Shown here piece by piece: positions 1-64,000 of a stretch of 64,000 bases of DNA; the first letter of the stretch is position 1; each line of letters starts with the position of its first letter. Source of the DNA: Agromyces sp. LHK192 (GTDB taxonomy: Bacteria; Actinomycetota; Actinomycetes; Actinomycetales; Microbacteriaceae); the NCBI RefSeq assembly GCF_004006235.1, contig NZ_CP034753.1, positions 1,302,001 to 1,366,000 on the forward strand. The letters run 5' to 3'. Position numbers and translations under genes: made by a program. The notes under the pieces were generated by a model that was not told where the DNA came from, ran no database searches, and saw only the letters and a list, made by a program, of their open reading frames with translations.

Positions 1-144
1 AACGAGTACGGCTACTCGTGCCAGGTCGTCCGCGTCATCGAGGCGATGGCCGGCACCCACCCGGTCGTGCTCCCCGAGCGCGAGCCGGTGCGCGTCGAGC
101 AGATCGCCGCGGCCGTCGATGCGGGCGTGCTCGTCGAGCACTGA
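1..144 (+). CDS. Glyceraldehyde-3-phosphate dehydrogenase, C-terminal fragment
   Basis: The window opens inside this gene; only the last 47 codons are present, ending at TGA 142-144. The fragment begins NEYGYSCQVVRVIEAMAG, matching the conserved C-terminal NEWGYS segment of GAPDH, which packs near the active site. The CQVVR continuation and the tail of about 30 residues beyond it resemble the long (about 480-residue) actinobacterial Gap2/GapB form rather than the short glycolytic enzyme. That subtype assignment is inference from a short piece. The enzyme interconverts glyceraldehyde-3-phosphate and 1,3-bisphosphoglycerate in the cytoplasm. A strong hairpin follows directly. Confidence 0.75.
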   Translation, partial: NEYGYSCQVVRVIEAMAGTHPVVLPEREPVRVEQIAAAVDAGVLVEH

Positions 145-152
145 CCCCGATC

Positions 153-199
153 GAGACGAACGGATGCCTCGGGCGCGAGCCCGGGGCATCCGTCGTCTC
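153..199 (+). terminator. Intrinsic terminator-like hairpin after the GAPDH gene
   Basis: The two arms, about 20 bases each, are nearly complementary (one bulged A and one mismatch) and close on a GCGA loop. The stem contains GGATGCC/GGCATCC, a word reused in most hairpins of this window. There is no clear U-tract, as is common in high-GC actinobacteria. Confidence 0.7.
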
Positions 200-255
200 T
201 GCGCATTCCGGCGGGGTAGCGTAGCCCGCGTGGACGGCGACGGAGAGGGCACGAC

Positions 256-1044
256 ATGGAACTGACCGGGACATCGGCGATCGTCACCGGCGGGGCCTCC
301 GGCCTCGGCAACGCCACCGCCCGCGCGCTGATCGACGGCGGGGCATCCGTGGTCATCGTCGACCTGCCGGGGCCCCGAGGCGAGGAGGCGGCGGCCGCGC
401 TCGGCGATCGGGCGAGCTTCGTCGCGGCGGATGTCGCCGACGAGGCCCAGGTGCGCGCGGCCGTCGAGGCCGCGCAGGCGCTCGCGCCGCTGCGCGTCGC
501 GGTGAACTGCGCGGGCATCGCCACCGCGGGGCGCACGGTCGGCCGGGACGGCGCGGCGCCGCTCGACGTGTTCGAGCGCACGATCCGGGTGAACCTCATC
601 GGGACGTTCAACGTGACGAGGCTCGCCGCCGAGGCGATGGCCGCGAACGAGCCCGTGTCCGCCGGGGTTCCCGGGGGACCTGAGACCCCGGAGCGCGGCG
701 TCATCGTGAACACCGCGTCGGTCGCGGCGTTCGACGGCCAGATCGGCCAGGCCGCCTACTCGGCGTCGAAGGGCGCGGTCGCGGCCATGACGCTGCCGAT
801 CGCGCGCGACCTCTCGAAGCTGCTGATCCGCGTGATGACGATCGCGCCCGGCATCTTCGAGACGCCGATGATGGCCGGGATGCCGCAGGACGTGCAGGAC
901 TCGCTCGCCGCGCAGGTGCCGCACCCGTCGCGGCTCGGCTCGCCGGCCGAGTACGCCGACCTGGTGCGGGCGATCGTCGCGAACCCGATGCTCAACGGCG
1001 AGGTGATCCGCCTCGACGGCGCGATCCGGATGCAGCCGAAGTAG
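256..1044 (+). CDS. SDR-family dehydrogenase (3-hydroxyacyl-CoA dehydrogenase-like)
   Basis: 262-residue classical short-chain dehydrogenase. The nucleotide-binding TGGASGLG lies at residues 11-18, the NCAG motif near 84-87, and the catalytic Ser155, Tyr168 and Lys172 in the YSASK motif. The long insert before the catalytic serine and the [10 protein letters not shown] segment resemble the type 10 17-beta-hydroxysteroid/2-methyl-3-hydroxyacyl-CoA dehydrogenase branch, which oxidises 3-hydroxyacyl-CoAs with NAD in beta-oxidation. Substrate is inferred from family resemblance only. The ATG follows a GGAGAGGG ribosome site by 7 bases. The gene is single, convergent with the next one. Confidence 0.8.
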
Positions 1045-1086
1045 CGGCATCCGGATCGCGTCGCGGGATGGTGCGTCGGCCGACGG

Positions 1087-2112
1087 TCAGCTCGACCAGT
1101 CGGCGCCGAGCGATCGCTGCCGCGAGGCGCGGGCCGCGCGCACCGCGAACAGCACCGAGTTGGCGATCACGCCTCCGACGATCGTCGCGATGAGCAGGAT
1201 CGGCAGCACCTGCTGCGCGGCGGCGTCGAGGTTGGCCTCGAACAGGGCCTCGAACCCCGGCGCGAACAGCTGCCCTGAGACGGTCAGCCAGATCGCCGGC
1301 ACTCCGAGTGCGAGGTTCAGCGCGATCGTGACGGCGGCGATCGGCCAGGTGTAGCCGACCCGGTACATCCACACCGTGCGCGCCGCCTCGAGCGCGAACA
1401 GCACGAGGTAGTACGGCATCCAGGACGACCACAGCGCGGGATCGAACACCGGCAGGATGCCGTCGGCGTCGCCGCCGGGGCTCGGAGCGAGTTGCTGCCA
1501 CACGAGGAATCCGACCAGCACGACGAGCCAGAACAGGCTGCCGATCAGCAGCATGCGCCGGTCGGAACGTGGTTCGGCGGGGAGGTCTCGCAGGTCGGCC
1601 GGAGTCCACTCCGCGACCTCGACCTCGGCGGCCGGCGCCCGGTCGATCAGGGCGAACACGAGAGTCACCCAGAACGCGGCCGAGGTCGCGACGAGCACCG
1701 AGATGCCCCACGTCGACCCGATGAGCCCCGGGTTCGCGTCGCCCGAGATGAATTGCGAGAGCACCCAGGCGCCGGCGACCGTCGGCACGACGATGATCTC
1801 GACGAGGATGAGGATGCGCTTCCAGGTGTCGTACCACCTCGGGCCGATGAGCATCGGCGGGCGGTCGGCGTATTCGACGGCCAGGAGGGCCGGGTTGCCG
1901 AGCGCGGCGAGGGCGTCGTGCTCGGCGGCATCCGACGTGGATGCACCGGAATCGATGCGGGCGTCGATGTCGTCGCGGATCCGCTCGGCGAGTTCGCGGG
2001 CGAACTCGGGCCGCTGGGCCCGCGGCACGCGCTGCGCCGCGGAGAACACGTATCGGGCGGTGAGGTCGGAGGGCGCGCCCGCGGCGGTCGGCGCGTTCGG
2101 GTGCGTGCTCAT
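1087..2112 (-). CDS. HAAS-like domain membrane protein, paralogue B
   Basis: 341 residues. The N-terminal 90 residues (LTARYVF..., ERIRDDIDARID, LAALGNPALLA) look like the helical HAAS/permease-prefix domain found in proteins co-encoded with PadR regulators. Roughly five hydrophobic segments follow. It is clearly a paralogue of the gene immediately upstream: both have YxxRPxMLIGPRxY after the domain, a central cytoplasmic stretch, a PxFDPxLWSxWxPYYLVL-like segment and a similar last helix. The ATG at 2110-2112 overlaps the upstream stop by four bases (ATGA), so the two are translationally coupled. Function is unknown; a PadR-controlled membrane-stress role is inference. Confidence 0.75.
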   Translation of the reverse strand: MSTHPNAPTAAGAPSDLTARYVFSAAQRVPRAQRPEFARELAERIRDDIDARIDSGASTSDAAEHDALAALGNPALLAVEYADRPPMLIGPRWYDTWKRILILVEIIVVPTVAGAWVLSQFISGDANPGLIGSTWGISVLVATSAAFWVTLVFALIDRAPAAEVEVAEWTPADLRDLPAEPRSDRRMLLIGSLFWLVVLVGFLVWQQLAPSPGGDADGILPVFDPALWSSWMPYYLVLFALEAARTVWMYRVGYTWPIAAVTIALNLALGVPAIWLTVSGQLFAPGFEALFEANLDAAAQQVLPILLIATIVGGVIANSVLFAVRAARASRQRSLGADWSS

Positions 2113-3083
2113 CGCCCGACCCCCTGGGCGCGGTAGGCCTTGACGGCCCCGTCGACGACGTCCCACACGGCCGCGGCGATCACGGCGACGACGACGATCG
2201 TCACGATCACGGGGCCGGAATCGCCCCACGGCCAGCGCATCGCCTCGAGCGCGCCCTCGGCGATCAGCTGCCCGGAGAGGAACAGCCAGAGGGCCGGCAC
2301 GACGAACGCGAGGTTCAGGATCAGGTTCACCGTCGCCAGCCACCAGTTCCACCCGCGCTGGTAGAGCACGACCGCGAAGATCGCCTCGAGCCCGATCAGC
2401 ACCAGGAAGTAGGGCAGCCAGAAGCTCCACAGGTCGGGGTCGAACAGCGGCTCGCCGTCGAGCGCGGGCACCCACGGGATGCCGAAGACCTGCACCAGCA
2501 CGATCGCCGCGGCGAAGAGGCCGAGGAAGACGAGCGAGCCGATCAGTTCGCCGCGCCGTGCGGTGGCCGCGGGGTCGGGGACCTCGGGCAGCATGTCGAG
2601 CGACCAGTCGAAGCTCTTGCCGGTCGAACGCGCAGTGTCGGGCAGGCGTTCGAGCACCACGAACAGGAGCGTGGTCCAGAACGCGACGTGGATGCCGACC
2701 GTGATCGTCGAGCCGATCACCGCGCCGACGATGCCGCCGGCGGGCGTTCCCGCGACGACCTGGCCGATCGTGATGCCGAGCGCGGCGAACGGCAGGACGA
2801 TCGCCAGCAGCAGCTTCAACAGCCGCTGCCAGGCGAGGTAGTACCGCGGGCCGATGAGCATGAGCGGGCGGTCGATGTACCCGGCTGCGACGGCGGCCGG
2901 GTCGCCGAGGTCCGTCAGCGCCGCGTGCTCGGCCGCAGCGGGCTGCTCGCCCTGCTCGATGCGGGCGTCGATGTCGTCGCCGATGCGTTCGCGGAGTTCG
3001 CGGTCGAGTTCGGTGCGCTGCGCCGGTCGTGCCGTTCGGACGGCGGCCCAGACGTAGCGGTCGGTGAGCGAAGAGGCGGTCAT
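2109..3083 (-). CDS. HAAS-like domain membrane protein, paralogue A
   Basis: 324 residues, first of two adjacent paralogues downstream of padR. Residues 1-75 carry the same helical prefix (LTDRYVWAAVRTARPAQ, ELRERIGDDIDARIEQ), then IDRPLMLIGPRYYLAWQRLL leads into about five membrane segments. The ATG at 3081-3083 overlaps the padR stop by four bases, so padR and both paralogues form one polycistron. Divergence between the copies is greatest in the cytoplasmic loop, suggesting an old tandem duplication rather than a recent one. No catalytic residues are recognisable. Confidence 0.75.
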   Translation of the reverse strand: MTASSLTDRYVWAAVRTARPAQRTELDRELRERIGDDIDARIEQGEQPAAAEHAALTDLGDPAAVAAGYIDRPLMLIGPRYYLAWQRLLKLLLAIVLPFAALGITIGQVVAGTPAGGIVGAVIGSTITVGIHVAFWTTLLFVVLERLPDTARSTGKSFDWSLDMLPEVPDPAATARRGELIGSLVFLGLFAAAIVLVQVFGIPWVPALDGEPLFDPDLWSFWLPYFLVLIGLEAIFAVVLYQRGWNWWLATVNLILNLAFVVPALWLFLSGQLIAEGALEAMRWPWGDSGPVIVTIVVVAVIAAAVWDVVDGAVKAYRAQGVGR

Positions 3084-3472
3084 GATGCGTCCCCTTTCGA
3101 GGAATCGTCGTTGTCGGTTGCGGAGTCGGGGGAATCGGCGCCGGGCTCGGTGAGTCGCGTGAGCGCCTCGTCGATCAGGTGCCAGTCGGCGGTGAGCGCT
3201 GCGGCGAGTCGCTCGCCGTCGGCGCTGGTGCGGTAGAACTTGCGCGGTCGGGCCTCTTCGGTGTTCCACTCGCTGGTGAGCAGTGCCTGCTTCTCGAGGC
3301 GGCGCAGCAGCGGGTAGAGCGTGTTGGCGTCGACCGTGATGCCGGTCGCGTTCAGCGATTCGAGCAGCGCGTACCCGTAGTCGGGAGTGCGCAGCCGGAT
3401 CAGGCAGGCCAGCACGACGGTGCCGCGGCGCAACTCCTGGAGGTGGCCGGCGGTGATCTCATCGGTGCTCAT
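3080..3472 (-). CDS. PadR-family transcriptional regulator
   Basis: 130 residues. The PadR winged helix spans roughly residues 10-90 (LRRGTVVLACL, YGYALLESL, ANTLYPLLRRLEKQALL, RKFYRTSADG) and a polar tail rich in Asp and Ser ends the protein. PadR proteins usually repress a neighbouring membrane or efflux operon and respond to small molecules or envelope stress. Here the gene leads an operon with two HAAS-like membrane proteins, the classic context. A near-palindrome inside its own promoter spacer predicts autorepression of the whole operon. The message appears leaderless. Confidence 0.85.
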   Translation of the reverse strand: MSTDEITAGHLQELRRGTVVLACLIRLRTPDYGYALLESLNATGITVDANTLYPLLRRLEKQALLTSEWNTEEARPRKFYRTSADGERLAAALTADWHLIDEALTRLTEPGADSPDSATDNDDSSKGDAS

Positions 3473-3479
3473 GGCTCAC

Positions 3480-3508
3480 ACGATACTGTGTGACGCACAC
3501 TATTGCAA
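3480..3508 (-). promoter_or_regulatory. padR operon promoter with embedded operator
   Basis: Read on the minus strand: -35 TTGCAA (3503-3508), a 17-base spacer, then -10 TATCGT (3480-3485), ending seven bases before the padR ATG, so transcription would start at or next to the start codon. Within it, 3483-3503 is an imperfect palindrome with half-sites ATACTGTGTG and CGCACACTAT (8 of 10 positions match). This fits a PadR operator blocking RNA polymerase. Confidence 0.7.
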
Positions 3509-3523
3509 TAGACACGATGAAGT

Positions 3524-3553
3524 GACGGATGCCTCCTCGGGGAGGCATCCGTC
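3524..3553 (-). terminator. Terminator of the RamB/PrpR-like regulator gene
   Basis: Perfect 13-base-pair stem (GACGGATGCCTCC at 3524-3536 against 3541-3553) closed by a TCGG tetraloop, 22 bases beyond the stop codon of the regulator at 3576 and separating it from padR. Confidence 0.8.
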
Positions 3554-3575
3554 CGAGCATGGGCTTCGCGGTGCG

Positions 3576-5018
3576 CTACTGCCCGGCGTGCTGCTCCAGG
3601 AACGCGTACACCTCGGCGTCGTCGACGCCCGGGAAGGTGCCCGACGGCAGCGGCGACAGCACGTGCGCGTGCAGCCGGGCGCTCGGCCAGGCGCGGCCCG
3701 CCCACTGCTCGGCCAGCGCGATCGGCGCCCGCCGGCAGCACGACTCGTCGGGACAGGTCGACACCGCGCGCACCGTCGTCTCGCGGCCGCGGAACCACTT
3801 CGCCTGGTTGAACGGCACGCCGACCGTGATCGAGAACTCGCCGGCATCCGTCCGCCCGGTCTGCGTCGCGCACCAGTAGGTGCCGGCAGGGGTGTCGGTG
3901 TACTGGTAGTTCTCCGTCGTCCGGTTCGTCTGGTCGAACGACGTGCGCGCGCTCCACTTCTTGCACACCCACTGGCCCTCGATCGAACCCGTGACATCGG
4001 TCGGCAGCGGCAGCCCGTCGTTCTCGTACCCCTTCAGCAGCGCGCCGTCGCCGTTCACGCGGAGGAAGTGCATCGTCATGTCGAGGTACTCGGTGCCGAG
4101 GTTCGTGAACCGCAGCGCCGCCGCCTCGTGCGTCACGCCGAACGCGTCGCGGAAGTCCTCGATCGCCAGGCGCTTGTCCTTCTTCGCCTCCTGGAGGAAC
4201 GCGACGGATGCCTCGCGCGGCATCAGGCAGGCCGCCGCGAAGTAGTTGATCTCGAGACGCTGCTGCAGGAACTCGTCGTAACTGGCCGGGGGAGTGTGCC
4301 CGAGGAGTCGGTGCGCCATCGCCTGGAGCGCCATCGACCGCAGCCCGTGGCCGCCGGGGATCGAGGCCGGCGGCAGGTAGATGCGGCCGTTCGCGAGATC
4401 GGTGATCGACCGCGTCGAGTCGGGGAGGTCGTCGACGTAGATGAGGCGGAACCCGAGCCGCTCGGCCATGACGCTGACCTCGCGGTGCGTGAGCGCGCCG
4501 GCACGGTGTCCCGACGCACGCACCTGCTGCTCGGCGAGCTCCTCGATGTCGGGCAGGTGGTTGTTGTGGGCGCGCAGGCGCTCGCGCAGGTCGGTGTTGG
4601 CGCGGCGCGCCTCCTCCGGCGTCGCGATCGCCTCGCTCGCCCGACGCTGCAGTTCGCGGTGCAGGCCGACGATCGCCTCGAGCGTCTCGTCGCTGATGCC
4701 CCGGCCCGGCTTGACGGGCGGCAGGCCGAGGCTCGCGTACAGCGGGCTCGCCTGCGCGCGCCCGAGCTCGAGCTCGAGGGCCGCGCGTGCCGACGGCGCC
4801 TCGCGGGCGAGCAGGTCGCCCAGCTCGACGCCGAGCGCGACGGCCAGGGCGTCGAGCGTCGACAGCTTCGGCTCGCGCTTGCCGTTCTCGATGAGCGAGA
4901 GCTGGCTGCCGGCGAGTCCGACGGCCTCGCCGAGCTGGTCGAGCGTGAGGGCGCGCTCGCCGCGGAAGTGGCGGATGCGGTGGCCGAGGGTCGCGAGGTC
5001 GGGGGTGCCTGCCTTCAT
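3576..5018 (-). CDS. RamB/PrpR-like XRE regulator (short-chain acyl regulator family)
   Basis: 480 residues, the usual length for this actinobacterial family. An XRE helix-turn-helix occupies residues 11-68 (LTLDQLGEAVGLAGSQLSLI). The centre matches the IrrE/ImmA-type domain, but the zinc motif is replaced by HRLLGH at 236-241, so peptidase activity is unlikely. The C-terminal part holds Cys352, Cys383, Cys422, Cys427 and Cys428, candidate metal or Fe-S ligands as reported for mycobacterial PrpR. Family members sense acyl-CoAs and control acetate, glyoxylate and propionate genes. Divergent pckG is a plausible target. The ATG lies six bases after a TACGCT -10, so the mRNA is probably leaderless. 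Confidence 0.85.
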   Translation of the reverse strand: MKAGTPDLATLGHRIRHFRGERALTLDQLGEAVGLAGSQLSLIENGKREPKLSTLDALAVALGVELGDLLAREAPSARAALELELGRAQASPLYASLGLPPVKPGRGISDETLEAIVGLHRELQRRASEAIATPEEARRANTDLRERLRAHNNHLPDIEELAEQQVRASGHRAGALTHREVSVMAERLGFRLIYVDDLPDSTRSITDLANGRIYLPPASIPGGHGLRSMALQAMAHRLLGHTPPASYDEFLQQRLEINYFAAACLMPREASVAFLQEAKKDKRLAIEDFRDAFGVTHEAAALRFTNLGTEYLDMTMHFLRVNGDGALLKGYENDGLPLPTDVTGSIEGQWVCKKWSARTSFDQTNRTTENYQYTDTPAGTYWCATQTGRTDAGEFSITVGVPFNQAKWFRGRETTVRAVSTCPDESCCRRAPIALAEQWAGRAWPSARLHAHVLSPLPSGTFPGVDDAEVYAFLEQHAGQ

Positions 5019-5024
5019 GAATTA

Positions 5025-5050
5025 AGCGTATCGAAAGAACGTCGGTTCTT
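5025..5050 (-). promoter_or_regulatory. Promoter and palindromic operator between the regulator and pckG
   Basis: A -10 box TACGCT (minus strand, 5025-5030) precedes the regulator's ATG by six bases. Just upstream, 5035-5050 is a perfect inverted repeat, AAGAAC-GTCG-GTTCTT, covering the spacer and reaching the expected -35. Such placement suggests autorepression, and the site is also about 95 bases upstream of divergent pckG. It does not match the published C. glutamicum RamB consensus that I recall, so the binding protein is inferred from position. Confidence 0.6.
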
Positions 5051-5143
5051 AACATCCTGTTTCGTCGATACGAGTGTCCCGAACCCCGCATTCTGGAAAC
5101 ACAGCCCCACTCCGGACCCCGAATCATCAGGAAAGGGACGACG

Positions 5144-7006
5144 ATGACCATCTCCGAGTACTCCGTCGGCGCCGAGGCATCCCTCGGCGAAGCCCGCCGC
5201 ACCGGCACCGCCGACGCCGGCCTCGCCGCCTGGGTGGCCGAGATCGCCGCCCTCACCAAGCCCGACGAGATCGTCTGGTGCGACGGATCGCGCCGCGAGG
5301 CCGACCAGCTCACGCGCCTGCTCGTCAACGAGGGCAAGCTCACCAAGCTGAACCCCGAGTGGCGGCCGAACAGCTACCTGGCCCGCACCGACCCGAGCGA
5401 CGTCGCCCGGGTCGAGGACCGGACCTTCATCTGCTCCACGTACGAGGAGGACGCCGGCCCCACCAACAACTGGCGCGACCCCCGCGAGATGCGGTCGGAG
5501 CTCGCCGAGGTGTTCGACGGCTCGATGAAGGGCCGCACGATGTACGTCGTGCCGTTCTCGATGGGGCCGCTCGGCGGGCCGATCTCGCAGCTCGGCGTCG
5601 AGGTCACCGACTCGCCCTACGTCGTGCTCAGCATGGGCATCATGACCCGAATGGGCGAGCGCGTCTTCGAGCTCATCGAAGCCGGCGAGCCGTGGGTGCG
5701 CACCGTGCACTCGGTCGGCTACCCGCTCGTCGACGGCGTCGGCCACCGCCGCGCCGAGCCCGACTGGCCCTGCAACGACGAGAAGTACATCGTGCAGTTC
5801 CCCGACTCGCGCGAGATCTGGTCGTACGGCTCGGGCTACGGCGGCAACGCCCTGCTCGCCAAGAAGTGCTTCGCGCTGCGCATCGCGAGCGTCATGGCCC
5901 GCGACGAGGGATGGCTCGCCGAGCACATGCTGCTCATCAAGATCACCTCGCCCGAGGGCAAGGCCTACCACGTCGCCGCGGCATTCCCGTCAGCGTGCGG
6001 CAAGACGAACCTGGCGATGCTCCAGCCCACGATCCCCGGCTGGAAGGTCGAGACCATCGGCGACGACATCGCCTGGATGCGTCCCGGCGCCGACGGCCGC
6101 CTCTACGCGATCAACCCCGAAGCGGGCTTCTTCGGCGTCGCGCCCGGCACCGGCGAGTCGACCAACCCGACCGCCGTGCAGACGCTCTGGGGCAACACGA
6201 TCTTCACGAACGTCGCGCTGCGACCCGACGGCGACGTGTGGTGGGAGGGGCTCACCGACACTCCGCCGGCCGAGCTCACCGACTGGCAGGGCAACCACTG
6301 GACGCCCGACTCGGGCCGCCCCGCGGCGCACCCGAACTCGCGGTTCACCGTCGCCGCCGCCCAGTGCCCGCAGATCTCCGACGACTGGGACGCGCACGAC
6401 GGCGTGCCGATCGACGCGATCCTGTTCGGCGGTCGTCGGGCCACCAACGTGCCGCTCGTCGCGCAGGCCCGCTCGTGGAAGCACGGCGTCTTCATGGGCG
6501 CCACGATCTCGTCCGAGAAGACCGCCGCGGCCGAGGGCACGGTCGGCGAGCTTCGCCGCGACCCGTTCGCCATGCTCCCGTTCTGCGGGTACAACATGGC
6601 CGACTACTGGGGTCACTGGGTCAAGATGGGCCGGATCCTCGGCGATAATGCTCCGCAGATCTTCCAGGTGAACTGGTTCCGCAAGGGTGCCGACGGCTCG
6701 TTCCTCTGGCCCGGGTTCGGCGAGAACGCCCGCGTGCTCGAGTGGATCGTCGGCCGGCTCGAGAACCGCTCCGAAGCGACGGAGACGCCCATCGGGCTGC
6801 TGCCCGCGCACGACGCGCTCGACCTCGACGGGCTCGAGATCAGCGAGGAGACGCTCGCGCACCTCTTCGACGTCGACCCCGCGTCGTGGCTCGCCGAGTG
6901 CGACCTGACCGAGGAGTACTTCGCCCAGTTCGGCGACCGCGTGCCCGCAGCACTGAACGCGGAGCTCGCGAGCCTGCGCTACCACCTCCAGCGCGAGATC
7001 GCGTAG
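5144..7006 (+). CDS. pckG: Phosphoenolpyruvate carboxykinase (GTP)
   Basis: 620 residues, full length for the GTP-dependent enzyme, which converts oxaloacetate plus GTP to phosphoenolpyruvate, CO2 and GDP, the first committed gluconeogenic step. The kinase-1 loop with its hyperreactive cysteine ([12 protein letters not shown]) is near residues 281-293 and the metal-binding kinase-2 motif (IGDDIAWM) near 305. [14 protein letters not shown] ([10 protein letters not shown]) and the C-terminal [11 protein letters not shown] and NWFRKGADG segments are intact. The ATG has an AAGGGA ribosome site at good spacing. It is divergent from an acyl-CoA-sensing-type regulator, consistent with induction on acids. 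A hairpin terminator follows. Confidence 0.96.
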
Positions 7007-7069
7007 GACCACCTCCAGCGCGGCAGCGCGTCACGGAGGTCGCGACGGCGAGCACAGCGTCGTCGCGTC

Positions 7070-7111
7070 GGATGCCCCGGCCGGGCAAGGGAAGGCGCGG
7101 CCGGGGCATCC
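7070..7111 (+). terminator. pckG terminator hairpin
   Basis: Perfect 13-base-pair stem, GGATGCCCCGGCC (7070-7082) with its complement at 7099-7111, and a 16-base loop, 63 bases after the pckG stop. Confidence 0.7.
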
Positions 7112-7163
7112 GTGCGCCGGGGCATCCCTGCGTCCCGGGCATCCGTGCGCCGGGGCATCCCTG
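7104..7163. repeat. 27-bp direct repeat, two copies 6 bp apart
   Basis: The same 27-base sequence beginning GGGCATCCGTGCGCC occurs at 7104-7130 and 7137-7163, separated by CGTCCC. Each copy itself contains two GGGCATCC words. The first copy overlaps the right arm of the pckG terminator. It looks like a local slippage or duplication product in intergenic DNA. Confidence 0.8.
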
Positions 7164-7261
7164 GGCGGGATCGGGATCGCGCGGGAGCGGGATCGCGCGC
7201 GATCGCGCGCCGATCCCGCCGTCGACCGCCGAGCTGGCTAGCGTGAGCCGAGGGGGTCGCC

Positions 7262-7666
7262 GTGGAGTTCAGCGAGGTCATCGAGACGGTCGGCGAGGTG
7301 ATCGACGTCGTCGGCGTCGTCGCGATCGTCGTCGGCGTGCTCTACGCCGCAGCGGATGCCGCGTTCCGCGCGCTTCGCGGGCGTTCGCCGGTCTACGACC
7401 GGTTCCGCCGGGTGCTCGGGCGGGCGATCCTGCTCGGGCTCGAGCTGCTGGTCGCCGCCGACATCATCAAGACCGTCGCGGTGACGCCGACGCTCGAGTC
7501 GGTCGCCGTGCTCGGCCTGATCGTGCTGATCCGGACGTTCCTCAGCTGGTCGCTCGAGCTCGAGATCTCGGGCCGCTGGCCGTGGCAGAAACGAGCGGAT
7601 GCCTCCGCAGCCGAGGCTGCAGAGGCATCCGGTGGTGCGGGCTCAGGGGCATCCGCTCGTTCGTGA
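7262..7666 (+). CDS. DUF1622 small membrane protein
   Basis: 134 residues with a GTG start. Three hydrophobic segments are visible: roughly residues 10-32 (VIDVVGVVAIVVGVLY), 55-75 and 80-100. The charged loop RVLGRAILLGLELLVAADIIKTV and the ending RTFLSWSLELEI are typical of DUF1622. The C-terminal 25 residues are low-complexity Ala/Gly/Ser. The biochemical role of this family is unknown. It stands alone between the pckG terminator and a very large hairpin. A weak GAGGGG precedes the start. Confidence 0.8.
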   Translation: MEFSEVIETVGEVIDVVGVVAIVVGVLYAAADAAFRALRGRSPVYDRFRRVLGRAILLGLELLVAADIIKTVAVTPTLESVAVLGLIVLIRTFLSWSLELEISGRWPWQKRADASAAEAAEASGGAGSGASARS

Positions 7667-7686
7667 CCCAGGCGACCCATGTGCCG

Positions 7687-7759
7687 GATTCAGGAGAACG
7701 GAGGCTGCTCAGGACCGCATTCGCGGATTCGTCCTGAAGAGCTTCCGTTCTCCTGAATC
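7687..7759. terminator. Very long hairpin between convergent genes
   Basis: Arms 7687-7715 and 7731-7759 are 29 bases each and pair with only two mismatches, leaving a 15-base loop. The arms begin GATTCAGGAGAACGGA. It sits 21 bases after the DUF1622 stop and 20 bases beyond the end of the convergent hydrolase gene, so a bidirectional terminator is the simple reading. Unlike other hairpins here it lacks GGATGCC. Confidence 0.7.
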
Positions 7760-7779
7760 GGGAAGGTGCACCGCGGCGA

Positions 7780-8640
7780 TCAGGCGGCGACGCGCTGGTG
7801 CGCGAGCGCCCAGTCGAGGGCGTAGTCGGCGACCTCTTCCCAGCCGTCCTGGCTGACGATGCGGTGCGTGCGGCCGGCGAACTCCTTGTACTCGACGATC
7901 GCGGGGCTGCCGGTCTTCGTGTACTTCTTCACGATCGCGCGGCCGATGGCCGGCGGCACGACGTGGTCGATCTCACCGGTGAGGATGAGCAGCGGCGCCC
8001 GGTCGGCCCGCGCGTAGTCGACGTGGGTGACGCCGCCCTTCTCGTTCAGGGTCGACGCGACGCCCTCGAAGAAGACCCGGTTGTACGAGTTCACGGCCTG
8101 CTCCTCCCAGATGCGGTCGGACTCGGCGCGGCTGAGGTCGTTGCCGAACGTGAAGTGGAAGTGCTGCTTCGAGATCGGCTTCGCGCCGTTGATGTCGAAC
8201 GGGTTCGAGAGGATCGGCGTGCCGGTCCAGATGGTCGACGGCGGGAGCGTCGTGATGCCGGCGGTCTGCCCGGGTTCGACGCCGACGTACGCGACGCCGA
8301 GGCCGCGGTCGGCGAGCAGCTGCGTGATGACGCCGCCGAAGGAGTGGCCCATGATGATCGGCGTACGGGGGAGGGAGCGGATGATGCGCTCGTAGTGGTC
8401 GGCGATCTGCTTCAGGCCGATGCCCTTGAGCGCGGCCGGGTTCGACCGGATGTCCTCGACGGTGCGGTCGTCGATGCCGGGCCAGCCGGGGACGATGACC
8501 TCGTGGCCGCGGGCCCGGAAGCGCTCGGCCCAGGTGTCCCAGCTCTTCGGGGTCATCCAGAGGCCGTGCACGAGGACGATCGGGGCGAGGTCTTCGCGGG
8601 TCGAGGTGGTGGTGGCCGAGGTGGTGGCGGTGGTGTTCAC
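7780..8640 (-). CDS. Alpha/beta hydrolase
   Basis: 286 residues from a GTG at 8638-8640 preceded by AAGGAG. An upstream ATG would place the start beyond the operator, so the GTG is preferred. The fold markers are intact: VLVHGLW (oxyanion HG, residues 23-29), nucleophile Ser100 in GHSFGG, acid Asp225 in TGEIDHVV and His259 in GRTHRI. The substrate is unknown; the sequence resembles general lipase/esterase-like hydrolases. It is divergent from a TetR regulator and shares an operator pattern with it, so TetR very probably represses it. Confidence 0.85.
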   Translation of the reverse strand: MNTTATTSATTTSTREDLAPIVLVHGLWMTPKSWDTWAERFRARGHEVIVPGWPGIDDRTVEDIRSNPAALKGIGLKQIADHYERIIRSLPRTPIIMGHSFGGVITQLLADRGLGVAYVGVEPGQTAGITTLPPSTIWTGTPILSNPFDINGAKPISKQHFHFTFGNDLSRAESDRIWEEQAVNSYNRVFFEGVASTLNEKGGVTHVDYARADRAPLLILTGEIDHVVPPAIGRAIVKKYTKTGSPAIVEYKEFAGRTHRIVSQDGWEEVADYALDWALAHQRVAA

Positions 8641-8675
8641 GGTTCCTGCTCCTTCGGTGTGGTCGTCCTTGAAGT

Positions 8676-8689
8676 AGAACGATCGTTCT
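8676..8689. promoter_or_regulatory. TetR operator, hydrolase side
   Basis: Perfect 14-base palindrome AGAACGATCGTTCT, 36 bases before the hydrolase start and roughly 17 bases after a minus-strand TTGCTA (8701-8706), so it would cover that gene's -10 region. Confidence 0.75.
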
Positions 8690-8742
8690 GTCTTGATGTG
8701 TAGCAATGTACGCCCACGGCGTATTCCGTGTCAAGCAAAAAG

Positions 8743-8761
8743 AGAAAGATCGTTCTAGACT
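8743..8761 (+). promoter_or_regulatory. TetR operator and leaderless promoter, regulator side
   Basis: AGAAAGATCGTTCT (8743-8756) is the same palindrome with one half-site change. It overlaps the first base of a -10 box TAGACT (8756-8761), which lies six bases before the regulator's ATG. Operator and -10 are therefore adjacent and the gene is probably leaderless. Confidence 0.7.
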
Positions 8762-8767
8762 TTTTTC

Positions 8768-9340
8768 ATGGCCACCAGGACGACACCCCAGGGCACCTCA
8801 GCCGCACGCGACCGCCTGCTGCGAACCGCGAGCGATCTCTTCTACCGCGAGGGGATCCACGCGGTCGGCGTCGACCGCATCATCGCCGAGGCAGGCGTCA
8901 CGCGCGCCACGTTCTACCGGCACTTCCCGAGCAAGGAGGACCTCGTCGAGGCGTACCTCGGCGAGGAGGACGCGGGCATCCGCGGTGCGTTCGCCGCTGC
9001 GCGCGAGATGACCGAAGCGCCGGCCGACCTGCCGGGACTCGTCGTCGAGGGCCTCGCCGCCGACATCGCCGGGCGGCACACGCGCGGATGCCCGTTCATC
9101 AACGCCGCCGCCGAGTACCCCGACCCCGCCAGCGGCGTGCGCCGCACGGTCGCGTCCCACCGGGACTGGTTCCGGGCCGAACTCGTCGACGTGCTCACGA
9201 ACGCGGGGGTCGACCGACCCGCCGAACGCGCCGGCGAACTCGTGCTGCTGCGCGACGCCGCGATGGTCGGCGGCTACCTCGACGGCTGGGACGCCGTGAG
9301 CGAGGCGTTCCGCACGGCGGCAGGGCGCACCCTGGGCTGA
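8768..9340 (+). CDS. TetR/AcrR-family transcriptional regulator
   Basis: 190 residues. The N-terminal TetR helix-turn-helix is clear (LFYREGIHAVGVDRIIAEAG, then VTRATFYRHFPSKEDLV, about residues 20-60); the ligand-binding half contains GCPFINAAAEYPD, common in the YcdC/AcrR-like branch. Two near-identical palindromes in the divergent intergenic region, one at each promoter, indicate that it represses both itself and the hydrolase. The inducer is unknown but may be a hydrolase substrate. Confidence 0.88.
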   Translation: MATRTTPQGTSAARDRLLRTASDLFYREGIHAVGVDRIIAEAGVTRATFYRHFPSKEDLVEAYLGEEDAGIRGAFAAAREMTEAPADLPGLVVEGLAADIAGRHTRGCPFINAAAEYPDPASGVRRTVASHRDWFRAELVDVLTNAGVDRPAERAGELVLLRDAAMVGGYLDGWDAVSEAFRTAAGRTLG

Positions 9341-9365
9341 GGTGCAGGCCCTGCGGGCGCTCGAC

Positions 9366-10172
9366 TCAGCCGAACAGTGCGAGCATCGGTGCGGGCGTGA
9401 AGCGGACCTCGATCGTGCCGCTGCCGCCGCGTCCGGCCATGCCGATCCAGGTGCTCGATCCCTCGTGGATCCGGGCCCACCCGTCGCGGAACACGACGTC
9501 GGTGCCGATCACGAACGCCATCGCCGGCTGGTCGCCGGCCTCGACGTCGATCGACCCCTCGAACGCGTGCTGCGCGTCGGCGTCGGCGTCCTCACGGCAC
9601 TGCACCGCGACGAGCGGGCGGCAGAGCGGCGTCGAGAAGCCGGGGGCGTCGAACGGGCTCGCCGTGGCGGCGTCCGCGACGAGGCCGAAGTTGAGGCTCG
9701 TCGAGACGAGTCCCGTCTCGGCCTGCCCGTCGAGCACGAGGCGGCTGCCGACGCTGAAGCGGTAGTGCAGGCGGCCGGCCTCGACCGTCTTCGGCAACTC
9801 GACGACGCTCACCCAGTTGCGCGACCACGCGTACGGCGCGCCCGAGCGGGTCGGCGGGTCGTAGAGGCTCGCGGTGACGCGCACCGCACCGTCGGCCCGA
9901 GTGGGCGCGGCGCGCAGCGAACTCCGGCGCTCCTCGGCTGGGAAGCTGTCACGCACGGCCTCGAATGCGGGCAGGTGCACCTGGTCCCAGCTGCGCAACC
10001 AGTCGCGGATGCGGCCGTGCACGCCGTCGAAGCCGTCGCCCAGCGCCTCGGCGGGCAGGGTCTCGGTCGAGGCGATGCCGGCGCCGGTCGAGGCGGTGTC
10101 GCCGAGTGCGGCGATTCGGTCGATGGGCGGAGCGGCGAGGCGGGCGGGGCGCGGGGCGTCGATGATCGTCAT
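9366..10172 (-). CDS. Hypothetical protein, unrecognised family
   Basis: 268 residues, no signal peptide and no membrane segment. I do not recognise the family. It is Ala/Arg-rich at the N-terminus, then has mixed beta-strand-like stretches (VRVTASLYDPPTR, NWVSVVELPKTVE, YRFSVGSRLVLDG) and a glycine-rich end. The pattern of alternating hydrophobics suggests a cytoplasmic beta-rich domain. The ATG has GGAAG ten bases upstream. It is convergent with the TetR gene and lies downstream of, but apparently not in an operon with, the ABC exporter. Confidence 0.6.
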   Translation of the reverse strand: MTIIDAPRPARLAAPPIDRIAALGDTASTGAGIASTETLPAEALGDGFDGVHGRIRDWLRSWDQVHLPAFEAVRDSFPAEERRSSLRAAPTRADGAVRVTASLYDPPTRSGAPYAWSRNWVSVVELPKTVEAGRLHYRFSVGSRLVLDGQAETGLVSTSLNFGLVADAATASPFDAPGFSTPLCRPLVAVQCREDADADAQHAFEGSIDVEAGDQPAMAFVIGTDVVFRDGWARIHEGSSTWIGMAGRGGSGTIEVRFTPAPMLALFG

Positions 10173-10343
10173 GGCAGGTCTTCCGGTCGGCCGGCGGCAC
10201 CGGCGGGGAATGGGAACGGCGCCACGCTACGGATGCCCCGCACCGCGGGCCTCCGTATCATCCCTGAGTTCCGCTCGGGTTCCGCACTGAAATCGGATGC
10301 CCACGTCGGCGCGTTCGAGGCGACCGGATGCCTCAGGCTGAGC

Positions 10344-12503
10344 TCAGACGAGCAGCTGGTGCTCCGCGAGCTCCCGGTACAGGGGCACGGTCTGCACGAG
10401 CTCCTCGTGCCGGCCCTCGCCGATGACGGTGCCCTGGTCGAGCACGACGATGCGGTCCGAGTCGACGACCGTCGACAGCCGGTGCGCGATCACGATCAGC
10501 GTGCGGCCCGCGGCGACCGCGTCGATCGCCTCGCGCATCATCCGCTCGTTCACGCCGTCGAGCGACGACGTCGACTCGTCGAGGAGCAGGATCGGCGGCG
10601 CGGCCAGCAGCGCCCGCGCGATCGCCAGGCGCTGACGCTCGCCGCCCGAGAGCATGATGCCGTCCTCGCCGACCTGCGCGTCGAGCCCTGCGGCGTCGCG
10701 GTCGAGCACGTGGCCGAGGTTGACCTGGCGCAGCACGTGATCGCACTCGACGTCGGTGGCGTCGGGCGTGCCGAGCAGCAGGTTGTCGCGGATGCTGCCG
10801 GCGAGCACCGGGGCATCCTGTTCGACGTACCCGATCTGCGCGCGCAGCTCGTCGCGGTCGAGCGAGCGCAGGTCGAGCCCGCCGAGCCTGACCGTGCCGA
10901 CGCTCGGGTCGTAGAAGCGCTCGATCAGGGCGAGGATCGTCGACTTCCCGGCGCCCGACGGCCCGACGAGCGCGACGCGCTGCCCGCGCGGCACCCGCAT
11001 CGAGACGCCACGGAGCACGGGCTGGCGGTCGGTGACGTCGGGCTCGGGGGCGTGCTCGTCGGGCGAGTCGTTCGCCGGGTCCGCCGGATCGTTCGGCCGG
11101 GTCCGCGCGTACGCGAACGACACGTCTGCGAACTCGATGGCGGGGGCATCGGGCAGGAGGCCCTCGTTGGCCGGGCCGACCATGACCGCCAGCGGCGCGA
11201 GCGCGCGGTCGTTCGTGTCCTCGTCGGGCAGGTCGAGCACCTCCTGGATGCGTCCGAGCGCGCCGAGGGCCTGGTTGATCGCCATGACCGCGCCGAGCAT
11301 CTGGCCGAGCGGCATGATCATCATGAAGAGGAACAGGATGAACGCGACGAGGTTCGCGACCGTGATGTCGCCGGCCGCGACGCGGTATCCGCCGACCCCG
11401 AGCACCACGAGGAACGAGACCTGCAGCGCGATGCCGGCGACCGGCACGACGAGCGCGGAGATGCTGGCCACCCGCACGCCCTCGCGCCAGGCGCCCTCGG
11501 CCTCCTCGGTGGTGGCCGCGATCTCGCGCTCGGTGGCTCCGGCGGCGCGGATGGTGCGCACCGAGCTGATCGACCGCTCGACGGCGGAGGCGAGGGCCCC
11601 GACCTTCTCCTGCGCGCGGTGCGAGGCATCCCGGATCTTCAGCGACAGGGCCGCCGCGGTGCCGATCGCGACGGCGACGACCAGCACGGTGAGGCCGAGC
11701 AGCACCGCGTCGAGGATGAGCATCGCGATCAGCGCGCCGATGAACGTGACGAGCCCGCCGATCGCCTCGACGCCGCCCTGGGTGAGCACGGCGCGCAGCA
11801 GGGTGGTGTCGCTGCCGACCCGCGAGACGAGGTCGCCGGTGCGGCGGGTGTCGAACTCCGCGATGGGCAGCTTCAGGATGCGCGCGATGAGCTTGCGCCG
11901 GCTCGTGAGCACGATGCCCTCGCCGGTGCGCTGCAGCAGGTAGTGCTGGTAGCCGCTCACCACGCCCTGCACGATGACGAGCACGACGAGGAGCACGACG
12001 AGCCCGTCGAGCGGGCGGCCCTGCTCGACGAGCGTGATGACCTGGCCGACGACGAGCGGCTGTGCGAGGCTCGCGGCGGCGAGCACGAGGCTGAGGACGA
12101 CGACGAAGGCGAGGATGCCCCGGTGCTCGGTCAGGTAGGGGATGAGCTGGCGGAGCGTGGCGCGTGGACCCGGCTTCTCGGTGCCGGACCTGCCGGGCCT
12201 GCCGGACCCGCCGGCGGCGCCCCTGCGCGGGCGCAGGCGCGCGAGGATCCCGCCCGCCGATGCATCCCGTGGTTCCCCGGACGCCGCCTCGGGCGAGGCC
12301 GCCGCGGCGACGACGGCGTTCGAGCCGGTGGCGGCTGCGCTGGTCACGACCGGGGTCGCGCCGGTGACCACGGGGGTTCCGCCGGTCGCGGGACTCGCGG
12401 CCTCGCGGCGTGCGGCGAACGGATGGCGCGCGGCTTCGCGGGCCGCGGCGCGCTCGGCGTCGCGCTGCTCACGACGGGACATGGAGATGTCGCTCTGGCT
12501 CAT
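10344..12503 (-). CDS. ABC exporter, fused permease and ATPase, with long N-terminal extension
   Basis: 719 residues from the ATG at 12501-12503 (AGGAAG upstream). Residues 1-120 are polar, Ala/Thr/Pro-rich and probably disordered, which is unusual. Six membrane helices follow (about 130-440). The ATPase has Walker A GPSGAGKST near 513, a Q-loop YVEQDAP, signature LSGGERQRLAIARALL, Walker B ILLLDES and H-loop IAHRLS, so it should be active. A charged Asp/Pro insertion sits just before the Walker A strand. As a half-size transporter it should homodimerise and export a lipid, drug or peptide; the substrate cannot be told. Confidence 0.9.
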   Translation of the reverse strand: MSQSDISMSRREQRDAERAAAREAARHPFAARREAASPATGGTPVVTGATPVVTSAAATGSNAVVAAAASPEAASGEPRDASAGGILARLRPRRGAAGGSGRPGRSGTEKPGPRATLRQLIPYLTEHRGILAFVVVLSLVLAAASLAQPLVVGQVITLVEQGRPLDGLVVLLVVLVIVQGVVSGYQHYLLQRTGEGIVLTSRRKLIARILKLPIAEFDTRRTGDLVSRVGSDTTLLRAVLTQGGVEAIGGLVTFIGALIAMLILDAVLLGLTVLVVAVAIGTAAALSLKIRDASHRAQEKVGALASAVERSISSVRTIRAAGATEREIAATTEEAEGAWREGVRVASISALVVPVAGIALQVSFLVVLGVGGYRVAAGDITVANLVAFILFLFMMIMPLGQMLGAVMAINQALGALGRIQEVLDLPDEDTNDRALAPLAVMVGPANEGLLPDAPAIEFADVSFAYARTRPNDPADPANDSPDEHAPEPDVTDRQPVLRGVSMRVPRGQRVALVGPSGAGKSTILALIERFYDPSVGTVRLGGLDLRSLDRDELRAQIGYVEQDAPVLAGSIRDNLLLGTPDATDVECDHVLRQVNLGHVLDRDAAGLDAQVGEDGIMLSGGERQRLAIARALLAAPPILLLDESTSSLDGVNERMMREAIDAVAAGRTLIVIAHRLSTVVDSDRIVVLDQGTVIGEGRHEELVQTVPLYRELAEHQLLV

Positions 12504-12581
12504 GATTCTTCCTGGTCGACAGCGGTTCCCGGCCGGTAGGGACGGCGGGCCGTCTGGCATCCTAATCGGCTTCGCCGGGAG

Positions 12582-12806
12582 TCAGCCCCGCCCGTACTTC
12601 TTGTGGACAGCCTGCTTCGAGACGCCGAGCGCGAGCGCGATGAGCTGCCAGCTCGATCCGCCCGCCCGCGCGCGGCGCACGGCGACGGCCTCGGCACGGT
12701 CGAGTTCGCGGGTCGCCTCGAGCCTGGCGTGGTGCAGTGCGCGCAGCGCGCGATACGGGTCGTCGCCGTCTGCCGCGGCGATCGCGGTGCGGAGGGTGTC
12801 ATCCAT
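12582..12806 (-). CDS. Small HTH DNA-binding protein, probable autorepressor
   Basis: 74 residues. The N-terminal half is acidic and helical (YRALRALHHARLEATRELDRA); the C-terminal half ends in a compact helix-turn-helix, SWQLIALALGVSKQAVHKKY. Such small proteins occur in actinobacteria, where I know no fixed function. The start is set by the promoter: a TACGGT -10 ends seven bases before the ATG. Two near-identical GTCAACnnnnGTTGAC palindromes cover exactly the -10 and -35 elements, a strong sign of self-repression. It lies just after the PfkB kinase gene but has its own promoter. Confidence 0.8.
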   Translation of the reverse strand: MDDTLRTAIAAADGDDPYRALRALHHARLEATRELDRAEAVAVRRARAGGSSWQLIALALGVSKQAVHKKYGRG

Positions 12807-12809
12807 GTC

Positions 12810-12853
12810 GTCAACCGTAGTTGACGACGGGTAATCCGTCAACCGAAGTTGAC
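12810..12853 (-). promoter_or_regulatory. HTH gene promoter overlaid by two operators
   Basis: Minus-strand -35 TTGACG (12837-12842), 17-base spacer and -10 TACGGT (12814-12819). Palindrome GTCAAC-CGTA-GTTGAC (12810-12825) covers the -10, and GTCAAC-CGAA-GTTGAC (12838-12853) covers the -35. The centres are 28 bases apart. The second palindrome also encodes the last codons and stop of the upstream kinase. Confidence 0.8.
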
Positions 12854-13774
12854 GGACGCCCCGGATGCCCCGGGCGCGGCGATCACCGTCGCCGCCGCGG
12901 CGTGCCCCGACCGCGCGGCGGCGGCGGCGTCCGCGCCGCCCAGCACCGCCTCGAGGTACCCGGCCGCGAACGCGTCGCCCGCGCCGGTGAGGTCGCGCAC
13001 GTCGGCGACGGGCGGCACCGGTTCCCGGAGCACCCGCTCGCCGGCTTCGAACACCTCGGTCGGCACCGCACCGTGCTTCACGACGACGGATGCCGCGACG
13101 TTCGCCGCGACCGGACCCCCTGCTTCGACACCGAGCAGCGCCGCCTCGGTCTCGTTCGCGAACAGCACGTCCGGCCGCAGGTCGGCGAGCAGCTCGATGA
13201 CCGCATCGACGCCCAGGTTCGCCACGAGCCCGGTCGACGACGCATCGACCGACAGCCGGATGCCCCGGGCCCGCGCCGCATCCACGAGCGCGAGGACGCT
13301 GCCGCGCATCGGCTCGCGCTCGAACCCGTACAGCGGCGCGTGCAGCCAGGCGACGTCGTCGAGCCATGACGCGTCGACCGGGCCGAGCTCCGCGGCGGCG
13401 CCCCGGTCGGGGAACATCGTGCGCTCGCCGTCGGGGTCGACGAGCAGTACGACGGCGCCCGTCGTGCCGCGCCGCTGCACGCGCACGTCGACCCCCGACG
13501 CCTCGAGCGCGGCGACCAGGGCGTCGCCCGCGGCATCCGGCCCGACGCATCCGATGAATCGCACCGCCGCACCCGCGGCCGAGGCGGCCAGCGCGGCGAC
13601 GTTCGCGCCGCTGCCGCCGCGCGTGCGGAAGACCCGGGCCGCGGTGTCGGTGCCGTGCCGCACGGGCTCCGACGTCCACACGACGACGTCCTCGACCAGG
13701 TCGCCGACGACCGCGAGCACGCCATGCTGCTCCGGTCGCCGCGGGCCGTCGCCGCCCTCAGCCGGCGAGGGCAC
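12839..13774 (-). CDS. psuK: PfkB-family kinase, probable pseudouridine kinase
   Basis: 311 residues of the ribokinase/PfkB fold. The N-terminal AVVGDLVEDVVVW, the glycine-rich RTRGGSGANVAALAA and the C-terminal anion-hole/catalytic motif LTGAGDAFAAGYLEA are present. The gene begins inside the end of psuG (17-base overlap), so the two are coupled. PsuK phosphorylates pseudouridine to pseudouridine 5-phosphate, the PsuG substrate. Substrate assignment rests on the psuG partnership, since PfkB sequences alone are ambiguous. The final codons form part of an operator for the following HTH gene. Confidence 0.8.
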   Translation of the reverse strand: MPSPAEGGDGPRRPEQHGVLAVVGDLVEDVVVWTSEPVRHGTDTAARVFRTRGGSGANVAALAASAAGAAVRFIGCVGPDAAGDALVAALEASGVDVRVQRRGTTGAVVLLVDPDGERTMFPDRGAAAELGPVDASWLDDVAWLHAPLYGFEREPMRGSVLALVDAARARGIRLSVDASSTGLVANLGVDAVIELLADLRPDVLFANETEAALLGVEAGGPVAANVAASVVVKHGAVPTEVFEAGERVLREPVPPVADVRDLTGAGDAFAAGYLEAVLGGADAAAAARSGHAAAATVIAAPGASGASVNFG

Positions 13775-14672
13775 GCGCGATCTCCGCGCCGAGCGCGACG
13801 TTGCCGCGATAGACCTGGAGGTTCACCTCGAGGCTGCGGCCCTCGGTCGCGCGCTGCACCCAGTCGAGCAGGAACGGCGTCGAGTCGTGCCCGGTCACAC
13901 CGGCGTCGACGACGGCGGCCAGCGCCTCGGCGAGGATGCGGTCGTGCTCGGCCGGATCGAGCTGGTGCTCGGCCGCGACCGGGTTCGCGACCAGCACCGC
14001 CGAGCGCTGCCCGAACTCGTCGCGGGCGCGCGCGAGGTCGGCGGCCTCGGCGGGGGAGTCGACGCGGTAGTCGAGCGTGAAGCCGGAGTCGGCGACGTAG
14101 AACCCCGGGTAGCTCGTCGTGCGGTAGCCGACGACGGGCACGTTGAGGGTCTCGAGCCGCTCGAGCGTCGCACCGATGTCGAGGATCGACTTCACGCCGG
14201 CGCTCACCAACAGGATCGGCGTCTCGGCGAGCACGGGCAGGTCGGCCGACTCGTCGAACGTCTCGGCCGCTCCCCGGTGCACGCCGCCCAACCCGCCGGT
14301 CGACATCACCCGGATGCCGGCGCGATGCGCGAGCCAGGCCGTCGCGGCGACGGTCGTGCCGGCGTCGAGGCCCTTCGCACGGGCGATCGGCAGGTCGCGG
14401 ACGCTGGCCTTCACCACCCACTCCGACGAGCACAGCCGCTCGATCTCCTCGGGCGCGAGCCCGACGACGGCCTCGCCGCCGACCACGCCGATCGTCGCGG
14501 GCACGACGCCGAGGTCGCGCACCTCCTGCTCGCTGCGCAGGCCCACCTCGAGGTTGCGCGGGCTCGGCAGCCCGTGGCTCAGGATCGTGGACTCGAGCGC
14601 GAGCACCGGCCGGCCGTCGGCGACCGCGGCCCGCACCTCCTCGGAAACGCGGATGGCTGGGGGAGTCTGCAT
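13758..14672 (-). CDS. psuG: Pseudouridine-5'-phosphate glycosidase
   Basis: 304 residues, close to the 312 of E. coli PsuG, which splits the C-C glycosidic bond of pseudouridine phosphate to uracil and ribose-5-phosphate. Family landmarks are visible: ALESTILSHGLPSPRNLE near the N-terminus, TIGVVGGEAVVGL, KASVRDLPIARAKGLDAGTT, the STGGLGGVHRG loop and TSYPGFY. The chosen ATG lies six bases after a TACGAT -10 with CTGACG 18 bases further upstream, so a leaderless message is likely; a longer frame reaches 14720 but has no support. It forms an operon with the PfkB kinase for recycling of RNA-derived pseudouridine. Confidence 0.9.
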   Translation of the reverse strand: MQTPPAIRVSEEVRAAVADGRPVLALESTILSHGLPSPRNLEVGLRSEQEVRDLGVVPATIGVVGGEAVVGLAPEEIERLCSSEWVVKASVRDLPIARAKGLDAGTTVAATAWLAHRAGIRVMSTGGLGGVHRGAAETFDESADLPVLAETPILLVSAGVKSILDIGATLERLETLNVPVVGYRTTSYPGFYVADSGFTLDYRVDSPAEAADLARARDEFGQRSAVLVANPVAAEHQLDPAEHDRILAEALAAVVDAGVTGHDSTPFLLDWVQRATEGRSLEVNLQVYRGNVALGAEIARALAG

Positions 14673-14678
14673 CCGGTC

Positions 14679-14708
14679 ATCGTACGAGGCGCCGCCGTCG
14701 CGCGTCAG
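14679..14708 (-). promoter_or_regulatory. psuG promoter
   Basis: Minus-strand -35 CTGACG (14703-14708), 18-base spacer and -10 TACGAT (14679-14684), six bases before the psuG ATG. Confidence 0.55.
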
Positions 14709-14738
14709 GGGCGGAGGCATCGGATGCCACGCCCGGGG

Positions 14739-17700
14739 TCAGCCGAGCACGCCCGCGCACGTCTCGCGGCGATCACCGATCGAGCCGAGATAGGTCGACC
14801 ACTCGGTGTCGGTCAGCTCGCGCCCGGCGAGCCGGCACGCGGCGCGGAAGTGGTCGGCGGGATCGAGCGTCCAATACGCCACCCCGTCGCCCAGGTTCAG
14901 GGCCATGCGCATCCCGTCGTGGCGGAGGTAGGCGGGCGGCGCGAACGGCGAGTCGGCCTGCAGCGGATCGCCGATCAACCGCCGCGTCTCCAGATCGAAG
15001 ATCGAGACCAGGTCCGACCGCGTCGGCGAGAGCAGGGTGCGACCCGGGGCATCCATCTGGATCGACCACCACGAATCACGGGAGCTGGGCAGGGCCCCGA
15101 ACGGCTCGAGGTCGTCGACCCCGCTGAGCAGCAGCTCCTCGGTGCCCGAACTCACGACCGTGCCGTCGGCGGTCACGAGCACCCCGCGCGCGTCGGGCAG
15201 GCCCTCGGCGACGAGATCTCCGGTCCGACCGTCGTAGACGAGCGTTGCGCCGGCCCCGGCGACGTCGTCCTGGTCGATCACGACGCGGTCGCCGTCGGTC
15301 GTGTCGGCGACGGCGAGCGGGTTGATCGCCGGCAGGTCGACGCCGGTGAGTCGCCCGGTCCGAACGTCGGCGAGGGCGACCGACGAGTAGGTCGCCGCCT
15401 CGCCGTAGAGCTCGCCGTCGTCGGTCGACGGATCGAGCATCACGACGTACGTGCGGTCCGGGTCGCGACTCGGGAACGCGAAGTCGGCCCCGGGCGGCAT
15501 CAGCGGGTCGCCGTACGAGCGACCGGTGCTCACGTCGAAGAAGGTGAGGATGCCGTCGCGCCGCGCCGCGACGACGCCCGGACCGGCCCAGGACGCGAGG
15601 CTGACGGCCGAGTCCATGCCGGTCTCCAGTGCCTCGTCGGCCTCCGGGTCCCAGAGGATCGATGGTGCGATGCCCCCGCCCGCCACGTCGCCGATCCGCT
15701 CGAGCATCAACGCGCTGCCGCCCGGGTCGAATCCGTTCACGACGAGGTGGCCGTCGGCGATCATCCTCGAGGCGGGACCGGACCCGTCGAGTCGCCACCG
15801 GCTCAGGCTCTCGCCCTGCACGGCGAACGCGACGAGGGTCATCGGGTCGGTCGCGACGTCGATCCGGTTCACCGGGCCCGCCTGCGGCTCGAACGCAGCG
15901 CCGGTCGGCTCGCCGTCCGCGAGCCCGAACTCGGTCACGACACCACCGCGCGAGCCGCACAGGACGGTGCCGCGGTCGAGGAGCACGGTCGCCGTGCGGC
16001 ACTGCCACGGGTCCTCCTGCGTCCAGGGGCGATACCAGACCACGGTGCCCTGATCGACGAGCACCCTGGCGAGGCCGCCCTCGCCGCTCGTCACCGCCGA
16101 CCCGTCGCCGATCGGGAAGATCCCCTCGTTCGCGGAACCGTCGGGGACCTCGATCGACCTGGTCGGCAGCAGCGTCGAGGCGTCGTACCAGGTGAGCCGG
16201 TCGCGGGAGCCGGCGAGGATCACCTCGTCGCCCCAGAAGACCGGACGGCCCGGGTCGGAGTCGACGTCCGGCCGGAATCCCGGGAAGACCGGGTTGGCGG
16301 CCGTGCGCAGGCGCATCGTCGGGAGCTCGATGACGTGCAGGCCGCCGTCCGGCCACGACGACATGACGAGCCGCTCCTCGGACGGCGAGAACCGGGGGAC
16401 GGTGATGTCGCGGGGCATGTGCACGACCTCGCCGACCTGGCGGCCCGAGTCGAGGTCGAACACCCTGACCTCGGTGTGGAGGGCGGGCTCTCCCGATTCG
16501 CGTCCCTCGAAGAGCCGCGACACCGAGGCGAGCGAGCCGTCGTCGCTGAGGGCGAGCATGGTGGGCGCCTCGAGGTTCATCCGGGGGAGTCCGCTGAAGA
16601 CGGTCCGCAGCTCCTCCCCGGTGTCGAGGTCGTGGACGACGCCGGTCGTGCCCCCGTCGCGGACCAGCAGCGCCTCCCGCGTGCCGGGGATCACCGCGCC
16701 CGCGGTGAGGCCGGCGACCGGGGTCGATCCCATGAATCCCCCGGCCGAGGTCATCGCGGACATGAGGGCCGCGCGGGTCCTCGGGTCGTCGGGCCAGCGT
16801 CGGTGCATCTCGGCGGCGATCAGGGCGGCGACGTCCCGATCCGTGCGCTGGAGTGCGATCGACCGGCTCGCGAGCGCCTCGACCTGTGCGTCCTCGGTGC
16901 TGCGGCGGGCAGTGTCGGCGCTCGAGACGGCGAGCACGGCGGCGAGCGAGGCGACCGCGAGCGCCGCGACCGTGCCGATGAGGGCGCCGCGAAGCCGGCG
17001 CCCGGTGCGACGTTGGCGCACGACCCGTCGTTCGAGATCGGCCACCTCGGCGCGGGCGGCGGCGTCCGACGCCTCGACGAACGCCGCTTCGAGTGCGGTG
17101 AGGTTCGGCTGCGAGCGATCCCGCCAGTCCAGCAGCGCCTGCAGCCGGGTGCCGCGGACGAGGTCGTCGGGCCTTCGGCCTCCTTCGTCCCAGTCGTCGG
17201 CCGCCGCGGTCAGTGCGACGAGGAGCCGGGTGCCCTCGGCATCCTCTTCGAGCCAGCCCGACAGGCGCGGCCAAGCCTCCGCGATCGATTCGTGGGCCAC
17301 GGCGATCGAGTCGCCCTCGGCGGTGATCAGCCGGGCGCGGTCGAGCCGGGCGATCAGCGCGCTCCGCTCGTCCTCTCCCTCAGCAGGCAGTCGCGTCCGA
17401 CGACGGACGGCCTGTCCGTCGGGCCCACGACCGACGAGCCGGAGGAAGGTCGTGCGGCAGAGCTCTCGGTCATGGGCGTCGAGGCGGTCGTACAGCCGAT
17501 CGGCGGATTGGGCGATCGCGCCCACGATGCCGCCGGATTCCTCGTACCCGGCGACCGTGAGCGTACGCCCCTCGCGACGCAGCCAGGTCTCGACGAGCGC
17601 ATGCGACAGGTGCGGGAGTGCGGCCGGTTGGCCGACCGCGTCGCGCAGGATCAGCTCGACGAGGCCGGGTTCGAGGCGGAGCCCTGCGCGTCGCGCCGGT

Positions 17701-18965
17701 TCCTCGATCGCGAGCCGCAGGTCGTCACGCGTCATCGGTCCGATCACCGAGACGCCGTCGGCGAGCAGCGGCGCCAGCTCCGGCGTCGAAGCGAGGGTGT
17801 CGAGGTAGTCGCTGCGCACCGTCGCCACGATCTGCGTGCCTGCCGAGACGGCGTCCGCGAGTCGCTCGCGGAATGCGGGTGCGGCGCCCGTCTCGGCGGC
17901 GAACCACTCCTCGAGCTGGTCGACCACCACCACGGGACCGTGGCGGTTCGCGGGTGCCTCGTCCAGCATGGCGAGCACCGCGGTTCCTGCGGCGTCGGGC
18001 CTGATCACCTCGACCCGACGGCCTCGGCGACGCAACTCCGGGACGACGCCGGCCAGCATCACCGACGACTTGCCCGAGCCCGACGGCCCGGTGATGACGA
18101 GCGTCGAGGTGGCGGACAGGCGGTCGAGCAGCACTGCGACCTCGCGATCGCGGCCGAAGAAGATCTCGGAATCGTCCGTCGTGAACGCCGACAGCCCCCG
18201 ATACGGGCAGGTGTCGTCACCCCGCTGGGGAGCCGCGATCGGCTCGAGTGAGGGATCCTGACGGAGGATGGCGCGCTCGAGCTCGACGAGCTCGCGTCCG
18301 GGTTCGATGCCGAGCTCGTCGTCGAGGCGTTCGCGTGCCGCGCGGATCGCGGCGAGTGCCTCCGCCTGCCGTCCGCACCGGTAGTTCGCCAGCGCCAGCG
18401 TCGCCCACCGGTGCTCGCGCAGCGGCGCCTCGCGCACCAGCCGCTCCGCGTCGGCGACGACGCTGCGATGCTCGCCGCAGGCGAGCCGCGCGTCGAGCAA
18501 CTCCTCCTCGGCGGAACGGCGAAGCTCGTCGAGTCGGTCGGCGGCGGCGACGGCGGGCTCCCAACGCGCCAGCTCGGGGTACGCGGTGCCGCGCCAGAGG
18601 GCGAGCGCACGCTGATAGACGTCGACCGCGCGGTCGGGTTCGTGCAGCGATGCCCGGGACCGGGCCTGCGCGACGAGCGTCTCGAAGCGGAGCGCATCGA
18701 CGGCATCGCGGTCGATGTGCAGCGCGTACCCGCCGGTTCCCGTGCTGACGATCTCCGGTCCGACCGATGCGCGAATACGGGCGACGGCGGTCTTCACCTG
18801 CTGACGCCAGGTCGCGGGCGGCGCGTCCGACCAGACGGCCTCCGCGAGCGCCGAGGCTTCGAGCGGAGCGGGAAACGCGACGGTGAGCGCGGCGAGCACC
18901 GCACGCTCGCGTGGGCTGAGTTCGGCGTCGCCGATCTCGAGCTCGCCCAGCACGCCGAGGTCCAT
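14739..18965 (-). CDS. Membrane-spanning BTAD-STAND-beta-propeller regulator (AfsR/SARP type)
   Basis: 1408 residues. Order: winged-helix DNA-binding domain (1-90), bacterial transcriptional activation domain of TPR-like repeats (about 91-240), PYRGLSAF...FFGRD linker (254-272), STAND NTPase with Walker A GPSGSGKSS (293-301) and Walker B VVVVDQLEEW (345-354), a basic helix, one membrane segment (about 658-680), then a long beta-propeller-like region (about 750-1390). Topology predicts DNA binding inside and the propeller outside. SARP proteins bind direct repeats spaced about one or two helical turns; GCGAGTACCG repeats lie upstream at 19016-19058. Targets probably include itself and the divergent VOC/lipoprotein operon. 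An ATG ten codons upstream is an alternative start. Confidence 0.85.
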   Translation of the reverse strand: MDLGVLGELEIGDAELSPRERAVLAALTVAFPAPLEASALAEAVWSDAPPATWRQQVKTAVARIRASVGPEIVSTGTGGYALHIDRDAVDALRFETLVAQARSRASLHEPDRAVDVYQRALALWRGTAYPELARWEPAVAAADRLDELRRSAEEELLDARLACGEHRSVVADAERLVREAPLREHRWATLALANYRCGRQAEALAAIRAARERLDDELGIEPGRELVELERAILRQDPSLEPIAAPQRGDDTCPYRGLSAFTTDDSEIFFGRDREVAVLLDRLSATSTLVITGPSGSGKSSVMLAGVVPELRRRGRRVEVIRPDAAGTAVLAMLDEAPANRHGPVVVVDQLEEWFAAETGAAPAFRERLADAVSAGTQIVATVRSDYLDTLASTPELAPLLADGVSVIGPMTRDDLRLAIEEPARRAGLRLEPGLVELILRDAVGQPAALPHLSHALVETWLRREGRTLTVAGYEESGGIVGAIAQSADRLYDRLDAHDRELCRTTFLRLVGRGPDGQAVRRRTRLPAEGEDERSALIARLDRARLITAEGDSIAVAHESIAEAWPRLSGWLEEDAEGTRLLVALTAAADDWDEGGRRPDDLVRGTRLQALLDWRDRSQPNLTALEAAFVEASDAAARAEVADLERRVVRQRRTGRRLRGALIGTVAALAVASLAAVLAVSSADTARRSTEDAQVEALASRSIALQRTDRDVAALIAAEMHRRWPDDPRTRAALMSAMTSAGGFMGSTPVAGLTAGAVIPGTREALLVRDGGTTGVVHDLDTGEELRTVFSGLPRMNLEAPTMLALSDDGSLASVSRLFEGRESGEPALHTEVRVFDLDSGRQVGEVVHMPRDITVPRFSPSEERLVMSSWPDGGLHVIELPTMRLRTAANPVFPGFRPDVDSDPGRPVFWGDEVILAGSRDRLTWYDASTLLPTRSIEVPDGSANEGIFPIGDGSAVTSGEGGLARVLVDQGTVVWYRPWTQEDPWQCRTATVLLDRGTVLCGSRGGVVTEFGLADGEPTGAAFEPQAGPVNRIDVATDPMTLVAFAVQGESLSRWRLDGSGPASRMIADGHLVVNGFDPGGSALMLERIGDVAGGGIAPSILWDPEADEALETGMDSAVSLASWAGPGVVAARRDGILTFFDVSTGRSYGDPLMPPGADFAFPSRDPDRTYVVMLDPSTDDGELYGEAATYSSVALADVRTGRLTGVDLPAINPLAVADTTDGDRVVIDQDDVAGAGATLVYDGRTGDLVAEGLPDARGVLVTADGTVVSSGTEELLLSGVDDLEPFGALPSSRDSWWSIQMDAPGRTLLSPTRSDLVSIFDLETRRLIGDPLQADSPFAPPAYLRHDGMRMALNLGDGVAYWTLDPADHFRAACRLAGRELTDTEWSTYLGSIGDRRETCAGVLG

Positions 18966-19015
18966 GCCCCGAGCTTCGACCCATCGCCCGGTCATCGTCA
19001 ACGACCGCGCGTGGG

Positions 19016-19058
19016 GCGAGTACCGCGCGAGTACCGCTGCGCACCGGGGCGAGTACCG
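19016..19058. promoter_or_regulatory. Three GCGAGTACCG direct repeats, candidate SARP-type box
   Basis: Identical 10-mers GCGAGTACCG start at 19016, 19027 and 19049, giving spacings of 11 and 22 bases, so all lie on one face of the helix. They fall in the 113-base divergent region between the BTAD regulator and the VOC gene. OmpR/SARP-type winged helices bind such direct repeats. Confidence 0.75.
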
Positions 19059-19078
19059 GTGCCGGCGACGGTGGACGC

Positions 19079-19516
19079 ATGCCACGATTCACCACCGCAG
19101 TCGGCAGCATGAGTGTCGACGACCTCACGACCGCGAGGGCGTTCTACGCCTGGGTCCTCGGTGCGGACGTCCGCGCGTTCGAAGCCGGCGGGCTCCTCGT
19201 CGCGTTCCCCGACGGTCACAGGATCCACGTGTACGACAAGGGGGCGCTGCACGAACCGGCGCCCTACACCGCCCTCAACTTCGTCGTCGACGACATCGGC
19301 CGCGCCGTCGACGACCTGATCGCCGCCGGCGTCGACACGAAGCCGTACGACGACGGCACGCTCCCCACCGACGACCGTGGGATCGGCAGGTCGGGAGCGA
19401 TGGCGAGGGCGTGGTTCCGCGATCCCGCGCGGAACCTGCTGAGCGTCGTCCAGCTGCCGCAGCACGTCGCGACCGACCCCGCCCTCGACGACCGACGTCG
19501 AGTCGACCACCCGTGA
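19079..19516 (+). CDS. VOC-family (glyoxalase/bleomycin-resistance fold) protein
   Basis: 145 residues with the beta-alpha-beta-beta-beta pairing of the vicinal-oxygen-chelate fold: SMSVDDLTTARAFYAWVLG, GGLLVAFPDGHRIHVYDKG, ALNFVVDDIGRAVDDLIAAG and a final ARAWFRDPARNLLSVVQLP strand. Both halves of a single module are present, so it probably dimerises to make the metal site. Substrate is unknown. It is the first gene of a three-gene unit with two propeller lipoproteins and diverges from the BTAD-STAND regulator. The start lies 21 bases after the third GCGAGTACCG repeat; no clear ribosome site is visible. Confidence 0.8.
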   Translation: MPRFTTAVGSMSVDDLTTARAFYAWVLGADVRAFEAGGLLVAFPDGHRIHVYDKGALHEPAPYTALNFVVDDIGRAVDDLIAAGVDTKPYDDGTLPTDDRGIGRSGAMARAWFRDPARNLLSVVQLPQHVATDPALDDRRRVDHP

Positions 19517-19526
19517 GGAGCATCCG

Positions 19527-20501
19527 ATGAACGACCAGGATTGAATCCGGCACCGCCCTCGGACGCTCGCGGCGCTCGTCGCGCTCGTCGCCGGCGTGTG
19601 CGCCCTGGGTGGCTGCGCCGCGGCCGGCCCGGCCGACCCGGCGACGACCGGTTCGCCGTCGGTCGAGCCGGCCGCGGCCGGCTCCGGCACGACCGACCTC
19701 ATGGTCTTCGGTGCCGCGGCGACCGGCGAGAACCCCGACCTCTTCACCATCCGGCTCGACGGCACCGAACGGGTGCAGCTCACCGACGACCCGGCATTCG
19801 ACGCGTGCGCGACCTTCGGGCCGGATGCCCGGACCGTGGTGTTCTGCAGCGATCGATCCGGAGCGTTCGAGATCTGGGCGACCGACATCGAGGGGGCGAC
19901 GGCGCGACAGCTCACGTCGATCGGCGGCTTCGCCACGTTCCCGGATGTCTCGCCCGACGGGCGCACCGTCGCGTTCTGCGCGAACGCCCCGGGCGAACCC
20001 GAAGAGACCGAGGACCTCTGGACCGTGGGCCTCGACGGCTCGGCACCCATCCGGATCACCGACACGCCGAAGGCATCCGACTGCTACCCGAGCTGGTCGC
20101 CCGACGGCGACAGGACCGCCTTCGTCTCATCGCGCGAGGACGGACCGAACGTCTGGGTCGTGAACGCCGACGGGTCGGGCGCCACCCGCCTCACGACCGA
20201 CAGCGGCGTCGCGGAGCAGCTGCCCGACTGGAGTCCGGACGGATCGAGCATCGCGTTCGCCGCCGACGGCGAGGTCTGGACGATGGACGCCGACGGCAGC
20301 GCCGCCGAACCGATCACGTCTGGCGTGGAGACCGAGTTCAGCCCGGCCTGGACCGGCGACGGGGATCGGATCGTCTACCGCGTCATCGACCGTGCTGCGG
20401 CGCGGAACGAGCTGTGGGTCATGTCGGCGGACGGCGGGGATGCACAGCGGATCCCGGGCGTCGAGGACGACGACGCGTTCCGACCGGCGGTGGCGTGGTG
20501 A
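19527..20501 (+). pseudogene. TolB-like beta-propeller lipoprotein with an in-frame stop in its leader
   Basis: A well-placed ATG at 19527 (GAGGAG five bases upstream, ten bases after the VOC stop) opens a frame reading MNDQD-stop-IRHRPRTLAALVALVAG, then the lipobox LGGC and a mature domain. TGA at 19542-19544 is codon 6; everything after it is intact in the same frame to 20501. The mature part has several PD40/TolB-type repeats (TDDPAFDACATFGPD, SPDGRTVAF, CYPSWSPDGDR, DWSPDGSSIAF). The only in-frame start after the stop, GTG 19596, would remove almost the whole signal peptide. So this is either an inactivated gene or a sequence error. Without the stop it would encode about 324 residues. Confidence 0.75.
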
Positions 20502-21544
20502 ACGGGATCCACGGTCGCGCAGCGCGCGGCCTGCTCGCGGCGATCGCCTCCGGTGCCCTCGTCGCCTCGCTCGTCGCCTGCGCGACGACCGCACCGGGAT
20601 CGACTGCGGCCAACTCGACGCCCGATTCGACGACCGACTCGACGACCGCGTCGACGCCGCCGACCGCCGACACGAGTGATCAGGTCGCCGACGTGTTCGA
20701 GATCCCCCACGCGGCAGGCTCGGTGGCCGTCTCCGGCGGAGCGGTGTGGGTGCTGCCGCATCTCGACCAGGTCGCGCTCCGGATCGACCCCGACACGGGC
20801 GAGGTGACCGAACTCCCGCTGCCGGGCGTCGGCGCCGAGATCACGGCCTCCGACACCGAGGTGTGGGCGTCCGTCTCGCATCCGTCGACGTTCGCGCCGA
20901 TCGGGCTCGTGCGCATCGACAGCACGACCTCGACGGTCACGCACGTCGTCGACGGCACCACGACTTTCCCGCACCTCATCGGTGACACGGTCTGGGCGCT
21001 GGCATCCGACGGCGTGATGCACGGGTACTCGCGCACCGACGCGACCGAGGTCGCGACCTTCGAGACCGGGGTGGTCGGCGGCGGTGCCGCCGAGGCCGGC
21101 GGATACCTGTGGCCGGGCAACCCCTCGGTGGGGTACCGGTTCGACCCCGCCGACGCCTCGATGCTCGACGTGACCGATCTCGGACTCGTCTCGCTCGCGG
21201 AGGCCGGCGGGCGGATCTGGGGCACGCCGTTCTCCGAGGCCGGGGGTGCACTGAGCTCGTACGAACCGGACGGAACCGACGTGCGCCGGGCCGACCTGCC
21301 CGAGGGCATGCTCGTATACCTCGACGCTGTCCCGATCGACGACGACCGGTTCTGGATCGTCGTCGCCGAGCGCGGTGCGGCCCCGCACTCGCAGGTCGCC
21401 GAGTTCGACGCGGTCACCGGTGAGATCGGGCAGGTGCTCACGTTCCCCGGCAAGCTCGAGAACGGCATCGACTCCGACGGCGACTGCGTCTGGGGCCCGA
21501 TCCTGCGCCAGCCGAAGGTCGTGCGGGTGTGTCCGACCGGGTGA
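20498..21544 (+). CDS. Beta-propeller-like lipoprotein
   Basis: 348 residues from GTG 20498, overlapping the previous stop by four bases (GTGA). The leader GLLAAIASGALVASLVAC ends in lipobox LVAC with Cys28, so the protein should be exported and lipid-anchored outside. A Ser/Thr/Pro/Asp-rich linker follows (about 30-65). The rest shows repeated beta-blade-like units such as VSGGAVWVLPHLDQVALRID, EVWASVSHPS, TVWALASDG and RIWGTPFSEAGG, similar to quinoprotein- or virginiamycin-B-lyase-like propellers; no catalytic residues are evident. With the preceding interrupted gene it suggests a surface propeller pair. Confidence 0.8.
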   Translation: MNGIHGRAARGLLAAIASGALVASLVACATTAPGSTAANSTPDSTTDSTTASTPPTADTSDQVADVFEIPHAAGSVAVSGGAVWVLPHLDQVALRIDPDTGEVTELPLPGVGAEITASDTEVWASVSHPSTFAPIGLVRIDSTTSTVTHVVDGTTTFPHLIGDTVWALASDGVMHGYSRTDATEVATFETGVVGGGAAEAGGYLWPGNPSVGYRFDPADASMLDVTDLGLVSLAEAGGRIWGTPFSEAGGALSSYEPDGTDVRRADLPEGMLVYLDAVPIDDDRFWIVVAERGAAPHSQVAEFDAVTGEIGQVLTFPGKLENGIDSDGDCVWGPILRQPKVVRVCPTG

Positions 21545-21584
21545 GCGGAGTCGAGCCGCCGGGCCGAGCGGCCGGGCCGAGCGG

Positions 21585-22304
21585 CTACGCTGCCTCGGCG
21601 CCGTCGAGCCAGGCGTCGAACACGAGCCGCGCGCGCTCGCCGAGCAGCATTCCGTCGCGCGCGGCATCCGCTCGGATCCCGCGCGGATCGATGCCGGCCG
21701 CCGCGAGCTCGACGGCGTGCCCGATGAGCCAGCGCTCGAGCCGGGCCGGCTCGACCTCGAGGTGGAACTGCAGCCCGAGGACCGCGTCGCCGATCGCGAA
21801 GGCCTGGTTCGGGAACCCCGGAGTGGCGGCGAGCGAAGCGGATGCCTCGGGCACCGCGAACTCGTCGCCGTGCCAGTGCAGCACGGGGGTGCCGTCGAGC
21901 AGGGCGAGCGGCGATGCACCGCCGGCGTCGGTGAGCTCGAGCGGTGCGAAGCCGATCTCCTTCCGGCCGGTCGCGCGCACCTCGGCGCCGAGCGCGCGGG
22001 CGATCACCTGGGCGCCCAGGCACACGCCGAGCGTCGGCGCGCCGGCCGAGACGCGCTCGCCCACCACGCGCAGCTCCTCACGCAGGAACGGGTACCGGTC
22101 GAGCTCGGCGTCGTCGGCCACGCCGATCGGCCCACCCAGCACGACCACGAGGTCGGCCTCCGCGACCCGGCCGTCGTCGAGCGCGTCGATGCCGGCCTCG
22201 ACCGTCTCGAGCGAATACCCGCGACGTTCGAGCAGCGGGCCGAGCAGGCCGAGGTCCTCGAACGCGAGATGGCGGATCGCGGTCGCCCGCCTGGCAGCAC
22301 CCAT
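21585..22304 (-). CDS. Class I glutamine amidotransferase-like protein
   Basis: 239 residues from the ATG at 22302-22304, which lies seven bases after a minus-strand TACGCT -10 (leaderless). The glutaminase triad is complete: Cys95 in TLGVCLGAQ, His181 and Glu183 in LQFHLEVE. VVLGGPIGVADD and LHWHGDEF are typical of the GMP-synthase-like stand-alone amidotransferases (YfeJ/GATase1-like). These act on glutamine or gamma-glutamyl compounds; the acceptor is unknown. It is convergent with the lipoprotein gene, the two separated by a 13-bp tandem repeat (21561-21586). Confidence 0.85.
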   Translation of the reverse strand: MGAARRATAIRHLAFEDLGLLGPLLERRGYSLETVEAGIDALDDGRVAEADLVVVLGGPIGVADDAELDRYPFLREELRVVGERVSAGAPTLGVCLGAQVIARALGAEVRATGRKEIGFAPLELTDAGGASPLALLDGTPVLHWHGDEFAVPEASASLAATPGFPNQAFAIGDAVLGLQFHLEVEPARLERWLIGHAVELAAAGIDPRGIRADAARDGMLLGERARLVFDAWLDGAEAA

Positions 22305-22311
22305 GCAGGGG

Positions 22312-22317
22312 AGCGTA
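22312..22317 (-). promoter_or_regulatory. -10 box of the amidotransferase gene
   Basis: TACGCT on the minus strand, seven bases before the ATG; implies a leaderless transcript. Confidence 0.45.
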
Positions 22318-22438
22318 GTCGCGCGCGGCGACGATTCGAGCTGGCGCGAGGCGCGCGTGTGTCCCCGCGTGACACCGCGCCGCGACATCCGGCAGCCTCC
22401 GGCGTATCGTCGCTCGCACCGAATCGCTAGGAGTCCTC

Positions 22439-22789
22439 ATGTCGTACCGCGAGCCGCACGCCCCGACCACGCCCCGCTCGGGCGAGGCGATGGGCATGCG
22501 CGGCTGCGAGGCGCACGCGGACTGCGCGAGCGATCGCCCCGGTCACGGGCTCAACCGCGTGCAGGCGCGACTCGCGCAGGCCACCCCGAGTCGGTGGCTC
22601 GATGCCGTCGTGGTCGACACCGACGCCGACGGGTTCGTGCACATCGCGACGCTCGACGGCGCGGTGCGCAGGCTCTGGCACCACGAGCCGCTGGGCGAGG
22701 CGCTGACGGCCGGCGAGCCGGTCGCGCTGCATGCGGTCTACGGCGTGCTCGCGCACGGCACCACGCGCCGCAGCGTCGCCGACGCCTGA
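22439..22789 (+). CDS. Small hypothetical protein
   Basis: 116 residues, ATG with AGGAGT five bases upstream. It is soluble, with an N-terminal polar segment holding two cysteines (GCEAHADC) and a compact C-terminal part of beta-strand character (WLDAVVVDTDADGFVHIATLDGAVRRLWHHE). I do not recognise the family. The HH, His-rich and Cys positions might bind metal, and the convergent neighbour is a copper-storage-type protein, but that is inference. Stops 11 bases from the neighbour's stop. Confidence 0.7.
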   Translation: MSYREPHAPTTPRSGEAMGMRGCEAHADCASDRPGHGLNRVQARLAQATPSRWLDAVVVDTDADGFVHIATLDGAVRRLWHHEPLGEALTAGEPVALHAVYGVLAHGTTRRSVADA

Positions 22790-22799
22790 GCCCCGCGGC

Positions 22800-23237
22800 T
22801 CACATCGCCGGCGCCATCCCCTTCATCGAGTCGAGCATCTTCTCGAGCGCCATGGCGGCCTGGTCGCACGCCATCGCGCACATGCGGCAGTGCTCGCTCA
22901 TCTCCGCATGCATCATGCACTCGGCCGAGCACGCACGGCACATCGCCATCGTGGACTCCATCATCGACATCATGACGGCCAGGTCCCAGCCGTTCATGCG
23001 CAGCATCATCCGCATCATGGTGCCGCACATGTCGGCGCAGTTCGCGCACATCGCGGCGCAGCGCCCCATGCCCTCGCCGGCGTCCGCGTCGGCGCACATG
23101 ATGCACGCCTGAGCGCACGCCGAGAGGGCCTCCAGACACTCCTCCATCATCGACATGTCCATGCCCTTCATGGGCATGTCCGACATCGACATGGCGCCCT
23201 TCATCATGTCCATCGTCAGGTTCATCATCGCGCGCAC
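22800..23237 (-). CDS. Copper-storage-type (Csp/DUF326) Cys- and Met-rich four-helix protein
   Basis: 145 residues with 14 Cys and about 39 Met. Cysteines occur at 34, 41, 45, 48, 60, 64, 67, 71, 100, 103, 107, 117, 120 and 124 in CxxC/CxxxC spacing along predicted helices, as in Csp proteins that bind many Cu(I) ions inside a four-helix bundle. Residues 1-31 are a Met-rich tract without a signal peptide, so the protein should be cytosolic (Csp3-like), buffering copper. The Met-rich lead is additional to the usual core. The start is GTG 23237; ATG 23228 three codons later is equally possible. No copper-repressor box was recognised upstream. Confidence 0.85.
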   Translation of the reverse strand: MRAMMNLTMDMMKGAMSMSDMPMKGMDMSMMEECLEALSACAQACIMCADADAGEGMGRCAAMCANCADMCGTMMRMMLRMNGWDLAVMMSMMESTMAMCRACSAECMMHAEMSEHCRMCAMACDQAAMALEKMLDSMKGMAPAM

Positions 23238-23368
23238 CGCTCCGATCGGGCTGCCGGGCGTCGACGGATGCCGGCTGCGGAACTCGGCGACCCTGTGTCC
23301 GCGTCATGCTACGCCGGGAGCGCGCCGGCCAGAAGGTCGGGACCGTTACGTTCCCGTGAACCGGCATC

Positions 23369-23402
23369 GGCGACGGATGCCCCGGGCAGGGCATCCGTCG
23401 CC
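23369..23402 (-). terminator. Terminator of the MHS transporter gene
   Basis: Perfect 14-base-pair stem GGCGACGGATGCCC (23369-23382) against 23389-23402 with a six-base loop, 31 bases beyond the transporter stop. Confidence 0.8.
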
Positions 23403-23432
23403 GTTCGCTGCAGTGGTCGGCAGTCGACCGGG

Positions 23433-24806
23433 TCAGCGGTCGATGTCGACGTCCTTCGTCTCCTTCGAGAGCAGGAGCGCGATCAGCGTGAGCACGGCCA
23501 TCACCGAGAGGTAGACGCCGACCCAGAACGGGCTGCCGCCGCCGGCCTGCCAGAGCGCGACCGCGATGAACGGGGCCACCGCGGCACCGAGGATCGACGA
23601 CACGTTGTACGAGATGCCGGAACCCGTGTAGCGGACGTTCGTCGGGAACAGCTCCGGAAGCAGGGCGCCCATCGGGCCGAAGGTCATGCCCATGAGCGCG
23701 AAGCCCACGATGAGCCACGCCATGACGCCCGCGAACCCGCCCGCCAGCAACGGCACCCACAGCAAGCCGAACACGATGATGCCCAGCGTCACCCAGATGA
23801 GCGTCTTGCGGCGGCCGAAGCGGTCGGCCCACGGGCCCGAGAGCAGCGTGAAGATGCCGAAGAACACGACGCCGCCGATGAGCATGAGCACGAACGTGTT
23901 GTACGAGTACCCGAGGCCGGGCAGGCCGCCGTCGGCGGGTTCGACCGGCGCGCGGCCGTAGCTCAGCGAGAACGTGGTCATCAGGTAGAAGAGCACGTAG
24001 GTGGCGAGCATGAAGAAGGTGCCGAGGATCAGCTGCTTCCAGTAGTCCTTGAAGACCGCGGCGAGCGGCAGGCGCTTCAGCTTGCCCTGCTGCGACGCCT
24101 TCGAGAACGCCGTCGACTCGACCAGGCGCAGCCGCACCCAGAGGCCGACCGCGACCATCACGACCGAGAACAGGAACGGGATGCGCCAGCCCCAGTCGAG
24201 GAACGCCTGCGACGGCATCGACGGGTCATCCGACGGCAGCATCGCGGCGATGATGAGGAACAGGCCGTTCGCGATGATGAACCCGATCGGCGCACCCAGC
24301 TGGGGGAAGGTGCCGTACCAGGCGCGCTTGCCCGCCGGCGCGTTCTCGGTCGCGACGAGCGCCGCGCCCGACCACTCGCCGCCGAGCGCGAAGCCCTGCG
24401 CGATGCGCAGGATCACGAGCAGGAGCGGTGCGAACCAGCCGACGAGCGCGTAGGTCGGCAGGACCCCGATGAGGAAGGTCGCGATGCCCATCGTGAGCAG
24501 CGCGCCGACGAGGGTGGCCTTGCGGCCGTGCTTGTCACCGAGGTGGCCGAAGACCACGGCGCCCAGCGGGCGGGCGACCATGGCCGCGCCGAAGATCGCG
24601 AACGACGACAGCAGAGCGGTGGTCGGGTCGCCGGCGGGGAAGAAGAGATGGGGGAAGACGAGGACGGCGGCGGTCGCGTAGACGTAGAAGTCGTAGAACT
24701 CGATCGTCGTGCCGATGAGGCTGGCGAGGATGACGCGCGAGCGCGGGTTCGCCGGGGTCGATGCCGACGTCGTGGCGCCGGACGCGGTCGTGGAGGAAGC
24801 GGACAT
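23433..24806 (-). CDS. MFS transporter, metabolite:H+ symporter (MHS) family
   Basis: 457 residues with twelve hydrophobic segments. MHS signatures are present: ASLIGTTIEFYDFYVYATAA in helix 1, GHLGDKHGRKATLV loop 2-3, RIAQGFALGGEWSGAALVATE in helix 4, and the second-half SGPWADRFGRRKTLIW loop. This family (ProP, ShiA, KgtP) brings betaines, shikimate, dicarboxylates or similar solutes in with protons; the substrate cannot be specified here. ATG with AGGAG upstream. Single gene between the rib operon terminator and the copper-storage gene. Confidence 0.9.
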   Translation of the reverse strand: MSASSTTASGATTSASTPANPRSRVILASLIGTTIEFYDFYVYATAAVLVFPHLFFPAGDPTTALLSSFAIFGAAMVARPLGAVVFGHLGDKHGRKATLVGALLTMGIATFLIGVLPTYALVGWFAPLLLVILRIAQGFALGGEWSGAALVATENAPAGKRAWYGTFPQLGAPIGFIIANGLFLIIAAMLPSDDPSMPSQAFLDWGWRIPFLFSVVMVAVGLWVRLRLVESTAFSKASQQGKLKRLPLAAVFKDYWKQLILGTFFMLATYVLFYLMTTFSLSYGRAPVEPADGGLPGLGYSYNTFVLMLIGGVVFFGIFTLLSGPWADRFGRRKTLIWVTLGIIVFGLLWVPLLAGGFAGVMAWLIVGFALMGMTFGPMGALLPELFPTNVRYTGSGISYNVSSILGAAVAPFIAVALWQAGGGSPFWVGVYLSVMAVLTLIALLLSKETKDVDIDR

Positions 24807-24923
24807 GCCTGCGAGGACTCCTGGGTTGCGTGGAACGGCTCACCGGCACGGGTCGATCTGGCGCGTGGGCCGGGAGCGGAGGGAATCGTCGCTTGTGGCA
24901 ACCGAAACAGCTTAGGCGCGCCT

Positions 24924-24968
24924 CGCAGGATCCCCGCATCCAGCACGACGAGCGGCGGGGATCCTGCG
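24924..24968 (-). terminator. rib operon terminator
   Basis: Perfect 14-base-pair stem CGCAGGATCCCCGC (24924-24937) against 24955-24968, 17-base loop, starting nine bases after the ribH stop. Confidence 0.75.
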
Positions 24969-24976
24969 ACGAACGG

Positions 24977-25447
24977 TCAGCCGCGCAGGGTCTTCAGCAC
25001 CCGGGCGGTCGCGAGCGCGGCCTCGGCGGCCTCGCGCCCCTTGTCCTCCTTCGAACCCGGAAGGCCGGCCCGGTCGAGGCCCTGCTGCTCGTCGTCGAGG
25101 GTGAGCACGCCGAAGCCGACCGGCTTGCCCGTGTCGAGCGCCACGCGGGTGAGGCCGTCGGTCGCGGCCGACGACACGTACTCGAAGTGCGGGGTGCCGC
25201 CGCGGATGATCACGCCGAGCGCGACCACCGCATCGGCTCCCGCCTCGAGGGCCGCCTTCGCGACCACCGGCAGCTCGAAGCTCCCGGGCACGCGGACCAG
25301 CGAGAACGACGCACCGGATGCCTCGAGCGTGCGGGTCGCACCCGCGATGAGGCCGTCGCTGATCTCGTCGTGCCAGCTGCCCGCGACGATCACCACGTCG
25401 AGGCCCGTGCCGTCGATGTCGAGGGTGGGGGATCCTGCTCCGCTCAT
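24977..25447 (-). CDS. ribH: 6,7-Dimethyl-8-ribityllumazine synthase
   Basis: 156 residues, the normal length. It condenses 5-amino-6-ribitylaminouracil with 3,4-dihydroxy-2-butanone 4-phosphate, the penultimate step of riboflavin synthesis. Family motifs are [31 protein letters not shown] and [22 protein letters not shown], with the DDEQQ segment. It is the last gene of the operon, its ATG overlapping the ribBA stop by four bases. Confidence 0.95.
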
Positions 25448-26748
25448 GAGGCGTGTCCTTCCAGGAGGGTCTCGGCCGCGGCATCCGCCAGCTGGCCGTC
25501 GTCGATGGCGTGGCCCATGCGCCGCGCCTTGGTGGCCAGGTAGGCCCGGTTCACGGCGCCGACGCCGACCACGAGCGGCACGCGCTCGGCGACCGCGATC
25601 CCGTGCGCCTCGAGTTGGTGCACCTTCTCGGGATTGTTCGTGAGCAGCCGCACGCGATCGATGCCCAGGTCGGCGAGGATCGCGCTCGCCGCCGAGTAGT
25701 CGCGGGCGTCGATGGGGAGCCCGAGCGCGAGGTTCGCGTCGAGCGTGTCGAGCCCGTCCTCCTGCAGCCGGTAGGCGCGGAGCTTGTTGATCAACCCGAT
25801 GCCGCGACCCTCATGCCCACGGAGGTATACGACGACGCCGCCCTCCTCGCGCACGGTCTCGAGCGCCGTGTCGAGCTGCGGTCCGCACTCGCACTTGAGC
25901 GAGCCGAACGCCTCCCCGGTCAGGCACTCCGAGTGCACCCGCACGAGCGGGGCAGTCGCTCCGGCCGCGGTGGGGTCGCCGGCGATCAGCGCCACGTGAT
26001 CCGCGCCGGTACGCCGATCGCGGTACGCGCGCACCCGGAACGAACCGTGCACGGTCGGCAGGTTCGTCTCCACCTCGAACACCACCGGCGACTCCTCCGG
26101 CACGACGGGCGCCTCGGACATGCCGATCGGGGCATCCGGTCGTTCGCGGTCGAGCCAGTCGACGAGGGCGGCGACCGTCGTGACCGGCAGTCCGTCGCGC
26201 TCGCCGAGCTCGATGAGCCCCGGAAGTCGCAACATCTCGCCGTCGTCGGCGACGAGCTCGCCGATCACGGCGACGGGGGAGAGCCCCGCGAGGAGCATCA
26301 GGTCGACGGCCGCTTCGGTGTGGCCCGCGCGCTCGCGGACGCCGCCGTCGACCGCGCGCAGCGGGATGATGTGGCCAGGGCGGATCAGACGATCGGGGGT
26401 CGCGGTCGGGTCCGCGAGCGTGCGCAGCGTGCGCGCCCGGTCGCTCGCCGAGATGCCGGTCGACACCCGGTCGGCGGCGTCCACCGACACCGTGTACGCG
26501 GTGCCGCGCCAGTCCTCGCTCCGCTCGACCATCGGGGGCAGTTCGAGCCGGTCGGCCAGGGCGGAAGGCATCGGTGCGCAGAGGTATCCGCTCGTATTGC
26601 GCACCATCCACGCGATCCACTCGCGGGTCGCGAACTCGGCCGCCAGGATCGCGTCGCCCTCGTTCTCGCGCGACTCGTCGTCGGCCACGATGACGGGCTT
26701 GCCGGCGCGCAGCGCCTCCAGCACCTCGGGGATCGTCGAGAGGCTCAT
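25444..26748 (-). CDS. ribBA: Bifunctional DHBP synthase/GTP cyclohydrolase II
   Basis: 434 residues. The N-terminal RibB half (about 1-205) converts ribulose-5-phosphate to the four-carbon precursor and shows [17 protein letters not shown] and [13 protein letters not shown]. The C-terminal RibA half opens GTP and has the zinc cysteines [20 protein letters not shown] and the [17 protein letters not shown] motif. A poorly conserved linker with Pro/Glu residues (about 210-230) joins them. Start and stop each overlap neighbours by four bases, so the rib genes are tightly coupled. Confidence 0.96.
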
Positions 26749-27410
26749 GCGAGGCTCCCCGCCTCGGCACCGACCGGTTCGGCGAGCGACGTGGGCAGCG
26801 TTCGATGCGCGTCGAACCGGAGCATCCGCGCGACCTGCCGCGCGATGATGTCGGTCTCGAGGTTCACGAGATCGCCGACCGCCCGCTCGCCGAGCGTCGT
26901 GGCCGCGAGCGTCTCGGGGATCAGCGAGACCTCGAACCAGGAGCCGTCGAGATCGTCGCCGACCGCGCTCACCGTCAGCGAGACGCCGTCGAGCGCGACC
27001 GAACCCTTGTCGACGACGAGCGGCGCGTGCGCCGCGTCGAGCGCGAACCGGATGACCCGCCAGGCCTCGCCGGGGCGGATCTCGAGCACGCGGGCGGTGC
27101 CGTCGATGTGGCCCTGCACGATGTGCCCGCCGATGCGGTCGCCGACCTTCGCGGCGCGCTCGAGGTTCACGGCGAGCCCGTCGCGGGCGGCGTCGAGCGT
27201 CGACATCGTCAGGGTCTGCGCCATCACGTCGGCGGTGAATGCCGTGTCGTCGAAGTCGACGACGGTCAGGCACACGCCCGAGACCGAGATGGAGTCGCCG
27301 TGGCGCACCCCCTCGACCGCGAGCGGTCCGTGCACGGTGATCCGGGCCGCGTCTGCGGTGTGCTCGACCGCCGTGATGCGGCCGAGCTCCTCGATGATGC
27401 CGGTGAACAT
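26745..27410 (-). CDS. ribE: Riboflavin synthase, alpha subunit
   Basis: 221 residues made of two homologous lumazine-binding domains, as expected: MFTGIIEELG, SVSGVCLTVVDFDD and AAKVGDRIGGHIVQGHIDG in the first, LVVDKGSVALDGVSLTVS and LERAVGDLVNLETD-like sequence in the second. It dismutates two lumazines into riboflavin. Coupled by overlap to ribBA; starts one base after the ribD stop. Confidence 0.95.
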   Translation of the reverse strand: MFTGIIEELGRITAVEHTADAARITVHGPLAVEGVRHGDSISVSGVCLTVVDFDDTAFTADVMAQTLTMSTLDAARDGLAVNLERAAKVGDRIGGHIVQGHIDGTARVLEIRPGEAWRVIRFALDAAHAPLVVDKGSVALDGVSLTVSAVGDDLDGSWFEVSLIPETLAATTLGERAVGDLVNLETDIIARQVARMLRFDAHRTLPTSLAEPVGAEAGSLA

Positions 27411-27411
27411 G

Positions 27412-28563
27412 TCAGTTCCCTTCGATGGTGGCGCCGGATGCGGCGCCGGACGTGGCGCCGGGGGCGCCGGGGGCGGCGCCGGACCCGGCGCGCGATGCTG
27501 GGAGGGGGTGGGCGGCGAGGCGGTGGCTCTCGACCGGGTGGGCGACGACGAGCAGGTCGTCGCCGAGGTGCTCCACGGCGCCGAATCGGAGTCGGCGCGC
27601 GTCGGCGATCGTCGCGATGCCGAGGTCGCCGACCGCGAGCCGCGGTCCGCCGAGCAGCGCCGGTGCGAGGTAGACGAGGAGTTCGTCGACGAACCCGGCC
27701 GCGAGGAACGCGCTCGCGAGCGTCGGGCCGCCCTCGACGAACAGCGAGCGGATGCCCCGCGCCGAGAGCTCGGCGAGATCGGCCGACAGGTCGCCGCCGT
27801 CGAGCCGGATCGGCTCGTGCGGGTGACGCAGGACCCGCGAGTCGGCGGGGATCGGGCGTCGCCCGAATACGACCGGGATCGGCTGCGCCGCGGTGGGACC
27901 GCCGTCGGCCGTGCGGGCGGTGAGGGCGGGATCATCGGCCAGCACGGTGCCCGTTCCCACCGCGATCGCGTCGGCGTCGGCACGTCGGCGGTGCACGTCG
28001 GCGCGGGCCTCGGGACCGGTGATCCACTGCGAGGTGCCGTCTGCAGCAGCCGCCCGCCCGTCGAGTGTTGCGGCCCACTTGACCGTGATGCGCGGGCGAC
28101 CGGTGCGGGCGACGAAGAGCCAGTCGGCGAGGAACGCCTCGACCTCGTCGGCCAGCACGCCGGCAGCGACGTCCACGCCGGCCGCGCGCAGCCGTTCGGC
28201 GCCGCCCGACGAACGGGTGCCCGGATCGGCGACCGCGTACACGACCCGGCCGACTCCGGCTGCGATCAGGGCCTCAGAGCAGGGGCCGGTCAGCCCGGTG
28301 TGGTTGCACGGCTCGAGGGTGACGATCGCCGTCGCGCCGCGCGCCGCGCCGGCTGCGAGCCTGGAGAGCGCGTCGACCTCGGCGTGGGCCGTGCCGGCAC
28401 CGCGATGCCAGCCCTCGGCGATGACCTCGCCGTCGGCGGAACGGATGACGCAGCCGACGCGCGGGTTGACGCCGGTCGCGGGTCCGCGGGCGGCGAGTTC
28501 GATCGCGCGTCGCATCGACAGCACGTCGGCGTCCGCCGTCGCATCGATCGTGTTCGTCGTCAT
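27412..28563 (-). CDS. ribD: Bifunctional deaminase/reductase RibD
   Basis: 383 residues. The N-terminal pyrimidine deaminase has the zinc residues HAEVDAL and PCNHTGLTGPC (about residues 47-90); the C-terminal NADPH reductase has VKWAATLDGRAAAADGTSQW, DAIAVGTGTVLADDP and LFVEGGPTLASAFL. The last 28 residues are a low-complexity Ala/Gly/Ser/Pro tail absent from typical RibD. First gene of ribD-ribE-ribBA-ribH, controlled by the FMN riboswitch just upstream. AGGA lies eight bases before the ATG. Confidence 0.95.
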   Translation of the reverse strand: MTTNTIDATADADVLSMRRAIELAARGPATGVNPRVGCVIRSADGEVIAEGWHRGAGTAHAEVDALSRLAAGAARGATAIVTLEPCNHTGLTGPCSEALIAAGVGRVVYAVADPGTRSSGGAERLRAAGVDVAAGVLADEVEAFLADWLFVARTGRPRITVKWAATLDGRAAAADGTSQWITGPEARADVHRRRADADAIAVGTGTVLADDPALTARTADGGPTAAQPIPVVFGRRPIPADSRVLRHPHEPIRLDGGDLSADLAELSARGIRSLFVEGGPTLASAFLAAGFVDELLVYLAPALLGGPRLAVGDLGIATIADARRLRFGAVEHLGDDLLVVAHPVESHRLAAHPLPASRAGSGAAPGAPGATSGAASGATIEGN

Positions 28564-28635
28564 CCCGGTCCTGCTCTCAGGCTCCGGGGGTGCGCCGGCG
28601 GATGCCGGACATCGGCGGCGCGCAGCACCGCCGAC
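28564..28635 (-). promoter_or_regulatory. rib leader expression-platform region
   Basis: Between the aptamer and ribD. A 7-base-pair hairpin (28612-28618 with 28628-28634, GC-rich) directly follows the aptamer, and the ribosome site AGGA lies close to the ATG. There is no U-tract, so control by ribosome-site masking rather than termination is likely (inference). Confidence 0.4.
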
Positions 28636-28775
28636 ACGTGCGCCTCCCATCCGGACTTTCACCGTCGGTACCGGAATTCCACCGGTTCAACCGTTCGGGC
28701 GGGCCTTTCGGCACGCTCTCCCGGCTCGCGGACTGTCACCGCCGGCTCGGATTTTCACCGACCCCGGAGCACGTT
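28636..28775 (-). ncRNA. FMN riboswitch (RFN element)
   Basis: Minus-strand RNA shows the conserved RFN blocks in order: CGGGGTCGGTGAAAATCCG, GCCGGCGGTGACAGTCCGC, GAGAGCGTGCCGAAAGGC, GGTGGAATTCCGG, ACCGACGGTGAAAGTCCGG and ATGGGAGG. The P1 strands ACGTGC and GCACGT close it. FMN binding turns off riboflavin genes. It lies 73 bases upstream of ribD. Confidence 0.97.
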
Positions 28776-28783
28776 CAGTGTCG

Positions 28784-28789
28784 ATTCTA
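28784..28789 (-). promoter_or_regulatory. -10 box of the rib operon
   Basis: TAGAAT on the minus strand, placing transcription start at about 28777, right at the first base of the FMN aptamer. No good -35 at the right spacing was seen. From 28790 to 28891 I see nothing further. Confidence 0.5.
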
Positions 28790-28891
28790 GGTCAACGTCG
28801 GAGCGGCCCGGGTATTCCCCGTCACCCGACCGTCACGAATCGCCCCGGCCGCGGCCCGGTCATCGCGTGGCCGCGCGCCGACGCGAACCCG

Positions 28892-30097
28892 TCACCTGCA
28901 CCCGCGCGAGGCGTCGATCTGCGCATCGCTCGGCCGGCCGTAGGCCTCGATGCCGGCGCCCGGCAGGTCATGTCCCATGCCGATCGCCCACGCCGTCGCC
29001 CACATCTCGTGGTCGCGGTCGAACGGTGCGTCCGCGAAGATCACGGCGCAGGTCGCCCGGAGCACCTGCGTGTGGCCGACCTCGTGGACGACGAGCGCGC
29101 GGGCGTTCGGGTCCGGCCAGTTGTCGGCGACCGACTCGGAGAGGGTGATCAGCGCCCAGTCGTCGCCGGCCTCGTCGAACTGCGCGGTGCCGGCGATCCA
29201 GTTGTCGCTCGTCACCCCGGCGACCTCGTACGCCCAGGCGAAGTCGAGCGGGATCCCCGCGGCGAGCGACCGGGCGTAGGCCTCGATCTCGGCGCGCACC
29301 GCGTAGCCGGGCTCGGCCTTGCGCGCCTCCTCGGCGGCGTGCGAGGCGCGCAGCGTGTCGACCTGGGCGGCGACGTCCTCGAACAGCGCCGTGGTCGGCG
29401 GAGTACCCGTGCGGTCGACGGCTTCGACGGCGTGCTCGAGGTCGAGCCGCGATCGGTTGGTCGCGGACGGGTTCGCGGCGATCTCCTCGCCGGCGCGGAC
29501 GACGGCGCCGGCAGCGGCCTCGTGCACCGCGGCGTCCATGTCGTCGCGCACCGCGCGAAGGTCCGCGGCGACCCCGTCGCGATCCGCCGCGGCGGCGATC
29601 CGGGCGGGTGCCAGGTCGTGCAGGTCGCCGATGGCCGCGTACCGGTCCCAGACGGGCACGAACCAGGGGAGGGCCGCCACCGGGCCGGCGGCGTCGGGGG
29701 CGAGCCGGCCGACGCTCGGCGAACCGTCGCCGGGTTCGATCGCGGCAGCGGTCCGCAACTCGTCGAGCCGGGCCTGGAACGTCGCGAGCGGGGCGTCCCC
29801 GATGAGGTCGGCGGTCAGCACGTCCTGCAACGGGTCGGTGCGGCCGAGGAGTTCGTCGGTGTACCGCACCTCGTCGGCCTCGGCGCGCGCGGCCTCGTCG
29901 TGCCGCTCGTCGGCGGCCTCCCAGACCGACCAGGCGAGTTCGTGCAGGTTGCGCGCGACCGCATCGGTCGTGAGCACGCCCGCGGTCGCGAAGCCCGCCG
30001 TGACGACGACGGCGAATGCGCCGAGGCTCCAGAAGAGGCCGGTGCGCCGCTTCGCCGTGCTCGCCGTGCTCACCTCGGCGGGGGCATCCGTGCTCAT
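28892..30097 (-). CDS. Membrane-anchored protein with an HExxH motif
   Basis: 401 residues. Residues 1-18 are cytoplasmic, a single hydrophobic segment spans about 20-42 (GLFWSLGAFAVVVTAGFATAGVL), and the rest should be extracytoplasmic. Near residue 340 it has LVVHEVGHTQVL, the HExxH zinc-peptidase signature, within a context of ATCAVIFADAPFDRDHEMWATAWAIG; the downstream Glu and His residues could be the third ligand. The middle is helical and charged. I do not recognise the family; a secreted-side metallopeptidase is inference. Its ATG overlaps the HAD gene stop by four bases. Confidence 0.7.
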   Translation of the reverse strand: MSTDAPAEVSTASTAKRRTGLFWSLGAFAVVVTAGFATAGVLTTDAVARNLHELAWSVWEAADERHDEAARAEADEVRYTDELLGRTDPLQDVLTADLIGDAPLATFQARLDELRTAAAIEPGDGSPSVGRLAPDAAGPVAALPWFVPVWDRYAAIGDLHDLAPARIAAAADRDGVAADLRAVRDDMDAAVHEAAAGAVVRAGEEIAANPSATNRSRLDLEHAVEAVDRTGTPPTTALFEDVAAQVDTLRASHAAEEARKAEPGYAVRAEIEAYARSLAAGIPLDFAWAYEVAGVTSDNWIAGTAQFDEAGDDWALITLSESVADNWPDPNARALVVHEVGHTQVLRATCAVIFADAPFDRDHEMWATAWAIGMGHDLPGAGIEAYGRPSDAQIDASRGCR

Positions 30098-30900
30098 CCG
30101 AAGTTCCGGTCGTCGGGGGCGGACGGACCGGACGGCGCCGCCCGGCCGCTCTGCGACGCCCGGCCGCTCGAGCCTCGGTCGAGCACGTCGGCGAGCGCGG
30201 CCAGCCCGATGATCTCGACGACCCCGGATGCCTCGGCATCCGCCCGATCGTCGGCCGACGGCGGCGCGTCGTGCCGGTTGAGCCACACGCCGACCAGTCC
30301 CGCCCGTGCCGCGCCGATCGCGTCGGTGCGGAGCCGGTCGCCGACGTACGCCGCATCGTCCGGGGCGACCCCGAGCCCGTCGCACGCGTGCCGGAAGATG
30401 CGCGGGTCGGGCTTCACGATCCCGAGGGCTCCCGAGGCGACGACGCCGTCCAGCAGGCCGGTGAGCCCGACCCGGTCGAGCTTCCGCTGCTGGAACGCGG
30501 GGTCGCCGTTCGTGATCACCCCGATGCGCACGTCGGGTCGCCGGGCGCGGAGGTCGGCGAGGCAGGGCAGTGCGTCGTCGTGCAGCGTCCAGGCGGCCCG
30601 GTAGTGCTCGAAGTACGCGGTGAACCATTCACCCGCCTCGTCGTCGCCGAGGGTGACGCCGTGCATCGCCGCGAAGTCTCGAGCGCGCGCACGCCGCTGC
30701 CCCTCGAACTCGAGCTCGCCCGCGAGGTACCGGTGGTAGTGGAACTCCTCGAGCCGGTGCCACTCGGCGTCCGCGGCAGCGGGATCGGTGGGAACGATGC
30801 CGATCTCGGCGAGGTAGGTCCGGATGCCGGTGGTCACGGCGCCGCGGTGCGCGAACAGGGTGTCGTCGAGGTCGAACAGCACCGCGGCGGGCAGCGGCAC
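30094..30900 (-). CDS. HAD-superfamily hydrolase
   Basis: 268 residues from GTG 30900, 11 bases after the trpS stop. All four HAD motifs are present: nucleophile LFDLDDTLF (motif I), ITNGDPAFQ (II), the KPDPRIF lysine (III) and YVGDRLRTDAIGA (IV). The C1-type cap follows motif I (EFHYHRYLAGELEFEGQR). It resembles YjjG/haloacid-dehalogenase-type nucleotidases and phosphatases; the substrate is open. The last 30 residues are Ser/Gly/Pro-rich. Coupled to trpS and the HExxH protein. Confidence 0.85.
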   Translation of the reverse strand: MPLPAAVLFDLDDTLFAHRGAVTTGIRTYLAEIGIVPTDPAAADAEWHRLEEFHYHRYLAGELEFEGQRRARARDFAAMHGVTLGDDEAGEWFTAYFEHYRAAWTLHDDALPCLADLRARRPDVRIGVITNGDPAFQQRKLDRVGLTGLLDGVVASGALGIVKPDPRIFRHACDGLGVAPDDAAYVGDRLRTDAIGAARAGLVGVWLNRHDAPPSADDRADAEASGVVEIIGLAALADVLDRGSSGRASQSGRAAPSGPSAPDDRNFG

Positions 30901-30911
30901 GGCGTGCCCCG

Positions 30912-32834
<1,923 letters not shown>

Positions 32835-34118
32835 CTACGGGAGCGGTCCGACATCCTTCTGCCGGGAGCCGGCCGACGACCACGGCGCCTGCGGTCGGGG
32901 CGGAGCCTCCGGCGGCGAGGCCTCGAGTTCCGCGAGCTCGGCCTCGGCGCGGTCGAGTGCACGGCGCGCGGAGAGTCGACCGAACCACCCCGCGCCTTCG
33001 AGCTCCTCGCGTGACATCCGCACCTTGACCTGCGCCGCGGTGACGAGCGCGGCGTGCTCCTGCTGACGACGCTCGAACTCCAGCTGCTCGGCCGTCACCG
33101 AGCGGAGCGACTCGTTGCGATCGGATGCCTCGACGGCGACCCAGCACGCCGCGACCAGGATCACGATGCTCGTGACCCGGAACCACAGCAGGAGCCCGAT
33201 GAAGACGGCGAAGGTCGTCAGCAGCGGGTTCGAGCTGGTGAACGCGAGCACGACCGAGCTGAACAGCTGGATCACGGTGAGCCCGCCCGAGCCGAGCAGC
33301 GACCCGGCCCACATCCTGCGCCAGGGCATCGCCGCACCCGACAGGAACCGGAACAGGGCCGCGAGCGCGAGCGTGTCGATGGCGAACACCACGATGAACG
33401 CGCCGGTCTGGACGAAGAAGGTGCTCGTCCGCGACTCGAGGTCCCAGCCGAGCAGGCCCAGCCCCCAGTCGATGAAGCTCGTCGTGATGATCGACAGCAC
33501 GGTCGCCACGAACAGGGTGAGGCCGAACGCCAGGGCCGCGACGAAGTCGCGGGCCTTCAGGAGCGTGTACGACCGGGTGTCCTTCGGGAGCCCGAACATG
33601 CTCCGCACGGCGATCCTCGCGTACGTCACGAATCCGATCGCCGTCCAGATGAAGCTGCCCAGGGCGATCGCGCCCGTCCAGCCGACCACTCCCGTGCTGT
33701 TCTCGGCGATCTGGGTGAGGGCGTCCTCGGTGACGACGCCGTCGGGCCCGATGAGGCCCGGCGCGAGCGTGTTCACGAGCCTGACGAAGGCGTCCATCAG
33801 GTCGGGGGAGTTGATGAGCCAGAGCCCGGCGATCGCGAACACGACGTAGATGCCGGCGAACACCGCGAACAGCGACTGGTAGCTCATGCCCGACGAGAGG
33901 ATGAAGCCGTTCTGCGCGAGGAAGTGCCGCCACACCCGCACCGGGAAGAGCGCCATCGTGCGCTGCGTGAGCTTCGTCACCTGCTGGATCTGCGGGTCGA
34001 ACCGCTCCCGGAGGTCCTGTCCTGTGGAGGTCAGCCGCTCGGCCTGGGTCTCGCGGTCGTCGTCGGCGGGCGCGCCCGCGCGCGCCTCCTCACCGCCCCC
34101 CGGCGTGCGATCACCCAC
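32835..34118 (-). CDS. YihY/BrkB-family inner membrane protein
   Basis: 427 residues from GTG 34118; this start is favoured over GTG 34124 because TATCGT (34125-34130) ends six bases upstream. Six hydrophobic segments lie at about 75-340, with the family region beginning LFPVRVWRHFLAQNGFILSSGMSYQSLFAVFAGIY-type sequence. The cytoplasmic C-terminal 90 residues are charged and helical, ending Pro-rich. YihY proteins were once called RNase BN, wrongly; their role, perhaps as transporters or envelope proteins, is unsettled. Divergent from the surface-protein gene. Confidence 0.88.
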   Translation of the reverse strand: MGDRTPGGGEEARAGAPADDDRETQAERLTSTGQDLRERFDPQIQQVTKLTQRTMALFPVRVWRHFLAQNGFILSSGMSYQSLFAVFAGIYVVFAIAGLWLINSPDLMDAFVRLVNTLAPGLIGPDGVVTEDALTQIAENSTGVVGWTGAIALGSFIWTAIGFVTYARIAVRSMFGLPKDTRSYTLLKARDFVAALAFGLTLFVATVLSIITTSFIDWGLGLLGWDLESRTSTFFVQTGAFIVVFAIDTLALAALFRFLSGAAMPWRRMWAGSLLGSGGLTVIQLFSSVVLAFTSSNPLLTTFAVFIGLLLWFRVTSIVILVAACWVAVEASDRNESLRSVTAEQLEFERRQQEHAALVTAAQVKVRMSREELEGAGWFGRLSARRALDRAEAELAELEASPPEAPPRPQAPWSSAGSRQKDVGPLP

Positions 34119-34354
34119 ACGCACACGATAGCGAGGCGGGCGCGGCGGCGAGGGAAGCCGGCGTGATCATCGGGTCGGAGGCCCTCACGGAGCTGCGAAA
34201 CGGAGCGTCCAATCTCGAAAAGTCAGGCAATCACGGGGCAATGGCCCCAATTCGTGGGGAATTTCTTCAGGAAATCTTGGGTTTCGGATCGTTCGGTGGG
34301 ATCGTGGGAGGGCTGACCCGATTCGAGCCGGCTCCGACATCGACGGAGGCACTC

Positions 34355-37336
34355 ATGTCCAGCACTGCCAGACCTCAGCGTGGAACTGCACGGCGAACGC
34401 ATGGCCGTGCGCTCGCGGCGGTCGCAGCCGTCGTCATCGGAGGGCTCGTCCTGTTCGGCGTTCCGGCGGTCGCGTCGGCGGAGGAGGGCGTCGATCCGGC
34501 GGCTGCCGTCGCGGTCGATCCGGCGGCCGCCCCCGCGGTGGAGCCCGCGCCGGCACCGGAGCCGCCGCCTGCGCCGGAGCCCGCGCCCGCACCGGAACCG
34601 GCGCCTGCGCCGGAGCCCGCGCCCGCACCGGAACCGGCGCCTGCGCCGGAGCCCGCGCCGGTGCCGGAACCTGCTCCTGCCCCTGAGCCCGCACCGGCAC
34701 CAGCGCCGGAGTCCGCGCCCGCACCGGCGCCGGCACCAGCGCCGGCACCCGCACCGGATGCCGCGGCCGCGACCGTGCACGCGACCGACTCGACCGCCGC
34801 GGACGCCCGAAAGGGATCCGACCCGAAACCCGTCGATGAGTGCGAGGACCGGCGTTCGAAGGGCGGGAAGGATGACTGCACGCCCGTCGACGAGTGCGAG
34901 GACCAGCGATCGAAGGGCGGCGAGGACGACTGCACGCCCGTCGACGAGTGCGAGGACCGGCGTTCGAAGGGCGGGAAGGACGACTGCACGCCCGATGACC
35001 GGTGCCCCCGTGACGAGTCCGGTGCTTCCGACCTGACGTCGGCGCGCGGCTCATCCGGCGGCCACGGCGGTCACGGCGGCGAACCGGGCGGCCACGACCC
35101 CGAGAAGTGCCGTGGCGAGGTGATCGTGCACAAGGTCGTCGACGGGTCGCCTGCCGGTGGCTGGACCTTCGCCGCCGAGTCCGACGACGTGACGCCCTCG
35201 ACCCGTACGACCGGCGGCGGCGGTGCGACCTCGCCCTTCACGGTCGACCGCATCGGCGACGGCGGCCGTCAGGTCGAGTTCAGCGAAGAGGATCGCGACG
35301 GCTACACGATGACGGGGGTCGCCTGCCGCATCGGCGCCCACGGACCGGGCGTGCCCGTGCAGCTGGTCGGGGACCTCGGCTGGCGCGTCACCGCACTCGC
35401 CGAGAAGACCGTGCACTGCACGGTCGTCAACGAGCCGGACGAACCCGTGGAACCCGTCTGGGAGGTGACGAAGTCCTCCGACCCCGCGAGCGGCAGCGCG
35501 GTGGACCCCGGTGACGTGATCGACTACACGCTGACGGTCGAGCACGTGAGCGGCCCGGCGGCGACCGATCTCGAGGTGCTCGACGACATCTCGCAGCTCG
35601 CTCCGTACGTCACGTTCGACGGCCTCGTGTCGCCACCGGCCGGTGTCTCGGCCGTGTGGAACGGCCAACCCGACCGGCTGGTCGTCTCGATCGACACGCT
35701 CGAGCCGGGGCAGACGCTGCTCATCACCTACCGGGTGACGGTGGATGACGACGTGCTGCCGGGCACGGTGCTGCGCAACCTGGTGCTCACCAACTGTCCC
35801 GAGCCGTGCGGTACGGAGCATCCGACGCCGGAGTTCACCGCGTGGAAGACGTCGGTGCCGCCGAGCGGGACCACGGTGCATCCGGGTGATCTCGTCACGT
35901 ACACGCTCCACGCGTACAACCCGTCGGAGGCGACCGTCGTGAACGCCGTGGTGCTCGACGACCTGACGGGCGTGCTCGACGACGCCGTGCTGCAGGAGCC
36001 GCTGCCCGCCGGCCTGACCAGGTCGGGATCCGTGCTGACGTGGGCGATCGCCCAGCTCGACCCGGGCACCCAGGCATCCGTCACGTTCAGCGTGGTGGTC
36101 GACGCCGACGCGCAGGGCGCGAGCCTCGACAACGTCGTCACGCCCACGCCACCCGGCCGGTGCCCGGAGGCCGGCGGGATGCTTCCGCCGGAGACCCCCG
36201 GCGAACCGGAATGCACGACCGATCACCCGGTCGCCGATCCCGCGCTCGCGATCGAGAAGCTGTGGTCGCACGAGGGCGGGGAGAACCCGGTGGACTCGGG
36301 CGACGCCCCTCCGGACGTCATCACCTACACGGTGAACGTGTGGAACGACCGGACGGATCCGGTGTACGGCCCGATCGTGACCGACGTGATCCCGGCCGGA
36401 ACGACCTACGTCACGGGGTCGGCGGTCGCCCCCGCCGGCTGGGAGGTCGACGAGTCGGTCGAGGGCGAGGTGTCGTTCAGCCAGACGGCGCCCGGTCCGT
36501 TCGGGCCGATCGCCTACCCCGGTGCGACGTTCACGTTCGACGTCGAGGTGGGCGACCTGGCCCAGCCCGACCCGGCGCTGCCGATCCCCGACCTCGTGAA
36601 CTCGGTCTGCGTCGAGGCCGCGCCCGCGCCCGAGGGCGAGGCTGCGCCGCTCGTCGCGTGCGACGAGACCACGACGCCGGTCAAGTCGGTCCTGCTCGAC
36701 GGCTTCGCGCAGTGCATCAACGACACGCCGTACTTCACCTATTCGATCACGCCCGAGAACATGGACGGCCTTCCGGTCGTGGCCCTGATCTGGTGGACGC
36801 CCGCGGCGTACGCCGCTCACGATCCCTCGATCCCGGCCGGCGATGAGGCGGCCATCCTCGCCGACGGTGCGTCCCAGGTGGACTACGTCACGCTGCCGCC
36901 GGGCTGGACATCCGGCGATCCGGTCTCGGGGAGCCAGCTCTGGCCGGGGGCCGAGGTCGACGCCCAGAACAACCCGACGGACTGGCCGGGCTGGACCCTG
37001 CTGCCCGACGGCACCTGGATCCTCGACCCGGCGGCGCCGTTCTACGACCTGCGCGATCAGGCCGTCGTGGAGATCCGCGTGAACCCGTCGACCGACGTCA
37101 TCACGGCGTACCCGCCGCCGACACCGAACTGCAATGCGGCGCCCGATCAGCCGTCGAGGCCGTCGGGCACCCCGGGCACCACGCCCGGCGCGGTCGGCTC
37201 GGGCACGAACCAGATCGCCGGTACCGGCACGGATGCCTCGGGCCTCGTGCCCTGGGCGGCGGTGCTGTTGCTGTTGGGTGCGGCGCTCACGCGCGCCGTC
37301 GCGGGACAGCGGGGGAGGCGCGACACCGTTCGGTAA
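34355..37336 (+). CDS. Secreted wall-associated repeat protein, 993 residues
   Basis: ATG with GGAGG at 7 bases. Signal peptide at about 20-45 (ALAAVAAVVIGGLVLFGVPAVASA). Then a long PAPEP wall-spanning stretch (about 62-138), three copies of an 18-residue unit DECEDRRSKGGKDDCTPV (160-213), a prealbumin-like domain (about 252-368), three DUF11-like domains (about 368-490, 490-625, 626-775) and a C-terminal domain (about 778-926) shared with the next gene. The end is IAGTGTD, a hydrophobic helix and RGRRDTVR: a sorting-signal layout without LPXTG. Likely anchored outside by a sortase E-type enzyme (inference). Role: adhesin or wall fibre. Confidence 0.85.
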   Translation: MSSTARPQRGTARRTHGRALAAVAAVVIGGLVLFGVPAVASAEEGVDPAAAVAVDPAAAPAVEPAPAPEPPPAPEPAPAPEPAPAPEPAPAPEPAPAPEPAPVPEPAPAPEPAPAPAPESAPAPAPAPAPAPAPDAAAATVHATDSTAADARKGSDPKPVDECEDRRSKGGKDDCTPVDECEDQRSKGGEDDCTPVDECEDRRSKGGKDDCTPDDRCPRDESGASDLTSARGSSGGHGGHGGEPGGHDPEKCRGEVIVHKVVDGSPAGGWTFAAESDDVTPSTRTTGGGGATSPFTVDRIGDGGRQVEFSEEDRDGYTMTGVACRIGAHGPGVPVQLVGDLGWRVTALAEKTVHCTVVNEPDEPVEPVWEVTKSSDPASGSAVDPGDVIDYTLTVEHVSGPAATDLEVLDDISQLAPYVTFDGLVSPPAGVSAVWNGQPDRLVVSIDTLEPGQTLLITYRVTVDDDVLPGTVLRNLVLTNCPEPCGTEHPTPEFTAWKTSVPPSGTTVHPGDLVTYTLHAYNPSEATVVNAVVLDDLTGVLDDAVLQEPLPAGLTRSGSVLTWAIAQLDPGTQASVTFSVVVDADAQGASLDNVVTPTPPGRCPEAGGMLPPETPGEPECTTDHPVADPALAIEKLWSHEGGENPVDSGDAPPDVITYTVNVWNDRTDPVYGPIVTDVIPAGTTYVTGSAVAPAGWEVDESVEGEVSFSQTAPGPFGPIAYPGATFTFDVEVGDLAQPDPALPIPDLVNSVCVEAAPAPEGEAAPLVACDETTTPVKSVLLDGFAQCINDTPYFTYSITPENMDGLPVVALIWWTPAAYAAHDPSIPAGDEAAILADGASQVDYVTLPPGWTSGDPVSGSQLWPGAEVDAQNNPTDWPGWTLLPDGTWILDPAAPFYDLRDQAVVEIRVNPSTDVITAYPPPTPNCNAAPDQPSRPSGTPGTTPGAVGSGTNQIAGTGTDASGLVPWAAVLLLLGAALTRAVAGQRGRRDTVR
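34832..34993 (+). repeat. Three in-frame 54-bp tandem repeats
   Basis: Units at 34832-34885, 34886-34939 and 34940-34993 encode DECEDRRSKGGKDDCTPV-type peptides. Each unit carries two cysteines, a basic RSKGGK patch and acidic flanks; the middle copy varies at two residues. A truncated fourth unit (DDRCPRDES) follows. Confidence 0.9.
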
Positions 37337-37404
37337 CACGTACAGGCAGCAATCGACCCGCTCGTCGACGCACCCGGGCGAGGGGGTCGAATCACCGCGC
37401 CCGA

Positions 37405-37442
37405 TTCGGGTGCCCCCCGTTCGGGTGGCACCCCTTTTGGTG
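37405..37442. repeat. Three 15-bp-period direct repeats upstream of the giant surface gene
   Basis: TTCGGGTG at 37405 and 37420 and the variant TTTTGGTG at 37435 recur at exactly 15-base intervals. GGGTGCC/GGCACCC (37408-37414 and 37427-37433) also form an inverted pair. The block lies about 100 bases before the start codon. The rest of 37337-37538 holds no recognisable gene. Confidence 0.55.
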
Positions 37443-37538
37443 GCGATGAGGATCTGTCGGGTTGGCTCGCCGACTGGTTGACTGACGCCGATCGCGTATC
37501 CCCTTGGGGTGGGATGCGCACGGCGAAGGTACGAGGCG

Positions 37539-40500
37539 ATGACGACCCGAACGAATCCCGAGCACTCCCTTCCGACTCGACGCTCGCGGCGGGAGCGTGA
37601 ACATCGTCGCCGCCGCGGCGTGACCGCGGCGATCGCCTCGGCGACCATCGCCGCCATGCTGGCGCTCGGCCTGCCCACCGTCGCGCTCGCCGGCGAGACG
37701 CCGGTCGACCCGGCGACGACGTCGACCGAGACCGCGAAGACGGATGCCGGGACGGAGGCGACCGAGCAGACGTCGACGGAAGCCCCGGTCGAGGAGCCCG
37801 CGTCGGAGCCGCCGGCCGAGCCGCCGGTGGAGGAGCCGAAGACGGAGGCCCCGGTCGAGGAGCCTGCGACCGAGGAGCCGAAGACCGAGCCCCCTGCGGA
37901 GAACCAGCAGGCGCCGCCTGCCGATGAAGCGACCGTGCCCCCGGCCGACGACCTCGGCCCCGGACTGATCACGCCGATGGCCGTCTACCCGGCGGACACC
38001 GCGAACTGCACGACGAACTGCGCGAACCTCACGATCACCAACGACGTCAACGGCGGAACCGCGGGCCCGAACGACTGGGACCTCCACGCGATCCGCTCGA
38101 GCAACAGCGACAACTACAACTTCGTCTCGGGCGTGACGCGCTCAGTGCCCCGGAACGCGACGTACACGCTCTACGCCGACGCCGCGCCGGCCGGATACGT
38201 GCTCCAGGACTTCACCTGCACCACCGGTGGATCAGGTGGCGGCGACCCCACCTGGAACGAAGGCGCTCGCACCGTCACCTACAGCAACACGAATGGTTCG
38301 CCCACGCAGAAGTTCGCGAACTGCACGTTCGAGTGGGAGTTCATCGAGCCGGCCACCATCACCGTCCAGGTCGGCGGCGACCGCACCGGACCCGCGAGCG
38401 TGTCGGGTCTCGGCGACGTGCAGCTCGAGCTCTGGACGAACGTCGGCGGCGCCCCGGGCGCTCCGGTCGGCCAGCCCTGGTCGGTCTGCACCTCGACCGC
38501 CGCGGGCGTCTGCACCTTCACCGTGCCCCAGCCCACCGGCGCGACGTACTTCGTGATCCAGCGCACCCCGCCGAACGACGTCCCGGGCGGCTGGTTCTCG
38601 AACGACACCCTCGCCATCGGCACGTCGCCGGCTTCGGCGCCGTACCGGTTCATCACCGCGGCCGTCACCAGCGGCTCGTCGCAGACCTCCCAGGCGAACT
38701 TCATGATCGCCACGGGCAATGACAACAACCGGGCCTCCGGCGGCATCTGGCAGAACTCGCGCAACAACCCGCCAGGCGTCCAGCAGTGCGGCATCGACGT
38801 CGCGCTCATCATCGACCTCTCCGGGTCGGTCGCCCCGTACGAGACGCAGCTGAAGAACGCCGCGAAGGGCTTCGTCGATGCACTGACTGGCACCCCGTCG
38901 CGCGTCGGCATCTTCACGTTCAACAACGTCGCCCCGGCGAGCGTCGGGTCCAACCTCGGCATCACCGCGGTATCGACGCCGGCCGGCGGAAATACGGTGA
39001 AGAACCACATCGACGGGTTCGGCACCCCGGTCGAGGCGACCAACTGGGACCGCGGCATCTCGCAGGTCGCGGCGAGCGGCGTCTCCTACGACCTCGCCGT
39101 GATCCTCACCGACGGCAACCCGACGGTGTACGGCAACGATGAGGGCCCGGGCAACCGCACCCGATTCCGCGAGGTCGAGAACGGCATCTTCTCCGCCAAC
39201 GCCGTGAAGGCGCTCGGCACGCGCATGGTCGCGGTCGGCGTCGGTGCCGGCATCGGCGGCTCGCCCGACAACCTGGTCGCGATCTCCGGCCCGACGGTGA
39301 ACTCCGACTACTACCAGACCGACGACTACGCCGAGGCCGGCACGGCGCTGCGCAACCTCGCGCTCGGCGACTGCGAGGGTTCGGTGTCCGTCGTCAAGCA
39401 GGTCGTCGCCGCGGGCACGACCGGCGAGCAGAAGACCGGTGCCACCCCGACCCCGGGTTGGGAGTTCACGGCGCAGACGTCGTCGCCCGGCGTGACCCCG
39501 GCGTCGCAGGACGGCCTGACCGACGGCACCGGTGCGGTGAACTTCCCGCTCCAGTTCGCCACGTCGGGCACGACCGGCTCGGTCAACATCACCGAGACGG
39601 TGCAGCCGGGATACTCGATCGTGACCACGGGCGGCCAGAACGCGGTGTGTTCGCGCCTCGACAACGGGGCATCCGTGCCCGTGACCAACATCGGCGCGAC
39701 CGGGTTCACGGTCGGCGTGGATCCGACCGTCGCCGTCACCTGTACGGTGTGGAACCGGCCGCCCCAGCCGCAGGCCGACGTCACGGTCGAGAAGCAGTGG
39801 GTCGTCAACGGCCAGACGTTCCCCAACGGCAGCCAGCCGGTCGGCATCTCGGCGGGCCTGCTGCTCGACGGCAGCGCGCAGGACTGGGGCACGACGCGCA
39901 CCGGGTTCACCTCCGGCGGCACGGTGCAGATCAACGAGACGCCGGTGCAGTTCGGCAACCGCGACCTGTGCCGAGTGGTGAGCAGCCGCGTCACGCAGGC
40001 CAACGGCGCCGGTGTCGACGCCGCCCTGCCGTACTCGCCGACGCTGAACGCGGGGGCCAACACCTACCGGATCACCAACACGATCCAGTGCGACGCTCAA
40101 CTGACCCTGGAGAAGTCCGTCGCGAACGGCACATCGCCCGTCACCTCCTGGGTGCTCGACGCCGTCGCACCCGGGGGCGCCCTTCCCGGGCCGAACGGCG
40201 CGTCCGGAACGCCCGGGGCAACCGCCCCGGTGACCCCGAACGTGCGGTACGTGCTCACCGAGTCGGGTGACCCGCGCTACGTCCAGACGCTCACCGAGGG
40301 CGCCGAGCCGACCCCGCCGGCGACCGGCAGCTGGTTCTGCGTGCAGGTCGACGCCCAGGGCAACGTGATCCCCGGCTTCGCGGACGGCGCCAACGGTGGT
40401 GTCATCGTCTTCCTCGGACTCCGGGTGAAATGCACCGCGGTGAACCAGACCGCCCTGCTGACGTTGATCAAGGACACGACCAACGAGGACGGCATCCCCG

Positions 40501-43500
40501 GCGACCCGTCGGCGTGGAACCTGACCGCGACGCCGTCCGACACGCCGTCGGTGCCCGGCCTCGCGCCGGCGAACACCACGAGCGGCGGCATCGTGATGGT
40601 CCGGCCCGGCCACGCCTACACGATCTCCGAGAGCGGTGGACTCCCCGGCTGGGAGCAGACCGGCATCCAGTGCCGCGTCGGCAACTCGGGGCCGTTCGTG
40701 GACACCGACACGATCACGCTCCCCGCGCTCGGCGCGGGCACGTGCATCGTCTCCAACGACCCCATCCCGCCGAAGATCCGCCTCGTCAAGGAGGTGGTCG
40801 GCTCGAGCGTCTCCCCGACGAACTGGATGCTGAGCGCGACCCCGCTCGGCGGGACGCCCGTCGGACCGGTCGCCGGCACCACCGGCGGCTACGTCGAGAT
40901 CGAAGCAGGCCTGCCCATCACGCTGGCTGAGTCGACGAGCCTCCCCGACGCCGACCAGTTCCTGCCCGGCGTCTGGAACTGCACCCTGAACGGCGTACCC
41001 GGCGCGAACAACGGCACCAGCCTGCCCGCGCTCGACCCGGGCGACCAGGCGGACTGCGTCGTGACGAACACGCTCCGTCCGGTGGTGCCGACGATCACGA
41101 AGACCGCCGCGGTGCCCGTGCCCCAGGCGAACGGTTCGTGGAACATCACGTACGACATCGTCGCCACGAACCCGAGCGCCTTCGCGTCGCTGACCTACTC
41201 GCTCGAGGACCAGCTCGAATTCGGCTCCTCCGTCACGGTGAACAGTGCGAGCTACCAGCGCATCACGCCGACGCTCGGAGCGCTGACCGCATGGACCGTC
41301 CCGTTCGCGGACGTGCAGGAGTTCACCGGCGAGCCTGCGCTCGCACCGAACTCCTCGCACACCTGGCAGGTGACGGTGAACGCGACCGTCGCACCGGGGG
41401 CGAACTTCGGCGGGACGAGCCCGACCGCCTGCGACGGCGGCACCCCGGGCACCGTCGGGTTCCTCAACACCGCGACCATGACGGTCAACGAGACGCCGTA
41501 CGAGGCATCCGACTGCGTGCTGCCGGTCAAACCCACGATCGTCAAGGTCGGCGGCACCGCCGTCGACAACAACAACGGAACGTGGACGCTGCCGTACACC
41601 ATCACGGTTACCAACCCGTCCGCCACGACCGGCGTGATCTACGACCTGGAGGACGAGCTCGACCTGCCGGCCTCCGTGACGATCACCGACGGACCGGACA
41701 TCATCTCGGTGCCGCCGGGAGTGACCCCGGTCGCCGGCTGGAACGGCGGATCGAACACCCTGCTGGCCGATGACGTCTCCCTCGCGGGCGGCGCCGCCGC
41801 GCACGTGTACCAGATCACCGTCACGGTCGACATCGACGCCGAGGACGGCGCCTACCGCTGCCCGAGCGACGCCGGCCTGAACAACACGGCGACGCTGGTC
41901 AGCGGCAACCAGGAGCAGGATGCGACGGGCTGCGTGCAGGTGCTGCCGCCGACGATCACGCACGTGAAGTCGGTCGTGCCCGGCTCGGTGACCCAGGCCG
42001 CCGACGGCACCTGGAGCATCCAGTACCGCATCGACGTCACCAACGGCGGCGCGATCGGCGGCCCGTACTCGCTCGAGGACGAACTGCACTTCGGGGCGGG
42101 CATCGACCTCACCGGCGCCACCTACGCGGTGACGCTCAACGGCGGGCCGGCTCCGCTGCCGTGGGCCGGCTCCGGCGACCTCGTCGTCGACCGCTACCTG
42201 GCCGGCGCCGGCTCCGACGTCTGGCTGATCACGGTCTCCGGGATCGCCGTCGAGGGCCCCGAACTCACGCCCGCGCAGACCGCGTGCCCGGCCGATGACG
42301 CCGACGGAGCGTTCAACAACGCGGGCCTCCTCACGGTCGGCGGCGTCACGACGCCCGACACCGCCTGTGACGCGCCGAGCGCGCCGACGGTGGTCAAGAG
42401 CGGTGCGACCGCTGCCCAGCAGCCGGATGCCTCGTGGAACGTGAGCTACACGGTCACGGTCGACAACTCGCACCCGGGTGCGAAGCCGTCGTACTACTCG
42501 CTCACCGACACCCCGGCGTTCGCGAGCGGTGTGGTGTACAACACGGTCTCGATCAACGGGGCGGCCCCGGTGGCCTACCCCGGCGGACCGATCACCCTGG
42601 CGACGTCGGTGCCGATCCTCGCCGGCGACACCGCGGTGTACACCCTGACGTTCAACGTCACGGTTCCCGCCGGCCTTCCGGCCGGGGATCGCGAGTGCGA
42701 CGCCGAGGTCGGCCCCGGCAAGGGCTTCTTCAACTCCGTGCTGCTCACGAGCGGCGAGATCGAGCGCGAGTCCGACGACTGCACCTCGATCGAGGAGGGC
42801 GGACGCCCGACCGTCGAGAAGGACGACCCGACCGTGACGCAGGACGGCGACGGCCTGTGGACCCTCGTGTACGACATCACGGTGACCGGCAACTCCGATT
42901 TCGTGTCGACGTACACGCTGTCGGACACCCTGAACTTCGGTCCCTCGATCGACATCGAGTCGGCCGAGTGGTCGGGCGAGGGCGACACCGGCGAGTGGGT
43001 CGACCCCGAGGCCGACCCGACCGAGGTCATCGTCGGACCGGCTCCGAAGGTGATCGGCATCGACGCGGTGCACACGTACACCGTGACGGTCACGGCGAAC
43101 GTCGACGCCGCCGCATTCGAGGACCCGACGACGCTGACCTGCGACGCGACGGAGGAGGAGCCGAACGTCGGCTTCCTCAACACGGCGACGCTGACCAGTG
43201 ACGGCGTGCCGCAGTCCGACACCGGCTGCGACACCCCGGCCCGTCCGATCATCTCCAAGACGACGGACGGCGAGGTGACCGCGGTCGGTGACGGCTTCGA
43301 GGCGACGTACGAGATCACGGTGACGAACAGCAGCGCCGACCTGCAGGTCGTCTACGACCTGATCGACGAGCCCGACTTCGCCGGCGCGGTGACCATCACC
43401 GACCGCGAGGTCACGAGCGGCGACGTCACCGTGAACCCGGCCTGGAACGGCGCGAGCCCGACGAGCGATGTCATCGTCGAGGACCAGCCGCTCGCCGGCG

Positions 43501-46124
43501 GTGCGACGCACACCTTCGTCGTGACGATCGCATTCACGGTCGGCGAGGCGCAGGACGACCCGTCGCTGGTCTGCGAGGGCGAGGGCGGGCAGGGCCTGCT
43601 GAACACCGCGACCGTGGTGTCCGGCGGAAGCTGGTCCGACGACGCCTGCTTCGACGTGCCGGTGCTCGTCGAGGTCCTGAAGGACTGGGTCATCGACGGC
43701 GGTGAGCCGATCGCGTGGAACGACCCCGACCTGCCGGACGGCTTCACCGCGCAGGGCACCATCGACGGCACGAACGTCGACTGGGGCGTCGAGGAAGGAC
43801 CCTTCGCCATCGGCGACGAGGTCGCGGTCGGCGAGACGGATGTCACCGTGCCCGAGGGCTGCATCGTCGTGAACCCGAACGACAACGGCTCGGGCACGTA
43901 CACGCTCGACGCCACGGTCAACACGTACACGATCACGAACGAGGTCGAGTGCACGCAGACCGTCAACCTCGAGAAGATCGTCGACAACCAGTACGGCGGC
44001 GACGGCGTCGCGGCTGACTGGACCGTGTCGGCGTCGGCCGCCGACGACGGGTTCGGCGGCGCGGGAACCGCCTCGGGCCCGGTCGAGCTGAACGTCGGCT
44101 ACACCCTCAACGAGGTCTCGGTCCTCTGGGAGAACGGCGTGGAGTACGAGGTCGACGCGACCTGGACGTGCACCTCGCCGCAGGGCGAGGACGCATTCAC
44201 CCTGGTGAGCACGCCGGGTGCGGTGAGCGCCACGCTGACCGTGACCCAGCTGGGTGCGACCGTCGACTGCACGATCGAGAACGTCGACATCCCGCCGACG
44301 CTCGAACTGGTCAAGACCGTCGAGCCGGCCGAGATCGCCGCCGACTACCCGCCGACGCTGTGGACGCTCACGGCGACCGACGGCGACGTCGTCGCGCTCG
44401 AGGGCCAGGGCACCGCGGGCCCGGCCGAACTGGAGGCCAACACGGCCTACCTGCTGGGCGAGTCCGCGGACTTCCCGTTCTGGGAGCTCTTCGAGCCCGG
44501 ACCGTGGGTCTGTGTCGTGACCAACGACGGCGACGCGCCGGCCGACCTCGCGGTGGACGTCCTGACGCTGGAGCCCGGACAGCAGGTCCGATGCGATATC
44601 ACGAACACCGCGCCGGAGTTCGACGTCCAGATCGAGAAGGCGGCCGAACTCGCCGAGGGCGAGACGGCGGTCGAGTCGGGCGACGAGTTCGAGTGGGTGC
44701 TGACGGTCACGAACCTGGCCGACGCGGTCGACGGGCTCCTGGTCACCGACCAGATCGACCCGACGCTCGAGGTCACCGGCCCGGCCACGTTCAGCCCGGG
44801 CGCCGGCTGGACGCAGACCTCCGGTCCCACCGACAGCGCCTTCGCGGCGGAGTACACCGGGATCTACCCGGAGGGCCTGGTCACCGAGATCCGGATCCCG
44901 GTGCGGATGCTGCCGGAGCCGCCGATCGTGACCCCGCCGGCGGTCGACCCGAACGCGCCGCCGCCGGACGTGCCGCCGCTCGATGACACGCCCATCCCGA
45001 ACGAGGCGTGCGTGGAGTTCCCCGACCCGCTCACCGCGGAGGGCGACGGCATCGACTGCGCCGAAGCCGAGGTTCCGGTCAAGCGCGTCGCGCCCGCCGC
45101 GTACGTCCGATGCATCGCGGATGTCCCATGGCTGTACTTCAACGTGCAGGCGACGGACAACGTCGAGCCGGGTGACATCACCGTCACGTGGACCAGCGCC
45201 GACGGCTCGCTCACGCAGGTCGACACCATCCCGTGGGATGCCCGAGACGGCCGACTCCTGTGGCCGGGTGCGGAAGTCGACGGCAACGGCGTGCCGTTCG
45301 AGTTCCCGGGCTGGCGTCCGGTGACGGAGGCCGACCTCGCCGATCCGAGTTCGGTGGTGCCCGGTACCAGGTTCCTCGACCTGATCCTGGACGAGACGAC
45401 GCCGACGTTCCCGTGGCGCGGTGAGACCTACACGCCGAGCGGTGACCCCGCGAACCCGTGGATCATCACCAAGGAGCCGCTCTCGGTGACGTTCTCGGTG
45501 AACCCGTCGCAGACGGTGCTCGCCGCCTACCCGCAGGCGCTGCCGACCTGCGCGATCGAGCGGCCGCCGCTGCTCGACATCGAGAAGACGTCCAGCGTGA
45601 CGACGGCGAAGCCGGGATCCACGTTCGACTACACGCTCCAGGTGACGTCGACCGGCATCGGTGCCGCCGACCCGGTGACCCTGTTCGACGAGATCCCGGC
45701 CGACCTCAAGGTCGACGCGATCACGACGGAGCCGGCTCCCGCGTTCCCGCGCTGGGAGAACTGCGAGGTGACCGGCAAGGACGGAGCCGGCTACGGCGGA
45801 GCACTCCGATGCGACCTGCTGGGCGTGCTCGGGCCGAACATCACCACGGCGCCACCGGTGACCCTGAAGGTGACCCTGAGGCCCACGGCGAAGGTGACGT
45901 CGATCGTGAACACGGGAGAGGTCTGCTACGGCAACCAGGACTTCCCCGACGACCCGATCGTCTGCGCCGACTCGTCGGTGACCGTCTCGGTGCCGCAGCC
46001 CATGGCGGCGACCGGCTTCGCCGGCGGACCGTGGGTCTGGGCGGGCGCGGGCCTGCTGCTGCTGGGCGGCATCGCCGTCGTGATCGCGATCAGCCGGCGA
46101 CGGAGAGGGGACGCCGCCGGATGA
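37539..46124 (+). CDS. Giant secreted adhesin with VWA domain and DUF11-like repeats, 2861 residues
   Basis: ATG 37539 (GAGG upstream). Basic N-terminus, signal peptide about 28-55, then a Glu/Pro/Thr-rich stalk to about 140. A von Willebrand A domain at about 418-607 has the MIDAS residues DLSGS and LTDGN, so metal-dependent ligand binding is possible. Prealbumin-like/SpaA-type units follow (about 607-1180), then six Cys-bracketed DUF11-like repeats of about 140 residues (starting near 1182, 1330, 1469, 1615, 1755 and 1901), more prealbumin-like units, and a C-terminal domain (about 2514-2670) shared with the preceding protein. The end is MAATGF, a hydrophobic helix and RRRRGD. Probably a wall-anchored adhesin. 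Confidence 0.88.
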   Translation: MTTRTNPEHSLPTRRSRREREHRRRRGVTAAIASATIAAMLALGLPTVALAGETPVDPATTSTETAKTDAGTEATEQTSTEAPVEEPASEPPAEPPVEEPKTEAPVEEPATEEPKTEPPAENQQAPPADEATVPPADDLGPGLITPMAVYPADTANCTTNCANLTITNDVNGGTAGPNDWDLHAIRSSNSDNYNFVSGVTRSVPRNATYTLYADAAPAGYVLQDFTCTTGGSGGGDPTWNEGARTVTYSNTNGSPTQKFANCTFEWEFIEPATITVQVGGDRTGPASVSGLGDVQLELWTNVGGAPGAPVGQPWSVCTSTAAGVCTFTVPQPTGATYFVIQRTPPNDVPGGWFSNDTLAIGTSPASAPYRFITAAVTSGSSQTSQANFMIATGNDNNRASGGIWQNSRNNPPGVQQCGIDVALIIDLSGSVAPYETQLKNAAKGFVDALTGTPSRVGIFTFNNVAPASVGSNLGITAVSTPAGGNTVKNHIDGFGTPVEATNWDRGISQVAASGVSYDLAVILTDGNPTVYGNDEGPGNRTRFREVENGIFSANAVKALGTRMVAVGVGAGIGGSPDNLVAISGPTVNSDYYQTDDYAEAGTALRNLALGDCEGSVSVVKQVVAAGTTGEQKTGATPTPGWEFTAQTSSPGVTPASQDGLTDGTGAVNFPLQFATSGTTGSVNITETVQPGYSIVTTGGQNAVCSRLDNGASVPVTNIGATGFTVGVDPTVAVTCTVWNRPPQPQADVTVEKQWVVNGQTFPNGSQPVGISAGLLLDGSAQDWGTTRTGFTSGGTVQINETPVQFGNRDLCRVVSSRVTQANGAGVDAALPYSPTLNAGANTYRITNTIQCDAQLTLEKSVANGTSPVTSWVLDAVAPGGALPGPNGASGTPGATAPVTPNVRYVLTESGDPRYVQTLTEGAEPTPPATGSWFCVQVDAQGNVIPGFADGANGGVIVFLGLRVKCTAVNQTALLTLIKDTTNEDGIPGDPSAWNLTATPSDTPSVPGLAPANTTSGGIVMVRPGHAYTISESGGLPGWEQTGIQCRVGNSGPFVDTDTITLPALGAGTCIVSNDPIPPKIRLVKEVVGSSVSPTNWMLSATPLGGTPVGPVAGTTGGYVEIEAGLPITLAESTSLPDADQFLPGVWNCTLNGVPGANNGTSLPALDPGDQADCVVTNTLRPVVPTITKTAAVPVPQANGSWNITYDIVATNPSAFASLTYSLEDQLEFGSSVTVNSASYQRITPTLGALTAWTVPFADVQEFTGEPALAPNSSHTWQVTVNATVAPGANFGGTSPTACDGGTPGTVGFLNTATMTVNETPYEASDCVLPVKPTIVKVGGTAVDNNNGTWTLPYTITVTNPSATTGVIYDLEDELDLPASVTITDGPDIISVPPGVTPVAGWNGGSNTLLADDVSLAGGAAAHVYQITVTVDIDAEDGAYRCPSDAGLNNTATLVSGNQEQDATGCVQVLPPTITHVKSVVPGSVTQAADGTWSIQYRIDVTNGGAIGGPYSLEDELHFGAGIDLTGATYAVTLNGGPAPLPWAGSGDLVVDRYLAGAGSDVWLITVSGIAVEGPELTPAQTACPADDADGAFNNAGLLTVGGVTTPDTACDAPSAPTVVKSGATAAQQPDASWNVSYTVTVDNSHPGAKPSYYSLTDTPAFASGVVYNTVSINGAAPVAYPGGPITLATSVPILAGDTAVYTLTFNVTVPAGLPAGDRECDAEVGPGKGFFNSVLLTSGEIERESDDCTSIEEGGRPTVEKDDPTVTQDGDGLWTLVYDITVTGNSDFVSTYTLSDTLNFGPSIDIESAEWSGEGDTGEWVDPEADPTEVIVGPAPKVIGIDAVHTYTVTVTANVDAAAFEDPTTLTCDATEEEPNVGFLNTATLTSDGVPQSDTGCDTPARPIISKTTDGEVTAVGDGFEATYEITVTNSSADLQVVYDLIDEPDFAGAVTITDREVTSGDVTVNPAWNGASPTSDVIVEDQPLAGGATHTFVVTIAFTVGEAQDDPSLVCEGEGGQGLLNTATVVSGGSWSDDACFDVPVLVEVLKDWVIDGGEPIAWNDPDLPDGFTAQGTIDGTNVDWGVEEGPFAIGDEVAVGETDVTVPEGCIVVNPNDNGSGTYTLDATVNTYTITNEVECTQTVNLEKIVDNQYGGDGVAADWTVSASAADDGFGGAGTASGPVELNVGYTLNEVSVLWENGVEYEVDATWTCTSPQGEDAFTLVSTPGAVSATLTVTQLGATVDCTIENVDIPPTLELVKTVEPAEIAADYPPTLWTLTATDGDVVALEGQGTAGPAELEANTAYLLGESADFPFWELFEPGPWVCVVTNDGDAPADLAVDVLTLEPGQQVRCDITNTAPEFDVQIEKAAELAEGETAVESGDEFEWVLTVTNLADAVDGLLVTDQIDPTLEVTGPATFSPGAGWTQTSGPTDSAFAAEYTGIYPEGLVTEIRIPVRMLPEPPIVTPPAVDPNAPPPDVPPLDDTPIPNEACVEFPDPLTAEGDGIDCAEAEVPVKRVAPAAYVRCIADVPWLYFNVQATDNVEPGDITVTWTSADGSLTQVDTIPWDARDGRLLWPGAEVDGNGVPFEFPGWRPVTEADLADPSSVVPGTRFLDLILDETTPTFPWRGETYTPSGDPANPWIITKEPLSVTFSVNPSQTVLAAYPQALPTCAIERPPLLDIEKTSSVTTAKPGSTFDYTLQVTSTGIGAADPVTLFDEIPADLKVDAITTEPAPAFPRWENCEVTGKDGAGYGGALRCDLLGVLGPNITTAPPVTLKVTLRPTAKVTSIVNTGEVCYGNQDFPDDPIVCADSSVTVSVPQPMAATGFAGGPWVWAGAGLLLLGGIAVVIAISRRRRGDAAG

Positions 46125-46230
46125 CCGGGCAGTAGGGCGGTGGCCTGACGAAGGCCGCCGCCCTGGGCCCCCGACGAGGCGCGGCTGGGGGGCCGCAGCT
46201 CGGGTGGCCAGAGGGGGACACCCGGGAACG

Positions 46231-46265
46231 ATGAAGGGCCGGTGCTCGTGGCACCGGCCCTTCAT
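46231..46265. terminator. Bidirectional terminator between surface gene and sdhB
   Basis: Perfect 15-base-pair stem ATGAAGGGCCGGTGC (46231-46245) with its complement at 46251-46265 and loop TCGTG. The AT-rich stem ends give an A/T run on both strands. It serves two converging genes. Confidence 0.88.
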
Positions 46266-46328
46266 CGATGTCCGCGCTGCGGCATCCCGGTCGGATGCCT
46301 CGGCGCCGAACCCTGGTTCGCGCGACGA

Positions 46329-47090
46329 TCAGGGGCGGCCGCGCATGACCGCCTGCTTCACCTCGGCGATGGCCTTCGTCACCTCGATGCCGCGGGGGCA
46401 GGCCTCGGTGCAGTTGAAGGTCGTGCGGCAGCGCCACACGCCCTCCTTGTCGTTCAGGATGTCGAGGCGGACCTTCGCCTCGTCGTCGCGCGAGTCGAAG
46501 ATGAACCGGTGCGCGTTGACGATCGCGGCGGGGCCGAAGTACTGGCCGTCGGTCCAGAAGACGGGGCAGCTCGACGTGCACGCGGCGCACAGGATGCACT
46601 TGGTCGTGTCGTCGAAGATCGCGCGCTCGGCGACCGACTGCACGCGCTCCTTGCCGGGCTCGGGTGCCGACTTCGCCTGGAGGAACGGCTGCACCTCGCG
46701 GTAGCTCGCGAAGAACGGCTCCATGTCGACGATGAGGTCCTTCTCGAGCGGCAGGCCCTTGATCGCCTCGACGTAGATCGGCTTCGAGATGTCGAGGTCC
46801 TTGATCAGCGTCTTGCACGCGAGGCGGTTGCGCCCGTTGATGCGCATCGCGTCGGAGCCGCAGATGCCGTGCGCGCACGACCGGCGGAACGTGAGCGAGC
46901 CGTCCTGCTCCCACTTGATCTTGTGCAGCGCGTCGAGCACACGGTCGGTCGGGTACATCTCGACGTCGAAGTCCTGCCAGCGCGGTTCGGTGTCGACGTC
47001 CGGGTCGAACCGGCGGATCAGGAACGTGACCGTGAAGGAGGAGATCGGGGCGGCCTGTGCGGGCGGCTGCTCGAGCGTCGCTGAGCTCAT
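46329..47090 (-). CDS. sdhB: Succinate dehydrogenase iron-sulfur subunit
   Basis: 253 residues. The plant-type [2Fe-2S] cysteines are in RRSCAHGICGSDAM plus the later Cys; the [4Fe-4S] and [3Fe-4S] clusters are bound by CILCAACTSSCPVF and CRTTFNCTEACPRGI. It passes electrons from the flavoprotein to the membrane quinone site in complex II. Last gene of sdhCDAB, one base after sdhA. Confidence 0.96.
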   Translation of the reverse strand: MSSATLEQPPAQAAPISSFTVTFLIRRFDPDVDTEPRWQDFDVEMYPTDRVLDALHKIKWEQDGSLTFRRSCAHGICGSDAMRINGRNRLACKTLIKDLDISKPIYVEAIKGLPLEKDLIVDMEPFFASYREVQPFLQAKSAPEPGKERVQSVAERAIFDDTTKCILCAACTSSCPVFWTDGQYFGPAAIVNAHRFIFDSRDDEAKVRLDILNDKEGVWRCRTTFNCTEACPRGIEVTKAIAEVKQAVMRGRP

Positions 47091-47091
47091 G

Positions 47092-48897
47092 TCAGTACTT
47101 CCTCTCCATGGGCTGGTAGCGCGTCACGGTGACCGGCTTCCAATCGAGTCGGATGTGGTCGGCGGCGTCCGACGAGTGCGCGTCGCCCGACAGGTAGGCC
47201 ATCGTGTGCTGCATGAACTTCTCGTCGTCGCGGTTGGGGAAGTCGTCGCGCATGTGGCCGCCGCGGCTCTCCTCGCGGTTGCGTGCGGAGTGCACGACCA
47301 CCTCGGCGAGGTCGAGCAGGAAGCCCAGTTCGACGGCCTCGAGCAGGTCGGTGTTGAACCGCTTGCCCTTGTCCTGCACGGCGATGTTCTTGTAGCGCTC
47401 CCGGAGGCCGGCGATGACGGATGCCACGTGGGCGAGCGACTCGTCGGTGCGGAACACCTGTGCGCCCTTGTCCATCTCGTCCTGCAGTTCCTTGCGGATC
47501 GCGGCGATGCGCTCGGTGCCGGTCGACTCGCGGAGTTCGTCGAGCATGCCGCGCACGAAGGCGGCGGGGTCCTCGGGCAGGGGCGTGAAGTCGACCGTCT
47601 TCACGTACTCGACCGCGTTGCGGCCGGCGCGCTTGCCGAAGACGTTGATGTCGAGCAGCGAGTTCGTGCCGAGTCGGTTCGAGCCGTGCACCGAGACGCA
47701 CGCGCACTCGCCGGCTGCGTAGAGGCCGGGCACGACGGTGGTGTTGTCGGAGAGCACCTCGGCGCTCACGTTGGTCGGGATGCCGCCCATCGCGTAGTGG
47801 GCGGTCGGCATCACGGGGACGGGCTCGTACACCGGGTCGACGCCCAGGTAGGTGCGCGCGAACTCGGTGATGTCGGGGAGCTTGGTCTCGAGGACCTCCG
47901 CGCCGAGGTGCGTGCAGTCGAGCAGCACGTAGTCCTTGTGCGGCCCGGCGCCGCGACCCTCGGCGACCTCCTGGACCATGCACCGCGCGACGATGTCGCG
48001 GGGTGCGAGGTCCTTGATGGTCGGGGCGTAGCGCTCCATGAACCGCTCTCCGGAGGCGTTGCGCAGGATGGCGCCCTCGCCTCGCGCTCCCTCGGTGAGG
48101 AGGATGCCGAGGCCCGCGAGGCCGGTCGGGTGGAACTGGAAGAACTCCATGTCCTCGAGCGGCAGGCCCTTGCGCCAGATGATGCCGACGCCGTCCCCGG
48201 TGAGCGTGTGCGCGTTCGAGGTGGTCTTGTAGACCTTGCCGAAGCCGCCGGTCGCGAAGATCACGGCCTTGGCCTGGAAGACGTGCAGCTCACCGGTCGC
48301 GAGCTCGTAGGCGACGACGCCCGACGGCTGCTCGACGCCGTCGACCTCGGTCATCACGAGGTCGAGCGCGTAGTACTCGTTGTAGAACTCGATGCCGAGC
48401 TTCACGCAGTTCTGGAACAGCGTCTGCAGGATCATGTGGCCGGTGCGGTCGGCCGCGTAGCAGGCCCGGCGCACCGGCGCCTTGCCGTGGTCGCGGGTGT
48501 GGCCGCCGAATCGCCGCTGGTCGATCTTGCCCTCGGGGGTGCGGTTGAACGGCAGGCCCATGTTCTCGAGGTCGATGACCGCGTCGATGGCCTCCTTCGC
48601 GAGGATCTCGGCCGCGTCCTGGTCGACGAGGTAGTCGCCGCCCTTGACGGTGTCGAAGGTGTGCCACTCCCAGCTGTCCTCCTCGACGTTCGCGAGGGCC
48701 GCGGCCATGCCGCCCTGCGCGGCGCCCGTGTGCGAGCGCGTCGGGTAGAGCTTGGAGATCACGGCGGTCTTCGCGCCGGGGCCGGCCTCGATCGCGGCGC
48801 GCATGCCCGCGCCGCCGGCGCCGACGATGACGATGTCGTACTGGTGGTAGTGGACGCCGTCGACGACCTGCGTCTCGACGTGGTTCTCGCTGGTCAC
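47092..48897 (-). CDS. sdhA: Succinate dehydrogenase flavoprotein subunit
   Basis: 601 residues from GTG 48897 with AGGAG seven bases upstream. FAD dinucleotide-binding motif [16 protein letters not shown] near residue 22, the covalent-FAD histidine in [14 protein letters not shown], and the catalytic-region motifs [13 protein letters not shown] and [12 protein letters not shown]. It oxidises succinate to fumarate in the TCA cycle, on the cytoplasmic face of the membrane. Confidence 0.97.
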
Positions 48898-48904
48898 TGG
48901 TCTC

Positions 48905-49348
48905 CTAGGCGGTGCAGAACGAGGGCAGCAGGTCGGCCGGCGACCCGGCGGGGCACGGCTCGAAGGTGAAGACGACGAGCGTGCCGAGCACGAGCAGGAC
49001 AACGACGGCCGCGAGCAGCGCGCCCTTCAGGATCTTCTGCACGGTGCCGGGCGAGGTGTAGTCGTTCACGACGGTGCGCATGCCGTTGGCGCCGTGGATC
49101 AGGGCGAGCCACAGCATCAGCACGTCCCACCATTGCCAGAACGGGTCGGCCCACTTGCCGGCCACGAAGCCGAAGTTGATGGCGTTCACGCCCTCGCCCA
49201 CCATGAGGTTGACGAAGAGGTGGCCGAAGACGAGCACCACGAGCACGACGCCCGAGATGCGCATGTAGATCCAGCCCCACTTCTCGAGGTTCACGCCGCG
49301 CTTCGGTGCGGGGCGGACAGGCGAGCGGGGCGCTTCGATGACGGACAT
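48905..49348 (-). CDS. sdhD: Succinate dehydrogenase membrane anchor subunit
   Basis: 147 residues with three membrane helices (about 28-50, 72-92 and 112-133). GHLFVNL in the first helix and [15 protein letters not shown] in the second carry the histidines expected for haem and quinone contact. It anchors complex II with SdhC. The C-terminus carries two cysteines (EPCPAG and SFC). Confidence 0.9.
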
Positions 49349-49358
49349 GGCGCGCTCC

Positions 49359-49790
49359 TTAGTGGCCTGCGACGTGGCTGAAGACGTTGGCGAGGTGGCG
49401 CGGGGCGAACCCGAGCATGGTGACCACCCACAGGCCGATCACGATCCAGAAGAGGAGCTTCTGGTGGCGCGTCGCCCAGGTCCAGAAGTCGACGAGGATC
49501 ACGCGGAGGCCGTTGAAGGCGTGGAACACGATCGCGCCGACGAGCGCGACCTCGCCCAGGCCCATGATCGGGGTCTGGTAGGTCGACATGACGGCGTTGT
49601 ACGCCTCGGGGCTCACCCGGACGAGCGCGGTGTCGAGGATGTGCACCAGGAGGAAGAAGAAGATGGCGACGCCGGTGATCCGGTGGAGCACCCATGACCA
49701 CATGCCCTCGCGACCGCGATACAGCGTGCCTCCCGGCCGCTGCTTCGCCGGCTTGGGGGTGGTCAGGGTCCCTGCCTGCGTGTCTGGCAT
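49359..49790 (-). CDS. sdhC: Succinate dehydrogenase cytochrome b556 subunit
   Basis: 143 residues from the ATG at 49788-49790, which has GGAGGG eight bases upstream; a TTG two codons earlier is too near that site. The family motif TLYRGREGMWSWVLHRITGV, then LLVHILDTAL and FHAFNGLRVILVDFW give the haem ligands and three membrane helices. First gene of sdhCDAB. A TACACT -10 candidate lies at 49859-49864. Confidence 0.92.
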   Translation of the reverse strand: MPDTQAGTLTTPKPAKQRPGGTLYRGREGMWSWVLHRITGVAIFFFLLVHILDTALVRVSPEAYNAVMSTYQTPIMGLGEVALVGAIVFHAFNGLRVILVDFWTWATRHQKLLFWIVIGLWVVTMLGFAPRHLANVFSHVAGH

Positions 49791-49970
49791 GAACAACCCT
49801 CCATGGCTGTGATGCGTCCGGTGACGGGATGGACGCGGGGGCGGAAAGGCCCGCCACGAGTGTACTCGGCGCTCCGGCGCGCCGCCGCTGAGGCGAACCT
49901 AACTGTCTCGACGTCGAGATACTTGCGAGCATGCGATGCGGTGGTTCGGCGTCGAGGATACGCTGGCCTG

Positions 49971-51089
49971 ATGCACAAAGCACCGCTCGATCGTTTCTAC
50001 AGTGTCATCCCCGCGGGGGGTGTCGGATCGCGCCTCTGGCCGCTCTCGCGGGCGGACGCTCCGAAGTTCCTGCACGATCTCACGGGTTCCGGCCAGACGC
50101 TGCTCAAGGACACGTGGGACCGTCTCGCCCCGCTCTCCGGCGACCAGCGGATCATGGTCGTGACCGGTCGGGCGCACCGGGCGGCGGTCGAGGCGCAGCT
50201 GCCCGACCTCGCGGACGCGAACGTGGTGCTCGAGAGCGAACCCCGCGACTCCACGGCCGCCATCGGCCTCGCCGCCGCGATCCTCGAGCGGCGGCAGCCC
50301 GGCGTCATCATCGGATCGTTCGCGGCCGACCACGTCATCTCGGGTGACGCGTTCTTCGCACAGGCCGTCGAGGAGGCCATCACCGCTGCAGACGCCGGAT
50401 ACATCGCGACGATCGGCATCACGCCGACCGAGCCAGCCGTCGGATTCGGGTACATCGAGTGCGGTGACGCCCTCGACGTCCCCGGCACCGAGCATCTCGA
50501 AACCGTCGCGAGCTTCGTCGAGAAGCCCGACCTCGAGACCGCGAAGTCCTATCTCGCCGGCGGTCGCCACCTCTGGAACGCGGGCATGTTCATCTCCCGC
50601 GCCGACGTGCTGCTCGCCGAGATCGCCCGGAACAAGCCCGACCTGCACGCCGGGCTCGTCGAACTCGCCGAGGCGTGGGACGACCCGGCGACCCGCGGCC
50701 CCGCGGTCGACCGGATCTGGCCGACGATCGAGAAGATCGCGATCGACTACGCCGTGGCCGAGCCGGCTGCGGCAGCCGGACGCCTCGCCGTGGTGCGCGG
50801 GCACTTCCAGTGGGATGACGTGGGCGACTTCGCGTCGCTCGCGAAGCTGAACACGGCAGGCCGGTCAGGCGAGCTCGCCATCCTGGGCGAGAACGCCCGC
50901 GTGCTGTCGGATGCCTCCAGCGGCATCGTCGTCAGCCGGGCCAAGCGGGTCATCAGCCTCATCGGGGTGCACGACATCGTCGTCGTCGACACCCCCGACG
51001 CGCTGCTCGTGACGACGAGCGAGCATGCGCAGCGCGTCAAGTCCGTCGTCGACGCGCTGCGCCTCGGCGGTTCGAGCGACGTCCTCTGA
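49971..51089 (+). CDS. manC: Mannose-1-phosphate guanylyltransferase
   Basis: 372 residues. The nucleotidyltransferase signature IPAGGVGSRLWPLSR lies at about 13-27, with VLESEPRDSTAAIGLAAAI, FAADHVI, GFGYIECG, FVEKPDLETAK and WDDVGDF downstream, all typical of GDP-mannose pyrophosphorylase without the C-terminal isomerase domain of bifunctional ManC. It makes GDP-mannose for lipomannan-type glycolipids and glycoproteins. TACGCT (49959-49964) ends six bases before the ATG, so the message is probably leaderless. Divergent from sdhCDAB. Confidence 0.93.
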   Translation: MHKAPLDRFYSVIPAGGVGSRLWPLSRADAPKFLHDLTGSGQTLLKDTWDRLAPLSGDQRIMVVTGRAHRAAVEAQLPDLADANVVLESEPRDSTAAIGLAAAILERRQPGVIIGSFAADHVISGDAFFAQAVEEAITAADAGYIATIGITPTEPAVGFGYIECGDALDVPGTEHLETVASFVEKPDLETAKSYLAGGRHLWNAGMFISRADVLLAEIARNKPDLHAGLVELAEAWDDPATRGPAVDRIWPTIEKIAIDYAVAEPAAAAGRLAVVRGHFQWDDVGDFASLAKLNTAGRSGELAILGENARVLSDASSGIVVSRAKRVISLIGVHDIVVVDTPDALLVTTSEHAQRVKSVVDALRLGGSSDVL

Positions 51090-51131
51090 CGCGGCCCGCG
51101 GACGACCGCACCGACATCGAAGGAGCATCGG

Positions 51132-52232
51132 ATGCCTCGACGGACTCGGAATCGGAGCAGGTGGGCCGTCGCGGCAGGAGTCGCGGTAGCGGCATCCGTC
51201 GCCCTGGTCGGCTGCCAGGCGGCGCCCGACGCGGGCGGCGAGGCATCCGGCGGCGACGTCTGCGCGCGGATGGTGACCAACTCGGGCGGTCTCGAGGACC
51301 GCTCCTTCAACCAGTCGAGCTGGGAGGGGCTCCAGCAGGCCGAGGACGAGTTCGGCATCGAGGCCGAGGCGCTCGTCTCCACGGGCGAGACGGATCTCGC
51401 CCCGAACGTGCAGCAGGCCGTCGACTCCGGGTGCGGGCTCGTCGTCACGGTGGGATGGGAGCTCGCCGAGGCGACCGCCGACCAGGCGTCGAAGCATCCC
51501 GAGATCGCGTTCGCGATCGTCGACGAGACCGTCGAGGCCGACAACGTGAAACCCGTGGTGTTCGACACGGCGCAGGCCGCGTTCCTCGCCGGGTACCTGG
51601 CCGCAGGCGTCTCGAAGACCGGTGTCGTGGCGACGTTCGGAGGCGGAAACCAGCCTCCGGTGACGCTGTTCATGGACGGCTTCGTCGACGGCGTGGCCGC
51701 CTACAACGAGGCGCACGGCACGCAGGTGCGCGCGCTCGGCTGGGACAAGGCGGCGCAGGACGGCGCGTTCACGGGGGACTTCGAGGACGTCAACAAGGGC
51801 AAGGTGCTCGCCGAGGGGTTCATCGACCAGGGCGCCGACGTCATCCTGCCGGTCGCGGGCCAGGTCGGCGAGGGCGCCACGGCGGCGGCCGTCGAGCGCG
51901 CAGGCGTCTCGGTGATCTGGGTCGACAGCGACGGCTACGAGACCCTGTCCGCCGAGTACCGTCCCGTGCTGCTGACGAGCGTGCTCAAGAACACGCAGCA
52001 GGCGATGGTCGAGATCGTGGGCGACGTCGTCGACGACGCGTTCACGAACGAGCCGTTCATCGGCACGCTCGAGAACGGGGGAGTGGAGATCGCGCCGTAC
52101 CACGAACTGGCGGGCCTGGTGCCGCCGGAGCTCGACGCCGAGATCGAGGCGCTGCGGCAGCGGATCATCTCCGGCGACCTCGTGGTGGAGTCGCCGAGCG
52201 CCCCATCCGGCGGCTCGGCCGCCGTCGGCTGA
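51132..52232 (+). CDS. BMP-family nucleoside-binding lipoprotein, copy 1
   Basis: 366 residues. The leader ends in lipobox ALVGC with Cys28, so the protein is exported and lipid-anchored. BMP/PnrA-type periplasmic-binding fold: VTNSGGLEDRSFNQSSWEGL near the N-terminus, VVFDTAQAAFLAGYLAAG, ATFGGGNQPPVTLFMDGF and VLLTSVLKNTQQAM. PnrA and YufN-like proteins bind purine or pyrimidine nucleosides and feed them to the neighbouring ABC transporter. It is a tandem paralogue of the next gene. GAAGGAG lies nine bases before the ATG. Confidence 0.9.
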   Translation: MPRRTRNRSRWAVAAGVAVAASVALVGCQAAPDAGGEASGGDVCARMVTNSGGLEDRSFNQSSWEGLQQAEDEFGIEAEALVSTGETDLAPNVQQAVDSGCGLVVTVGWELAEATADQASKHPEIAFAIVDETVEADNVKPVVFDTAQAAFLAGYLAAGVSKTGVVATFGGGNQPPVTLFMDGFVDGVAAYNEAHGTQVRALGWDKAAQDGAFTGDFEDVNKGKVLAEGFIDQGADVILPVAGQVGEGATAAAVERAGVSVIWVDSDGYETLSAEYRPVLLTSVLKNTQQAMVEIVGDVVDDAFTNEPFIGTLENGGVEIAPYHELAGLVPPELDAEIEALRQRIISGDLVVESPSAPSGGSAAVG

Positions 52233-52255
52233 CCCCCGTTCAGGGGTGGACGCCG

Positions 52256-52271
52256 CTGCTCATATGAGCAG
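52256..52271. promoter_or_regulatory. 16-bp perfect palindrome upstream of BMP copy 2
   Basis: CTGCTCATATGAGCAG, between the two BMP genes and 85 bases before TAACGT (52341-52346), a -10 candidate for copy 2. It resembles a repressor or activator site; the binding protein is unknown and no regulator gene lies nearby. Confidence 0.5.
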
Positions 52272-52394
52272 AATGTCGCTACTTCATAACCATTGGATTG
52301 CACGGGCCCCCACCCCCTGAGCGGCGCTCGCAACATTCGGTAACGTGAACCGGACCCACCCCGCGACCGTCGGGGTACGTCTTTGGAGGACACT

Positions 52395-53492
52395 GTGACG
52401 TTCACGACGAAGAAGGCCGCGATCAGCGGCCTTGCGATGTTCGGTGCGGCCGCGCTGCTCGCGGGCTGCGCCTCCGCTCCCGAGGAGGGTGGCGACTCGA
52501 CCGAGGCCGCCAGCGACTTCCTGCCCTGCATGGTCTCGGACGCCGGCGGCTTCGACGACAAGTCCTTCAACCAGCTGGGCCGCGAGGGCATCGAGGCCGC
52601 ATCCGAGGAGCTCGGCGTCGAGCCGACCCTCGTCGAGTCCGCTGCCGAGACCGACTACGCGGCGAACCTGACCTCGCTCGTCGACCAGGGCTGCAACGCG
52701 ATCGTCACGGTCGGCTTCCTGCTCGCCCCTGCCGCGCTCGAGTCGGCGACCGCGAACCCCGACATCGAGTACATCTCGATCGACGACACGGTCGACACCG
52801 ACTTCGACGGCACCACCGACGCCGAGAACATCAAGCCGATCATCTTCGACACCGCCCAGGCCGCGTTCCTCGCGGGCTACCTGTCGGCCGGCGTCTCGAA
52901 GACCGGCGTCGTCGGCACCTTCGGCGGCATGAACATCCCGACCGTCTCGATCTTCATGGACGGCTTCGCCCAGGGCGTCGACTACTACAACGAGGAGAAC
53001 GGCACCGCCGTCAAGGTGGTCGGCTGGGACCGCGCCGCTCAGGACGGCTCGTTCACCGGCGGCTTCGAGGCGAACGACGGCGCCCGCCAGGTCGCCCAGG
53101 GCCTCATCGACCAGAACGTCGACGTGCTGCTGCCCGTCGGCGGCCCGATCTACCAGTCGGCGGCGGTCGCGATCCGCGACTCCGGCCGTGAGATCGCCCT
53201 CCTCGGCGTCGACGCCGACGTGTTCGAGACCGACCCCGAGGTCGCCGACCTGCTGCTCACCTCGATCCTCAAGGGCATCGACGTCGGCGTGCACGAGGCC
53301 ATCGTCCAGGCCGGAAACGGCGAGTTCGACGTGACGCCGTTCGTCGGCACGCTCGAGAACGAGGGCGTCGGCCTCGCCGACTACCACGACTGGGCCGAGA
53401 AGGTGCCGTCCGAGCTCGACGCCAAGGTGCAGGAGCTGCGCGACATGATCATCGCGGGCGACATCACGGTGGAGTCCTACCTGGCCGAGTAA
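52395..53492 (+). CDS. BMP-family nucleoside-binding lipoprotein, copy 2
   Basis: 365 residues from GTG 52395 with a strong GGAGGA site. Lipobox LLAGC with Cys25. Same fold and motifs as copy 1 (VSDAGGFDDKSFNQLGREG, IFDTAQAAFLAGYLSAGVSK, GTFGGMNIPTVSIFMDGFAQG, LLTSILKGIDVG). It should be the main solute receptor of the following ABC system. The ligand loop regions differ between copies (GGGNQPP versus GGMNIPT), hinting at different nucleoside preferences. Its own promoter region and a hairpin after the stop suggest that it is made in excess over the membrane components. Confidence 0.92.
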   Translation: MTFTTKKAAISGLAMFGAAALLAGCASAPEEGGDSTEAASDFLPCMVSDAGGFDDKSFNQLGREGIEAASEELGVEPTLVESAAETDYAANLTSLVDQGCNAIVTVGFLLAPAALESATANPDIEYISIDDTVDTDFDGTTDAENIKPIIFDTAQAAFLAGYLSAGVSKTGVVGTFGGMNIPTVSIFMDGFAQGVDYYNEENGTAVKVVGWDRAAQDGSFTGGFEANDGARQVAQGLIDQNVDVLLPVGGPIYQSAAVAIRDSGREIALLGVDADVFETDPEVADLLLTSILKGIDVGVHEAIVQAGNGEFDVTPFVGTLENEGVGLADYHDWAEKVPSELDAKVQELRDMIIAGDITVESYLAE

Positions 53493-53509
53493 GGCCCGGG
53501 ACCTGCGGC

Positions 53510-53537
53510 GGGGAGGTCGGCTTCGGCCGGTCTCCCC
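53510..53537 (+). terminator. Hairpin after BMP copy 2
   Basis: 12-base-pair stem with two G-T pairs and a TTCG tetraloop, 17 bases after the stop. Partial termination here would explain a higher level of binding protein than of transporter. Confidence 0.7.
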
Positions 53538-53640
53538 GTCGTCGTCCCACGCGGATGCGCACGGCCCGCAACATCTGAGCACAGGCGCTCGGCGGCCCAC
53601 GACATCCGCGCAACCACTGCTGCGGCGAACACCCCATCAC

Positions 53641-53646
53641 TAGGAT
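53641..53646 (+). promoter_or_regulatory. -10 box of the nucleoside ABC operon
   Basis: TAGGAT, seven bases before the ATG of the ATPase gene, implying a leaderless start of the transporter transcript. Confidence 0.5.
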
Positions 53647-53653
53647 CGGTGAC

Positions 53654-55170
<1,517 letters not shown>

Positions 55171-55174
<4 letters not shown>

Positions 55175-56502
55175 GCGCGCAGACCCCGAACGGTCCGAAC
55201 GAACCGAGCCCGACCGACGCCGACGTCGCACTCGAGACCGGGGAGCAGGTCGCGCCGGAGGAGCCGAGGCGCGCCGAGCCCGAGCCGGCCGAGGAGCCCT
55301 CGCGCTGGCACCGTGCGCTCCGCGAGATCGCCACCGGCAACGCGATCATCTCGGTCCTCGCGGTCCTCCTGGCCCTGCTGGTCGGCGCGATCATGATCGC
55401 GTTCACCGACGAGCGCGTGCAGGAGGCATCCGCCTACTTCTTCGCCCGTCCCGGCGACACGTTCATCGCGATCTGGGAGTCGGTCGGCGGTGCCTACTCC
55501 GCCTTCTTCCAGGGGTCGATCTACAACTTCCGCCGACCGGACTTCATCAGCGGCATCCGACCCCTCACCGAGACGCTGACCTTCGCGACGCCGCTCATCG
55601 CGGCCGGCCTCGGCGTCGCGCTCGCGTTCCGCGTGGGCATGTTCAACATCGGCGGTCGCGGGCAGATGCTCATGGCCGCCTCCGCGGCCGGCTGGGTGGC
55701 GTTCTCGTTCGACCTGCCGATCTACCTCCACACGCTGGTCGCGCTGCTGGCCGGCCTCATCGCCGGCGCGCTGTGGGGCGGCATCGCGGGCCTCCTGAAG
55801 GCCAGGACCGGCGCGCACGAGGTGATCGTCACGATCATGCTCAACTACGTCGCGCTGTACCTCGTGACCTGGATGCTCCGGACCCCGGGCCTGCTCCAGG
55901 CGCCCGGCTCGAACAACCCGAAGACCCCGGCGATGAAGGACACCGCGATCTTCCCGGACCTGCTCGGCCCGCAGTTCAACCTGCACTTCGGGTTCGTGCT
56001 CTCGATCGCCGCGGTCGTGCTCGTGTGGTGGATCCTCGACCGGTCGGCCCTGGGCTTCCAGTTCCGCGCCGTCGGGGAGAACCCCAACGCGGCGCGCGTC
56101 GCCGGCATCAACGTCAAGTCGATGTACGTCTACGCGATGCTCATCTCCGGCGGGCTCGTCGGGCTCGCCGGCGTCAGCCAGGTGCTCGGCACCGTCACCA
56201 CCGGATTCTCGAGCGGCATCGATGCAGGCATCGGATTCGATGCGATCACGGTCGCGCTGCTCGGGCGTTCCACGCCGTGGGGCGTCCTGGCCGCGGGCAT
56301 CCTGTTCGGCGCGTTCAAGGCCGGCGGATTCTCGATGCAGGCCGCCGAGGGCGTGCCGATCGACATCGTGCTCGTCGTGCAGTCGCTCATCGTGCTGTTC
56401 ATCGCGGCTCCGCCCCTCGTGCGGGCCATCTTCCGTCTCCCCGCTCCCGGCAGCCAGCCCAAGCGACCTCGACCGATCGTGACGAAGGAGGTGGCGAAGT
56501 GA
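55171..56502 (+). CDS. Nucleoside ABC transporter permease 1
   Basis: 443 residues. An acidic, Glu/Pro-rich cytoplasmic head (1-50) precedes about nine hydrophobic segments. TFATPLIAAGLGVALAFRVGMFNIGGRGQ and GAHEVIVTIMLNYVALY are the family signatures of YufP/BmpC-type permeases. GENPNAARVAGINVKSMYVYAMLISGG is the loop contacting the ATPase. The ATG overlaps the ATPase stop by four bases. Confidence 0.92.
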
Positions 56503-57797
56503 CCGTCGCGCCCCAGCACCACGCGACCGCCCCGGCCGAGCCGGCGCTCGAGCAGACCATCGTCGTCAGCTGGAAGGCCCCGATCGCGTTCGCGATCATC
56601 ACGGTGCTGACCGCGCTGCTGTTCCTGCTGGCGCCGCACCAGGGCGAGGCCGTCTTCCGCATCTCGGCCGCCGGCGATGCCCTGCAACTGCCGGAGGTCG
56701 TGCTCGACGCGACCGTGACGACCTGGACGTGCCTGGTCATCCTGCTCGCGATCACCGTCGTCAGCGCGCTGTACGTGCGGGCCCGACGGCGGGTGCCGAT
56801 CTGGCTCATGGCGGTCTACGCCGTCGTGTTCCTGCTCGGCTTCCTCACCTGGGCCGCGGCCGGTGCCTCGACCCACGTGATCCCGCTCGCCGGCCTGTTC
56901 GCCGGCGCCCTGAGCCTCTCCGTGCCGCTCATCTTCGGATCGCTGTCGGGTGTCATCTCGGAGCGCGTCGGCGTCATCAACATCGCGATCGAGGGCCAGT
57001 TGCTCGCCGGCGCGTTCACCTCCGCGATCGTCGCGACGGCGACCGGGCAGCCGCTGCTCGGCCTGCTCGCCGCGGGCGTCGCGGGCGTGCTCGTGTCGTT
57101 CGTGCTCGCCGCGTTCGCCATCAAGTACTTCGTCGACCAGGTGATCGTCGGTGTCGTGCTCAACGTGCTGGTCGTCGGGCTCACGAGCTTCCTGTTCTCG
57201 CAGGTGCTCGCCCCCAACGCGCAGGCGCTGAACTCGCCGCCGCGCTTCGAGCGCATCGCGATCCCGCTCCTCAGCGAGATCCCGATCATCGGCCCGACCT
57301 TCTTCCGGCAGACGATCATCGTGTACCTCATGTACATCGCGGTGGCGGCCGTCTACATCGGGCTCTTCCACACCAAGTGGGGACTGCGGCTCCGCGCGGT
57401 CGGCGAACACCCGCAGGCCGCAGACACGGTCGGCATCAACGTGACCGGCACGCGCTTCTGGAACGTGTCGCTCGCCGGCGCGATCGCGGGCCTCGGCGGC
57501 GCGTTCTTCACGCTCGGCTCGGTCGGCGCGTTCAACAAGGAGATGACCGCGGGCGCGGGCTTCATCGCCCTCGCCGCCGTGATCTTCGGCCAGTGGGATC
57601 CGATCAAGGCGACCCTCGCGGCCCTGCTGTTCGGCTTCGCCTCGAACCTGCAGAACACGCTCGGCGTGATCGGCTCGCCGGTGCCGAGCGAGTTCATGTT
57701 GATGCTGCCGTACGTCGTCACGATCTTCGCCGTGGCCGGTCTCGTCGGAAAGGTCCGCGGGCCCGCCGCAGCCGGCAAGCCGTACATCAAGTCCTGA
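56499..57797 (+). CDS. Nucleoside ABC transporter permease 2
   Basis: 432 residues from GTG 56499, overlapping the previous stop (GTGA). About ten hydrophobic segments with the YufQ-type motifs GSLSGVISERVGVINIAIEGQLLAGAF-type sequence, FVDQVIVGVVLNVL and GEHPQAADTVGINVTGTRF. With permease 1 it forms the membrane channel. The N-terminal 140 residues include three extra hydrophobic stretches not needed for the core. Confidence 0.92.
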   Translation: MTVAPQHHATAPAEPALEQTIVVSWKAPIAFAIITVLTALLFLLAPHQGEAVFRISAAGDALQLPEVVLDATVTTWTCLVILLAITVVSALYVRARRRVPIWLMAVYAVVFLLGFLTWAAAGASTHVIPLAGLFAGALSLSVPLIFGSLSGVISERVGVINIAIEGQLLAGAFTSAIVATATGQPLLGLLAAGVAGVLVSFVLAAFAIKYFVDQVIVGVVLNVLVVGLTSFLFSQVLAPNAQALNSPPRFERIAIPLLSEIPIIGPTFFRQTIIVYLMYIAVAAVYIGLFHTKWGLRLRAVGEHPQAADTVGINVTGTRFWNVSLAGAIAGLGGAFFTLGSVGAFNKEMTAGAGFIALAAVIFGQWDPIKATLAALLFGFASNLQNTLGVIGSPVPSEFMLMLPYVVTIFAVAGLVGKVRGPAAAGKPYIKS

Positions 57798-57864
57798 ACG
57801 GCGTGCGCACGCGCGCCGAGCCCGGCCGGGGCATCCGGCACCTGACCCGAGACGGGGGAGCACC

Positions 57865-58284
57865 ATGACCGAATCGGCAGCGATCGACTGGGAACACCTG
57901 CGCCAGGTGGCGCGCGACGCGATGGCCAAGGCGTACGTGCCGTACTCGCAGTTCCCCGTGGGCGCGGCGGCGATCGTCGACGATGGCCGCATCGTGTCCG
58001 GCTGCAACGTCGAGAACGCCTCGTACGGCCTGACCCTGTGCGCCGAGTGCTCGCTCGTGTCGGCGCTCACGATGTCGGGCGGCGGGCGGCTCGTGGCGTT
58101 CGCCTGCGTCGACGGGCACGGCAACACGCTCATGCCGTGCGGCCGGTGCCGCCAACTCCTGTACGAGCACTCCGCCGAGGGCATGGTGCTCGACACCGTC
58201 TCCGGCCTGAAGACCATCGACGAGGTCCTGCCCGACGCGTTCGGACCGCGCCAGCTGGCCGAGTTCGAGGGAGGTCGCTCATGA
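57865..58284 (+). CDS. cdd: Cytidine deaminase
   Basis: 139 residues, the small homotetrameric type. Zinc ligands are Cys59 (with catalytic Glu61 in CAE) and Cys92/Cys95 in MPCGRCRQLL. FPVGAAAIVDDGRI and NVENASYGLT bind the nucleoside. It converts (deoxy)cytidine to (deoxy)uridine after import. GGGGGAG lies upstream of the ATG. The next gene starts inside its stop. Confidence 0.96.
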   Translation: MTESAAIDWEHLRQVARDAMAKAYVPYSQFPVGAAAIVDDGRIVSGCNVENASYGLTLCAECSLVSALTMSGGGRLVAFACVDGHGNTLMPCGRCRQLLYEHSAEGMVLDTVSGLKTIDEVLPDAFGPRQLAEFEGGRS

Positions 58285-59603
58285 GCGCGGCGCACGCCGG
58301 AGGCGCCGGCGTCGAGGCTTTCGACGCGGTCGACCTGATCCGCGCGAAGCGCGACGGGCGGGCGCTCTCGACCGCGGAGATCGACTGGCTCGTCGACGCC
58401 TACACCCGCGGGTACGTCGCCGACGAGCAGATGTCGGCGATGACGATGGCGATCTTCCTGAACGGCATGGGCCGACGCGAGATCCGCGACCTCACCATGG
58501 CGATGATCGCCTCGGGCGAGCGCATGGACTTCTCGGGGCTCGGCAAGCCGACCGCCGACAAGCACTCCACCGGCGGCGTCGGCGACAAGATCACACTGCC
58601 GCTCATGCCGCTCGTCGCCGTCTTCGGCGTCGCGGTTCCGCAGCTGTCGGGCCGCGGCCTCGGCCACACGGGCGGCACGCTCGACAAGCTCGAGTCCATT
58701 CCGGGGTGGCGCGCCGACCTCACCAACGAGGAGATGTTCGCGCAGCTGCGCGACCAGGGCGGCGTCATCTGCGCGGCCGGAGCCGGGCTCGCCCCGGCCG
58801 ACAAGAAGCTGTACGCGCTCCGCGACATCACGGGCACGGTCGAGGCGATCCCGCTGATCGCCTCGTCGATCATGTCGAAGAAGATCGCCGAGGGAACCGG
58901 CGCGCTCGTGCTCGACGTGAAGTTCGGCTCGGGCGCGTTCCTCCAGGACATCGAGCGCTCGCGCGAGCTCGCCACGACGATGGTGGAGCTCGGCGAGGAC
59001 GCCGGGGTGGCCACGAGCGCCCTGCTCACCAACATGAACGTCCCGCTCGGGCTCACGATCGGCAACGCGAACGAGGTCCGAGAGTCGGTCGAGGTGCTCG
59101 CCGGCGGCGGGCCCGCCGACGTCCGCGAGCTCACCCTCGCGCTCGCGCGCGAGATGCTCGCGCTCGCCGGGCAGCCCGATGCCGACGTCGAAGCCGCGCT
59201 CGACGACGGCCGGGCGATGGACGTCTGGCGCGCCACCGTCCGTGCGCAGGGCGGCGATCCGGACGCCCCGCTCCCCGTTGCACGCGAGCAGCACGTCGTG
59301 ACCGCCGACCGAGACGGGGTGCTCGTCGCGCAGGAGGCGCTGCCGTTCGGCATCGGCGCGTGGCGGCTCGGTGCCGGGCGCGCGCGCAAGGAGGATCCCG
59401 TGCACCACGCGGCCGGCATCGACCTGCACGCGAAGCCCGGCGACCGGGTGCGGGCGGGGCAACCGCTGTTCACGCTGCACGCCGACGATCCCGCACGGTT
59501 CGCGCGCGCGCTGGAGGCCGTCGAGGGCGCCTGGCGCATCGGCGACCCGGGCGATGCCGTCGAAGACGGCGGCCCGCTCGTCGCGGAGCGAATCGGGCGG
59601 TAG
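58281..59603 (+). CDS. deoA: Thymidine/pyrimidine-nucleoside phosphorylase
   Basis: 440 residues. The class signature SGRGLGHTGGTLDKLES and phosphate-binding KHSTGGVGDK are intact, as are the alpha domain FDAVDLIRAKRDGRALS and the C-terminal barrel-sandwich domain (HAKPGDRVRAGQPLFTLH). It phosphorolyses thymidine or uridine to base plus (deoxy)ribose-1-phosphate. The ATG overlaps the cdd stop by four bases; GGGAGG lies six bases before it. Confidence 0.95.
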   Translation: MSAAHAGGAGVEAFDAVDLIRAKRDGRALSTAEIDWLVDAYTRGYVADEQMSAMTMAIFLNGMGRREIRDLTMAMIASGERMDFSGLGKPTADKHSTGGVGDKITLPLMPLVAVFGVAVPQLSGRGLGHTGGTLDKLESIPGWRADLTNEEMFAQLRDQGGVICAAGAGLAPADKKLYALRDITGTVEAIPLIASSIMSKKIAEGTGALVLDVKFGSGAFLQDIERSRELATTMVELGEDAGVATSALLTNMNVPLGLTIGNANEVRESVEVLAGGGPADVRELTLALAREMLALAGQPDADVEAALDDGRAMDVWRATVRAQGGDPDAPLPVAREQHVVTADRDGVLVAQEALPFGIGAWRLGAGRARKEDPVHHAAGIDLHAKPGDRVRAGQPLFTLHADDPARFARALEAVEGAWRIGDPGDAVEDGGPLVAERIGR

Positions 59604-59682
59604 CGCATCGGCGTCGTCCGCGCACGTCCGGACGTCCCCTGCACGCTCGGAAATCACCGAGACTTCGCGGAGTGCCCGCCGG

Positions 59683-59688
59683 TATCGT
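59683..59688 (+). promoter_or_regulatory. -10 box of the adenosine deaminase gene
   Basis: TATCGT, six bases before GTG 59695; implies a leaderless transcript independent of deoA. Confidence 0.5.
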
Positions 59689-59694
59689 GGACTC

Positions 59695-60819
59695 GTGGAC
59701 ACGAACGCGACGCAGCAGTACCGGCTCGAGGGCGACGGAGCCGACATCGGGGCGCTGCCCAAGGTGTCGCTCCACGATCACCTCGACGGGGGACTCCGAC
59801 CCCGGACCCTGATCGAACTCGGCGACGAGATCGGCCTCGACCTGCCCTCGACCGACGCCGACGGACTTGCGGAGTGGTTCGCCGAGAAGTCCGACTCGGG
59901 CTCCCTGGTCGAGTACCTCAAGACGTTCGACCTCACGACTTCGGTCATGCAGACGCGCGAGGGACTCGTTCGCGTCGCCCGCGAGTTCGTCCAGGACCTC
60001 GCCGCCGACGGCGTCGTCTACGGCGAGGTGCGCTGGGCGCCCGAGCAGCACCTCACCCGCGGGCTGTCGCTCGACGAGACGGTCGAGGCGGTGCAGGAGG
60101 GCATCGACCAGGGAATCGACGACGTGCGGCACCAGGGCCGTCGCATCCGGGTCGGCCAGCTCGTCACCGCGATGCGTCACGCCGACCGCGGGCTCGAGAT
60201 CGCGGAGCTCGCCGTCCGTCACCGTGAGCGGGGCGTGGTCGGGTTCGACATCGCCGGCGCGGAGGCGGGCTTCCCGGCGAGCCGCCACCGGACCGCGTTC
60301 GACTATCTCGCCGGCAAGTTCCTGCCCGTGACCGTGCACGCGGGCGAGGCCGACGGCCTCGAATCGATCCGGTCCGCGCTCGTCGACGGTCGCGCCCTTC
60401 GGCTCGGTCATGGCGTCCGCCTCGCCGAGGACCTCGTGATCGAGCGGCAGGACGACGAGAACACCTACGTGTCGCTCGGCCCGGTCGCCCAGTGGGTCCG
60501 CGACCGCGAGATCGCCCTGGAGACGAGCCCGTCGTCGAACCTGCAGACGGGTGCGATCGCGGCCTGGGGCGAAGAGCTCGTCGACCACCCCTTCGACCTG
60601 CTGTACCAGCTCGGGTTCCGGGTGACGGTGAACACCGACAACCGCCTGCAGTCGTCCACGTCGCTCACGCGGGAGCTCTGGCTCCTCGCCGACGCCTTCG
60701 GCTACGACCTCGACGACCTCGAGGTGTTCCAGCTGAACGCGGCGGGGGCGGCGTTCCTTCCGTTGGACGATCGCGAGGAGCTCGCCGAACTCATCGAGGA
60801 CGGCTTCGACGAGGCCTGA
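59695..60819 (+). CDS. add: Adenosine deaminase
   Basis: 374 residues. The metal site HxH is His27 and His29 in SLHDHLDGG, with VHAGEADG and LGHGVRLAED carrying further active-site His residues and NTDNR near the C-terminal end. The segment LKTFDLTTSVMQT matches the prokaryotic Add structural gate. It turns (deoxy)adenosine into (deoxy)inosine, the PunA substrate. GTG start set by the -10 box six bases upstream; no ribosome site is visible. Confidence 0.93.
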   Translation: MDTNATQQYRLEGDGADIGALPKVSLHDHLDGGLRPRTLIELGDEIGLDLPSTDADGLAEWFAEKSDSGSLVEYLKTFDLTTSVMQTREGLVRVAREFVQDLAADGVVYGEVRWAPEQHLTRGLSLDETVEAVQEGIDQGIDDVRHQGRRIRVGQLVTAMRHADRGLEIAELAVRHRERGVVGFDIAGAEAGFPASRHRTAFDYLAGKFLPVTVHAGEADGLESIRSALVDGRALRLGHGVRLAEDLVIERQDDENTYVSLGPVAQWVRDREIALETSPSSNLQTGAIAAWGEELVDHPFDLLYQLGFRVTVNTDNRLQSSTSLTRELWLLADAFGYDLDDLEVFQLNAAGAAFLPLDDREELAELIEDGFDEA

Positions 60820-60820
60820 G

Positions 60821-60845
60821 CGCCTCGCCTCGCCTCGCCTCGCCT
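60821..60845 (+). repeat. Five CGCCT pentamer repeats upstream of PTS IIA
   Basis: Five perfect tandem CGCCT units immediately after the add stop, followed by the degenerate CACCT and CCGCCT. Located 54 bases before the PTS IIA start. Confidence 0.85.
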
Positions 60846-60898
60846 CACCTCCGCCTGACGGTCACCCGCCGTCTGCACCCATCGAACGGAACCCCCAC

Positions 60899-61357
60899 AT
60901 GCCTGCTCCTCCGCTGCCGGACTCGGCCGTCACCCTCGGTGCCGCTGCGGCCGACTGGCGCGCCGCGGTGCGGCTCGCCGGGCGCGCACTGGCACGGTCG
61001 GGTGCGACCACCACCGGCTACGCCGATCGCATGGTCGGCGTCATCGAGGAGTTCGGCGCCTACGTGGTGATCGCGCCCGGGCTCGCCCTCGCGCACGCGC
61101 GACCCGGGCCCGACGTGCGTCACGACGGCATCGCGGTCGTCACGCTGGAGACTCCGGTCGCGTTCGGTCACCCGCACAACGACCCCGTGCGCGTCGTGCT
61201 CGGGCTCGCGGTGTCGAACGCCGAGGAGCACGTGGCGAGCGTCGCGTTCCTCGCGAACGTGTTCAACGATCCCGAGGCCCTCGAGCGCATCGCCGCGGCA
61301 TCCGGGCCCGAGGCCGTGCGCGAGGTCCTGGGCGTCGATTCGGGGGCGCGCCCGTGA
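60899..61357 (+). CDS. PTS sugar transporter EIIA subunit (ascorbate/mannitol type)
   Basis: 152 residues of the EIIA-2 fold. The phosphorylatable histidine is His66 in GLALAHARPG; the FGHPHNDPVRVVLGLA strand and the LANVFNDPEALERI helix complete the fold. It receives phosphate from HPr and passes it to EIIB. No strong ribosome site. The next gene is EIIB; no EIIC follows before the strand switch, so the permease must be elsewhere or the pair is regulatory. Confidence 0.85.
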   Translation: MPAPPLPDSAVTLGAAAADWRAAVRLAGRALARSGATTTGYADRMVGVIEEFGAYVVIAPGLALAHARPGPDVRHDGIAVVTLETPVAFGHPHNDPVRVVLGLAVSNAEEHVASVAFLANVFNDPEALERIAAASGPEAVREVLGVDSGARP

Positions 61358-61638
61358 GGATCGTGGCGGTCTGCGGCCTCGGCATCGGCACGTCCGCCAT
61401 CCTCCAGGTCAACGCCGAGCGTGCCCTCGCCCGGCTCGGACTCGACGCCGACGTGGTCGCCAGCGGGCTCGACGGTGTCGCGACCGCCGCCGCAGACGCA
61501 CAGATCGTGCTCACCTCGACCGAGCTCGCCTCCGCGGTGCGCACCGCGCTCGGCCGCAGCTACTGCGAGATCATCGTGGTCGCGAACTACTTCGACGTCG
61601 ACGAGATCGCCGTGCACCTCGAGCGCTCGCTCGCCTGA
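61354..61638 (+). CDS. PTS sugar transporter EIIB subunit (ascorbate/lactose-like)
   Basis: 94 residues starting at GTG 61354, overlapping the EIIA stop by four bases. The active cysteine is Cys7 in VCGLGIGTSAIL, the P-loop-like signature of UlaB/GatB-type IIB. The rest is a small Rossmann-like alpha/beta fold. It would phosphorylate a pentose-like or hexitol substrate together with an EIIC. Convergent with the phosphomutase gene. Confidence 0.85.
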   Translation: MRIVAVCGLGIGTSAILQVNAERALARLGLDADVVASGLDGVATAAADAQIVLTSTELASAVRTALGRSYCEIIVVANYFDVDEIAVHLERSLA

Positions 61639-61735
61639 GACGAGCGAGCGCTGACCGAGGTCGAGCGCAGACCGAGCTCGGACACGCTCGCCCCCGCACC
61701 TCCGCCCGCGCGAGAGCCCGCGCGTGAAGTCTCGG

Positions 61736-63508
61736 TCAGCGCACGAGCTCGCGCATGCCGCGGTCGAGTGCTGCGAGGGATGCTGCGGCCTCCGCCCGTC
61801 GCTCGGCGACGGTGCCGCGGTCCGACACGGTGTCGAGGTACACCTTGAGCTTCGGCTCCGTTCCGCTGGGCCGGACCATGACCCGGCTGCCGCCGTCGAG
61901 CACGATGCGGAGCACGTCGCTGGGCGGAAGGTCGCCGAACCCGTCGGCGAGGTCCTCGATCCGCTCGACGCGGATGCCGCCGATCGCTGCGGGCGGGTTC
62001 GCCCGGAGTGCCGACATGATCTCGCCGATGCGGGAGAGGTCGGTGACGCGAAGGGAGATCTGCCCGGAGGCGTGGCATCCGAATCGTTCGACGAACGCGT
62101 CCAGGTGGTCGGCGAGCGTCCGGCCCTCGGCGTGCAGGCGTGACGCGAGGTCCAGGAGCGCGACCGCCGCGGAGATGCCGTCCTTGTCGCGCACGGTCTC
62201 GGGGTTGACGAGGTAGCCGAGCGCCTCCTCGAAGCCGTACACGAGGTTCGGCGCCTTCGAGATCCACTTGAAGCCGGTCAGGGTGGCGCGGAACTCGAGG
62301 TCGTAGGCGCGGGCGACGGCCTCGAGGCCGGGGGACGAGACGATCGAGCACGCGAGGGTGCCCTCCGCGCCGCCGTCGCCGGTCGCACGCGCGGCCTGCT
62401 CGGCGGCACGCCAGCCGAGCAGGAGGCCGATCTCGTTGCCGGTGAGCCGGCGCCAGTCGGAGGCCTCGGCACCGGCAGCACCACCGGCAGCGGTGCCGGC
62501 ATCCGATCCGCCGGCGATCGGGATCGCGACCGCGAGCCGGTCGGCGTCGGGGTCGTTCGCGATCACGAGGTCGGCACCGACCTCGCGGGCGCGGGCGAAC
62601 GAGAGGTCCATCGCCCCGGGTTCCTCGGGGTTCGGGAACGACACGGTCGGAAATGCGGGATCGGGGGCGATCTGCGGTTCGACGACGTCGGGCAGGTCGA
62701 AGCCGGCGGCCTCGACGACCCTGGCGAAGGTCTCCCAGCCCACGCCGTGCATGGCGGTGTAGACGACCCGAGGTCCGGGCCGGACCGCGGCAGTCCCGGC
62801 GACCGCCGCCGTCGCGGCGACGTAGGCGTCGACCACCGATTCGTCAGCGGTCTCGAACGCGCCGCGCGGCAGGTCGGGCACCCGGCGCTCGGCGGCGACC
62901 CGCAGGATGTGCGCGGCGATCTCCGCGTCGGCCGGCGAGACGATCTGCGATCCCTCGCCCTCACCACCGAGGTACACCTTGTACCCGTTGTCGTTCGGGG
63001 GGTTGTGGCTCGCGGTGACCATGACGCCCGCGCTCACGCCGAGGTGGCGCACGGCGAACGCGAGCACGGGGGTGGGCAGCAGGCGGGGGAGGAGCACGGC
63101 GCGCACCCCGGCCCCGGCCATGAGCTCCGCCGAGTCGCGCGCGAAGACGTCGGAGTTCTTCCGCCCGTCGTACCCGATGACGACCGAGGGGACCCCGCCC
63201 GGCGCAGCATGCTCGAGCAGGTACGCCGCGAGGCCGGCGGCGGCCTGCGAGACGAGCACCCGGTTCATCCGGTTCGGTCCGGCGGCGATCTCGCCGCGCA
63301 GCCCGGCGGTGCCGAACGCGAGGCGGTCGTCGAACCGGTCGGCGAGGTCGGCCGCCGCGCCGGCGTCGCCGCCGCGCGCCGACACGACGATCGCCGCGAG
63401 CTCCTCGCGGGTCTCCGGATCGGGATCCTGCGCGATCCAGGCCTCCGCGTCCGCGAAGCGGGCTTCGGCGCGGGCCGCGGCGGCCCTTGATGCATCCGGC
63501 GAGGTCAT
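61736..63508 (-). CDS. Phospho-sugar mutase (phosphomannomutase/phosphoglucomutase family)
   Basis: 590 residues from ATG 63508, which has GAGGAG seven bases upstream; GTG 63541 overlapping the punA stop is an alternative. The catalytic serine is Ser167 in VTASHNPPNDNGYKVY, the metal loop is NDPDADRL, the sugar loop GFKWISKAPN and the phosphate-binding loop RPSGTEPKLKVY. Length and motifs fit the PgcA/PMM-type enzyme often encoded beside purine nucleoside phosphorylase in actinobacteria, where it probably moves phosphate on ribose or deoxyribose (1 to 5). That role is inference. Confidence 0.9.
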   Translation of the reverse strand: MTSPDASRAAAARAEARFADAEAWIAQDPDPETREELAAIVVSARGGDAGAAADLADRFDDRLAFGTAGLRGEIAAGPNRMNRVLVSQAAAGLAAYLLEHAAPGGVPSVVIGYDGRKNSDVFARDSAELMAGAGVRAVLLPRLLPTPVLAFAVRHLGVSAGVMVTASHNPPNDNGYKVYLGGEGEGSQIVSPADAEIAAHILRVAAERRVPDLPRGAFETADESVVDAYVAATAAVAGTAAVRPGPRVVYTAMHGVGWETFARVVEAAGFDLPDVVEPQIAPDPAFPTVSFPNPEEPGAMDLSFARAREVGADLVIANDPDADRLAVAIPIAGGSDAGTAAGGAAGAEASDWRRLTGNEIGLLLGWRAAEQAARATGDGGAEGTLACSIVSSPGLEAVARAYDLEFRATLTGFKWISKAPNLVYGFEEALGYLVNPETVRDKDGISAAVALLDLASRLHAEGRTLADHLDAFVERFGCHASGQISLRVTDLSRIGEIMSALRANPPAAIGGIRVERIEDLADGFGDLPPSDVLRIVLDGGSRVMVRPSGTEPKLKVYLDTVSDRGTVAERRAEAAASLAALDRGMRELVR

Positions 63509-63537
63509 GTTCGGCTCCTCGGTCCTCGGCTCCTCGC

Positions 63538-64000
63538 TCACAGCGCGTGCACGATGTCGGCGAGCAGCTTCGAGATCACCGGCTCGGCCGCGCGGCCCGC
63601 CTCGATGACCTCCTCATGGCTCAGCGGCGTCTGCTGGATGCCGGCGGCGAGGTTCGTGATCAGCGACATCCCGAGGATCTCCATGCCGGCCTGGCGGGCG
63701 GCGATCGCCTCGAGGGCCGTCGACATGCCGACGATGTGCCCGCCGATCGTCTTCGCCATCTGCACCTCGGCCGGCGTCTCGTAGTGCGGCCCGCGGAACT
63801 GGCAGTACACGCCCTCGTCGAGCGAGGGGTCGATCGACCGAGCGACCGCGCGCAGTCGCGACGAATACAGGTCGGTCAGGTCGACGAAGGTCGCGCCCTC
63901 GAGCGGCGAATCGGCCGTGAGGTTCAGGTGGTCGCTGATGAGCACCGGGGTGCCGGGAGTCCAGTGCTCCTTGATGCCGCCTGCGCCGTTCGTGAGGATC
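63538..64000 (-). CDS. punA: Purine nucleoside phosphorylase, C-terminal part
   Basis: The gene runs off the window end; the last 153 codons are present. [27 protein letters not shown] at the window edge, [25 protein letters not shown] and [11 protein letters not shown] are signatures of the trimeric PNP family (the purine and phosphate sites). It splits inosine or guanosine to base and ribose-1-phosphate. It leads into the phosphomutase gene 29 bases later, the natural next step. Confidence 0.92.

Follow-up and report, generated by a model that had tools for sequence, protein, structure and literature searches.

The 64,000-nucleotide stretch of Agromyces sp. LHK192 DNA analysed here (the window) encodes a regulator that joins a DNA-binding head to a putative membrane-anchored sensor part and stands back to back with an operon containing lipoprotein-like genes (Table 1). 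The locus raises the question of whether a single protein could carry a signal from the cell envelope to a gene. The N-terminal part has the architecture of a SARP of the AfsR family: a BTAD domain above the Pfam cutoff, a winged helix that Trans_reg_C matches below its cutoff (residues 14-74), and an alignment of 223 head residues to AfsR (8hvr; E 2e-24). The protein is not an AfsR equivalog, scoring 126 bits on NCBIfam NF053617 against a cutoff of 1430. The nSTAND1 profile is covered from 1 to 378 of its 379 positions, with K299 in the Walker A motif, and the segment at residues 662-680 reaches a Kyte-Doolittle value of 2.48, the sole other peak above 1.6 being 1.62 at residues 22-40. The claim of a preliminary description of this DNA, that one protein combines a BTAD head, a STAND NTPase and a single membrane segment, is therefore borne out. 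We consider it reasonably probable that the regulator activates transcription as a membrane one-component system, assembled from SARP-STAND parts of the AfsR type.

Table 1 Features of the regulator locus, in window coordinates.
Feature	Position	Strand	Remarks
Regulator gene	14739..18965	-	1408 aa; ATG 18965 predicted to be a leaderless start
C-terminal motif containing C1377 and C1403	14757..14837	-	Both cysteines stay invariant when the alignment is widened to 17 rows
Predicted propeller region, residues ~744-1366	14868..16736	-	51 strands, interpreted as a pair of propellers
Membrane helix core, residues 662-680	16926..16982	-	Predicted from hydropathy
nSTAND1 NTPase, residues 254-599	17169..18206	-	PF20703, E 2.9e-97
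BTAD, residues 89-234	18264..18701	-	PF03704, E 2.1e-33
Winged-helix DNA-binding domain, residues 1-88	18702..18965	-	T59 aligned with AfsR T88
Predicted regulator -10 box, GAAGCT	18972..18977	-	6 nt before ATG
Predicted regulator -35 box, TTGACG	18996..19001	-	
Operator repeat 1, GCGAGTACCG	19016..19025	+	VOC-distal
Operator repeat 2, GCGAGTACCG	19027..19036	+	11 bp from repeat 1
Operator repeat 3, GCGAGTACCG	19049..19058	+	22 bp from repeat 2; 8 bp between its end and the predicted VOC -10 box
Predicted VOC-operon -10 box, GACGGT, leaderless	19067..19072	+	A-11, T-7, C-1
VOC/glyoxalase-family gene	19079..19516	+	145 aa; stands where relatives have the exported partner
LIPO1, PD40/TolB-like lipoprotein frame	19527..20501	+	In-frame TGA soon after ATG; open from GTG 19596
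LIPO2, lipoprotein-like, no family	20498..21544	+	

The 113-bp divergent intergenic region contains the same 10-mer three times, which occurred in 0 of 20000 simulated sequences of equal length. The copies have a SARP-type layout of direct repeats in an 11-bp phase, 8 bp before a predicted -10 box, in agreement with the rule given for SARPs in the relevant part of PMC7040171 (direct repeats with an 11-bp phase, 8 bp from the -10) and with the AfsR box geometry as far as the published account used here gives it. The divergent promoter has a leaderless look and no -35 box, and its proximal repeat occupies the position of the downstream AfsR repeat. It is likely that the regulator binds these repeats and activates the divergent operon.

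Operators of this kind recur among relatives. There are at least 79 regulator-related loci, of which 24 upstream regions were read and 20 scored, the others being mostly partial protein matches. The 0/+22/+33 operator GGTAYN17GGTAYN6GGTAY has 28 exact sites in 16 of 60 Agromyces genomes, compared to 1 for the reversed control; 22 of these precede a family regulator gene, and the other 6 adjoin an additional gene for a small exported protein. Relatives from Microbacterium, Nocardioides and MAGs carry it as well. The divergent start codon is 21-22 nt from the operator in 26 of 30 sites, and the products there are 25 exported proteins (judged by eye) and the VOC protein of the window. Among the 18 divergent promoters with an ATG at exactly 21 nt, A-11 is present in 17, T-7 in 16 and C-1 in all 18. 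A strict three-site operator (score >=13.5) was found in 27 of 60 scored rows, and most of the other rows have variants such as GATATCC or a spacing one base shorter (L066, L072, L077); no such operator was found in the upstream regions of the named relatives L076, L079, L084-L087, L090, L093 and L110. With three mismatches allowed, the LHK192 genome yielded 1 site and the reversed control 5, indicating that loose matches arise by chance. The exact GGTATC version gave 2 sites in 396 genomes of the order (reversed control 0), a pattern too strict for a prevalence estimate because the half-sites vary.

The divergent genes of the relatives have a common property. By a home-made signal-peptide rule, a divergent exported protein lies beside 36 of 41 regulators, compared to 21 of 197 controls (10 of the 74 controls that have a divergent neighbour); one of the 36, at L065, looks spurious, and the window's regulator is among the five with no exported partner detected. 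As the genomes are related, these counts and those of the operator are not independent samples. The same arrangement is seen at 10 of 14 named loci, a set that omits L070 and L074 (which share the genomes of G057 and G059), L080 (start outside the sequence covered), the operator-less L085, L086, L087, L090, L093 and L110, and the unscored L102 and L117. Up to four regulators were scored per genome, the best first-look candidates, so further copies are possible. None of seven small exported proteins tried matched a Pfam family above cutoff. Internal repeats were detected in 20 of 39 at p<=0.01 (100 shuffles), the other 19 falling short of this threshold. Collectively, the divergent gene of the relatives usually encodes an exported protein, often built of repeats, and family regulators probably turn on the exported-protein gene behind them.

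The window departs from this pattern. Its first divergent gene encodes a protein with a Glyoxalase match in Pfam (E 2.6e-05) and no signal peptide. LIPO1 has five PD40 stretches (Pfam), but the frame that begins at ATG 19527 closes at a TGA five codons on, and GTG 19596, the next start in that frame, lies beyond most of the signal peptide. LIPO2 has a signal peptide and a lipobox by eye; for a propeller fold we found one sub-cutoff Pfam match, nothing above cutoff in NCBIfam, a PDB hit of E 0.23 (streptogramin lyase) and an AlphaFold2 model with a pLDDT of 41.5. The preliminary description had seen here a VOC protein and two propeller lipoproteins: the VOC assignment stands, whereas the start of LIPO1 is broken and a propeller in LIPO2 is unsupported. 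Its expectation that regulator and propeller lipoproteins would co-occur failed. No relative of LIPO1 (E<=1e-20) or LIPO2 (E<=1e-3) was found in 59 other Agromyces genomes, and relatives of all three genes are absent from the 33 stretches around related regulators (28 genomes; some stretches continue one array and some end at contig ends), while VOC relatives occur in 53 of 60 genomes, LHK192 included. By the refuting condition set in that description, a conserved lipoprotein neighbourhood is thus rejected, and the idea of an envelope partner survives in the broader form of a divergent exported protein, as beside those 36 regulators, under a shared SARP-type operator.

One explanation for this departure is that the window holds a relic, a transposed regulator that lost its original exported partner and captured the VOC and lipoprotein genes by chance. 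This would fit the broken start and restricted distribution of the lipoprotein genes, the finding that the regulator is the sole full-length match among the 4 scored of 20 candidates in its own genome, and the 16 kb around its ilvC, where no regulator is among the best matches listed. The operator, however, is intact, with three identical repeats suited to T59, and the VOC -10 box retains its three conserved bases. Although the most serious of the alternatives, a relic is unlikely in our view. The best explanation is that the VOC-LIPO1-LIPO2 operon is the target in the window, an unusual cargo under the standard operator of the family.

The match between operator and T59 derives from a comparison across relatives. 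Of the first 110 regulator residues, number 59 is the most informative about operator bases 5-6 (n=49, with L065 and L084 dropped for want of a recognisable operator). Its association with the operator was reached in 0 of 5000 permutations (n=51, without L070, L074, L076, L079, L085, L086, L090 and L093, and without L056, in which no -35 was found). T59 aligns with AfsR T88, a base-contacting residue. The recognition helix covaries with the operator at this position. The code is not one-to-one, I, G, H, S and A (twice) all occurring with GGTATC, and the correlation of operator distance is of similar size for each of the four protein regions (0.40-0.43 before correction).

We then considered on which side of the membrane the sensor part lies. 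AlphaFold2 modelled residues 641-1408 from a 17-row alignment with a pLDDT of 85.7, giving a long helix followed by strands in about 13 four-stranded blades. The long beta-propeller of the preliminary description is thus supported as a predicted fold, but we read the model as two propellers rather than one. The best Foldseek matches are presumably repeat-propeller proteins, to judge partly by their titles, with Apaf-1 at rank 50; whole-model TM-scores were only ~0.3, indicating that the similarity is local. Hydropathy predicts a single membrane helix between the DNA-binding head and the sensor part in 27 of 27 aligned regulators, some of which have weaker hydrophobic peaks elsewhere too. In the window's protein, 7 K/R residues fall within the 15 residues before the helix and 2 after, and this bias predicts the N-terminus inside and the propellers outside in all 27. 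Four propeller cysteines are invariant in these sequences (C989 and C1003 vary in the wider 17-row alignment), and cysteines are even in number in the propeller part of 25 of 27 regulators and in the cytosolic part of 14. Alternatively, the helix might serve only as an anchor, leaving the propellers in the cytoplasm to sense an intracellular ligand as in MalT or Apaf-1. Apaf-1 is indeed among the structural matches and, to our knowledge, every SARP-STAND protein whose function is established is cytosolic, but the charge bias and the invariant, mostly even-numbered cysteines make this arrangement improbable. The predicted topology agrees with the earlier proposal, and the propellers are likely outside.

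The operator might also serve only to autoregulate, perhaps repress, the regulator gene, with the divergent genes sharing it by chance or hitchhiking. Regulator promoters have good -35 and -10 boxes, that of the window included, so its operator could act in this way, and in 39 of 60 scored rows 8 or 18-19 bp separate the last repeat from the regulator -35 that follows it. By contrast, at each of the six extra sites the operator serves a gene for an exported protein, and no regulator is read from the other side (five of these genes lie just past a regulator 3' end), and the divergent promoter stands at the SARP distance, with a conserved -10 and no -35. We regard autoregulation alone as very unlikely. 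Equally remote is an nSTAND1 conflict or defence system with the exported partner as effector or inhibitor: part of PMC8195603 names nSTAND1 in counter-invader systems, and the tandem arrays, as in Agromyces cavernae, and the split copies of regulators seen among Agromyces loci suggest rapid turnover, but PADLOC models of known anti-phage systems gave only two weak P-loop matches (E 0.00035 and 0.0037) and the N-terminus is of the transcription-activator type, with an operator to match.

The nearest known system is the large Streptomyces SARP AfsR with afsS, which shares the SARP head, the STAND NTPase, the 11-bp-phased direct repeats and the promoter spacing. AfsS is, like the partners here, a small repeat-bearing product encoded next to its activator gene. 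AfsR is cytosolic and, in the accounts used here, has NOD and TPR domains and has been tested with ATP, whereas the present regulators have nSTAND1, a membrane helix, propellers and exported partners. CadC and ToxR, in such accounts, likewise unite a DNA-binding domain, one membrane helix and a sensor part, which lies on the outer side of the membrane; we know of no BTAD, NTPase or propeller in them, and the present regulators also differ in their direct-repeat operator of SARP type and their divergent exported partner. CadC-like logic is a fair analogy for what the regulator may do. Apaf-1, as described in part of its literature, also joins a STAND NTPase to WD40 repeats; it differs in being a cytosolic protein of eukaryotes that is not known to bind DNA or to have a membrane helix. 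The proteins treated in PMC8195603 share the NTPase family, and the passages of that paper used here mention no DNA-binding head, operator or exported partner.

We propose that the winged helix-BTAD head would bind the three-repeat operator and activate the divergent, usually exported, partner. An envelope event read by the outer propellers would throw the nSTAND1 NTPase switch, and the exported partner would act as ligand, antagonist or effector. This account of signal input and of the partner's part in it is tentative, with somewhat less than an even chance in our estimate. Still more speculative, and on balance unlikely, are private signalling channels, in which each receptor would use its propellers to read an exported (lipo)protein built of repeats, the product of the very gene that it activates. 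If so, tandem pairs differing from one another in repeat type and operator variant would form polymorphic ligand-receptor sets in Agromyces strains, operator specificity would be mostly fixed by residue 59, and the channels could serve self-sensing, kin recognition or envelope monitoring.

SARPs have been studied mainly as switches of antibiotic clusters, and the words "membrane" and "transmembrane" are absent from the main text of the one SARP review searched. Our data suggest that a membrane-spanning regulator and its exported partner form a route by which cell-surface signals reach genes. A membrane-spanning SARP class with Apaf-1-like parts, an exported partner and an operator that can be read would connect the envelope to transcription in actinobacteria. 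It would also supply STAND regulators with a testable outside input, and its residue-operator relation could help to predict which genes other SARPs control.

A winged helix that can be aligned with AfsR precedes the BTAD domain of the window regulator, and BTAD and nSTAND1 were both identified by domain profile matches. A hydrophobic helix lies in the same region in 27/27 aligned sequences (here and below, the window is counted among the 27). The 15 residues ahead of this helix contain 4-8 K/R, compared to 1-4 behind it, which predicts an N-in, C-out topology. The helix agrees with the membrane segment proposed in the preliminary description. Weaker hydrophobic peaks occur outside the main helix in some sequences, the highest (2.23, in the relative at locus L058) within the NTPase.

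Coordinates of the regulator, its neighbours and other features in the window
Feature	Position	Strand	Remark
Regulator gene	14739-18965	minus	encodes 1408 residues
BTAD	regulator residues 89-234		domain profile match
nSTAND1	regulator residues 254-599		domain profile match
Strong hydrophobic helix	regulator residues 662-680
Operator repeats, GCGAGTACCG x3	19016, 19027, 19049		in 113-bp regulator-VOC gap
VOC	19079-19516	plus	divergent from regulator
LIPO1	19527-20501	plus	divergent from regulator
LIPO2	20498-21544	plus	divergent from regulator
2871-aa ORF	37509-46124	plus	SpaA_2 prealbumin-like domains
2677-aa ORF	38232-46265	minus	seeming antisense shadow of 2871-aa ORF

AlphaFold2 gave a confident model of residues 641-1408 (pLDDT 85.7, pTM 0.79). 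It starts with a long helix, after which come 51 strands, or about 13 four-stranded blades, which in this model may be read as two propellers. A Foldseek search of the PDB with the model returned 1885 matches at E<=0.001, with Apaf-1 at rank 50; the top matches, judged in part from titles, we take to be propeller proteins. With whole-model TM-scores of about 0.3, the match extends only to the type of propeller. Across the 27 sequences, four cysteines of the propeller part never vary, and the last two are also invariant in a wider 17-sequence set. Cysteine number is even in the propeller part of 25/27 sequences and in the cytosolic part of 14/27; an even number is expected for a disulfide-bonded outer domain.

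The repeat GCGAGTACCG has no exact copy elsewhere in the window, and no 10-mer occurred three times in any of 20000 simulated sequences of the same 113-bp length. Read in the regulator direction, the operator has GGTAC at 0, +22 and +33, and the upstream regions of related regulators contain this arrangement or a variant of it. The exact pattern was found at 28 sites in 16 of 60 Agromyces genomes, compared to one for the reversed control. Of these, 22 precede family regulators, one of which has two overlapping sites; the other six lie beside extra exported-protein genes with no outward-reading regulator on the opposite side, and five of these genes sit directly past a regulator's 3' end. With three mismatches allowed, the window genome yielded only the window's site and the reversed control five, making loose matching uninformative. 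At two loci of relatives, L035 (13326) and L037 (13237), the operator-bearing genes encode secreted proteins that contain repeats around TDKTLRQVMEADR, and no regulator reads from the site's other side.

The divergent start codon lies 21-22 nt from the operator in 26/30 sites (28 in Agromyces and two others). Eighteen operators have the ATG exactly 21 nt away; among these, A-11 is present in 17, T-7 in 16 and C-1 in 18, a predicted leaderless -10 box, with a repeat standing where a -35 would be. The published SARP rule, described in PMC7040171, calls for 8 bp between the repeat and the downstream -10, and the AfsR box described in PMC10936776 is 22 bp, with two 11-bp repeats and its centre at -29.5. 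If transcription begins at the VOC ATG, the window's proximal repeat occupies -30 to -21, 8 bp from GACGGT. The regulator-side promoter (TTGACG and GAAGCT) is also leaderless by prediction.

Residue 59 aligns with AfsR T88, which hydrogen-bonds a base in the reported AfsR-DNA structure, and tracks the regulator-proximal half-site across 51 regulators. Threonine occurs with GGTACT or GATACT (6/6, window counted), asparagine with GATATC (7/7), alanine with GGTATG or GGCATG (21/25), isoleucine with GGTATC or GGTTTC (6/7) and glycine with GGTATC (3/4); GGTATC is thus paired with several residue identities. The information shared with half-site bases 5-6 was reached in 0/5000 permutations and residue 59 ranked first of 110 positions (n=49, two operator-less rows removed), statistics inflated by relatedness of the regulators. 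In 32 regulators, the similarly inflated correlations of operator distance with winged helix, BTAD, STAND and propeller distances were about equal (0.40-0.43); the partial r was 0.18 for the winged helix given the propeller (1/2000 permutations) and 0.115 for the propeller given the winged helix (54/2000).

We called as partner any divergent ORF within 330 bp in which a home-made rule detected a signal peptide or lipobox. Such exported-type ORFs lie beside 36/41 regulators (that at L065 is probably spurious) and at 10/14 named loci, compared to 21/197 control genes, or 10/74 when only controls that have a divergent neighbour are counted. A length of about 60-170 aa and short tandem repeats are common to many partners; internal repeats reached p<=0.01 in 20/39 tested, and the seven small partners tried matched no Pfam family above cutoff. 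Two larger exported families recur across genera next to regulators. In one, the partners of L061 and L072 (Frankiaceae MAG) share 55% identity; in the other, those of L060 and L063 are 46-54% identical to an ORF in L065, and the L077 (Demequina) match is weak. The exported proteins encoded divergently at L069 and L071, both from Microbacterium, are 52 aa long, peptide-signal-like in size, and have near-identical tails ending SARSSMLFR.

The window is an exception, its VOC gene occupying the partner position. No relative of VOC, LIPO1 or LIPO2 occurs in 33 stretches fetched around related regulators, yet VOC relatives are present in 53/60 Agromyces genomes (window genome counted). LIPO1 and LIPO2 have none in the 59 other Agromyces genomes searched. 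The conserved propeller-lipoprotein neighbourhood initially proposed was therefore not recovered, and these lipoproteins are local cargo. In 19527-19596, the LIPO1 ATG is preceded by a Shine-Dalgarno-like GAGGAG and followed five codons later by an in-frame TGA, past which the signal-peptide frame runs on without a usual start; the early stop reflects either decay or an assembly error.

The regulator has a match at E<=1e-200 in 23/59 other Agromyces genomes, and the matches listed include Microbacterium, Demequina, Nocardioides, Knoellia, and Frankiaceae and Acidimicrobiales MAGs. Agromyces copies often form tandem arrays, and many lie in a home region flanked by genes that we read as serA and ilvC; these genes (gene clusters 5 and 7) occur in 15/33 and 13/33 fetched stretches, respectively. 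The window copy sits outside this region. It is the one full-length match among the best 4 of 20 candidates in its genome, and no regulator was among the best hits across 16 kb around that genome's own ilvC. Six copies (L035, L044, L046, L062, L064, L065) are broken over two reading frames, which suggests frequent decay in arrays. Elsewhere in the window, the 2871-aa ORF likely encodes a giant surface protein.

Searches of an open-access library listed no paper with a membrane SARP described in its title or the opening of its abstract, and by word count "membrane" is absent from the main text of the SARP review PMC10972967. In AfsR, inhibition by the C-terminal domains is reported to be relieved on ATP binding (PMC10936776), a plausible model, by analogy, for the window regulator. 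Domain anatomy, operator, promoter geometry, covariation and the relatives' exported partners are evident at the sequence level. We propose that the regulator binds the divergent promoter and switches it on, that its propellers would be positioned outside the membrane, and that a signal from outside, for which the partner itself is a possible candidate, would control its NTPase.
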